In this document: positions 1 through 33,476 of the stretch, in pieces
How the letters are laid out: every line of letters begins with the position of its first letter
How positions within the stretch are numbered: the first letter of the stretch is position 1
From: Desulfobacterales bacterium
GTDB lineage: Bacteria; Desulfobacterota; Desulfobacteria; Desulfobacterales; JAHEIW01
NCBI GenBank assembly: GCA_030145015.1
Contig: JAQYWI010000045.1
Span: 1-33,476 of the forward strand
Direction of reading: 5' to 3'
Length of the DNA: 33,476 nt
Translations under genes and position numbers: made by a program
The notes under the pieces: model-generated
The model's database searches: none
What the model saw: the letters and a program-made list of their open reading frames with translations, nothing else
What the model was told of the DNA's origin: nothing

Positions 1-2
1 CA

Positions 3-188
3 TCTAACCTTGGGAAATACAAAACGGGTTTTCAGATTGCCGCCATTATTCCGTTAATGTTCCATTATCCATTTTTCGGCCTCAACGTACAGGTCATCGG
101 CGCATTATTTTTGTGGGGAGCTCTGGTTTTCACCATCTGGTCCGGGGCTGATTATTTCATAAAGTCCCGAACACTTTTTCAAAACTGA
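3..188 (+). CDS. pgsA: CDP-diacylglycerol--glycerol-3-phosphate 3-phosphatidyltransferase, C-terminal part
   Basis: The gene is cut by the window edge; only the last 61 codons are visible. They begin with an S-N-L-G-K-Y-K-T-G-F-Q stretch, which matches the G-K-x-K-T-x-x-Q segment of the CDP-alcohol phosphatidyltransferase family. Two hydrophobic helices follow and the protein ends in a short basic tail. PgsA makes phosphatidylglycerol phosphate in the inner membrane, the committed step to phosphatidylglycerol and cardiolipin. Identification rests on this short C-terminus plus the two tRNA genes immediately downstream, the same order as pgsA-glyW-cysT in Escherichia coli. The catalytic CDP-alcohol motif lies outside the window. 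Confidence 0.75.
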   Translation, partial: SNLGKYKTGFQIAAIIPLMFHYPFFGLNVQVIGALFLWGALVFTIWSGADYFIKSRTLFQN

Positions 189-241
189 GCTTTTTTATTG
201 ACAAAAAATTGTGAACTGGCTAAAAGGTGAGGTTTATATAA

Positions 242-316
242 GCGGGAATAACTCAGTGGTAGAGTGCGACCTTGCCAAGGTCGAAGTCGCGGGTTCAAAT
301 CCCGTTTCCCGCTCCA
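242..316 (+). tRNA. tRNA-Gly(GCC)
   Basis: A full cloverleaf can be drawn. The acceptor stem pairs GCGGGAA with TTCCCGC (306-312). The D arm contains AGTGGTAGAG. The anticodon stem pairs CGACC with GGTCG around a TTGCCAA loop, with GCC at 274-276. The T arm contains GGTTCAAATCC. The discriminator is T313 and CCA is encoded at 314-316. It lies just downstream of pgsA and seven bases before a tRNA-Cys gene, so the two are probably one transcript. Confidence 0.97.
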
Positions 317-323
317 TTTTTTT

Positions 324-398
324 GGCGGCATAGCCAAGTGGTAAGGCAGCGGTCTGCAAAACCGCAATTCGTCAGTTCGACTCTGACTGCCGCCTCCA
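324..398 (+). tRNA. tRNA-Cys(GCA)
   Basis: The acceptor stem pairs GGCGGCA with TGCCGCC (388-394). The anticodon stem pairs GCGGT with ACCGC around a CTGCAAA loop, with GCA at 356-358. The T arm is CAGTTCGACTCTG. The discriminator is T395, the base expected for tRNA-Cys, and CCA is encoded at 396-398. The tRNA-Leu that follows in Escherichia coli is absent; a terminator comes next instead. Confidence 0.97.
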
Positions 399-408
399 AA
401 GAAACGAT

Positions 409-449
409 AAGGGTTTGCAAGAATTTCAATAACTTGTAAGCCCTTTTTT
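409..449 (+). terminator. Rho-independent terminator after the tRNA pair
   Basis: The 13-base arms at 409-421 and 433-445 pair fully if two G-U pairs are allowed, around an 11-base loop. A run of six T follows at 444-449. It lies 10 bases after tRNA-Cys, as expected for the end of the pgsA-tRNA transcript. Confidence 0.8.
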
Positions 450-942
450 CATGTTTTAGCTTACATCACAAAACATCACAGAAAGTATGAAAAATCAGAA
501 AAAAATAGGGATGCCTATGATTTTATGCGTTTTGCAATTCTACCATGAAAATGCAGCGGACGTTAGAAAAACGGCGTCAAGTCCACACTTTTCACAACCT
601 GACCCAGTCAGGGGGAAGATTCCTTGCCAGCTTAAGCCGGAAAACGACAATTCATGGCTCCAGGAGGACGATTCAGGCCGGAAAACGACAAGTCGCGATA
701 AAGCTTCCGCTTCGTTAAAACTATGGGTATCTTGGCCATGAGTGCCGACTGGCCGTCCGCTCCACACATGTTGTGGTTTCTTTTTCCTTGACTCATATGG
801 GGTGCTTCTCTATAGTTTTTGCCTGGAAAGGAAAGTTCTTGTCAACTTGTTTTTATTCCAGAGGGAATCAAAGACACTGTTTCGGAGGGATTCGGTCGGT
901 GTATCTATTATCGGTAAAAATTATTAAAAAGGAGATTTGAAA
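450..942. other. Intergenic region without a recognisable gene
   Basis: About 490 bases between the tRNA terminator and the next convincing gene. Short open frames are present on both strands, but their translations resemble no family I know and none has a good ribosome binding site. A 15-base direct repeat (GCCGGAAAACGACAA) occurs at 636-650 and 677-691. The stretch may be a decayed gene or insertion; nothing in it proves this. The promoter of the gene at 943 presumably lies in its last part. Confidence 0.5.
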
Positions 943-1911
943 ATGACGACAAGCGACGCAACGGAAAAAAGACCTCTCTGGTTGTTAATCGAGGAGAATA
1001 TCCTTGGGCTCGATTCGCAGGACCTCTCAGCGGAAAATCTGGAAGCATCGATTCAACGGATTGCGGGTGAAATTGACAATGCGGGTTACAATGTTTCGCG
1101 TCATGGGGGCAATTTGCTTCAATTAAGATGGACGCTGAATGACACGCACAAAGTCGGGAGGCCCCTTATGCAGGATTTCAACACTGCGATCGCGGCACTT
1201 ACACTGGAAGACGTGGCGGACCCTTATTTTGCAGCGAATAAGCTCATCAACGACATTGGAAAAACGTGGCCAAAACTCAAAAGATCAGAGCGCAGAGCGG
1301 ATGTGATACAAATTGTCGAGAAGGCAAAACTCGATCTGCTCATCTCCAATGCAAAAGGTTTGCCCGACGATGAAGGTATCCGATTTCTCATTGAGGAGCA
1401 GGTGGCTCCCGAAGTGATCACCAATGCGTTGGACATTACCGGGGAGAAGTTGGAACAGGTGAACGACGCGATGGAAAATGAACGCGCAGAGCGGGCCAGA
1501 GTAGAAAAGTTGCTCGAGGCGGTAGATGGCAAGTCCAACGAAGAAAAGGTGAAGCACCTTTTTACGAATAACGTCACTGAAGAATTGATAATCGAGATGG
1601 CGAAAGTTGACCAGGGTGCGATCAATAGTGTCAAACAGGCAATGGAAGCGGAGCTAAAGGAAAAACAAAGGCTGGAAGAAGAGGCGGCCGCACGGAAAAA
1701 GGAAGAGGCTGCAGGACCGGCGCTGGAAGAAATTCCGCCGGATGAGATGCTCGAACACATCGAGTCCATTCGCGAAATCATGGAATTCAGCGATCAGGAA
1801 AAGGAAATCAGAGTTATGTGCGAGCAGAGCTCCATCCCCAAGGCCCTTGTGGACATTGCGGTTTCGGAGCCGGACAGACTGGATGAGCTCGAAAAAGAGG
1901 CGGAGGGATAA
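943..1911 (+). CDS. Uncharacterised acidic helical/coiled-coil protein
   Basis: I do not recognise a named family. The 322-residue product is acidic and predicted all-helical from composition, with a charged E/K/R-rich stretch around residues 210-260 that looks like a coiled coil. It has no signal peptide, membrane segment or cysteine cluster. A TTG two codons upstream is in frame, but the ATG at 943 is preferred because AAGGAGA (929-935) sits 7 bases before it. It stands alone on the plus strand and converges on the P-loop gene at 1951. It may be a cytoplasmic scaffold or a partner of another protein; no function can be assigned. Confidence 0.85.
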   Translation: MTTSDATEKRPLWLLIEENILGLDSQDLSAENLEASIQRIAGEIDNAGYNVSRHGGNLLQLRWTLNDTHKVGRPLMQDFNTAIAALTLEDVADPYFAANKLINDIGKTWPKLKRSERRADVIQIVEKAKLDLLISNAKGLPDDEGIRFLIEEQVAPEVITNALDITGEKLEQVNDAMENERAERARVEKLLEAVDGKSNEEKVKHLFTNNVTEELIIEMAKVDQGAINSVKQAMEAELKEKQRLEEEAAARKKEEAAGPALEEIPPDEMLEHIESIREIMEFSDQEKEIRVMCEQSSIPKALVDIAVSEPDRLDELEKEAEG

Positions 1912-1950
1912 GCCGAATTTTAGTTTAACCCTGAGGATTGAAATCTTTTT

Positions 1951-2652
1951 TTAAGTTTGATCCTTAATCAACATGGTGGCCGGATCCAGCATTAAATCCG
2001 GTTGATCTGCACGCGGTACCGCCCCCTTCAGGGCTTTTATCAGAATCTGTTTGCCGACCGGCACCAGATGGATGGCCACTTCAAACAACTCGGCCACGGG
2101 AATGAATTGTAAAGGGGTTCCGTTGAGGTCCGGGTCTTCATGGCGGTGAGTTCGGATGGTGAACCACACAAGCATCGGGTGTTTATTTACCAGGGTTTTC
2201 AATTTAGCAAGGTCGGGGCTCACTGAGTCCTCAAAGGGGATACCATCGACGATCATCATATCCGGCTTAAAAATATCCTGTTCGATAAGGTCGGTAAGTC
2301 TTTCTTCCAGTTTGGGTACGCTGAATCCTTCCACCCGAAACGTCATAATGAACCGATGGGGCAGAACCGAATCCCACAGCTGGCCACTTTGAGGGATATC
2401 ATATTGGGTGGCGATGCGGCTAAAGACTTCTCTATACCACAAACTTACCTTTTTTACGGGATCATCAAGGCTGATGTGAAGCACTTTTTTTTCTCGAAGC
2501 ATGCTGTTTAAGGCCAGCTGGACTAAAAAGGCGGTTTTACCAACACCGGCCCTGGCCATCACCGCCCCGAATTGGCCTTTATTAAGGATATCATCGCTTT
2601 CATATCCCATCCGTCTCAGCGGATTTTTCAATATGAGCTCATTTTTTAGCAT
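1951..2652 (-). CDS. RecA/KaiC-like P-loop ATPase domain protein
   Basis: The 233-residue protein has a Walker A segment A-R-A-G-V-G-K-T about 35 residues in, followed by Q-L-A-L-N-S and a V-L-H-I-S-L-D-D strand. A Walker B-like M-M-I-V-D-G lies in the middle. This is the layout of a single RecA-superfamily domain as in KaiC or the DnaB C-terminus. The DnaB helicase N-domain and the second KaiC domain are missing. The start at 2652 is chosen for AAAGGA eight bases upstream. An in-frame ATG at 2736 overlaps the EF-G stop and also has GGAGG before it, so a 28-residue longer form is possible. It follows the EF-G gene closely and is probably cotranscribed with it. Substrate and role are unknown. 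Confidence 0.8.
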   Translation of the reverse strand: MLKNELILKNPLRRMGYESDDILNKGQFGAVMARAGVGKTAFLVQLALNSMLREKKVLHISLDDPVKKVSLWYREVFSRIATQYDIPQSGQLWDSVLPHRFIMTFRVEGFSVPKLEERLTDLIEQDIFKPDMMIVDGIPFEDSVSPDLAKLKTLVNKHPMLVWFTIRTHRHEDPDLNGTPLQFIPVAELFEVAIHLVPVGKQILIKALKGAVPRADQPDLMLDPATMLIKDQT

Positions 2653-2725
2653 GCTGATATTCCTTTCTTTGATATAAATGATTTTATTACGTCTCAGCTC
2701 CGCATTGGTTTTACCGAATTGCGGG

Positions 2726-4813
2726 TTAAGCAACATTCTTTTTTTCCTCCGCGGCTTTTTTCAGTAGCGCCTCCGCGATGGATTGCGGAACCTGTTTATA
2801 CGTCATAAATTCCATCGTAAATTGCGCCTGCCCTTTGGTAACCGATCTTAAATCGGTGGAATAACCAAACATTTCAGATAGCGGGACCTGGGCTTCGATG
2901 ACCGTAAAGGGTCCCTCGTCCTGGGTACCGACAATCAATGCCCTGCGCTGATTTAAGGTTGCCATGACCGCTCCCTGAAATTCAGTGGGTGTTTCCACAA
3001 CGACTTTCATTATCGGTTCGTGAATAACCGGCTTGGCTCTGGCGTAACCTTGCCGGAAAGCGCCGCGGGCTGCGGCCTGAAACGCCATTTCGGAGGAGTC
3101 TACGGCGTGAGAAGCGCCGTCATTGATAACCACGCGAACCCCGGTGACGGGCAGCTCCATTTTGGGTCCTTTTTGCATGGAATTTTTAAAGCCCTTTTCA
3201 CAGGCGGCAATAAATTGAATCGGAATCGACCCGCCCGTGATTTTACTTTCGAAAACAAAATCTTCATCCTGGATCGGCTCCAAATAGCCGGCAACCCGTC
3301 CGAATTGACCGGCACCGCCGGTTTGCTTTTTGTGAATGTAGTCGAACTCCGCTTTCTGGGTGATGGTTTCCCGATAGGCGACGCGGGGCGGGCTGGTGTC
3401 TACTTCGGCCTGATATTCGCGTCGCATGCGTTCAATGTAGACTTCCAGATGGAGTTCACCCATCCCCGAAATAATCGTGTCACCGGTTTCGTCGTTCACA
3501 TAGGTTTTAAATGTCGGATCTTCCTTGGTAAACCGCCCCAGGGCTTTGGATACATTGACCTCGGATTTATTGTCCTTGGGGAAAATGGCCAGGGATATCA
3601 CCGGTTCCGGCACATACATGGACGTCATCGTTAAACTGATTCCAGGGGCGACGAAGCTGTCTCCCGAAGCGCAGTCAATACCGAACAATGCGCCGATGTA
3701 GCCGGCGGAAATCGTGTCGATATCTTCCATCTGATCTGCATGCATACGGATGAGGCGGCCCACCTTAACCTTTTTGCCGGTACGCACATTAACGATCGTA
3801 TCGCCTTTGGCCAGAGCACCCTGATAGACCCGGATGTAAGTTAACTGACCATAGGGCCCGTCTTCCAGCTTAAATGCCAGGGCAACCAGGGGCTTGTCGA
3901 TTTCATTGGAGAGCACGACCGGCTGCTCGGCGTTATTCATGTCCAGGGCCTCATTGTCGACGTCGAGCGGGCAGGGCAGAAGTCGGGTGACCGCATCCAA
4001 AAGGGGTTGGATCCCTTTATTTTTATATGCAGAGCCCAAAAAGACCGGTGTCAGCTGACGCGAGATGACACCCTGGCGGATACCATCGAGAATCATTTCA
4101 GCACTGAAGTCTTTTTCTTCCAGGATGGCTTCAGTCAGTTCATCTGAAAACATGGAAGCCTGATCGATAAGAATTTCGCGGTTATCAAGAGCGGTTTGCA
4201 TTAAATCTTGCGGAATTTCCGATAGACGGATCTTTTCACCTTTTTCACCGTCAAAGTAGATCGCCTTCATGGAGACGAGATCAACCACACCTTCAAAATC
4301 CGCTTCCAGTCCAATGGGCAATTGCATTGCGACGGCATTATGCCCCAGTTTTTCTTTAAGCTGTCGAACCACCCGGTCCGGGTTGGCGCCGCTGCGATCA
4401 CATTTATTGACAAACGCAATACAGGGGACTTTATAGCGCTTCATTTGTTGATCGACCGTTATGGACTGGGATTGGACTCCGGCAACGCCACAAAGGACGA
4501 GCATGGCTCCATCCAGGACCCGCAAAGAACGTTCGACTTCAATCGTAAAGTCTACGTGGCCCGGGGTGTCGATGATATTGATTTCGTGGTCCAGCCACTC
4601 GCAGTAGGTGGCCGCCGAAGCAATCGTGATGCCACGTTCCTTTTCGAGCTCCATGGAATCCATGGTGGCGCCGACGCCATCTTTGCCTTTGACATCATGC
4701 ATGGTGTGGATGCGATCGGTGTAGTATAGAATACGCTCGGTCAGGGTTGTTTTGCCAGAATCGATATGGGCGCTGATGCCGATGTTGCGCAGGTTCCGAA
4801 TATCTTTTTTCAT
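2726..4813 (-). CDS. fusA: Translation elongation factor G, spd-type
   Basis: EF-G is the GTPase that drives ribosomal translocation. The 695-residue length and five-domain layout are complete. G1 is A-H-I-D-S-G-K-T-T (residues 15-23), then [13 protein letters not shown] and the N-K-C-D box. The domain IV region and the C-terminal [12 protein letters not shown] are present. A serine at position 19, where canonical EF-G has alanine, and the [13 protein letters not shown] segment resemble the spirochaete/planctomycete/deltaproteobacterial (spd) and mitochondrial EF-G1 group. Such genomes often carry a second EF-G for ribosome recycling; none is visible here. AAGGAACT precedes the ATG. It is not next to rpsL/rpsG/tuf, which also suggests a non-canonical EF-G. 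Confidence 0.95.
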
Positions 4814-4830
4814 TTTGAGTTCCTTTGATT

Positions 4831-4865
4831 AAAAACCCCCATCTGCTGGAATGCGCGATGGGGGT
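4831..4865 (-). terminator. Rho-independent terminator before the EF-G gene
   Basis: A perfect 9-bp stem (4835-4843 with 4857-4865, arms ACCCCCATC and GATGGGGGT) with a 13-base loop. Read on the minus strand it is followed by TTTTT at 4831-4835. It ends transcription from the Smr gene, which implies that the EF-G gene has its own promoter or depends on read-through. Confidence 0.7.
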
Positions 4866-4929
4866 GTAAGCGGTATAAATTTGAAACTGCAAAATCTAAT
4901 GACAAATATGAATATTGTCAAGTCCTTTT

Positions 4930-5631
4930 TTATTTGCGCCCCTTTTTAAACCGCTTGGTAGCCGGGCGTTTTCTCAAGAGCACATAGGTCGCTCCGGCAC
5001 CCCCGTCACATAATCGTGCGCTTGCAAATGCCATGACCCACTTTCGCCAGCGGCCGGTCGTAAGCCATTTAAACACGTTTGTCTTTAAGATCGGTTCAGC
5101 CGGTGACGAAAGGCCGCGGCCGTGAATGACTAAAACCATACGTTTTCCGTCGGCGATACTTCTTTTAAAAAAGTCCTCAAAGACCTCCCCGGCGTTTTCG
5201 ACACTGAGCCCGTGCAAATCGATGTGCCCCTGGATCGAAAATTCTCCGCGATGAAGCCTTTCAGCGACTGTACGATTGACCTGATACCCGGTACCTTCGA
5301 TATATTCAGCTGTGTCCGCAACGACAAACCCTTTGCCGGTCCTAACCAGTTCTTCCAACTGGCGCAAGATTTCAGATTCCGTATTATTAGCGCTAACGGA
5401 GGCTGACGACGCGCGGGTAGGCTGCACGGCACAAATGTTTCGCGGTAATCTTACGACATCCGCCATGGCCTCTTCAAAGATCGTCTGGTCGTTTTCGGGA
5501 TCTGTTCTGGCAGGGATCGATTTTGCAGGTGAGGCGGCCGCTGCCTCTTTGAGCGCAATAGATTTGTTTTCCAAAAGGGCCTTTAGGCCTTCAAATGGAC
5601 GGAACCCGCCTTTATGTCCGGAAGATTTCAT
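4930..5631 (-). CDS. Smr-domain protein (MutS2-type C-terminal nuclease domain)
   Basis: The C-terminal part carries the Smr signatures: D-L-H-G-L, then V-L-V-I-H-G-R-G, and G-G-A-G-A-T-Y-V-L-L near the end, finishing in a basic tail. Stand-alone Smr proteins are endonucleases or RNA-binding factors related to the C-terminus of MutS2. The N-terminal 100 residues are low in complexity and probably linker. The ATG at 5631 is preferred because the product then begins M-K-S-S-G-H-K-G-G-F-R-P-F. In-frame starts at 5670 (ATG) and 5688 (TTG) would add up to 19 residues, and none of the three has a clear ribosome binding site. A terminator lies between it and EF-G. Confidence 0.85.
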   Translation of the reverse strand: MKSSGHKGGFRPFEGLKALLENKSIALKEAAAASPAKSIPARTDPENDQTIFEEAMADVVRLPRNICAVQPTRASSASVSANNTESEILRQLEELVRTGKGFVVADTAEYIEGTGYQVNRTVAERLHRGEFSIQGHIDLHGLSVENAGEVFEDFFKRSIADGKRMVLVIHGRGLSSPAEPILKTNVFKWLTTGRWRKWVMAFASARLCDGGAGATYVLLRKRPATKRFKKGRK

Positions 5632-5837
5632 TTGTTGTGCATATATTCTGAAATTGCAGGATTGTCTCATACTATATGGCTTTTTCAACTATAAGACAAA
5701 TTATTGTTGATCCGGTCTCGAGTTTATAGGTCCTATCTGAGTTGATTTATGGTAGATTCGCATTGTTATTGGCATTTTCGATCCGAATTGGTATACAGAT
5801 AAATGGGTGGATTTTAAAACAAATGCATGCAACACCG

Positions 5838-5860
5838 AATTGAGCATTTTTTGCTCAATT
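5838..5860. promoter_or_regulatory. Perfect inverted repeat upstream of the acetyl-CoA hydrolase/GNAT gene
   Basis: AATTGAGCA and TGCTCAATT form a perfect 9-bp stem with a TTTTT loop, ending 19 bases before the ATG at 5880. No T-run follows on either strand, so a terminator is unlikely. An operator or a 5'-UTR hairpin close to the ribosome binding site fits better. No specific regulator can be named. Confidence 0.45.
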
Positions 5861-5879
5861 AGGGTATAAGGGTGTTAGA

Positions 5880-7745
5880 ATGGATTTAAAGCACTTTGGT
5901 CAGGCTAAAGTCGTTAATGCGCCCGAGGCTATATCCAAAATTAAAAATGGCAGTCGTGTTTTCATCGGCACCGGATGCGGCGAACCCCAGCATTTGATCA
6001 AGGCCATGGTAGATGATTCAAATATCCAGGATATTTTGGTCTATCAGATGCTTTCGTCGACGCTTTCCCGGTTCATTGATGCTGAATCGTTTCGTCGCCG
6101 GTTTTCCCTCAAGCTTTTTTTTATCAGTCAGAGTATGCGCAAAGCCGCATTTGAAGGAAAAATTGATTATCTTCCGGCGTATTTGTCTCAAATTCCGCGG
6201 CTGTTTGCCAGTCAGCGTATCGGGCTTGATGTTGCCCTGGTCCAGGTCAGTCCGCCCGATAAATTCGGCTATTGCAGTTTAGGTGTCTCTGTGGATATCA
6301 CCCGGTCGGGATTGGAAAACGCCCATATGGTGATTGCCCAGGTGAATCCGCGGATGCCTCGAACCTGGGGCGACAGTTTCGTCCATCTTGAAGAAATCGA
6401 CTGGCTGGTCCCTTTCGAAGAGCCTCTGGTAGAGGAGGTGCCAACGGTAAAGGATAACGAAATTGCGCGCAGGATCGGCCTTTTTGTTTCCCAGCTTATC
6501 GATGACGGGGATACCCTTCAAATCGGTTTTGGTCATCTGCCTTATGCCATCTTGCCGTATTTGGATAACAAAAAGGATTTAGGTCTTCACACCCAGCTCA
6601 TAACCGACGGTCTGTTGCCTTTATTCGAGAAAAATGTCATCACCAACAAGAAAAAAACATTACTGCCGGGCAGAGCAGTTGCATCATTGTGTATGGGTTC
6701 GGAAAAGCTTTATGCCTATGTCGACAACAATCCCGCTTTCTATTTCCGTTCATCGGAATTCGTGAATGACCCTACCGTGATTGCGCGCAATGATCATCTG
6801 GTCTCCATCAGTTCGGCCCTGGAAGTGGATTTGACCGGTCAGATCTGTTCGGATTCCGTAGGCTACTTTTTTTACAGCGGGATCGGGGATCAGGTCGATT
6901 TTTTAAGGGGAAGTTCAATGTCCAAGGGCGGATTTTCGATCGTGGCGTTGCCTTCGACAGCCCAGAATGGCGCGGTCTCACGGATTGTGCCGCATTTAAG
7001 CGAGGGCGCAGGCGTGGCGACAACCCGCGGGGATGTGAATTTTGTCATTACTGAATACGGAATTGCCGAACTACAGGGAAAAGGGATTTTTCAGCGGGTC
7101 ATGGAATTGGCCCAAATTACCCATCCAAAATTCCGCGAAGCGTTAATCAGAGTGGCGAAAAAACGCCACTATATATTTGCCGACCAACTGCCGCCTTCCA
7201 CCGAAGATCTTCTTTTCCTGGAAAGTTACAAGAGCACATTAAAACTGAAAAACGGCAAAACAATGGAGTTCCGGCCACTGCTGCCATCCGATGAATTTGC
7301 CTATCGGAATTTCTTTTATTCTCTTCAGGAAAAAACGATCTATTTGCGCTTTTTCTATCGCATGCGGACCTTTTCTCATGAAGTGGTTCAAAAACACTGG
7401 GCCAGTGTCGATTACCATAAAAATATGTCGATAATCGGTCTTGTTCAGAAAGGCGGGCATAAAGAGATCAGCGCTATCGGGACCTATGCCTTTGATAATG
7501 AGAACAAGGCTGAAGTTGCCTTCGTGGTCCGTGAAGAATTCCAGGGAATGGGAATTGCCTCATATCTGCTCAGGGTCCTTGAAAAAATCGCGATAGAAAA
7601 CAATTATAAGCAATTTTCGGCAACAGTTTTACGCGAGAACAAGGCGATGATTCAAGTTTTTAAAAAGCGCTATCCAAATTCAAAGCTTTCCGTTCAAACC
7701 GGCGGCGAGATTTTAATCGAAATGGATTTAGATGGCGGGAGTTAA
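5880..7745 (+). CDS. Acetyl-CoA hydrolase/CoA-transferase fused to a GNAT acetyltransferase
   Basis: Residues ~1-440 form a family I CoA-transferase/acetyl-CoA hydrolase, with the S-G-I-G-D-Q-V-D-F-L-R-G oxyanion segment and the I-T-E-Y-G-I-A-E-L signature. Residues ~465-620 form a GNAT domain with the acetyl-CoA binding motif E-F-Q-G-M-G-I-A-S-Y-L-L. The first part would move CoA between acyl groups or hydrolyse acetyl-CoA; the second could acetylate a protein or small molecule. At the position of the catalytic glutamate (usually S-E-S-I/V-G) this protein has aspartate, D325, in C-S-D-S-V-G. From memory, aspartate is common in GNAT-fused relatives, so this may be clade-specific. It is probably monocistronic, with an inverted repeat just upstream. 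Confidence 0.9.
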   Translation: MDLKHFGQAKVVNAPEAISKIKNGSRVFIGTGCGEPQHLIKAMVDDSNIQDILVYQMLSSTLSRFIDAESFRRRFSLKLFFISQSMRKAAFEGKIDYLPAYLSQIPRLFASQRIGLDVALVQVSPPDKFGYCSLGVSVDITRSGLENAHMVIAQVNPRMPRTWGDSFVHLEEIDWLVPFEEPLVEEVPTVKDNEIARRIGLFVSQLIDDGDTLQIGFGHLPYAILPYLDNKKDLGLHTQLITDGLLPLFEKNVITNKKKTLLPGRAVASLCMGSEKLYAYVDNNPAFYFRSSEFVNDPTVIARNDHLVSISSALEVDLTGQICSDSVGYFFYSGIGDQVDFLRGSSMSKGGFSIVALPSTAQNGAVSRIVPHLSEGAGVATTRGDVNFVITEYGIAELQGKGIFQRVMELAQITHPKFREALIRVAKKRHYIFADQLPPSTEDLLFLESYKSTLKLKNGKTMEFRPLLPSDEFAYRNFFYSLQEKTIYLRFFYRMRTFSHEVVQKHWASVDYHKNMSIIGLVQKGGHKEISAIGTYAFDNENKAEVAFVVREEFQGMGIASYLLRVLEKIAIENNYKQFSATVLRENKAMIQVFKKRYPNSKLSVQTGGEILIEMDLDGGS

Positions 7746-8060
7746 ATCAAAAACCCTGCGGATTAAATAAAGATATCAGAGCATAGGATTTTCTCCACGT
7801 AAAAAAGAAAAATAACGTCATATTGGCAAATAAACATTAGATCCATAACTAGCAGAAGTTAAAGATTTAGCTTGCTAAAATAGTGTTTTTCTTGTAATTT
7901 AAGAAAGATAAGGTAAGTATAAAAAATTTTTAAACCCTTATGGTGATGGCGGGGCATATCTGTTTAATAATATTAAAGTTTTCTTTAAAAATACCGAATT
8001 TAGATTAAATCATAAACAAGCTAACTAATAAAACGGCATAAAACTTTTTAGGAGGGGCAA
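7746..8060. other. AT-rich intergenic region before the MglB/MglA operon
   Basis: No open frame or RNA gene is visible in these 315 bases. The sequence is clearly more AT-rich than its neighbours and presumably holds the promoter of the long plus-strand operon that starts at 8061. TTGCTA followed 17 bases later by TAATTT (from about 7871) is a weak sigma-70-like candidate. Confidence 0.4.
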
Positions 8061-8465
8061 GTGTCATACACGCTTGGTCAAAAACAGCTCGATAGAATAG
8101 AGGATATTTTAAATCAAGATCTCATCGACAATGGGGTGCGCTGTGTTTTTTTAATCGACATGGCTGGAAATATCATCTCCAATTTGGATAATGGAGAAAA
8201 ACAGCACGATATTTATTCTTTGGCGGCTTTGGCAGCCGGCAATTTCGGCGCCGTCAGCGCTATGGCCAAAATCATTGGCGAAAATGAGTTTTCATTGCTG
8301 TTTCACAAAGGCAAAAAAGAAAATATCCATTTTAACAAAATTACGACAGAATTTTTACTGATTACCATCTTCGGCAATGATATTTCTTTGGGCTTTTTAA
8401 GACTGAAGGTCTCCGATTCCGTTGAGCAGCTAAAAACCATTTTGGAACCCCTCCTGTCGCTTTAA
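8061..8465 (+). CDS. Roadblock/LC7-domain protein, MglB-like
   Basis: The 134-residue protein has the roadblock fold pattern: an N-terminal helix, the strand V-R-C-V-F-L-I-D-M-A-G-N-I-I-S, the helix S-L-A-A-L-A-A-G-N-F-G-A-V-S-A-M, and C-terminal strands L-L-I-T-I-F and L-G-F-L-R-L. MglB proteins of this fold are GTPase-activating partners of MglA, and an MglA-type GTPase follows 63 bases downstream. The start is GTG, chosen because GGAGGGG ends three bases before it and no other start is nearby. It is the first gene of the operon. It could also act as a GEF-like or scaffolding roadblock protein, since GAP activity cannot be read from sequence. Confidence 0.88.
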   Translation: MSYTLGQKQLDRIEDILNQDLIDNGVRCVFLIDMAGNIISNLDNGEKQHDIYSLAALAAGNFGAVSAMAKIIGENEFSLLFHKGKKENIHFNKITTEFLLITIFGNDISLGFLRLKVSDSVEQLKTILEPLLSL

Positions 8466-8528
8466 ACCTATTGGTCAATCTGCATTCTAGCTGAAGGCGT
8501 GTTGGTTGCTTTTCGCTTATATTTTCAT

Positions 8529-9134
8529 ATGGCATTTGTAAATCTAAAAAATAAGGAAATTCAGGTAAAAATCGTCTATTACGGTCCCGGACGGGGCGGT
8601 AAGACGACGAACCTGGAATATATATACAAAAAGTTCCGAAAACGCATCAATACTGAAATGGTCACCGTTAAAACCCATGGAGATCGGACGCTTTTCTTTG
8701 ATTTCTTGCCCTTTGATATTGGTGTCATCAATGGATATGATGTTAAAATTCAGCTTTACACCGTACCGGGCCAGGTTAAATATAATGCCACCCGGAGGTT
8801 GGTCCTCAGAGGCGTTGATGGTATCGTTTTTGTCGCCGATGCCATGGCTGTCCGTCGCGAAAAAAATATTTTGTCGCTAAAAAATCTGCAGGAAAATCTT
8901 GCTAATTATAAAAAGAGTATTTTCAAAATTCCATGTGTGATGCAATATAACAAAGTAGATCTTGTGGAACAGGGGATTCCGTTGCTGCCCGTTGAGATCC
9001 TTGAACAAGATCTCAACAACCAGTTAAAAAGGCCTTCTTTCAAAGCCAGCGCCTTGAACGGCACCAATGTGGTGATGACCTTGAAAAAAATTATATCAAT
9101 GACGGTAGCGTCAATAAAAAGGGATTTAAAATAG
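8529..9134 (+). CDS. MglA-type small Ras-like GTPase
   Basis: MglA GTPases set front-rear polarity and control type IV pili or gliding in Myxococcus and relatives. The 201-residue product has Walker A G-P-G-R-G-G-K-T-T (19-27), the MglA hallmark T-V-P-G-Q (78-82) in place of D-x-x-G, and N-K-V-D at 141-144. With the ATG at 8529 the intrinsic arginine finger falls at R53 and the catalytic glutamine at Q82, the same numbers as in Myxococcus xanthus MglA, which supports this start. An in-frame GTG at 8499 would add ten residues, but neither start has a strong ribosome binding site. It lies between its presumed MglB partner and a coiled-coil protein, and shares their transcript. Confidence 0.93.
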   Translation: MAFVNLKNKEIQVKIVYYGPGRGGKTTNLEYIYKKFRKRINTEMVTVKTHGDRTLFFDFLPFDIGVINGYDVKIQLYTVPGQVKYNATRRLVLRGVDGIVFVADAMAVRREKNILSLKNLQENLANYKKSIFKIPCVMQYNKVDLVEQGIPLLPVEILEQDLNNQLKRPSFKASALNGTNVVMTLKKIISMTVASIKRDLK

Positions 9135-9145
9135 GAGGGCATAAA

Positions 9146-9979
9146 TTGGTCGATACGAATAAAGACGACAAATTGGACCTTGAGATCGCAAAACGTCTTG
9201 ATGACCTTTTTGGAGAAGGTGATGCCTCCTCCGATAAAAACATGGTTTTAAAAGCAGACGACCCGACTGTAGATGAAAATAAATCTCCAGATAAACCCCC
9301 GGCAGTTGCAAATGATGAAATTGTTGAGTTAGAGGATACGGCTGCAAACGAGACGGACGCAGTACGCACTCCGGTTGACTATCCTCTATCCGAGTTGAAG
9401 AACATGGTTCTTTCAATCGATTGGGAAATTACGGACGAAGTCCTATCCGGTTTTCTTTCCCAGATAAATAATCTAAAAAATGTCTATAAAAATGAAAAGA
9501 TCATCTTGATGTTTCTTCAGCTTTTGGGCTCCTTGGGAGAATATATCAAAACCAATCGTGGGAATGCCCACCCAAAAACGTTTAAAATACTGAACTCGGT
9601 TTTCGCGCGCCTGGAAGATGTGGTTCTAACGGAAGATATGGCGGAGTTAGAAAAGAAAAAATTACTTAGAGCTGAAATGAATAAATATAAAGAACTCAGA
9701 AAACAGGTCGCACAGAAAAAAGCCACCGAAGTTAGTCGGAGGCAAGCCAAACCGATACAAAAGGATAAACTCCATCTCAGAGCGCCTGAGAAGAAGAAGA
9801 GCGTTATGCACGCTTCTAAAGCTCCTATGGCAGCTGGAGAAGAAAAGCCGTCCTCTGATTCAATCGCAGCTAAATCATACGACACCATGGCTGAAGCGGT
9901 TGAAGAACTTAAGCAATTTATCCATACCGAGTTAAGCGCTTTGAGGCAGGAATTAAAAATATTGAAAAAATCAAGGTAG
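9146..9979 (+). CDS. Uncharacterised helical protein in the MglA operon
   Basis: The family is not recognised. The start is TTG, with AGGAGGG six bases before it and only 11 bases after the mglA-like stop, so tight coupling is likely. Residues 1-80 are acidic and low in complexity. Residues 80-165 form a denser helical block (L-S-I-D-W-E-I-T-D-E-V-L through N-A-H-P-K-T-F-K-I-L-N-S-V-F). Residues 165-225 are lysine/arginine-rich, and the last 30 look like a coiled coil. A cytoplasmic adaptor or effector of the GTPase is a reasonable guess from position only. Confidence 0.85.
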   Translation: MVDTNKDDKLDLEIAKRLDDLFGEGDASSDKNMVLKADDPTVDENKSPDKPPAVANDEIVELEDTAANETDAVRTPVDYPLSELKNMVLSIDWEITDEVLSGFLSQINNLKNVYKNEKIILMFLQLLGSLGEYIKTNRGNAHPKTFKILNSVFARLEDVVLTEDMAELEKKKLLRAEMNKYKELRKQVAQKKATEVSRRQAKPIQKDKLHLRAPEKKKSVMHASKAPMAAGEEKPSSDSIAAKSYDTMAEAVEELKQFIHTELSALRQELKILKKSR

Positions 9980-10108
9980 CAATTCCCTCTCAACCCCTTT
10001 GTCATAGATGTTTAGAAACCAAAGATTGATTGGAATTCATTTTCAACCAAACCCAGACAACCCTTTATCTGCCACGTAGGCTGCAAACGGTACCGCTGAG
10101 GTAGCATT

Positions 10109-10588
10109 ATGGATTTTTCGTCGGGCGAAATTTCCTCTACGGTTTTCAAACGTATCGTTCGTGATGACATTGGCGAATACCCCCTGGATCATCAAATGCT
10201 TGCAGTTTTCATGGAATTAGACGGTAAGGCCCCCTTAGGTGTTGTGGCTCGAAAAGCCGGCCTTAATATGAGCACGATGCGTGAAATCATTGCCAAGCTG
10301 ATGCAAAATGGGCTGGTTGAAAAAGTGGGCCAAGAAACTGTCACGCTGGATAAAGACTTTTTCGACTATCTCGTTGCCCAGCTATCACTGGCCATCGGAC
10401 CTATTGCCGAAGTGCTGATTGAAGATGAAATTTATAAATTGGGCCATGAAATATCTCAGTTCCCCGGACATCGCGTGGCTGATTTAGTCCGCAATTTAGC
10501 CCGCGAGATCCGACGCAAGGAAAAAAAGGATGTTTTCCTCAAAATGATGGCTACTAAAATCCGGGATAAACGATACTTAAAGGGTTAA
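10109..10588 (+). CDS. Probable winged-helix protein in the MglA operon
   Basis: The 159-residue protein has an N-terminal helix-turn-helix-like segment (L-G-V-V-A-R-K-A-G-L-N-M-S-T-M-R-E-I-I-A-K-L) followed by a short wing (G-L-V-E-K-V-G). Its C-terminal helical domain begins A-I-G-P-I-A-E-V-L-I-E-D-E-I. That G-P-I-A motif recurs in C-terminal domains of bacterial signalling proteins, but I cannot assign a firm family. GAGGT lies six bases before the ATG. It could regulate the operon or serve as a protein-interaction module; DNA binding is not proven. Confidence 0.8.
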   Translation: MDFSSGEISSTVFKRIVRDDIGEYPLDHQMLAVFMELDGKAPLGVVARKAGLNMSTMREIIAKLMQNGLVEKVGQETVTLDKDFFDYLVAQLSLAIGPIAEVLIEDEIYKLGHEISQFPGHRVADLVRNLAREIRRKEKKDVFLKMMATKIRDKRYLKG

Positions 10589-10698
10589 TGTCTGTTTTTT
10601 TCTAAGCAGCCGGAGCGTTCAAACATCTTGAATCTATTCATCGTTCCCATCGTGAAGCCAGGTCGTTAAATTTAGAATTATTTTAGAGGAGTTCAGCT

Positions 10699-11856
10699 AT
10701 GATTGTCATCTGTGAGGAATGTGGGAAAAAATACCGGCTTGATGTTTCTAAAATTAAAGGCAGCGCTGCCCGCTTTAAATGCCGCGTATGCACACATATG
10801 ATCATGGTTTCAAAGCCGCAATCCGCGTCACCTGCGGCAGTGGCAGAGGATTTGCCCGCAAAAGAAACAGCCGCGGAAACCGCTGGGAAAAAGGCGTCGG
10901 CGGCAAAGCCGGACATAACCTTTGACCGATCCGCGACCGAAAGGAGTCAGGTACGGCCGGTTCGCAAGGTGGGCGCTTTCAATTTGCGAACCAAAATGGT
11001 TCTACTTTTTCTTTTTATTCCATTGGTCCTCATGATTGGTGCAAGCTTGCTATATTTATGGCAGCTCGAGCAAATGTCTGCGCTGCTTACCAAAGAAAGC
11101 ACTAAAATCGTCAACCAGATGGCAGAAGAGAAGATTGCAGATCTATCCACTGCAGTTGCCATTCAAAGCAGACTGTACCTGTTGGCTCATCCCGAACTAA
11201 AGAAAGAAGATTTTATGAATGATATGGGTTTTAAAACCCTGGCCATCCAGAAGGTCGGGCTAACCGGGTATACGGCCCTTTATGAAATGCCCGATCCGGA
11301 GAATGTTTGGCGCACCTGGGCGCATGTGAACCCCAAAATTATCAGTATTGATATGTCAACACTGAAAAAGCCGCTGGGACGGAATTTTCCGGGTTTTTGG
11401 AAGATATACACCGGGGTAAAGGGGGGCAAACGATCCCAAGGCTATTATACCTGGCAGGATAAGGACGGTAAGTTTCGCGATAAATTCATGGTGTGTACAC
11501 CCGTTGCCGGAACCCCATTTGTGGTTGCGGCTACAACCTATTTGGATGAATTCACCGGGCCGATTAAACTGATGGAAAGCCGGGCTGAAATTTTGACCCA
11601 AAAAACACGGCTGATGACATACGCCATTCTTGGTGGGACTCTTTTGTTAATCGGTATCATTGTTTCCATTTACGGCCATCGACTCACCAGCAAGATTAAA
11701 TCCTTAACAGATGTCGCCGAACGAATCAGCATTGGAGATCTTGAAATCGAAGTCGAAGCCCAATCCAGGGACGAAATCGGAGAATTGGCAGAAGCGATCT
11801 CGCGGATGCAAGAGAGTATTCGCCTGTCGATAGAACGATTGCGTCGACGCAGGTAA
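10699..11856 (+). CDS. Membrane sensor: MJ0042-type zinc ribbon, Cache domain and HAMP, no output domain
   Basis: Domain order over 385 residues: a cytoplasmic zinc ribbon with C5, C8, C28 and C31; a linker; a membrane helix at about 100-121; a periplasmic Cache-like domain (about 125-295, with G-L-T-G-Y-T-A-L-Y and the G-Y-Y-T-W motif); a second membrane helix at about 305-325; and a HAMP domain to the end. After the HAMP segment the protein stops, with no methyl-accepting, kinase or cyclase domain. It therefore has to signal through a partner, perhaps the PAS-HisKA protein three kilobases downstream, or through its N-terminal zinc ribbon. AGAGGAG precedes the ATG. Confidence 0.88.
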   Translation: MIVICEECGKKYRLDVSKIKGSAARFKCRVCTHMIMVSKPQSASPAAVAEDLPAKETAAETAGKKASAAKPDITFDRSATERSQVRPVRKVGAFNLRTKMVLLFLFIPLVLMIGASLLYLWQLEQMSALLTKESTKIVNQMAEEKIADLSTAVAIQSRLYLLAHPELKKEDFMNDMGFKTLAIQKVGLTGYTALYEMPDPENVWRTWAHVNPKIISIDMSTLKKPLGRNFPGFWKIYTGVKGGKRSQGYYTWQDKDGKFRDKFMVCTPVAGTPFVVAATTYLDEFTGPIKLMESRAEILTQKTRLMTYAILGGTLLLIGIIVSIYGHRLTSKIKSLTDVAERISIGDLEIEVEAQSRDEIGELAEAISRMQESIRLSIERLRRRR

Positions 11857-11886
11857 TCCGAAAAATTGTATCGATAAGGATTAAAA

Positions 11887-12870
11887 ATGGTTGTTATCCC
11901 GAGACAGCAGCCTGTGCTTGAAAACTTAAATATTTACTATTTAAACGTGAGAAAGTTACTTGAACATTTCCAGGGCGAAATCGGGGCCGGAGGCGTCTAT
12001 TTTAAATCTCATGCAGCCGAGGGTGTCATATTTTTCGATCAAAACGAACTTTTAAGCGGCTTTTTTAAGGATAGAGACATTGAAATTTCAGGTAATGAAG
12101 CAATTGAGCGTCTCTTGGAAGCTGGGGATGATTATAATTTCAGCGTTAATATTTATGAAATCGGTCCGGAGGAAGTTTATTACTGGGCCAGTATTCCAAC
12201 GGCGGAGCAAATTTACAAAGATCTCAGCACTGAATTTACGGACCTTGAGGGTCTTGTCAAGAAGATGGGTTCTGAAAAATTGACCGGCTTTATTGATGTC
12301 TCTATCGGTGATGGCAAGGAAATGGGCCTTATTTTTCTTATAAACGGCAAAATTAGGGGTGGTTCCTATTCCTGGGGTAACGGCTCGCCGAGTCCATCCA
12401 AAGAAAATCAGGATTTACTTATTCAAAAAAGCAAGGAATTCGGAGGCTCCTTTAATGTTTGTCGGATTCCTTTGACAAACTCGGAAACGGATAGTGAGCC
12501 CGATTTAGCAAAATCTAAGCATTTGGCAAATGCGATTGAGTTTCTTGAAGAATTGCTGCGGATATTTGAAAAAGTGGTCCGTTTAAAAAGAAAAAAGCGA
12601 ATCGATTTTCAAAAATTGTTGAAACAAAAATTAGTCGAACATGCAGAACAGTTCGCCTTTTTAGATCCGTTTGCCGGTGAATTTGAATACGTCGAGCATA
12701 AAATCACGTTTTCGGGGCAAACCAGTGATCAAAATTTGGTTGAAGGCGTTTTTGCGGTCGTAAAGGAAATGGCCCGGGAATTGGGTCTGCTACCGGCCCT
12801 GATTGAAAATTTGGATTCCTGGTCGGGTAAATATTCTGAAGAATTGGCAATTTACGATATAAGCTTTTGA
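11887..12870 (+). CDS. DUF4388-like protein in the MglA operon
   Basis: The 327-residue protein contains two segments resembling the DUF4388 pattern of a small beta-rich unit ending in a G-x-I strand: G-G-V-Y-F-K-S-H-A-A-E-G-V-I-F-F-D near residue 35, and L-T-G-F-I-D-V-S-I-G-D-G-K-E-M-G-L-I-F-L-I-N-G near residue 140. A helical region with a basic K-R-K-K-R patch follows, then a C-terminal domain of unknown type. It has no membrane segment. The DUF4388 assignment is by pattern and moderately sure; members are common in deltaproteobacterial two-component proteins and probably mediate protein contacts. Confidence 0.8.
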   Translation: MVVIPRQQPVLENLNIYYLNVRKLLEHFQGEIGAGGVYFKSHAAEGVIFFDQNELLSGFFKDRDIEISGNEAIERLLEAGDDYNFSVNIYEIGPEEVYYWASIPTAEQIYKDLSTEFTDLEGLVKKMGSEKLTGFIDVSIGDGKEMGLIFLINGKIRGGSYSWGNGSPSPSKENQDLLIQKSKEFGGSFNVCRIPLTNSETDSEPDLAKSKHLANAIEFLEELLRIFEKVVRLKRKKRIDFQKLLKQKLVEHAEQFAFLDPFAGEFEYVEHKITFSGQTSDQNLVEGVFAVVKEMARELGLLPALIENLDSWSGKYSEELAIYDISF

Positions 12871-12892
12871 TAATATTGGAGTAAAAAAAATT

Positions 12893-12986
12893 CGGAATTC
12901 GGAATGCGGAATGCGGAATGCGGATTTTGGATGCGCGGAACGCATAACATTTCAATCCGCAATCCAAATTCTAAAACCCAAAATCG
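12893..12986. repeat. Heptamer array (CGGAATG units) with partial inverted copy
   Basis: Four contiguous 7-bp units (CGGAATT, then three CGGAATG) and a fifth, degenerate one run from 12893 to about 12927. Part of the array is mirrored downstream: GCGGATT at 12920-12926 is the complement of AATCCGC at 12954-12960, followed by AATCCAAATTC and AAAACCCAAAATC. It fills the gap between two operon genes and may fold as RNA. Confidence 0.75.
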
Positions 12987-12998
12987 TGGTTAGGGTTC

Positions 12999-14060
12999 AT
13001 GGCTGGTGCAAATTTAATAATTACAGGTGATTATTCAGCTAGAAGGTATGCGGAATTTATTGACAGCCTTCCTGCCGCCCTCTTTCGTACCACCATTGAA
13101 GGCCAAATCATATATTGCAACCACGCCTTTGCAGATTTATTTGGTTTTGACTCAGCCCTGGATCTAATCGACTATCCTGTCATTGAGCTTTACCAAAATA
13201 AAAAAGATCGAGGCGGAATTATCCAAACGGTTATGCAAACCGGGCGTATCATAGATCTTCCTGTGGCCTTTAGGCAGAAAAATGGAACTCCAATCTGGTG
13301 CGCGTTAACTGCGAAAGCGGTTTTGGATGATGACGGTATTGTCGTTAATATGGATGGGATTTTAAAAGAAATAACGGGAGAAATCGATACAATCAACGAA
13401 TTTCCGAAAATAGGAAAACCGGCTGAAAGTTTAAACGATGGCATCATTATTTTCGACCTTCGCGGCGAAATGATCAACGTTAATCCGGCTGGAGAAAATC
13501 TGCTGGGTGCCCCCAAAGAGCAGTTAATGGGCAAATCACTATCTGAATTTTTAGCTCCCGGTGACCGTGATCTGTTTCTGATTTTCCTGGCCGATATTTA
13601 TAAAATTGGTCGCAGTGATGCCATTTTGTCCGTTCTGGATGGCAACTCAAATATACACTATCTTAAATGCCAGGCATTTCTTGTAAAAAACAACGGTCGG
13701 GTTCAGCATATTAAGTGTATCGCAAGAGATGTGACCCGTATTATTAGCAAGCAAAAGGAACAAGCAGGCAACGAAAAGTTTCAGGGCGTCCTGGAAATGG
13801 CCGGAGGGGTAGCTCACCGTCTCAATCAACCGTTGACGATTATTAATAATTTGATCAATGAAGTTTTGTCGGAATTACAGCAAAAAAACGAAACTTATCT
13901 AAAGATCGTCAAAGTTCATAATCAGATCAAGAAAATGAACGATATTACCGATAAATTAGGTAGGATAAAAAAGTATGAAGCTATGGATTATGTGGCCGGC
14001 ATTAAAATCGTTGACATCGAGAAAGCCTCCTGGTCCCATGATAAAGAGGAAGACCGATGA
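12999..14060 (+). CDS. PAS-PAS-HisKA protein lacking the kinase ATPase domain
   Basis: Residues ~15-135 and ~140-250 are PAS domains. A dimerisation/phosphoacceptor (HisKA) helix follows, with the H-box G-V-A-H-R-L-N-Q-P-L and H273 as the would-be phosphorylated histidine. The protein ends about 80 residues later, before any N, G1, F or G2 box, so it cannot bind ATP as a normal histidine kinase. The stop overlaps the start of the receiver gene (ATGA), which implies translational coupling. It may be phosphorylated in trans by another kinase, act as a phosphotransfer protein, or serve as a receiver phosphatase. The reading frame is intact and no kinase-domain remnant follows, so it is not obviously a frameshifted gene. 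Confidence 0.88.
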   Translation: MAGANLIITGDYSARRYAEFIDSLPAALFRTTIEGQIIYCNHAFADLFGFDSALDLIDYPVIELYQNKKDRGGIIQTVMQTGRIIDLPVAFRQKNGTPIWCALTAKAVLDDDGIVVNMDGILKEITGEIDTINEFPKIGKPAESLNDGIIIFDLRGEMINVNPAGENLLGAPKEQLMGKSLSEFLAPGDRDLFLIFLADIYKIGRSDAILSVLDGNSNIHYLKCQAFLVKNNGRVQHIKCIARDVTRIISKQKEQAGNEKFQGVLEMAGGVAHRLNQPLTIINNLINEVLSELQQKNETYLKIVKVHNQIKKMNDITDKLGRIKKYEAMDYVAGIKIVDIEKASWSHDKEEDR

Positions 14061-15067
14061 TAAAAAATGTTTTGCTGGTAGATGATGATACCGAAATGCT
14101 TCATGCCCTCAAGGAAGGGTTCAAGAAGTATCAGGAGTCTTTTGCAGTTGTCTTAGCCGAAGACGGTCTGCGGGCCTTGGAGAGCCTTAAGCGAAATCTC
14201 ATTTCTCTGGTTGTGACTGACTTGAAAATGCCCAATATGGACGGATTTGAGCTGCTGGCTCATATCATGGAACATTACCCGGACATTCCCGTGATCATCA
14301 TCACCGGCTATAGTACACCTGAAATGGAGCAGCTGGCGCGTGAGGGCGGTGCGGTCGGTTATATTGCCAAACCATTTCTGATTGAGAATCTTGCGCGTCA
14401 AATCCTGACCACCCTGAGAAGGGAATCAGAAGGCGGTACGCTCCATAATGTCTCTTCCGGTATGTTCCTGCAGTTAATCGAGATGGAGCAGAAAACTTGC
14501 ACCATTCGATTGGAGGACAAATCGAGCCATAAAAAAGGCATCCTGTTTTTTAATGAAGGCGAATTGTTTGATGCGCGGGTAAACAATATCCAAGGCCAAG
14601 CGGCGGCCCAAGAAATTTTTTCGTGGGATGCAGTGAATCTTTCCATTCAAAATGGTTGTGCTTTAAAGGACAATAAAATTCAGAGTGATTTACAACCTCT
14701 CATTCTTGAGGCCATGCGGCGAAAAGACGAGGATGAGGCGGAGAATGTGCCCGAAAGTGTTATGGAACAGATGGAGCATGGAGAAGAGGAGCCTGCCGAT
14801 CTACTAAAAAAACTTAAGGCCAGAATTGAAACCCAAATCGGTCAACAATGTGGTCTTGAAGATTTATATCAGGATGAATTTTGGGACAGTCGGGTGGCTC
14901 AGCTATCAAAGACCGGCGAATTTTTTCATTTTGGCAGATTCATGCTCGGATACATCGACAGGGGTGATACAAACGATTACATCCTAATTCCGGGCCAAAA
15001 GACCACTGTAATTACCGTTGATCCAAAGTGCCCGAGGGACAAAATCCTGCGTGTGATCAGCGAATGA
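14057..15067 (+). CDS. Response regulator with receiver and DUF4388 domains
   Basis: The receiver domain covers residues 1-120, with acidic D9-D11, phosphoacceptor D55, T83 and K105 all conserved. A DUF4388-type domain follows (about 130-215, with K-K-G-I-L-F-F-N-E-G-E-L-F-D-A-R). The last third contains an acidic linker and a C-terminal domain ending in a roadblock-like L-R-V-I-S-E. There is no DNA-binding output, so the target is probably a protein. It overlaps the PAS-HisKA gene by four bases, which makes the pair a likely phosphorelay. Confidence 0.92.
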   Translation: MIKNVLLVDDDTEMLHALKEGFKKYQESFAVVLAEDGLRALESLKRNLISLVVTDLKMPNMDGFELLAHIMEHYPDIPVIIITGYSTPEMEQLAREGGAVGYIAKPFLIENLARQILTTLRRESEGGTLHNVSSGMFLQLIEMEQKTCTIRLEDKSSHKKGILFFNEGELFDARVNNIQGQAAAQEIFSWDAVNLSIQNGCALKDNKIQSDLQPLILEAMRRKDEDEAENVPESVMEQMEHGEEEPADLLKKLKARIETQIGQQCGLEDLYQDEFWDSRVAQLSKTGEFFHFGRFMLGYIDRGDTNDYILIPGQKTTVITVDPKCPRDKILRVISE

Positions 15068-15100
15068 AATATCTGCGACTCGAATAAAACATCGATTTTA

Positions 15101-15463
15101 ATGACGAATATGCGCAAGTTGTTCAATGATATATTGAGTACCGAAGGTGTAAAGGGCATTTTGTTATTCTCTTTTTCAGGGGATCTTATTTTTAAAGAAT
15201 ATATCTCCCCCATTGATGAAAAACCTGAACACCGAGATTGGCGCTTTTTTATTGAATCTCTGGAAGGTATGCGGGAAACCGATTTGGTCTTTGAAAAGGG
15301 CAGAATCTACATCCGCAGAACGGAGATGGGGTATTTGGTCATATTAATGGCTCTTTTTGTGCCGATTGCGATGATCCGATTAAACTGCGATATTCTTCTG
15401 CCGTTGTTAAGACAACCAAAACCCGGCGGAAAGTTTGGGCGGTTTTTTAAAAAAAATAAATAA
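15101..15463 (+). CDS. Small roadblock/LC7-like protein
   Basis: The 120-residue product starts M-T-N-M-R-K-L-F-N-D-I-L and continues with the strand V-K-G-I-L-L-F-S-F-S-G-D-L-I-F. This resembles the opening of roadblock domains. A second strand pair (Y-L-V-I-L-M-A-L-F-V) and a helix follow, and the protein ends in a basic tail. If right, the operon encodes two roadblock proteins, this one and the one at 8061, perhaps forming a heterodimer. An internal ATG three codons later is an alternative start. The family call is moderate. Confidence 0.75.
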   Translation: MTNMRKLFNDILSTEGVKGILLFSFSGDLIFKEYISPIDEKPEHRDWRFFIESLEGMRETDLVFEKGRIYIRRTEMGYLVILMALFVPIAMIRLNCDILLPLLRQPKPGGKFGRFFKKNK

Positions 15464-15545
15464 AATATAAACGTGATAAGCGTAGTGGTGATTTTATACT
15501 GATCCTCCAATCACGGTATTTTAAATGAAAGGGTAAACAAAAGCA

Positions 15546-17915
15546 ATGAAGACAGATATCGAATCCAGTATCAATGAAGCCGAAGTTTGCCGCTCCATGG
15601 GATTATTTTCAGATTCGCTCAGCATTTACGAAAAAATACTCGGGAGTGTGTCACCCCAGGATACTCAAACCCACGATAAAATTGAGAAGCGGATCCGGTT
15701 GCTGAAACAAGAAATTGACAGTCATGAAGAAACCGCGCCAAAAGGTGTTTCGGCAAAAGAAATTACCATGCTCCGCAAGCGCTTATCAGACCAGGGAGAT
15801 GTTCCCGCGATTCTTGATAGTGCCTCGGCTTTTAAAGAGATGGGCCTGCACGGAGAGGCCATACCCGAATTTGTCAAACTGCTTAAAGAGGATTATCCCG
15901 TTGGCAAAGTCATTCCAGAGCTCTCCGAATGCCTGCTAAAATTGCATTCCCCGTCCAAAGCAACCGAAGAATTGAACGACCTGCTAAACAGTCAAAAACT
16001 CGAAAAAAAAGATGTCGCCCACATTAGATTTCTTTTTGGTCAGGAAATGGAGAAACGCGACCATCGCGAAGTCGCCCTTGATAATTACAAGGCAGCCCAC
16101 AAATTGAATCCGGGTGATGCGGAGATCAAAAAACGAATGGATTCGATTGCGGCCACATTTACCACCGGCTCCAAATACGATTATCTGCTGCGTGAGAAGA
16201 TGGTCACTACGGACCAATTGCAGCAGGCCTTTGCCCTGTCTAAAAAGATGAACAAAAGTGTCGAATTTGTTCTGATTGAACATAACAAAATCAGCAAAAA
16301 AGCCATCGCTAAATCCTTTTCCCTTTTTTATGATACGACGTTTCGTGAATTTGATCCGTCCTTTACGACTCCGGTCGAGTTGCTGTCCAATCTGAAAAAA
16401 GCATTTTTGCTGAACGAATACTGGGTTCCGATGAGCTGGGATAAAGAGGGTGTCGAGATCCTGGTTGACGACCCCCGGGATCTGAATAAGACCGATAATA
16501 TCAAAACCTTGATGAAAACCAGTCGGATCAATTTTACGGTGGCGATCCGTGAAGATATCGAGCAATATATTAGAAAATTTTTTGATGGCGGGCAGGGGAC
16601 ACAAGATACGCAAAGGATTGATCATGCTCTTGATGATTTTGATTTAATTCCGGATGTCTCTTTTGAAGAAGAGGAGGAGGATGAGGGTCCGGAAGACGAG
16701 GGTTTCGATGAGGCGTCCGGTCGGATCGTTAAGCTTGTGGACCAGGTCGTTATTGCGGCCTACCGCAAAAATTCATCGGATATACATATTGAACCCTCCT
16801 CGATTACGAAATCCACTACGATTCGCTTCCGCTTGGACGGTGTCTGCCAGGAATATATGAGAGTCCCAAATTCCATGGTGCGCGGCATTATCTCCAGAAT
16901 CAAGATTATGTCTAACCTGGATATTGCCGAACGGCGTTTGCCCCAGGACGGAAAGATTAAATTCAGACGCAAAGGTGTCCCGACATTTGAACTCCGGGTG
17001 GCCACCCTGCCAACTCAGGGCGGTTATGAAGATGTTGTCATGCGGATCCTAGCCTCTGCCGGCGCCATGCAAATCAATGAAATGGGACTCACCAATCGGA
17101 ACGCTGAGGTGATGAAGCGTATCATCGCAAAACCCTACGGTCTGATTCTGGCAGTGGGTCCCACCGGTTCCGGTAAGACCACATCCCTGCATGCCATCCT
17201 CAGCTATATCAACAAGCCGGGCATAAAGATATGGACCGCCGAAGATCCGATCGAAATCACTCAATCAGGTTTGCGGCAGGTGGAAGTGAAGCCGAAAATC
17301 GGCCTGGATTTTGCGCGTGTCATGCGCGCGTTTCTGAGGGCCGACCCGGATGTCATCATGATCGGTGAAATGCGGGATGAGGAGACCGCTTCCATCGGCA
17401 TTGAGGCCTCTTTGACGGGGCATCTGGTCTTTTCTACCCTGCACACCAATAGCGCGCCGGAAACCATTACGCGGCTGCTGGATATGGGTCTCAATCCGCT
17501 TAATTTTTCCGATGCTTTTCTGGGCGTGTTGGCCCAGCGGCTAACGCGGCGTGTTTGTAAAGACTGTATGGAAGAATATCCTCTGACAAAAGATGATTAT
17601 GAAATGATTTATGTAGATTACGGCGAAAAATTTTGGGGGCAGACCGGTATTGAATATGACCCGGATATGACCCTTTATCGGCCTGCCGGATGCGATTCCT
17701 GTTCCAATACCGGGTACCGCGGCCGCATGGGCATCCATGAACTCATGGAAGGTACACCCAAGATAAAATTGATGATTAAAAAGCAGGCCAATACGGAAAT
17801 GCTTTTTGCCCAGGCCATGAAAGAAGGCATGTCCACCTTGAGGCAGGATGGGATCATGAAGGTATTTAAGGGGCTTACCGATATGTCCGAAGTGCGGCGG
17901 GTATGTATTAATTAA
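15546..17915 (+). CDS. TPR-MshEN-PilB/GspE-type secretion ATPase
   Basis: This is a hexameric type IV pilus/type II secretion motor ATPase with an unusual front end. Residues 1-205 look like TPR helices (repeated K-E-M-G-L-H-G-E-A-I-P-E-F type units). About 212-350 is a MshEN/GspE N-terminal domain, and an acidic linker with five consecutive glutamates lies near 375-390. The motor domain has Walker A G-P-T-G-S-G-K-T-T (538-546), Walker B with E608, the histidine box G-H-L-V-F-S-T-L-H-T-N, and a zinc-binding tetracysteine C671/C674/C716/C719. It is last in the MglA operon, and no pilin, PilC or PilQ gene is nearby. MglA-family GTPases control PilB/PilT polarity in Myxococcus, so the motor is a plausible effector here. 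Confidence 0.93.
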   Translation: MKTDIESSINEAEVCRSMGLFSDSLSIYEKILGSVSPQDTQTHDKIEKRIRLLKQEIDSHEETAPKGVSAKEITMLRKRLSDQGDVPAILDSASAFKEMGLHGEAIPEFVKLLKEDYPVGKVIPELSECLLKLHSPSKATEELNDLLNSQKLEKKDVAHIRFLFGQEMEKRDHREVALDNYKAAHKLNPGDAEIKKRMDSIAATFTTGSKYDYLLREKMVTTDQLQQAFALSKKMNKSVEFVLIEHNKISKKAIAKSFSLFYDTTFREFDPSFTTPVELLSNLKKAFLLNEYWVPMSWDKEGVEILVDDPRDLNKTDNIKTLMKTSRINFTVAIREDIEQYIRKFFDGGQGTQDTQRIDHALDDFDLIPDVSFEEEEEDEGPEDEGFDEASGRIVKLVDQVVIAAYRKNSSDIHIEPSSITKSTTIRFRLDGVCQEYMRVPNSMVRGIISRIKIMSNLDIAERRLPQDGKIKFRRKGVPTFELRVATLPTQGGYEDVVMRILASAGAMQINEMGLTNRNAEVMKRIIAKPYGLILAVGPTGSGKTTSLHAILSYINKPGIKIWTAEDPIEITQSGLRQVEVKPKIGLDFARVMRAFLRADPDVIMIGEMRDEETASIGIEASLTGHLVFSTLHTNSAPETITRLLDMGLNPLNFSDAFLGVLAQRLTRRVCKDCMEEYPLTKDDYEMIYVDYGEKFWGQTGIEYDPDMTLYRPAGCDSCSNTGYRGRMGIHELMEGTPKIKLMIKKQANTEMLFAQAMKEGMSTLRQDGIMKVFKGLTDMSEVRRVCIN

Positions 17916-17920
17916 GGAAC

Positions 17921-17950
17921 GGTTCAAGGTTCAGGGTTCAGGGTTCAAGG
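17921..17950. repeat. Four tandem GGTTCA(A/G) heptamers
   Basis: GGTTCAA, GGTTCAG, GGTTCAG and GGTTCAA run head to tail at 17921-17948, starting six bases after the ATPase stop. The next 40 bases contain loosely related AATTCGGAATTGCAG sequence but no clear inverted array. Confidence 0.85.
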
Positions 17951-18028
17951 GGTAGTGAATTCGGAATTGCAGAATTAAGGGCCAACCATCGATAATCCTA
18001 AATTATCAAATTACCCCTTCTATTTTTA

Positions 18029-18706
18029 ATGGAAATCGGTTCCCAGGAATGGCAAAACTTCATTATAGACGGTGCTCGCAAGCTTGGTGTTGAAATCGAT
18101 GCGGGCATAACCGCTCAATTTTCCATCCACGCTTCTGAACTGATCAAATGGAACCGCAAACTTAACCTCACCTCCATTACCCATCCCCAAGAGCTTGCGG
18201 TCAAGCATTTTTTAGATTCTTTGGCCCCCGCTCATTTCATTCCCGACAATATCCGGATGCTCGATATCGGTTCCGGAGGCGGTTTTCCGGGAATTCCCCT
18301 AAAGGTTTTGAACCCTTCCTTAAAAGTGATGTTGATTGATGGGACTCGCAAGAAAGTCAATTTTTTAAAACATGCGCTGCGAACCCTTAAGCTTGAAAGC
18401 ATCGAGGCTCACCAAATTCGTGCTGAAAACCTGCATGAGGATCCCACCTGTGTAAATTTATTCGATGTCATTATCAGCCGGGCGCTGTCTTCATTGAAAT
18501 TATTTGTTAAAATGGCTTTACCGTTACTGGCGCAGCAAGGAATCATTATGGCAATGAAAGGGGAGGTGAATCAGGAAGAATTGGATGCGGTCGACTTAGA
18601 TGGCCTGGAGGATCGCTATCATTTTGAAGTCAAAAATTACAAACTCCCTTCAATTGAAGCTGCTAGATCCATTGTTATCATCAGGCACCTTCATTCAAAA
18701 GAATAA
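18029..18706 (+). CDS. rsmG: 16S rRNA (guanine527-N7)-methyltransferase
   Basis: RsmG (GidB) methylates G527 of 16S rRNA with S-adenosylmethionine. The 225-residue length is typical. The signature segments are W-N-R-K-L-N-L-T-S-I near residue 45, the SAM loop L-D-I-G-S-G-G-G-F-P-G-I-P-L near 80-93, the D-G-T-R-K-K-V-N-F-L strand, and F-D-V-I-I-S-R-A later. No strong ribosome binding site precedes the ATG. In many bacteria rsmG sits beside parA-parB near the replication origin; neither is in view here, but a parS-like site lies about 4 kb away. Confidence 0.95.
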   Translation: MEIGSQEWQNFIIDGARKLGVEIDAGITAQFSIHASELIKWNRKLNLTSITHPQELAVKHFLDSLAPAHFIPDNIRMLDIGSGGGFPGIPLKVLNPSLKVMLIDGTRKKVNFLKHALRTLKLESIEAHQIRAENLHEDPTCVNLFDVIISRALSSLKLFVKMALPLLAQQGIIMAMKGEVNQEELDAVDLDGLEDRYHFEVKNYKLPSIEAARSIVIIRHLHSKE

Positions 18707-18737
18707 TTCCTTAAAGGTATTTCACTTAGGGCCGATA

Positions 18738-18767
18738 CAAGTAACAACAATCAAGTTGCAAGTAACA
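18738..18767. promoter_or_regulatory. Paired CAAGTAACA direct repeats, possible operator
   Basis: CAAGTAACA occurs at 18738-18746 and 18759-18767, 21 bases apart (two helical turns), ending 17 bases before the ATG of the ribbon-helix-helix-like gene. A third copy, inside the 13-mer GTTGCAAGTAACA, lies in that gene at 19112-19124. The spacing suits a dimeric repressor on one DNA face, so autoregulation is possible. Confidence 0.4.
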
Positions 18768-18784
18768 CACAATGGGGTGGCCAT

Positions 18785-19384
18785 ATGAAAACACCAAATA
18801 GCGAACGACAAAGAAAATGGAAAAAAAAGCAGGTGTCAAACGGATTGAGGGCTGTCACGGTTATGTTGCCAACCCTCATCAAGGATCTGATAGACATGGA
18901 ATGCAAAGAAACAGGGGATACGATTGCCAAAGTTATCGAAAGAGCTGTCATCAACCTGCTGGGTTCTGCGGCGACTGCTTCAAATCGATCCATCGTAACT
19001 GCATCAAACGATGTATTAAGGGATTTGCCGACTGAGGATATGCAGCAGATAGCCGCTGATCTCAAATGCATTTTTCATCGGTTTGAAAAGCTGGCCGGCA
19101 TGAAAACTCCAGTTGCAAGTAACAAAATAACCGTTACAAATGACGGTTCAGAGAAACCTGAACCGCAAAATGGCTATCCGAAAGAAATTTACCGTTTGGT
19201 TAGACTGCTGCATAACATGGAAGTCAGTCATGATGAAATTGCCGTTACCCTCCATAAACGCAAATATAAGACTTTATCCGGAGATAATGAATGGAAGATA
19301 GGCGATATCAAAGCGGTTTTAGATGATATCAATCAAAAATACGGTCACATAGATCCTCTTTTTCCGATATTAGACAATCCTTAG
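18785..19384 (+). CDS. Ribbon-helix-helix-like protein with recombinase-type C-terminal segment
   Basis: No exact family is recognised. The N-terminus is strongly basic (R-Q-R-K-W-K-K-K-Q) and leads into R-A-V-T-V-M-L-P-T-L-I-K-D-L-I-D, the strand-helix pattern of ribbon-helix-helix DNA-binding domains. The middle has repeated A-S-N motifs (A-T-A-S-N, V-T-A-S-N, V-A-S-N). The last 65 residues (E-I-A-V-T-L-H-K-R-K-Y-K-T-L-S-G-D-N-E-W) resemble the small helix-turn-helix seen after the catalytic domain of large serine recombinases. GGGGTGG precedes the ATG. The protein could be a regulator of plasmid or mobile-element origin. Open frame continues in phase back to the rsmG stop without another usual start. 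Confidence 0.75.
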   Translation: MKTPNSERQRKWKKKQVSNGLRAVTVMLPTLIKDLIDMECKETGDTIAKVIERAVINLLGSAATASNRSIVTASNDVLRDLPTEDMQQIAADLKCIFHRFEKLAGMKTPVASNKITVTNDGSEKPEPQNGYPKEIYRLVRLLHNMEVSHDEIAVTLHKRKYKTLSGDNEWKIGDIKAVLDDINQKYGHIDPLFPILDNP

Positions 19385-19463
19385 GTAGTAGAGTCTATCG
19401 GGAAAATATATTTAACATCCTATGGTAAAGTTTTAAACCCATAAGAAGTGCTTATAACCGCAA

Positions 19464-19620
19464 GTGCGCTAAAGTGACGAGTGAACTAAAGTGACTAAAG
19501 TTAAGGAATTCTTCCATTTTTATTAAAAGATGGAGCGCGAGCGACGCCATAACTTTAGGCACTTCTAACTTTAGAGCACCTTTGGAACTTTTTTCTCTGT
19601 CTTCCAAGATGAACTGCTAA
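19464..19620 (-). repeat. Dispersed palindromic element, copy A
   Basis: Read on the minus strand, 19507-19620 matches the plus strand at 23643-23780 nearly base for base. Shared blocks include TCTAAAGTTAGAAGTGCC-like and GCGCTCCATCTTTTA segments. The outer part (19464-19505) holds repeated CTAAAGTGA nonamers that are inverse copies of the CTAAAGTT units at 19551-19575, so the whole element folds on itself. It lies between the ribbon-helix-helix-like gene and the PurF paralogue. Confidence 0.75.
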
Positions 19621-19634
19621 TTTTGAGATAAGGC

Positions 19635-21038
19635 CTAGAAATAACTACTCCCGTCCCAGCAATGCGTACATAGCTTCTCTTTTGGCAAACCGATTGCTTC
19701 AACCAGATCTTCCAATTTCTGGTATTGTAAGGAGGTCAGTTTTAACCGTTGCCTAATCTTATCAACCATCGCCTGATTTCTTTCCGAACCGTCTTCGGCA
19801 TATTCGGATAAAAGTTTATCGTCTGTGCCTTCAAGTTCCGCTATGGCTTTACGGCCGGCAAGATCAAGTGTTGATCGTGAAGTGGAAAAATTTAAGAAAT
19901 CACAGGGATAAATGAGGGTCGGGCAGGCCGGCCGCATGTGGACCTCTTTGGCCCCGTATTCATATAAAACTTGAATGGTATCCTGCAACTGAGTGCCGCG
20001 TACGATTGAGTCCTCGCAAAAAAGAATTTTTTTATCTTCGATCAGTTCCCTCACCGGGATGAGTTTCATTTTTGCCACCAGGTCCCTCGTGCTTTGATTC
20101 TGGGGCATAAAGCTTCTGGGCCAGGTCGGTGTATATTTAACAAAAGGTCGGACATAGGGGATATTCTTTTCATTCGCATATCCGACGGCATGCCCGATGC
20201 CGGAATCCGGAATACCGGCGACAAAATCGATATCAACACGGTCATTTTTTGCCAGCGCCTTTCCGCATCGGTTTCGGGTGGTTTCCACATTGATCCCTTC
20301 GTAGCTTGTCGCCGGGTAGCCGTAATATACCCACAGAAATGCACATATCTGCATCGGATCTTGAGGCGCTTTTCTTTGTTCAAATCCGTCTGCTGTTATG
20401 ATAACAATTTCACCGGGGCCCAGGTGTTTTTCAATCTCATAGCGAAGGTTGGGAAAGGCGCAGGATTCCGACGCCGCTGCATATGCGCCTTCTTTTTTAC
20501 CGATAACGATCGGTGTGCGGCCCAATTTATCCCGCGCCGCATAAATGCCCTTTTCCGTGAGCAAAAGCATCGAGCAGGAGCCTTTGATGGCTTCCTGGGC
20601 GTGCTGGATACCCTCTTCAAAAGATCCTTTTTCACAGATTAACATCGCCACCAACTCGGTCGGGCTGGTTTCGCCTTTGCTCATCTCCGAAAAGTGCATT
20701 TTACTGTTAAGTGCGTTTGTCGTAAGTTCGTCGATGTTATTGATTTTACTCACAGTAACGATTGCAAAGGTGCCCAGATGCGAACCGATGATCAGTGGCT
20801 GGGGATCATGATCGCTGATGATGCCAATTCCTTTGTGGCCGTGTAATTTTGGAAGATCAGGTTCAAATTTGGATCGGAAATAATCATTCTCAATGTTATG
20901 GATCGCCCGTGAGAAATCCTTTGTGTTTTGTACCGCAAGACCTCCCCGTTTGGTCCCGAGATGGGAATGGTAATCGGTTCCATAAAATAAGTCATTCAAG
21001 CAATCTTCTTTCGCTGCACAGCCAAACAGTCCTCCCAT
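19635..21038 (-). CDS. PurF-like amidophosphoribosyltransferase paralogue without the catalytic cysteine
   Basis: The 467-residue protein has PurF architecture: an Ntn glutaminase-like domain (1-230) followed by a phosphoribosyltransferase domain. The PRPP loop C-E-D-S-I-V-R-G-T-Q, the G-I-P-D-S-G segment and the flexible-loop R-S-F-M-P-Q-N-Q-S-T-R are intact, and the C-terminus has C-T-H-C-W-D-G. The start is M-G-G-L-F-G, with glycine where every active glutaminase has the N-terminal cysteine nucleophile. Other glutamine-site motifs (H-V-R-Y-S-T, H-N-G) are also replaced. AAGGAGGAATT before the ATG fixes the start. It may use free ammonia, another nucleophile, or have a new role. I recall similar Cys-less paralogues in related sulfate reducers. 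Confidence 0.9.
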   Translation of the reverse strand: MGGLFGCAAKEDCLNDLFYGTDYHSHLGTKRGGLAVQNTKDFSRAIHNIENDYFRSKFEPDLPKLHGHKGIGIISDHDPQPLIIGSHLGTFAIVTVSKINNIDELTTNALNSKMHFSEMSKGETSPTELVAMLICEKGSFEEGIQHAQEAIKGSCSMLLLTEKGIYAARDKLGRTPIVIGKKEGAYAAASESCAFPNLRYEIEKHLGPGEIVIITADGFEQRKAPQDPMQICAFLWVYYGYPATSYEGINVETTRNRCGKALAKNDRVDIDFVAGIPDSGIGHAVGYANEKNIPYVRPFVKYTPTWPRSFMPQNQSTRDLVAKMKLIPVRELIEDKKILFCEDSIVRGTQLQDTIQVLYEYGAKEVHMRPACPTLIYPCDFLNFSTSRSTLDLAGRKAIAELEGTDDKLLSEYAEDGSERNQAMVDKIRQRLKLTSLQYQKLEDLVEAIGLPKEKLCTHCWDGSSYF

Positions 21039-21061
21039 CAGAATTCCTCCTTTTCGCTTTC

Positions 21062-21550
21062 TCAGTCTGTGAATTCAATTAATCGGACACTCAAACCATT
21101 CCTCTGTAGACTGAGCAGGGCTACAGAGGCCGGATGGCCGAATTTTGGATAAGATGCACTTCCGGGATTTAGGAAGGTAATCCCATTTTTTTCATATATA
21201 TCCGGACGGTGGGTATGACCGCTGATAATTGCCTTGAAATCGGAGTTGCCGGGGGCGACCTCGAACCTGTTTGCAATATGAAGCACATACACGACAATTG
21301 GGCCAATTTCAATGAATTCCGATTTCGGCAGATTGTTGGCCCATTTTCCAAAATCCATATTTCCTCTTACAGCAACGATCGGGGAAATTTGGGACAGCGC
21401 TTTAAGGACCTTTTCATCACCGATATCGCCGGCGTGAATGATCAGATCAACCTTTTCAAAAGCCTTTTGCACCCCGGCAGGTAGACGCCCGTGCGTATCG
21501 GATATCACCCCGATCAGATAATTATCTTTGAGTTCAAATTTTTTCGTCAT
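21062..21550 (-). CDS. YfcE/MJ0936-type metallophosphoesterase
   Basis: This is a two-metal phosphodiesterase fold. S-D-T-H-G (D18, H20), H-A-G-D-I-G-D (D42), G-N-M-D and G-H-T-H-R-P are all present in order, with N-P-G-S-A-S near the end. From the ATG at 21550 the product is 162 residues, the family norm, and opens M-T-K-K-F-E-L-K-D-N-Y-L-I-G-V-I-S-D. The frame stays open for another 78 codons upstream to 21784; that extension is basic, unlike the family, and has no good start signal. The order arfB, phosphoesterase, purF-like on one strand suggests one operon. The physiological substrate is not predictable. Confidence 0.88.
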   Translation of the reverse strand: MTKKFELKDNYLIGVISDTHGRLPAGVQKAFEKVDLIIHAGDIGDEKVLKALSQISPIVAVRGNMDFGKWANNLPKSEFIEIGPIVVYVLHIANRFEVAPGNSDFKAIISGHTHRPDIYEKNGITFLNPGSASYPKFGHPASVALLSLQRNGLSVRLIEFTD

Positions 21551-21787
21551 TTGAAGTAAAGCTTTCGACCTTACATTAATCGGGAAACCGGATCGATCCA
21601 CCAAAGCCGGGTCAACCCTAAACCGTGCCCGGGCTCTTTGGACGATGAGCGCACGGTTTCTCGACAAAAGATGAGCGTTGTCCAACCTTTGCAGAAAGAA
21701 CAACTTACTTACGGGATCATTAAGTTGGATGTCAAGGTGATTTCTCATTACGGCAGATTTTCGAAGGCGGTGGGTGGTGCTCAAAAC

Positions 21788-22216
21788 TCAATCTTCCGGG
21801 AGCTTAACCGTGCGGCGCCGGTGTTTAATTTCAGCGCGTTTTTTTTTAATTAATAATCGCTTTTCTTTGGCAGCCGGGGATGGTTTGGTTTTTCGCCGGG
21901 GTTTTGGTCTGACCGCTGCCTTGCGGATAAGCGCAATGAGGCGTTGGATGGCATCTTTGCGGTTTTTGTCCTGACTTCTAAATTGGCGGGCCTTAATAAC
22001 CAGAACGCCATCTTCGGTCATTCTTTTGCCCGCAATCTGTATCAGACGCTGGCGGATTTCTTCCGGCAGTGTGTCCGATCGGGCCGCATTAAATCGAAGT
22101 TGAACCGCAGTAGACACTTTATTGACGTTTTGGCCACCCGGTCCGGATGAACGCATAAAGTCCAATTGGATGTCGTCTTCGTTGATGAATAAGGTCTCTG
22201 TGATTTGGATCTTCAA
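21788..22216 (-). CDS. arfB: Alternative ribosome-rescue factor B (peptidyl-tRNA hydrolase)
   Basis: ArfB (YaeJ) releases peptides from ribosomes stalled without a stop codon. The GGQ motif lies at residues 27-29 within S-S-G-P-G-G-Q-N-V-N-K-V, and the single release-factor catalytic domain is followed by a basic tail (R-P-K-P-R-R-K-T-K-P, K-R-L-L-I-K-K-K-R) that threads into the mRNA channel. At 142 residues it has the ArfB length and lacks the codon-recognition domains of RF1/RF2. Confidence 0.93.
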   Translation of the reverse strand: MKIQITETLFINEDDIQLDFMRSSGPGGQNVNKVSTAVQLRFNAARSDTLPEEIRQRLIQIAGKRMTEDGVLVIKARQFRSQDKNRKDAIQRLIALIRKAAVRPKPRRKTKPSPAAKEKRLLIKKKRAEIKHRRRTVKLPED

Positions 22217-22237
22217 TGATTTAAAACCTTATTAAAC

Positions 22238-22327
22238 TGGAATGATGGAAAGTTGGAATGTTGGAACATTGGATCTATACAGCACCACATTGAAAAAATC
22301 ATGATTCCTGCATTCCATTATTCCAAG
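22238..22327. repeat. Octamer array with inverted arm
   Basis: Five 8-bp units beginning TGGAA or TGGAT run in strict phase at 22238-22277. After a 26-base spacer, three 8-bp units of the complementary type (ATTCCTGC, ATTCCATT, ATTCCAAG) run at 22304-22327. The arms can pair imperfectly. It follows the arfB start on the upstream side. Confidence 0.75.
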
Positions 22328-22462
22328 CGAGCGGCATAAAGCCATCGTTTTTAAAATCTAAATGCTTGTGTATGTTATAAAGATTCCGAGGCCAATTATG
22401 CTGACATGGATTTTACGTATATTATCGTAACTAGCGTCATAAAACAATGGTTCGCGTTTTCT

Positions 22463-22478
22463 AGTTTCACGTGAAAAC
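22463..22478. promoter_or_regulatory. parS-like palindrome (TTTCACGTGAAA core)
   Basis: AGTTTCACGTGAAAAC contains a perfect 12-bp palindrome at 22465-22476. It matches the bacterial ParB-binding consensus TGTTTCACGTGAAACA at 13 of 16 positions, with all mismatches in the outer flanks. It could be a chromosome-partition site, or an operator for the PfpI-family gene 170 bases downstream. Confidence 0.45.
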
Positions 22479-22651
22479 ACATTTTATAGTGTTTCATATG
22501 CAATATCAGCACAATAACTTGATTTTTTCACCTAAATTTTTAAGGTTCATTTTGGTTTCGGTTGGGATATTTTTAGCAATGGACATTTCTGGAAAGATGC
22601 ATATATTGGGTTCGTTTCCCGCCATTTAAAAAGACAAACTAGGAGATAGAC

Positions 22652-23170
22652 ATGGAACTTAAAGACAAAAAAGTGGCCATTCCGGTAGAATCTTTGTTTA
22701 ATACGTTTGAATTTTGGTACCCTTATTACCGCTTGAAAGAAGCGGGTGCCAATGTGGTCGTTGTGGGGTCGGGCAGCTCTGATACCTATACCGGCAAACC
22801 CGGTACCGAAGTCAAGGTAGATGCAAGCATCGACCAGGTCTCAGCCGCTGATTTTGACGGGATTGTGATCCCCGGCGGATACGCCCCGGACATCATGCGG
22901 AGATACCCGAAAATGGTTCAGCTGGTAAAAGATCTATTTGAGGAGGGCAGGGTGGTTGCCGCCATCTGTCATGCAGGTTGGATGCTGGCTTCTGCGGAAA
23001 TTTTGAAAGGCAAAACGGTAACTTCATTTTTTGCCATTAAGGATGATCTGGTCCATGCCGGTGCGGAATGGGTTGATCAGGAAGTCGTTGTTGATGGGAA
23101 CTTAATTACCAGCCGTACGCCGGATGATCTGCCTGCATTTATGCGCAGCGTGATTGCTGCTTTGAAATAG
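22652..23170 (+). CDS. PfpI/DJ-1 family cysteine protease-like protein
   Basis: The 172-residue protein has the class I glutamine-amidotransferase-like fold of the PfpI/YhbO group: V-A-I-P-V-E-S near the start, F-D-G-I-V-I-P-G-G-Y-A-P-D, and the nucleophile elbow A-A-I-C-H-A-G-W with C106 and H107. Glu13 is in the position of the conserved helper acid. Members are reported as proteases, deglycases or stress proteins, and the activity here is undefined. AGGAGA precedes the ATG. A universal stress gene follows 75 bases later, which suggests a stress-response pair. Confidence 0.92.
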   Translation: MELKDKKVAIPVESLFNTFEFWYPYYRLKEAGANVVVVGSGSSDTYTGKPGTEVKVDASIDQVSAADFDGIVIPGGYAPDIMRRYPKMVQLVKDLFEEGRVVAAICHAGWMLASAEILKGKTVTSFFAIKDDLVHAGAEWVDQEVVVDGNLITSRTPDDLPAFMRSVIAALK

Positions 23171-23245
23171 CAATTCAGCGCTTGCATCCTTATTTGTACT
23201 TCCGGTATTAAGTTTCAATTTAATTTTAAGATCGAGGAGGTCACC

Positions 23246-23638
23246 ATGAAGATCTTGGTAGGGTATGACGGAACGAATTCGGCGAAAGATGCATTAAATC
23301 TTGCAAAATTTCATGCAAAAGCACTGGGCGCCTCGGTTGCGGTGGTTACCTCAATGCAGAAAGGAACAGACTCCCAAAGAAAAGAGATTGAGCAGGCGGA
23401 ACGGGGATTGGCGTATGCAAAAACATTATTTGAAGAAGATAACATTGCCTGCAACACGCACTTATTAATCCGCGGCTTATCGGCGGGTGAAGACCTGGTT
23501 GAGTTTGCCGATGAAAACGAGGTCGACGAAATTATTGTCGGTGTCAAACGCCGATCAAAAGTCGGAAAATTGCTGATGGGCTCTACCGCTCAATACGTGA
23601 TCTTGCAGGCGCAGTGCCCGGTTGTCAGCGTTAAGTAA
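23246..23638 (+). CDS. Universal stress protein (UspA family)
   Basis: A single Usp domain of 130 residues. It starts M-K-I-L-V-G-Y-D-G-T-N-S-A-K-D-A-L and ends with the nucleotide-binding pattern G-V-K-R-R-S-K-V-G-K-L-L-M-G-S-T-A-Q-Y-V-I followed by C-P-V-V-S-V-K. The G-2x-G-9x-G-S/T logic is roughly kept (V-G-V-K...G-K...G-S-T), so ATP binding is likely. GAGGAGG lies just before the ATG. It is probably cotranscribed with the PfpI-like gene. Confidence 0.93.
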   Translation: MKILVGYDGTNSAKDALNLAKFHAKALGASVAVVTSMQKGTDSQRKEIEQAERGLAYAKTLFEEDNIACNTHLLIRGLSAGEDLVEFADENEVDEIIVGVKRRSKVGKLLMGSTAQYVILQAQCPVVSVK

Positions 23639-23642
23639 AAAT

Positions 23643-23900
23643 AGCGGTTTATCTTCGAAGACAGGGGAAAAAAGTTCTAACGGTGCGCTAAAGTTAGAAG
23701 TGCCTAAAATGCCTAAAATGAGCTAAAATGTCTAAAGTTATGGTTTCGCTGCGCTCCATCTTTTATTATAAATATGATCGATCGACCCAGTCTTTAGACC
23801 CTGAGGCTCTCGAAGGGAGGCTCTCGAAGGGAGGCTTTCGACGGGTTGAGTTCCTCAATTTTAGGCATTTTAGATCATTTTTAATTTTAGCTCACTTTTA
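23643..23900 (+). repeat. Dispersed palindromic element, copy B
   Basis: 23643-23780 is homologous to the minus strand of 19507-19620. Relative to that copy it carries about 30 extra bases made of repeated CTAAAATG units (23703-23735). The right part (23855-23895) contains TTTTAGGCATTTTAG and TTTTAGCTCACTTTT, inverse of the left units, so this copy is also a large imperfect palindrome. The middle carries a 14-bp triple repeat. It separates the Usp gene from the convergent PFL gene. Confidence 0.75.
23805..23846. repeat. Three tandem 14-bp units inside element B
   Basis: GGCTCTCGAAGGGA at 23805-23818 and 23819-23832 is followed by the diverged GGCTTTCGACGGGT at 23833-23846. Copy A lacks this segment, so it is a local expansion. 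Confidence 0.85.
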
Positions 23901-23901
23901 T

Positions 23902-25275
23902 TCAGTTTGTCAGGCTTTGTATGGGAGCGGGTATGAGACCACCGTGCCGTACAAAGGGATTCTTATTTGGGCCATTGTTAACCGGAATGATCGTGGATTG
24001 GCCCAGCAGTCCCCCGAAATAGGCATTATCGCCAGCCTTTTTTCCGGGTACGGGTATCAGCCGCGTGGCGGTTGTTTTATTGTTGATAACGCCGATGGCC
24101 ATTTCATCGGCTATAATTGCGGCAATCGAGTCTTCCGTCGTATCGCCGGGCAGGGCAATCATATCCAATCCCACCGAGCATACCGCCGTAATGGCTTCCA
24201 ATTTTTCAAGCCCGATGTAACCCTTACGGGCAGCTTCAGATATATTCAGATCTTCGCTTACGGGGATAAAAGCGCCACTTAAACCGCCTACCCTGGAACT
24301 GGCAAATGCGCCGCCTTTTTTGACGGCGTCATTAATAAGGGCCAGGGCGGCCGTCGTTCCGGGAACACCGATGCTCAAAAGCCCCAGGCTCTGAAATATC
24401 TCGCCGACACTGTCGCCAACTCTCGGTGTCGGGGCCAGCGACAAGTCAACCACGCCAAATTGAATATTTAAATGATTGGCAACTTCCTGGCCGATTAATT
24501 CCCCAACCCGGGTGACTTTATAGGCGGTTTTTTTTATTAAGTCTGAAATTTGTCCTAAATCCAATTCGCTATCAGATTCAAAGGCGCGATCAATAGCATT
24601 TTTTACAACTCCCGGCCCGCTGACCCCCACATTGATCACGGCATCAGCCTCACCGATACCCAGATAGGCACCGGCCATAAAAGGGATATCCTGCGGGATA
24701 TTGGCAAACACGCAAAGCTTTGCACAGGCAATTCCATCTGCTTTGGCGGTCAGATGAGCGGCTTCTTTAATGGCCTTGCCCATCAGCAAAATAGCATCCA
24801 TATTGATGCCGGCCTTTGTCGATGCGACATTAACCGATGCGCAAACCCGTTCGGTGTTAGCCAGAGCATGCGGAAGTGCCTCAATCAAGGCGCGATCTCC
24901 CCGGGCGATTCCCTTTTCAACCAGCGCAGTAAACCCGCCGATAAAATCCACGTCCACCTCTGCGGCGACCGCATCCAATACGCGCGCAACATCGACCAAT
25001 TGAGAAGATGACATAGAAGCACCGACAACGGCTATGGGGCTGACGGCGATTCTTTTGTTAACCACAGGAATACCGTATTTTTGGCCGATTTGATCACAGG
25101 CGCTTACCAGATTGCGAGCGAGATGGGAGATCCGGGTATGGATCTTGTCTTTAAGTTCTTCAAGATCTTGGCTGGCACAATCCAGTAAATTTACGCCTAG
25201 CGTGACGGTGCGCACATCCAGGTTTTCATTTTTGAGCATTTCAAGAGTTGATAGGATTTCTCTTTGGGTCAGCAT
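23902..25275 (-). CDS. PFL family protein (DUF711, UPF0210)
   Basis: The 457-residue protein matches the UPF0210/DUF711 family, which is distantly related to glycyl-radical (pyruvate formate-lyase-like) folds but has no known reaction. Recognisable segments are L-D-V-R-T-V-T-L-G-V-N-L-L-D-C near the N-terminus, G-G-F-T-A-L-V-E-K-G, N-V-G-V-S-G-P-G-V-V, and A-L-P-G-D-T-T near the C-terminus. The ATG at 25275 is preferred over an in-frame ATG at 25293 because GAGGGG sits just before it. An ACT-domain gene lies upstream on the same strand, the usual UPF0210 pairing with an amino-acid-binding ACT protein. Confidence 0.92.
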   Translation of the reverse strand: MLTQREILSTLEMLKNENLDVRTVTLGVNLLDCASQDLEELKDKIHTRISHLARNLVSACDQIGQKYGIPVVNKRIAVSPIAVVGASMSSSQLVDVARVLDAVAAEVDVDFIGGFTALVEKGIARGDRALIEALPHALANTERVCASVNVASTKAGINMDAILLMGKAIKEAAHLTAKADGIACAKLCVFANIPQDIPFMAGAYLGIGEADAVINVGVSGPGVVKNAIDRAFESDSELDLGQISDLIKKTAYKVTRVGELIGQEVANHLNIQFGVVDLSLAPTPRVGDSVGEIFQSLGLLSIGVPGTTAALALINDAVKKGGAFASSRVGGLSGAFIPVSEDLNISEAARKGYIGLEKLEAITAVCSVGLDMIALPGDTTEDSIAAIIADEMAIGVINNKTTATRLIPVPGKKAGDNAYFGGLLGQSTIIPVNNGPNKNPFVRHGGLIPAPIQSLTN

Positions 25276-25303
25276 TTTTTCCCCTCTATTCATATATCAT
25301 TCT

Positions 25304-25463
25304 ACAGAAATCAGAGGTCAGTCAACAGAAGACAGAGGACAGAAAACAGAATTCAAATTTGAGATAGTTTTGGTTTTATACATGGTCTGGATATCTTTTT
25401 TTCTGTTTTCTGATACCTGTCATCTGACATCTGTCTCTTTAGACTGACCTCTGTTGTCTGTTA
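25304..25463. repeat. Heptamer array with inverted heptamer array
   Basis: Seven consecutive 7-bp units of the form (A/T)CAGNNN run in exact phase at 25304-25352. After a 48-base spacer, nine 7-bp units of the complementary type (TTCTGTT, TTCTGAT, ACCTGTC and similar) run at 25401-25463. The last unit includes the stop codon of the ACT gene. The array lies inside the ACT-PFL transcript. Confidence 0.85.
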
Positions 25464-26015
25464 AATCCGGTGTATGGCCTCGAAAATATTGCGATGCTGG
25501 ATGTCAATCTCCAGCTTCAACTGTTTAGCACGGCTCCTTAGTTCCCGATACAGAGCTTGCTGATCGGTTTGGGTAGGAACGTCAACTTTGTAAATCATAA
25601 TATTATCACCCGGATCATCGCCGCCTTTAAAAACAGCCTGCAGGTTGGTGATATTGCCTCCAAACTTAGCAATAACTTCGCTGATGCCGGCCACCAGGCC
25701 CTTGCGGTCCGGTCCCTTCGTGGTAATGATGTAGGACTCGCATTCCGGGAGAGAAACAGGGGCCGGTGACGGTTTAAGCAATGTGACATGCACCTCAAGA
25801 CCCAGGGGTGCCATCTGTGCATTTAAAATTTGGTGTAAAGATTGCGGGGAGAGATCCCCGGGCATAGATACAATGAAAATACCGGCAAATTCTAATTGAA
25901 GTGTTGTCTGACTCACGTTTTCGATATTGCAATTTTGTTCGAAAAGTATTTTGGACACGGCGGCAACGATACCGGGTCTGTCATGACCTAAAATTGAAAG
26001 GATAACCTTGTTCAT
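25461..26015 (-). CDS. Tandem ACT-domain protein (GcvR-like)
   Basis: Two ACT domains in 184 residues. The first opens M-N-K-V-I-L-S-I-L-G-H-D-R-P-G-I-V-A-A-V-S; the second has Y-I-I-T-T-K-G-P-D-R-K-G-L-V-A-G-I-S. ACT domains bind amino acids or similar small ligands; GcvR-type proteins of this layout act as cytoplasmic sensors. The start at 26015 is chosen over the open frame reaching 26180 because the protein then begins at the domain edge, with GGAG seven bases ahead; the upstream codons run through a repeat element. It is the first gene of the pair with the PFL protein. Confidence 0.9.
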   Translation of the reverse strand: MNKVILSILGHDRPGIVAAVSKILFEQNCNIENVSQTTLQLEFAGIFIVSMPGDLSPQSLHQILNAQMAPLGLEVHVTLLKPSPAPVSLPECESYIITTKGPDRKGLVAGISEVIAKFGGNITNLQAVFKGGDDPGDNIMIYKVDVPTQTDQQALYRELRSRAKQLKLEIDIQHRNIFEAIHRI

Positions 26016-26106
26016 GTAATCGGCTCCGATGGGGTAAATGACGCATGGCTGTTTTGGGATTGATCCATTCGTTAACCAAGATGGGGATTGATCATCATGG
26101 ATGCAA

Positions 26107-26254
26107 CATGAACCCATCTCAAAAATGTCTTTTGGCCCAACCTCTTTGTTGGTGCCTCGTTTCAAATCCTCAACATACAACAGTATGCCTCCGGTTTGAA
26201 ACTAGGCCCCGCCGCGATCTTGAACCAAAATCCTATTTTTGAGATGGGTTCATG
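26107..26254. mobile_element. MITE-like element, copy 1 (downstream of the PocR gene)
   Basis: 148 bases bounded by a perfect 20-bp terminal inverted repeat (CATGAACCCATCTCAAAAAT at 26107-26126 and its complement at 26235-26254). The interior contains a nested hairpin: GTTTCAAA (26159-26166) pairs with TTTGAAAC (26195-26202), with CATAC and GTATG inside. It encodes no protein. Its right end overlaps the last codons and the stop of the PocR gene. Confidence 0.75.
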
Positions 26255-26751
26255 TAATCCGCGAAGATCCTTGAAATTTGATTCGTAATGTATTGACTCA
26301 GAATCTCCGCCTTTTCAGTGGTTATGACCGGTATGCCTTCGGACAATCTTTCAACCTTATCCGCGTTTATATCTGTCATTTTGTGGACTAAAAAAGTATC
26401 CACCTCGCCATCATCGAGAAGAAAGCCGCAGGCGCCGATAGCGCCGATATATTCGTCGTTTGCAAAAATGGGAACAACGAGCTTGAGCATTCCGGCATCA
26501 CATTCTTCCACAACAGCTTGCCGGGACCGCATGGCTAAAGTGGCGATGTTCATATGTGCTGGGGCACAGATAAAACTTTGTCCTTTATCGGTAGCTTTAA
26601 TTTCAGGACATAATCGATTTGCCCAGTGTTTAAATTCAGATATTCGGTAACCTTTCGTATCAAACACATTAACATCCAATCCTGATTTTTGATGAATATT
26701 TTTTTCAAGCTCAATCCATTTATCCAGCGCTGCAAGGTCAGTTAATTTCAT
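26233..26751 (-). CDS. PocR-domain sensory protein, C-terminus supplied by a repeat element
   Basis: PocR domains are ligand sensors found alone or at the front of regulators and kinases. The 172 residues show the family pattern: L-D-K-W-I-E-L-E-K near the start, D-V-N-V-F-D-T-K-G, N-R-L-C-P-E-I, F-I-C-A-P, E-E-C-D-A-G-M-L-K-L-V-V-P-I and G-A-I-G-A-C-G-F. The ATG at 26751 has GGGGA ahead and begins at the domain edge; the longer open frame to 26838 runs into a repeat. The final residues M-N-P-S-Q-K and the stop codon are encoded by the terminal repeat of the MITE-like element, so the original gene may have been longer. Conserved cysteines suggest a metal or a sulfur ligand. Confidence 0.85.
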   Translation of the reverse strand: MKLTDLAALDKWIELEKNIHQKSGLDVNVFDTKGYRISEFKHWANRLCPEIKATDKGQSFICAPAHMNIATLAMRSRQAVVEECDAGMLKLVVPIFANDEYIGAIGACGFLLDDGEVDTFLVHKMTDINADKVERLSEGIPVITTEKAEILSQYITNQISRIFADYMNPSQK

Positions 26752-26792
26752 TTGCCATTCCCCTAAGGTTTTCAACTTTGTGAAACCAATTA

Positions 26793-26935
26793 GAACCCAT
26801 CTCAAAAATGCGTCTGAGTGTCCATGGCGGCGTTGCAAACCGATTCAAAATGCTCACATACTTACGTGTATGCTCCGCTTTCGAATCGGTTTGCGCCTTA
26901 CCATAAACCCTGATCCACCTTTTTGAGATGGATTC
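26793..26935. mobile_element. MITE-like element, copy 2 (upstream of the PocR gene)
   Basis: 143 bases with terminal repeats GAACCCATCTCAAAAATG (26793-26810) and CCTTTTTGAGATGGATTC (26918-26935), matching copy 1. The interior holds a perfect 12-bp stem (GCAAACCGATTC at 26835-26846 with GAATCGGTTTGC at 26883-26894) around CATAC and GTATG. TA occurs directly outside both ends. It lies just upstream of the PocR start. Confidence 0.75.
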
Positions 26936-27048
26936 TAGTGTTCAATGTTTTTACAGATACTCGGGCTTGATCCGACTTGCAGAGAGATCCTTATATCAAA
27001 ATCGATAATTTTTGCAAGACTATTGGGCCGAAGGTTTTCTGCCGCATA

Positions 27049-27078
27049 GGCCAAAAGACATTTTAGAGATCGATTCTA
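27049..27078. repeat. Remnant end of a third MITE-like element
   Basis: GGCCAAAAGACATTTT at 27049-27064, followed by AGAGATCGATTC, matches the complement of the left end of copy 1 at about 25 of 28 positions. Only this end is clear; the other half is degraded or lost. Confidence 0.55.
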
Positions 27079-27207
27079 ATGTGATTTAAGGCTATCCTAC
27101 ACCGAAGATAACAGCAAACGGCTTTATAAACGGCTTCACTCCTCAATGATGCAAAAAAACATGCGAGAGATTACTTTTTCCTCTATTTCATTTTCTTCTT
27201 TTAATTC

Positions 27208-27274
27208 TTGACAAAAAAATGCCTATAGGTAATCTTTAATTAGCTTCTTTGAAGTTAGATAAATTGCCTATAGG
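27208..27274 (+). promoter_or_regulatory. Sigma-70-like promoter with two TGCCTATAGG operator-like sites
   Basis: TTGACA at 27208-27213 and TAATCT at 27230-27235 are separated by 16 bases. TGCCTATAGG, whose core CCTATAGG is palindromic, fills the spacer at 27220-27229 and recurs at 27265-27274 just beyond the predicted start. A protein bound there would block the polymerase. Confidence 0.5.
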
Positions 27275-27382
27275 AGAAACGCTCCGAGAAATTGTGGTTT
27301 GATTAAATTAACTCTTTCCAAATTGAATAGATAGCTTCTATATAAAATGTGCAGGAGTATTTCGTTATTTCACTAGTAAGGG

Positions 27383-27410
27383 TTGTAATTATAAAAATAT
27401 TTGATAGAAT
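27383..27410 (+). promoter_or_regulatory. Second candidate promoter for the winged-helix gene
   Basis: TTGTAA at 27383-27388 and TAGAAT at 27405-27410 with a 16-base spacer, about 60 bases before the ATG at 27478. It would give a short leader carrying the strong GAAGGAGGAAAGG ribosome binding site. Confidence 0.45.
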
Positions 27411-27477
27411 ATGTAGCAGTAAATTGGTTGGGTATTAAAGAAAGACTTTTATAAAAAATAGAAGGAGGAAAGGAATT

Positions 27478-27858
27478 ATGGCCATTTTAAAACGCGATTT
27501 GCAAGCTGTTAAAAAAGACATCGTAGCGCTTCAGAAGAAGATGGAGCAGTTATTGAAAGCTTATGAAAAACCAGGGAAACCTAAAGCGGCAAAAAAGCCA
27601 AAGAGAAAAATTGTAAAAGCAAAGCCCAAGCCTGCCGTTAAGGCTATAAAAACCGCTCCCAAGAAAAAAGCACCTGCGATGACAGCAACCGAACAAATAT
27701 TGAAAATCGTCGGAAGGTCTAGAAAAGGTGTGGATGTCCCCATGTTGAAGGCAAAAACTGGATTTGATGATAAAAAAGTCAGAAATATTGTGTTCCGGGC
27801 ATCAAAAGAAGGAAAAATCAAAAAGGTCGGTAGGGGAATCTACGTGGGTGCGAAATAA
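27478..27858 (+). CDS. Lysine-rich, histone H1-like winged-helix protein
   Basis: Three parts are visible in 126 residues: an N-terminal coiled coil (1-32), a K/P/A-rich basic stretch (33-68, many K-A-K, K-P-K and A-P-K-K-K steps as in histone H1 tails), and a C-terminal winged helix (70-126: T-E-Q-I-L-K-I-V, G-V-D-V-P-M-L-K-A-K-T-G-F-D-D-K-K-V-R-N-I-V, then K-V-G-R-G-I-Y-V). This suggests a nucleoid-associated DNA-binding protein or a transcription regulator. It has a very strong ribosome binding site and possibly two promoters. Named families with this exact layout do not come to mind. Confidence 0.85.
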   Translation: MAILKRDLQAVKKDIVALQKKMEQLLKAYEKPGKPKAAKKPKRKIVKAKPKPAVKAIKTAPKKKAPAMTATEQILKIVGRSRKGVDVPMLKAKTGFDDKKVRNIVFRASKEGKIKKVGRGIYVGAK

Positions 27859-27882
27859 AAAAGACAGGCAGAAACAATTTAA

Positions 27883-27917
27883 AAAGGCATCTCGAATCTT
27901 TGCTTCGAGATGCCTTT
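27883..27917. terminator. Bidirectional terminator between convergent genes
   Basis: A perfect 14-bp stem (AAAGGCATCTCGAA at 27883-27896 and TTCGAGATGCCTTT at 27904-27917) with a 7-base loop. It is followed by TTT on the plus strand and, read on the minus strand, by TTTTT. It sits between the winged-helix gene and the converging cold-shock gene and serves both. Confidence 0.85.
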
Positions 27918-27939
27918 AAACTGCCGGGTAAATTCTAGT

Positions 27940-28140
27940 TTATGTTTTTTCTACATTTTTCGCTACTGGTCCTCTCTCACCCACTTCGATTTCAAATGAA
28001 ACCCGGTCTCCTTCCGAGAGAGTGCGGAATCCTGCCATATTAATTGCAGAGTGGTGCACGAATATATCGTCACCTTCTTCCTGCTCGATAAAACCATATC
28101 CCTTTCTGTTACTAAACCATTTTACAACTCCATTTGGCAA
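27940..28140 (-). CDS. Cold-shock protein (CspA family)
   Basis: This is a single-stranded nucleic-acid-binding RNA chaperone. The 66 residues contain [15 protein letters not shown] (RNP1), D-I-F-V-H-H-S-A-I (RNP2) and the usual end G-P-V-A-K-N-V. The start is TTG at 28140, preferred because GAAGGAGG lies eight bases ahead and the product has the family length; an in-frame ATG at 28176 would add 12 atypical residues and overlap the ribosome binding site. Confidence 0.93.
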
Positions 28141-28357
28141 AACGTGTCCCTCCTTCTTCCTAAAAATTAATGCCAAAAGTCCCGAGGCACACCCTATCCA
28201 AGAAATTTTTCCTGCAGGTCTAAAATAAACTGAATGTCCGGGTCACCCCATTGCTAATCCAGTTAAAACAAATCCGCATCAAAGGTCAAGTAAAAATATC
28301 GCTCAGACGGAACGAGGCCAAGTGGATGTTTGCTTAAGATTAATTACAGAGTTTAGC

Positions 28358-28837
28358 TTACAGCATTGCTTTAATATAGTAGTACAAAGCAACAGTTGTG
28401 AATGCCAGTTTCAACCCGATTGCCAACACATTTCCTATAAGGATTCCCCAACCTGCGCGCAACGCTTTTTTGCCTGATTTCCCAGCCAGAAGTTCTCCGA
28501 CCAGGGCACCCACAAAGGCTCCCACGATTATTCCCCAGGGCGGAATGAAGAATATCCCGATAACCATTCCAATTGCAGAGCCCCACAGGCCGGGTTTTGA
28601 AGCGCCATATTTTTTTGCGCTCAGAGCAGGGGCAATATAATCCAAAATCATCAGTAACGCGGTCAATGACCCCATAACAATTAAAAAGGTCAGGCTGAAG
28701 ACGTGCCAATTTTTTGTCCAGGAAAGAAGAATAAGGGCCAGAAAGCTAAAAATCGGCCCGGGAATGATGGGTAAGATACAGCCGATTATACCGGCTATGG
28801 CTAAAATTAATCCGATTACGACGATTAAGACATCCAA
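28358..28837 (-). CDS. DUF456 family membrane protein
   Basis: The 159-residue protein is very hydrophobic, with about four to five membrane segments and glycine-rich helices (I-I-G-C-I-L-P-I-I-P-G-P at the start; G-I-I-V-G-A-F-V-G-A-L-V-G-E-L later). The P-I-I-P-G-P and the Y-G-A-S-K-x-G-x-W-G-S-x-x-G segments fit DUF456, a family of unknown function. No transport motif is visible. It probably stands alone. Confidence 0.88.
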   Translation of the reverse strand: MDVLIVVIGLILAIAGIIGCILPIIPGPIFSFLALILLSWTKNWHVFSLTFLIVMGSLTALLMILDYIAPALSAKKYGASKPGLWGSAIGMVIGIFFIPPWGIIVGAFVGALVGELLAGKSGKKALRAGWGILIGNVLAIGLKLAFTTVALYYYIKAML

Positions 28838-29059
28838 ATTGTGGACCTACTTGAGATAGGTTCTTGTCTGCTGATAAACTTAAGTTATCCTTAAACGGTC
28901 CCGGTTGCAGGTGGACTAATCTGAGCCAGTAACACTTTCGACTCTGGATTGTCAAGTAAATGAAAATCGATGACTTGACCGGGATTTTCAAGCGTATTTT
29001 ATGCTTGAATTATTTAATTAATAAAAGAATTAATTAAACATATAATATTTATTTTTTTC

Positions 29060-29086
29060 TTGAAATCAATATTAAAATAATATAAG
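29060..29086 (+). promoter_or_regulatory. Candidate promoter directly before the small ribbon-helix-helix gene
   Basis: TTGAAA at 29060-29065 and TATAAG at 29081-29086, with a short 15-base spacer. A start of transcription about seven bases later (near 29093) would leave almost no leader before the ATG at 29096. Confidence 0.4.
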
Positions 29087-29095
29087 CTTTATTGC

Positions 29096-29248
29096 ATGGG
29101 TCAAAAGAAAACATTTTCCACCAGGATCGACGAAGATAGACTCAAAGCACTCAAGCATCTTGCGGTTGACCTGGATAAATCCTTAGGTGTTTTGCTGGAA
29201 GAGGCTATCGAGGACCTTATTAAAAAATATAAAAGGAAGAAAAATTAA
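29096..29248 (+). CDS. Small ribbon-helix-helix (CopG/Arc-like) protein
   Basis: A 50-codon gene. The product begins M-G-Q-K-K-T-F-S-T-R-I-D-E-D-R-L-K-A-L-K and continues through a second helix (L-G-V-L-L-E-E-A-I-E-D-L-I-K-K-Y) to a basic tail. The strand T-F-S-T-R-I-D followed by two helices is the ribbon-helix-helix pattern of small DNA-binding repressors and antitoxins. No ribosome binding site is visible, and a promoter appears to lie directly upstream, so it may be translated from a leaderless or near-leaderless mRNA. No toxin gene follows. Confidence 0.72.
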   Translation: MGQKKTFSTRIDEDRLKALKHLAVDLDKSLGVLLEEAIEDLIKKYKRKKN

Positions 29249-29423
29249 AATCATTTGATGCGTTACGATCAAGTGATGTGAACGTTGCAAAACGAGAACG
29301 AGATTCTATCTGGAGGTACAGATTAACCAATACGGAAGGGAGCGGTCCGGAGTAAACAAAGGGGGAAACGGAGCACAGGCTACCAACTTGATGAAACTTT
29401 TTTTATGTTAAGGAGACATTAAA

Positions 29424-29672
29424 ATGGCCGCAACCAAAAGAAGCCGGTGTTTAAAAGAAGAGGAAAAATTTGTTCATCCGATCGAATTAAAGGAAGGTCT
29501 TACCGTAAAATGTGTTTGTCCAAAATGCGGCGCAATCCACAGGATGAAATTGGTTTGGACGGGCAGAGGGAAACCGAAGAAATTTTGCCCTCCCTGCAAA
29601 ATTTTTGTTTCATCCGTTGAGCATGTGGATTTTTGTCATGTGCCTACAAACGTGAATGCCGGAATTGAATAA
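29424..29672 (+). CDS. Small zinc-ribbon protein
   Basis: The 82-residue protein has two cysteine pairs, C-P-K-C-G and C-P-P-C-K, about 20 residues apart, which would bind one zinc ion. The sequence around them is basic. The family is not recognised. AAGGAG lies ten bases before the ATG. Its role may be in binding RNA or protein. A truncated ADP-ribosylglycohydrolase gene starts nine bases after its stop. Confidence 0.8.
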   Translation: MAATKRSRCLKEEEKFVHPIELKEGLTVKCVCPKCGAIHRMKLVWTGRGKPKKFCPPCKIFVSSVEHVDFCHVPTNVNAGIE

Positions 29673-29680
29673 TCGAGATT

Positions 29681-29779
29681 ATGATTGGCGCTATTGCCGG
29701 AGACATCATCGGATCCGTATTTGAAAGTTATCCGATTAAAACCACTTCTTTTCCACATTTATTGAGCCACCTGTTTTAA
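29681..29779 (+). pseudogene. ADP-ribosylglycohydrolase N-terminal remnant
   Basis: A 32-codon frame begins M-I-G-A-I-A-G-D-I-I-G-S-V-F-E and continues P-I-K-T. This is the conserved opening of DraG-type ADP-ribosylglycohydrolases (G-A-I-A-G-D-I-I-G-S, then P-I-K-T). After about 25 matching residues the frame diverges and stops. The active-site D-D-T and the rest of the enzyme are absent; the next gene is the convergent recombinase, whose coding end lies 13 bases on. It is therefore a truncated remnant. Confidence 0.7.
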
Positions 29780-29791
29780 GGCACCGCTTTG

Positions 29792-30700
29792 CTATCCTCT
29801 CGGATGAAATTTCTTATGCAATTTCTTAAGATGCTCGCGGGTGACATGCGTGTAAATCTGGGTTGTGGAGATATCCACATGTCCCAGCATGACTTGCACG
29901 GCCCTCAGGTCGGCACCGCCTTCCAGCAGATGACTGGCAAACGAATGACGCAAGCTGTGAGGCGTTATTTTTTTGGTGAGTCCTGCCCGTATCCCATGGC
30001 GTTGCAGCAACTTCCAAAACCCCTGGCGACTCATGGGCTTTCCGGCGCGGGCAATAAAAAGATATGGGCTGGACCTTTGTTTTAGACCCAAGGATCTGGC
30101 GGTTTTTAGATAGTGGTTGATTTTTTCTCTGGCGTGCATGCCGATCGGCACAATTCTTTCTTTGGAACCCTTGCCGAAGATGCGAACAAACCCGGCTTCC
30201 AAATTGATATCCTGCAGTCTTAAATTGACGAGTTCGGATACTCGCAATCCGGCCGCATAAAGAAGTTCCAGCATAGCAGCATCTCTGAGACCGTGGGGTT
30301 TACGGGTGTCCGGAGCCTCCAACAAAAGCTCGATTTCATTCTTTGATAAGACATGGGGTAATTTTAAACTGGTTTTGGGCAGATCAATCAGTTTAGCCGG
30401 GTTATTCCGCAAAATTTTTTCTTGATACAGAAAGCGATAGAGTCCTCGAATCGCAACCAGATGCCGTGCTCTTGAACGCGCTCCGAGCCCCGATTTTCTG
30501 AGTAGAATCAAATGTTTTAAAATTAAAGGAGTATCCGCTTCAGAAAAGGCGCTGGTTTTATTTTCGGCCAGAAAATTGCGATATCGGATGATATCTCGAC
30601 TGTAGGCCTCAAGTGTTTTTTGAGACAGCCCTTTTTCGACCAATAAATAGTTTAAAAATTGGTCGATGAGTGTATCCAGGGTGGACGGTTTTGAATTCAC
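29792..30700 (-). CDS. xerD: Tyrosine recombinase, XerD-like
   Basis: The 302-residue length and all catalytic residues match XerC/XerD, which resolve chromosome dimers at dif: R153 (A-G-L-R-V-S-E-L), K177 (F-G-K-G-S-K-E-R), H248 and R251 (P-H-S-L-R-H-S-F-A), H274 (L-G-H-V-D-I-S) and Y283 (Q-I-Y-T-H-V). The N-terminal SAM-like domain covers 1-110. XerD is favoured over XerC by overall look, but the two are hard to tell apart. It could also be an element integrase, and the gene remnant at its 3' side allows this; however, the full Xer signature and no adjacent element favour the housekeeping enzyme. Confidence 0.88.
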   Translation of the reverse strand: MNSKPSTLDTLIDQFLNYLLVEKGLSQKTLEAYSRDIIRYRNFLAENKTSAFSEADTPLILKHLILLRKSGLGARSRARHLVAIRGLYRFLYQEKILRNNPAKLIDLPKTSLKLPHVLSKNEIELLLEAPDTRKPHGLRDAAMLELLYAAGLRVSELVNLRLQDINLEAGFVRIFGKGSKERIVPIGMHAREKINHYLKTARSLGLKQRSSPYLFIARAGKPMSRQGFWKLLQRHGIRAGLTKKITPHSLRHSFASHLLEGGADLRAVQVMLGHVDISTTQIYTHVTREHLKKLHKKFHPRG

Positions 30701-30756
30701 AATAACGTGTTTATCTCATGAATCCTGATATTTTTCAATGCGGGTCAATGAAGCAT

Positions 30757-30856
30757 GAGTCAAATAGTCAAAAGGTCGATTAGCCCAGTATTTTAAAATG
30801 GATTAAATCTTCTGACTATTTGACTATTCAACCAATTAACGAATCAACTATTTAAC
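30757..30856. repeat. Heptamer array with inverted arm between the recombinase and zinc-ribbon genes
   Basis: GAGTCAA, ATAGTCA, AAAGGTC and GATTAGC run in phase at 30757-30784. The complementary type (TCTGACT, ATTTGAC, TATTCAA, CCAATTA, ACGAATC, AACTATT) runs at 30811-30852. Together they form an imperfect palindrome in the spacer. Confidence 0.65.
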
Positions 30857-30868
30857 AAAAGGCTGGCG

Positions 30869-32095
30869 CTATAAATTTTCGGAAAGCGCCAGAGTATTTT
30901 TATTTATGGCAAATTGTAAATCGGGCTGGATAAATTCGTGGTGGTGTTCAAGAAAAGGGACATAAACCAGCACAAAGCTTTTGGCCGTAATGTTAATTGC
31001 ATGCAGGATCTCCGCCAGCTGGTTTTTGGGTTTAATGAAACTGGCCAGGTTGACTTTTAGGCTCTCGATGGCTTCTGTTACCGGCAAGGTTATCGGGTGA
31101 TGACGATGCTCGGGCAATTCTTCAGTCAATTCATTATGAAGCTGGGCCAGCGTCATATTATTTGAAAGCTGCATAAATATCTTTGGACGAACTTTAAATG
31201 CCGGCGTCCAGAAACGAAAATCGATATTTTCCCAACCGGGCTGAACGACTTTCGGAATGTTGGCCAGGTTGACTAAATCGGCATAGCTTCTGAGACTTAT
31301 TCCGGAGATTTCGGGCCGAATGCGCCAGAAAGGCAGATAAATCGAATTGTTGTCTGGAGCTGGATGTTTACCGAATTTTATCTTTTTTAACTTTTTACCG
31401 ACCGGATACCAGGCCGAGGTACAATTTTTACACAGCAAAACCAGTGAATCCCTTTCTCCATCCAGATCCCAGCCGCAGTTGGGGCACAGGGTTGAAATAA
31501 AATGAATCCGCCATTTTGGGCTTTCTGAGGGCAGTTGATCGATGTCAAAATCTTCGGTTAGCGTCGCTGCGAGAGGCTTGTTGAGCACGGCATCGTAAAT
31601 GCGGTTTTCAATATAAAAGGGGGCATAAATCAGGCTGATGGTTTGGCCAATATGGGCATGGTGCAGCACGGGTTTGGGCAAAGATTTGTCAAAACGCATA
31701 TCAAAGTCTTGTTCGATATGCTCTAAGGTATGGGTGGGTTGCAGGAATAAACCTGCAGTTTCCGGTGTGATAAATTTAAGCTTCAGTGCCTGGCTGCGCA
31801 ATCCCAGGCTGACTGGAAACGATTGTGAGACAACGGCCTGGTGGCTCACATCGATAAATTTGTGTCGAATACCGATGTCCGCGCAGGCAAACAGCATGCC
31901 TTTAAAACGCCAGTAGGGGAAGAACACTAAATCCTTTGAATCTGCTGCTTTGCTGGGAAGCATGTAACGGAACACATCTTTGGCGTACAGATAAGATTTC
32001 ACCTTGCAAAATTCGCAGGCAAAAAGCCGGTCCGTCTCTTCCATAATAGCGGGTGCGCCGCATTGCGGGCACTGATGTTCAATTAGGAAATTAAT
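30869..32095 (-). CDS. Large protein with two zinc ribbons, partner of the SPFH protein
   Basis: It has two cysteine clusters, C-P-Q-C-G with C-E-F-C near the N-terminus and C-P-N-C-G-W-D with C-K-N-C near residue 205. The rest is a repeated fold with recurrent F-F-P-Y-W-R-F, Y-L-P-F-W-R-I and Y-V-P-F-L motifs. The function is unknown; zinc-ribbon proteins beside SPFH genes occur in several bacteria. The only strong ribosome binding site (GGAGGG, 32101-32106) lies five bases before an in-frame ATT at 32093-32095, giving a 408-residue product. The alternative TTG at 32125 overlaps the SPFH stop and has no ribosome binding site; the next in-frame ATG lies inside the first ribbon. Confidence 0.82.
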   Translation of the reverse strand: MNFLIEHQCPQCGAPAIMEETDRLFACEFCKVKSYLYAKDVFRYMLPSKAADSKDLVFFPYWRFKGMLFACADIGIRHKFIDVSHQAVVSQSFPVSLGLRSQALKLKFITPETAGLFLQPTHTLEHIEQDFDMRFDKSLPKPVLHHAHIGQTISLIYAPFYIENRIYDAVLNKPLAATLTEDFDIDQLPSESPKWRIHFISTLCPNCGWDLDGERDSLVLLCKNCTSAWYPVGKKLKKIKFGKHPAPDNNSIYLPFWRIRPEISGISLRSYADLVNLANIPKVVQPGWENIDFRFWTPAFKVRPKIFMQLSNNMTLAQLHNELTEELPEHRHHPITLPVTEAIESLKVNLASFIKPKNQLAEILHAINITAKSFVLVYVPFLEHHHEFIQPDLQFAINKNTLALSENL

Positions 32096-32106
32096 GCGTC
32101 CCTCCG

Positions 32107-33237
32107 TTAGAGTTTTTCGCCGCAATCATTGCAAAATATGGCATCGTCTAAATTCTCGTTTCCGCAATTGGGACAGAGTTTTGTTTCGGGTTTTTCATCA
32201 GCCGGATGACCGCAGCGGGAACAAAATTTTGCCGTAGGGGTAAGGTTTTTGGAACAGTGTGCACATTGTTCAAAAACCAAAAGCTGATGGCCGCAATCCG
32301 GGCAGAACTTGGAAAGGGTCGGAATCGAATTTTGGCATTCCGGGCATTTTGATTCCGACTGATCCTCGGCAGGCGCTTTTTGGGGTAGGCCCCCTGCGAA
32401 ATACTGGGCGAACATGGCCGGCATCATCAACCCCATACCGGCACCCATTCCCATACCGGCACCCCCATCGGATTGAGAGGCGTTTTCCATGGCCATCGCG
32501 GCTTTCATCTGCATTAATTTATTCATATCGTCAAACACACCCATGCGGCTACGATCATCAATCGCCTGCTGCACTTCGGGCGGCGGGGTAATTGCATTCG
32601 TGTAAAGATGGGTCATGCGGATACCAAAATGACTGAAATCCTCCGTCAGGCGTTCCGAGAGCCCCTGGGACAGTTCGTCATACTTTGACGGCAGATTCAG
32701 AATCGAATCAATTGTTTCGCCCATATAATCATTAAAACGGGAAACAATGACACGATTCAGGTATTCTTCGATTTCAGCTGTGGTAAACATGCCCTGGGTG
32801 CCGACTAAACTGTTGACAAACAATACGGGTTGGGCAATCTGCAGATTAAATACACCGAAAGCTCTCAGGCGAATCAATCCCAACTCAGAATCTTTGAAAG
32901 CAACCGGATCTCGCGTGCCCCATTTTAAATTGGTGAACACTTTTAAATTGATAAAGTACATTTCAGCGCGGAGGGGACTCGTTCCTCCCCAGGGAAAACT
33001 GGCAATCTTGGTTAAAATTGGAATATTGGCAGTTTTCAGGGTATGCCGGCCCGGACCAAACGCGCCGACGGCTTTGCCCTTATAGAAAAAAACAGCGGCC
33101 TGGCTTTCTCTGACGGTCAGTTGTGCGCCGTATTTGATCTCACCGGAGCCTTCTTGCGGCAGGCGGTGGACGAGTTCCTGACCGGTTTCGTCAAACCACT
33201 CTAAATTTTCCAAAAAAATTAAATTATTTGTGCCCAT
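32107..33237 (-). CDS. SPFH-domain protein with three C-terminal double zinc ribbons
   Basis: The 376-residue protein begins with an SPFH/band-7-like domain (about 1-240) without an N-terminal membrane helix. A methionine/glycine-rich linker follows (M-G-M-G-A-G-M-G-L-M-M). Then come three zinc-ribbon units: C-P-E-C/C-P-D-C-G, C-A-H-C/C-S-R-C-G and C-P-N-C-G/C-N-D-C-G. Such virion-core-like SPFH proteins resemble Bacillus YdjI, linked to membrane stress. The ATG at 33237 has AAGGAGA seven bases ahead; the open frame extending to 33426 is probably leader. The stop is followed 12 bases later by the zinc-ribbon gene, so the two are coexpressed. Confidence 0.9.
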   Translation of the reverse strand: MGTNNLIFLENLEWFDETGQELVHRLPQEGSGEIKYGAQLTVRESQAAVFFYKGKAVGAFGPGRHTLKTANIPILTKIASFPWGGTSPLRAEMYFINLKVFTNLKWGTRDPVAFKDSELGLIRLRAFGVFNLQIAQPVLFVNSLVGTQGMFTTAEIEEYLNRVIVSRFNDYMGETIDSILNLPSKYDELSQGLSERLTEDFSHFGIRMTHLYTNAITPPPEVQQAIDDRSRMGVFDDMNKLMQMKAAMAMENASQSDGGAGMGMGAGMGLMMPAMFAQYFAGGLPQKAPAEDQSESKCPECQNSIPTLSKFCPDCGHQLLVFEQCAHCSKNLTPTAKFCSRCGHPADEKPETKLCPNCGNENLDDAIFCNDCGEKL

Positions 33238-33405
33238 TTTTAATTCTCCTTCTTGGATCGGTGAAAAGTTATCACAGACGAATGTTGATTTGTTAAAAAT
33301 TATTAAATATTTTAGATATTTATAAGATAGTCGGCTCTTTTGGAGTATAGAACGTTTATCGGTCATTTGATCACCAAACTTGAGCGCACCAGGCCTAAGG
33401 TAAGA

Positions 33406-33476
33406 ATGTCGGAACGTGGATTGCACTATAAACTTGAAGCCCGTATGAAAGGCAACCAGCGCAAAGGCGGGGATCT
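33406..33476 (+). CDS. Possible start of a divergent gene, cut by the window end
   Basis: An ATG at 33406 with TAAGG a few bases ahead opens a 23-codon frame (M-S-E-R-G-L-H-Y-K-L-E-A-R) that runs off the window. It is divergent from the SPFH gene. There is too little sequence to identify it. Confidence 0.25.
   Translation, partial: MSERGLHYKLEARMKGNQRKGGD

What the first reader, a model, noticed from the sequence alone, without database searches (positions are those of the whole stretch)
8061..17915. Ten-gene operon joining an MglA/MglB polarity switch to a TPR-fused PilB/GspE motor ATPase
Seen: ten co-directional genes with an MglB-like roadblock protein, an MglA GTPase with R53 and Q82 conserved, a sensor without output domain, a PAS-HisKA protein without ATPase domain, a receiver-DUF4388 protein, a second roadblock-like protein and a GspE/PilB-type ATPase with TPR front end. 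Known: MglA controls PilB/PilT location in Myxococcus. Inferred: the operon is a complete signal-to-motor circuit, sensing through the membrane and relaying to the GTPase and ATPase, in an organism where the other pilus genes lie elsewhere or do not exist. I know of no described system with this content.
Basis: partly seen in the sequence, partly recalled or inferred. Interest (0 to 1): 0.78.

Follow-up and report, generated by a model that had tools for sequence, protein, structure and literature searches.

The report
Polarity-GTPase operon carrying a pilus motor
In bacteria of the Desulfobacterales group, a molecular compass switch (MglA/MglB) sits in one conserved gene cluster with a pilus-building motor that has a protein-docking front end fused to it, which suggests the switch may steer the motor directly instead of through a separate adaptor as in Myxococcus.

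Summary
The ten genes at 8061-17915 are real and the block is not unique to this genome. All ten stand in the same order before rsmG in 6 of 13 relatives found; the other 7 are contig fragments, damaged or rearranged. Shorter versions exist, down to MglA plus the ATPase. Among rows listed from 147 genomes of the class, 38 of 54 TPR-type ATPase genes lie within 15 kb of a listed MglA, against 0 of 94 GAF-type relatives and 0 of 35 canonical PilB. The ATPase is TPR(1-206)-MshEN(207-349)-T2SSE. It is not a PilB equivalog: 498 bits, cut-off 676. It groups with Thermus PilF, and its wider clade nearly excludes canonical PilB, suggesting replacement. Type IV pilus genes lie elsewhere in relatives. 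Best reading: MglA-GTP licenses type IV pilus extension through the TPR front end of its own motor, a fused counterpart of the Myxococcus MglA-SgmX-PilB pathway. The interaction is inferred. 'Complete circuit' is too strong: the block lacks a kinase ATPase domain. New variant of a known kind.

The parts
8061..8465 (+). g01: MglB-like roadblock protein, probable GAP for g02
   Evidence: Robl_LC7; phmmer to PDB chains named MglB 1.4e-20
8529..9134 (+). g02: MglA Ras-like GTPase with R53, T78, Q82 (start set to the ATG that aligns with known MglA; the ORF itself opens at GTG 8499)
   Evidence: phmmer to PDB chains named MglA 6.5e-53 and 4e-51
9146..9979 (+). g03: soluble orphan protein, acidic N-terminus then a conserved segment
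   Evidence: no Pfam family over cut-off; 747 homologues, the 120 listed named 'hypothetical protein' or not at all except one labelled CobT; travels with MglA
10109..10588 (+). g04: winged-helix-like protein
   Evidence: HTH_IclR 2e-5
10699..11856 (+). g05: membrane sensor: N-terminal zinc ribbon, TM about 100, Cache-like periplasmic part, TM about 306, HAMP, no output domain
   Evidence: Zn_ribbon_4 and HAMP over cut-off, Cache weak; hydropathy windows
11887..12870 (+). g06: strongly conserved orphan protein; a weak DUF4388-like pattern
   Evidence: 754 homologues; DUF4388 only at E 0.05 and 0.08 in two of three relatives scanned
12999..14060 (+). g07: PAS-PAS-HisKA with conserved H-box histidine and no HATPase domain
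14057..15067 (+). g08: receiver-DUF4388 protein with conserved phospho-acceptor Asp; overlaps g07 by 4 bp
15101..15463 (+). g09: second roadblock-fold protein
   Evidence: AlphaFold model and Foldseek
15546..17915 (+). g10: TPR-MshEN-T2SSE motor ATPase of the PilF-like clade

Best explanation
The operon encodes a polarity switch wired to its own pilus motor. MglB (g01), helped by a second roadblock protein (g09), is expected to set the GTP/GDP state of MglA (g02). A membrane sensor (g05) and a PAS-HisKA/receiver-DUF4388 pair (g07/g08) feed environmental signals into that switch. MglA-GTP then binds the TPR front end of the ATPase g10 and places or activates it at the base of the type IVa pilus machine, whose other genes (PilM-N-O-P, PilC, PilT/PilU) are encoded elsewhere in relatives, so that pili extend only where MglA-GTP is. 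In effect the two Myxococcus parts, the TPR adaptor SgmX and the extension ATPase PilB, are one polypeptide here. Shown: gene content, domain order, conserved linkage, modelled roadblock fold of g09, near-exclusion of canonical PilB by g10's wider clade, pilus genes elsewhere in relatives. Inferred: every protein contact, polar localisation, direction of signal flow, and that g10 works on the type IVa pilus.
For: Block conserved in the same order in 6 of 13 relatives. Of 43 class genomes with g06, 35 have MglA and 28 have g10 within 15 kb on the same strand, 26 have both. TPR-type ATPase near a listed MglA: 38 of 54 genes, against 0 of 94 GAF-type and 0 of 35 canonical PilB; counting only genes in genomes with a listed MglA, 38 of 52, 0 of 74 and 0 of 18. 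In 10 further genomes with a strong g10 match, 6 have an MglA, one copy each, and all 6 copies are on the contig of the TPR-ATPase within 9 kb; in two, MglA is the gene immediately upstream. Canonical PilB over cut-off and the TPR/GAF clade share 5 of 147 genomes (Fisher p 1e-17); no genome has both TPR type and canonical PilB in the transcribed rows. In G001 the only strong T2SSE proteins are GspE, PilT, PilU (named by reading the loci), g10 and one TPR paralogue, while PilM, PilO, PilP and a T2SSF protein next to a PilS-like kinase are present by Pfam. In G254 the TPR-ATPase lies about 5 kb from a pilin-like gene (N-methylation motif) and a kinase/sigma-54 regulator pair. In M. xanthus MglA-GTP binds the TPR protein SgmX, which is needed for polar PilB, and MglA showed no two-hybrid contact with PilB (PMC7519303, passages).
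Against: No interaction was tested. TPRs bind many partners, and g10-type genes exist without MglA: 4 of 10 genomes, one of them (L084) in a chemosensory cluster by Pfam, one (L077) with neither an MglA nor a recognised receiver beside it. Some blocks have MglA but no g10 beside them (L013, L071, L072). g10 scores below the PilB equivalog cut-off. 24 of the 38 genomes with the linked pair also carry a GAF-type relative, and relatives carry further T2SSE proteins, so g10 need not be the only extension ATPase. Counts treat related genomes as independent. The T4aP argument rests on relatives, since the window's genome is not held.
Confidence: 0.58

Rival explanations
1. The genes share one pathway, but MglA does not act on g10. 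MglA works through another effector (for example the zinc ribbon of g05) and g10 responds to the receiver-DUF4388 branch; the TPR binds a receiver protein or the pilus base.
For: TPR-type ATPase genes with no MglA beside them are followed by a receiver-like protein in L014, L082, L084, L086 and L087 (Pfam for L084 only, the rest by local profile or reading), and L084 also has CheA, CheW and MCP genes by Pfam. NCBIfam gives a weak GltJ match to g05 residues 3-67 (E 0.028); GltJ is an MglA effector in gliding (PMC12288465, passages); that its zinc ribbon binds MglA is recalled.
Against: MglA plus the TPR-ATPase can stand with no receiver between them (L057, L083, L085), although L083 and L085 have receiver-DUF4388 proteins upstream of MglA. 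L077 has the ATPase without a recognised receiver.
Confidence: 0.25
2. g10 powers something other than a type IVa pilus, such as a type II secretion or MSHA-like system, under MglA control.
For: Relatives carry several T2SSE/T2SSF systems; g10 fails the PilB equivalog cut-off.
Against: In G001 the type II secretion locus has its own GspE, and the MSHA-like locus of G006 its own ATPase, both read from ORFs and placed apart from g10 in the tree. g10's wider clade nearly excludes canonical PilB, and 139 of 147 genomes have PilO at 1e-20.
Confidence: 0.1
3. The cluster is only inherited together by descent and has no common function.
For: Most cases are from related genomes, so counts are not independent; flanking AcCoA-transferase-like and rsmG genes are also syntenic in close relatives.
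Against: Linkage survives reordering and loss (L013 for MglA with other block genes; L057, L058, L060, L061, L065-L067, L079 for MglA with the ATPase), while the GAF-type ATPase was not near a listed MglA in any of 94 rows.
Confidence: 0.07

Closest known systems
Myxococcus xanthus MglA/MglB - SgmX (TPR) - PilB pathway
   Same: MglA and MglB, a second roadblock-type protein (MglC, a paralogue of MglB, is part of the Myxococcus module; listing, passages), TPR domains and a PilB-type ATPase
   Different: SgmX and PilB are separate proteins there and a direct SgmX-PilB contact has not been detected (PMC11580455, passages); SgmX has 14 TPRs (same passages), while here 11 modelled helices, about five TPRs, are fused to the ATPase and encoded in the MglA operon
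Thermus thermophilus PilF with MglA/MglB
   Same: g10 branches with PilF in the tree; Thermus also has MglB and MglA (names; organism of the MglA chain recalled)
   Different: the PilF match to g10 begins only at about residue 214-222, leaving the TPR part uncovered; that PilF has GSPII domains and no TPR front end is partly recalled
Actinobacterial conservons (CvnA-D)
   Same: operon of sensor, MglB-type roadblock, small protein and MglA-type GTPase (PMC13343842, passages)
   Different: no motor ATPase among the four core proteins; CvnA is a histidine-kinase-like protein; no family match of g04 to a CvnC-type protein was seen
Canonical PilB (TIGR02538)
   Same: MshEN-T2SSE architecture, invariant tetracysteine in the 19 g10-type sequences aligned
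   Different: below equivalog cut-off, separate clade, TPR N-terminus

Membership tests
MglA GTPase | P-loop, R53, T78, Q82 and similarity over the whole protein | tested here: met
MglB | roadblock domain similar to known MglB | tested here: met
   the Thermus-type equivalog NF052242 is below its cut-off (64.6 of 200 bits)
MglB | GAP activity on MglA | not testable with these tools
   needs biochemistry
Roadblock/LC7 (g09) | roadblock fold | tested here: met
   model, Foldseek; no Pfam match, profile match to MglB not significant
PilB equivalog TIGR02538 (g10) | score over curated cut-off | tested here: not met
   497.7 of 675.65 bits
MshEN-T2SSE assembly ATPase (g10) | MshEN and T2SSE domains, Walker A, zinc tetracysteine | tested here: met
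c-di-GMP-binding MshEN (g10) | c-di-GMP motif NF053729 over cut-off | tested here: not met
   23.4 of 38 bits; binding itself not tested
SgmX-like TPR effector | TPR domain that binds MglA-GTP | tested here: inconclusive
   TPR fold supported, binding not tested
Actinobacterial conservon | sensor with histidine kinase domain | tested here: not met
   no HATPase_c match in any of the ten proteins at E up to 1
Two-component phosphorelay (g07/g08) | conserved His and Asp acceptors | tested here: met
   His in 10 of 10 g07 sequences, Asp motif in 11 of 12 g08 sequences, the miss (L013) being a pattern that did not match; no kinase catalytic domain in the block

The most novel reading that the evidence does not exclude
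A Ras-family GTPase directly gates a motor ATPase: MglA-GTP binds the TPR domain fused to a PilF-like pilus motor, collapsing the Myxococcus adaptor pathway into one protein. In this lineage a TPR/GAF-fused ATPase family has replaced canonical PilB, and the N-terminal fusion decides the controller: TPR for MglA or chemosensory receivers, GAF for a ligand.
Probability: 0.42. Interest if true: 0.8.

Novelty: new variant of a known kind. Interest (0 to 1): 0.66.

Why it matters
How MglA and its TPR adaptor bring PilB to the pilus base is open in Myxococcus: the passages read here say that direct SgmX-PilB contact was not detected (PMC11580455). A natural TPR-ATPase fusion in an MglA operon, reducible to two adjacent genes, offers a small purifiable system to answer it. 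It also suggests that a whole pilus-ATPase family in these bacteria stands in for PilB.

Tried and rejected

Rows and limits. One search scored up to 7 candidates per genome and its list was cut at 150 rows; I transcribed 54 TPR-type and 94 GAF-type rows (107 of its 109 genomes) and dropped two fragment rows (G103:C282, G081:C5). 'GAF-type' is my label for rows that match only from about residue 200 on at 46-53% identity; a GAF domain was shown by Pfam in one such protein (L074) and the N-termini of the rest were not scanned. Four rows were counted as TPR-type by identity (61-69%) although the match starts at residue 194-208 (G096:C172, G115:C333, G097:C77, G144:C5), so their TPR part is not shown; without them the count is 36 of 50 by my subtraction. 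One row (G110:C59) is cut by a contig end. The MglA list was cut too; 150 rows from 104 of 112 genomes were used, so weaker MglA genes near GAF-type or canonical ATPases could have been missed. One search scored up to 8 candidates per genome; one genome (G124) has a TIGR02538 match of 675.1 bits, just under the cut-off of 675.65, together with a GAF-type row, and was counted as lacking canonical PilB. One search scored up to 2 candidates per genome. L062 and L063 are GC-rich and their ORF picking is unreliable. L003 and L004 hold masked stretches; in G003 the block is split over three places, which I could not tell from an assembly fault. In L004, L006 and L013 g07 is short or missing; L069, L070 and L076 lack g07, and L072 lacks g05. 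In L013, L071 and L072 no g10 was found beside the block. The names PilN, PilT, PilU, GspE and the other type II secretion genes, and MshE, come from reading ORFs in the listings, not from a family scan.
Full report
Observation. The ten ORFs are as described. Domain scans give roadblock, Ras-like GTPase, winged helix, zinc ribbon-HAMP, PAS-PAS-HisKA (HisKA below cut-off), receiver-DUF4388 and MshEN-T2SSE. MglA aligns with solved MglA proteins, with R53, T78 and Q82 in place, and g01 with solved MglB. g09 has no family match but a roadblock model. g10 is TPR, MshEN, ATPase.

Conservation. A scan of genome contigs with the g06 profile (two peptide patterns, so close relatives only) gave 13 loci. 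In L001, L002, L005, L007, L008 and L012 all ten genes stand in the same order before rsmG. Of the other seven, L006, L009, L010 and L011 are contig fragments in the same order as far as they go (L006 lacks g07), L003 and L004 are damaged or masked, and L013 has a different order without g07 and g10.

Linkage with a control. In 147 genomes drawn from the class, g06 was found in 43, the g10 query at E 1e-130 in 109, MglA at 1e-40 in 112, PilO at 1e-20 in 139 and canonical PilB over cut-off in 35. Of the 43 with g06, 35 have MglA and 28 have g10 within 15 kb on the same strand, 26 both. In the rows listed, TPR-type ATPases near an MglA: 38 of 54; GAF-type 0 of 94; canonical PilB 0 of 35. Restricted to genomes with a listed MglA the figures are 38 of 52, 0 of 74 and 0 of 18. 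A phylum draw of 395 genomes gave 18 with a strong g10 match. Eight of these were in the class sample; of the ten others, 6 have an MglA, one copy each, and all 6 copies are on the contig of the TPR-ATPase within 9 kb; 4 have none. These genomes are related, and the ten may belong to the same class, so the counts are not independent.

Modularity. Versions seen: MglA-ATPase (L057); MglA directly before the ATPase, with a MinD/ParA-type ATPase and a receiver-DUF4388 protein upstream (L083, L085; Pfam for L083 only); MglA-RecDUF4388-ATPase (L058); MglB-MglA-g03-ATPase (L060); MglA-g05-g08-g09-ATPase on a contig end (L064); with a hybrid kinase (L065 by Pfam; L066 and L067 look alike by order and length); without g04, g05, g06 and g09 (L061); and full or nearly full sets (L068; L069, L070 and L076 without g07). 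Blocks without g10 beside them also occur (L071, L072).

What the ATPase is. In the tree g10, its TPR paralogue, the GAF-type and Thermus PilF form one clade (support 1.00) apart from M. xanthus and Geobacter PilB, GspE and MshE-like proteins (FastTree, 41 sequences, only three references). That TPR/GAF clade and canonical PilB share 5 of 147 genomes (107 with the clade, 35 with canonical PilB, 10 with neither; Fisher p 1e-17, uncorrected for kinship), and the TPR type shares none. In G001 the only strong T2SSE proteins are GspE in a type II locus, PilT, PilU, g10 and the TPR paralogue, while PilM, PilO, PilP and a PilC-type T2SSF gene are present elsewhere. PilQ was not seen, because the contig ends there. 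Hence the inference that this clade builds type IVa pili.

Mechanism. In M. xanthus MglA-GTP binds the TPR protein SgmX, which is needed for polar PilB; MglA showed no two-hybrid contact with PilB (PMC7519303, passages), and SgmX-PilB contact has not been detected (PMC11580455, passages). The fused TPR-ATPase beside MglA is therefore read as the same logic in one chain. The input side is less certain: g07 keeps its histidine in 10 of 10 sequences compared and g08 its aspartate motif in 11 of 12, but no kinase domain is encoded in the window block.

Known work. A survey of prokaryotic Ras-like GTPases reports variable neighbourhoods for MglA groups 1, 4 and 5 and conserved ones for groups 2 and 3; PilB appears once, for SofG (PMC4316618, passages; its supplementary tables were not seen). 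Conservons are the nearest operon-level analogue (PMC13343842, passages). I found no description of this block in the searches named under Tried and rejected.

Verdict. Observation confirmed; the system claim is strengthened; the 'complete circuit' and 'pilus genes absent' parts are weakened; direct MglA-motor contact is the best reading but untested.

Noticed in passing
L014 8006-11227 (also L017-L020): A second TPR-MshEN-T2SSE paralogue of about 800 aa, followed by a receiver-like protein in L014 and L020, in relatives that also carry g10 (in L020's genome only as a fragment); no MglA beside it.
   Followed up: partly
L084 3009-9289; L086, L087: TPR-type ATPase in a cluster with CheA, CheW and MCP genes (Pfam for L084 only), suggesting chemosensory control in place of MglA.
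   Followed up: partly
L074 7166-9469 minus: GAF-MshEN-T2SSE ATPase, the sister type, common in the class and not near a listed MglA in the rows examined.
   Followed up: partly
L044 7966-10346; L046 7879-10079: Second MglA next to a DUF4388 protein (with cyclic-nucleotide-binding domains by Pfam in L044) and a small PilZ-looking protein, conserved between two genomes.
   Followed up: no
L083 8266-9426; L085: MinD/ParA-type ATPase directly upstream of MglA and the TPR-ATPase, a further polarity-type protein.
   Followed up: partly
L065 2774-5194: Rec-PAS-HisKA-HATPase-Rec hybrid kinase between g03 and the TPR-ATPase, possibly supplying the kinase missing from the window block.
   Followed up: partly
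window 5880-7745: Acetyl-CoA hydrolase/transferase fused to a GNAT domain, syntenic upstream of the block in relatives.
   Followed up: no
window 242-395: Two tandem tRNA genes.
   Followed up: no
L003, L050, L052 (one genome): The block appears split over three chromosomal places in one masked metagenome-assembled genome; real rearrangement or assembly fault not resolved.
   Followed up: no
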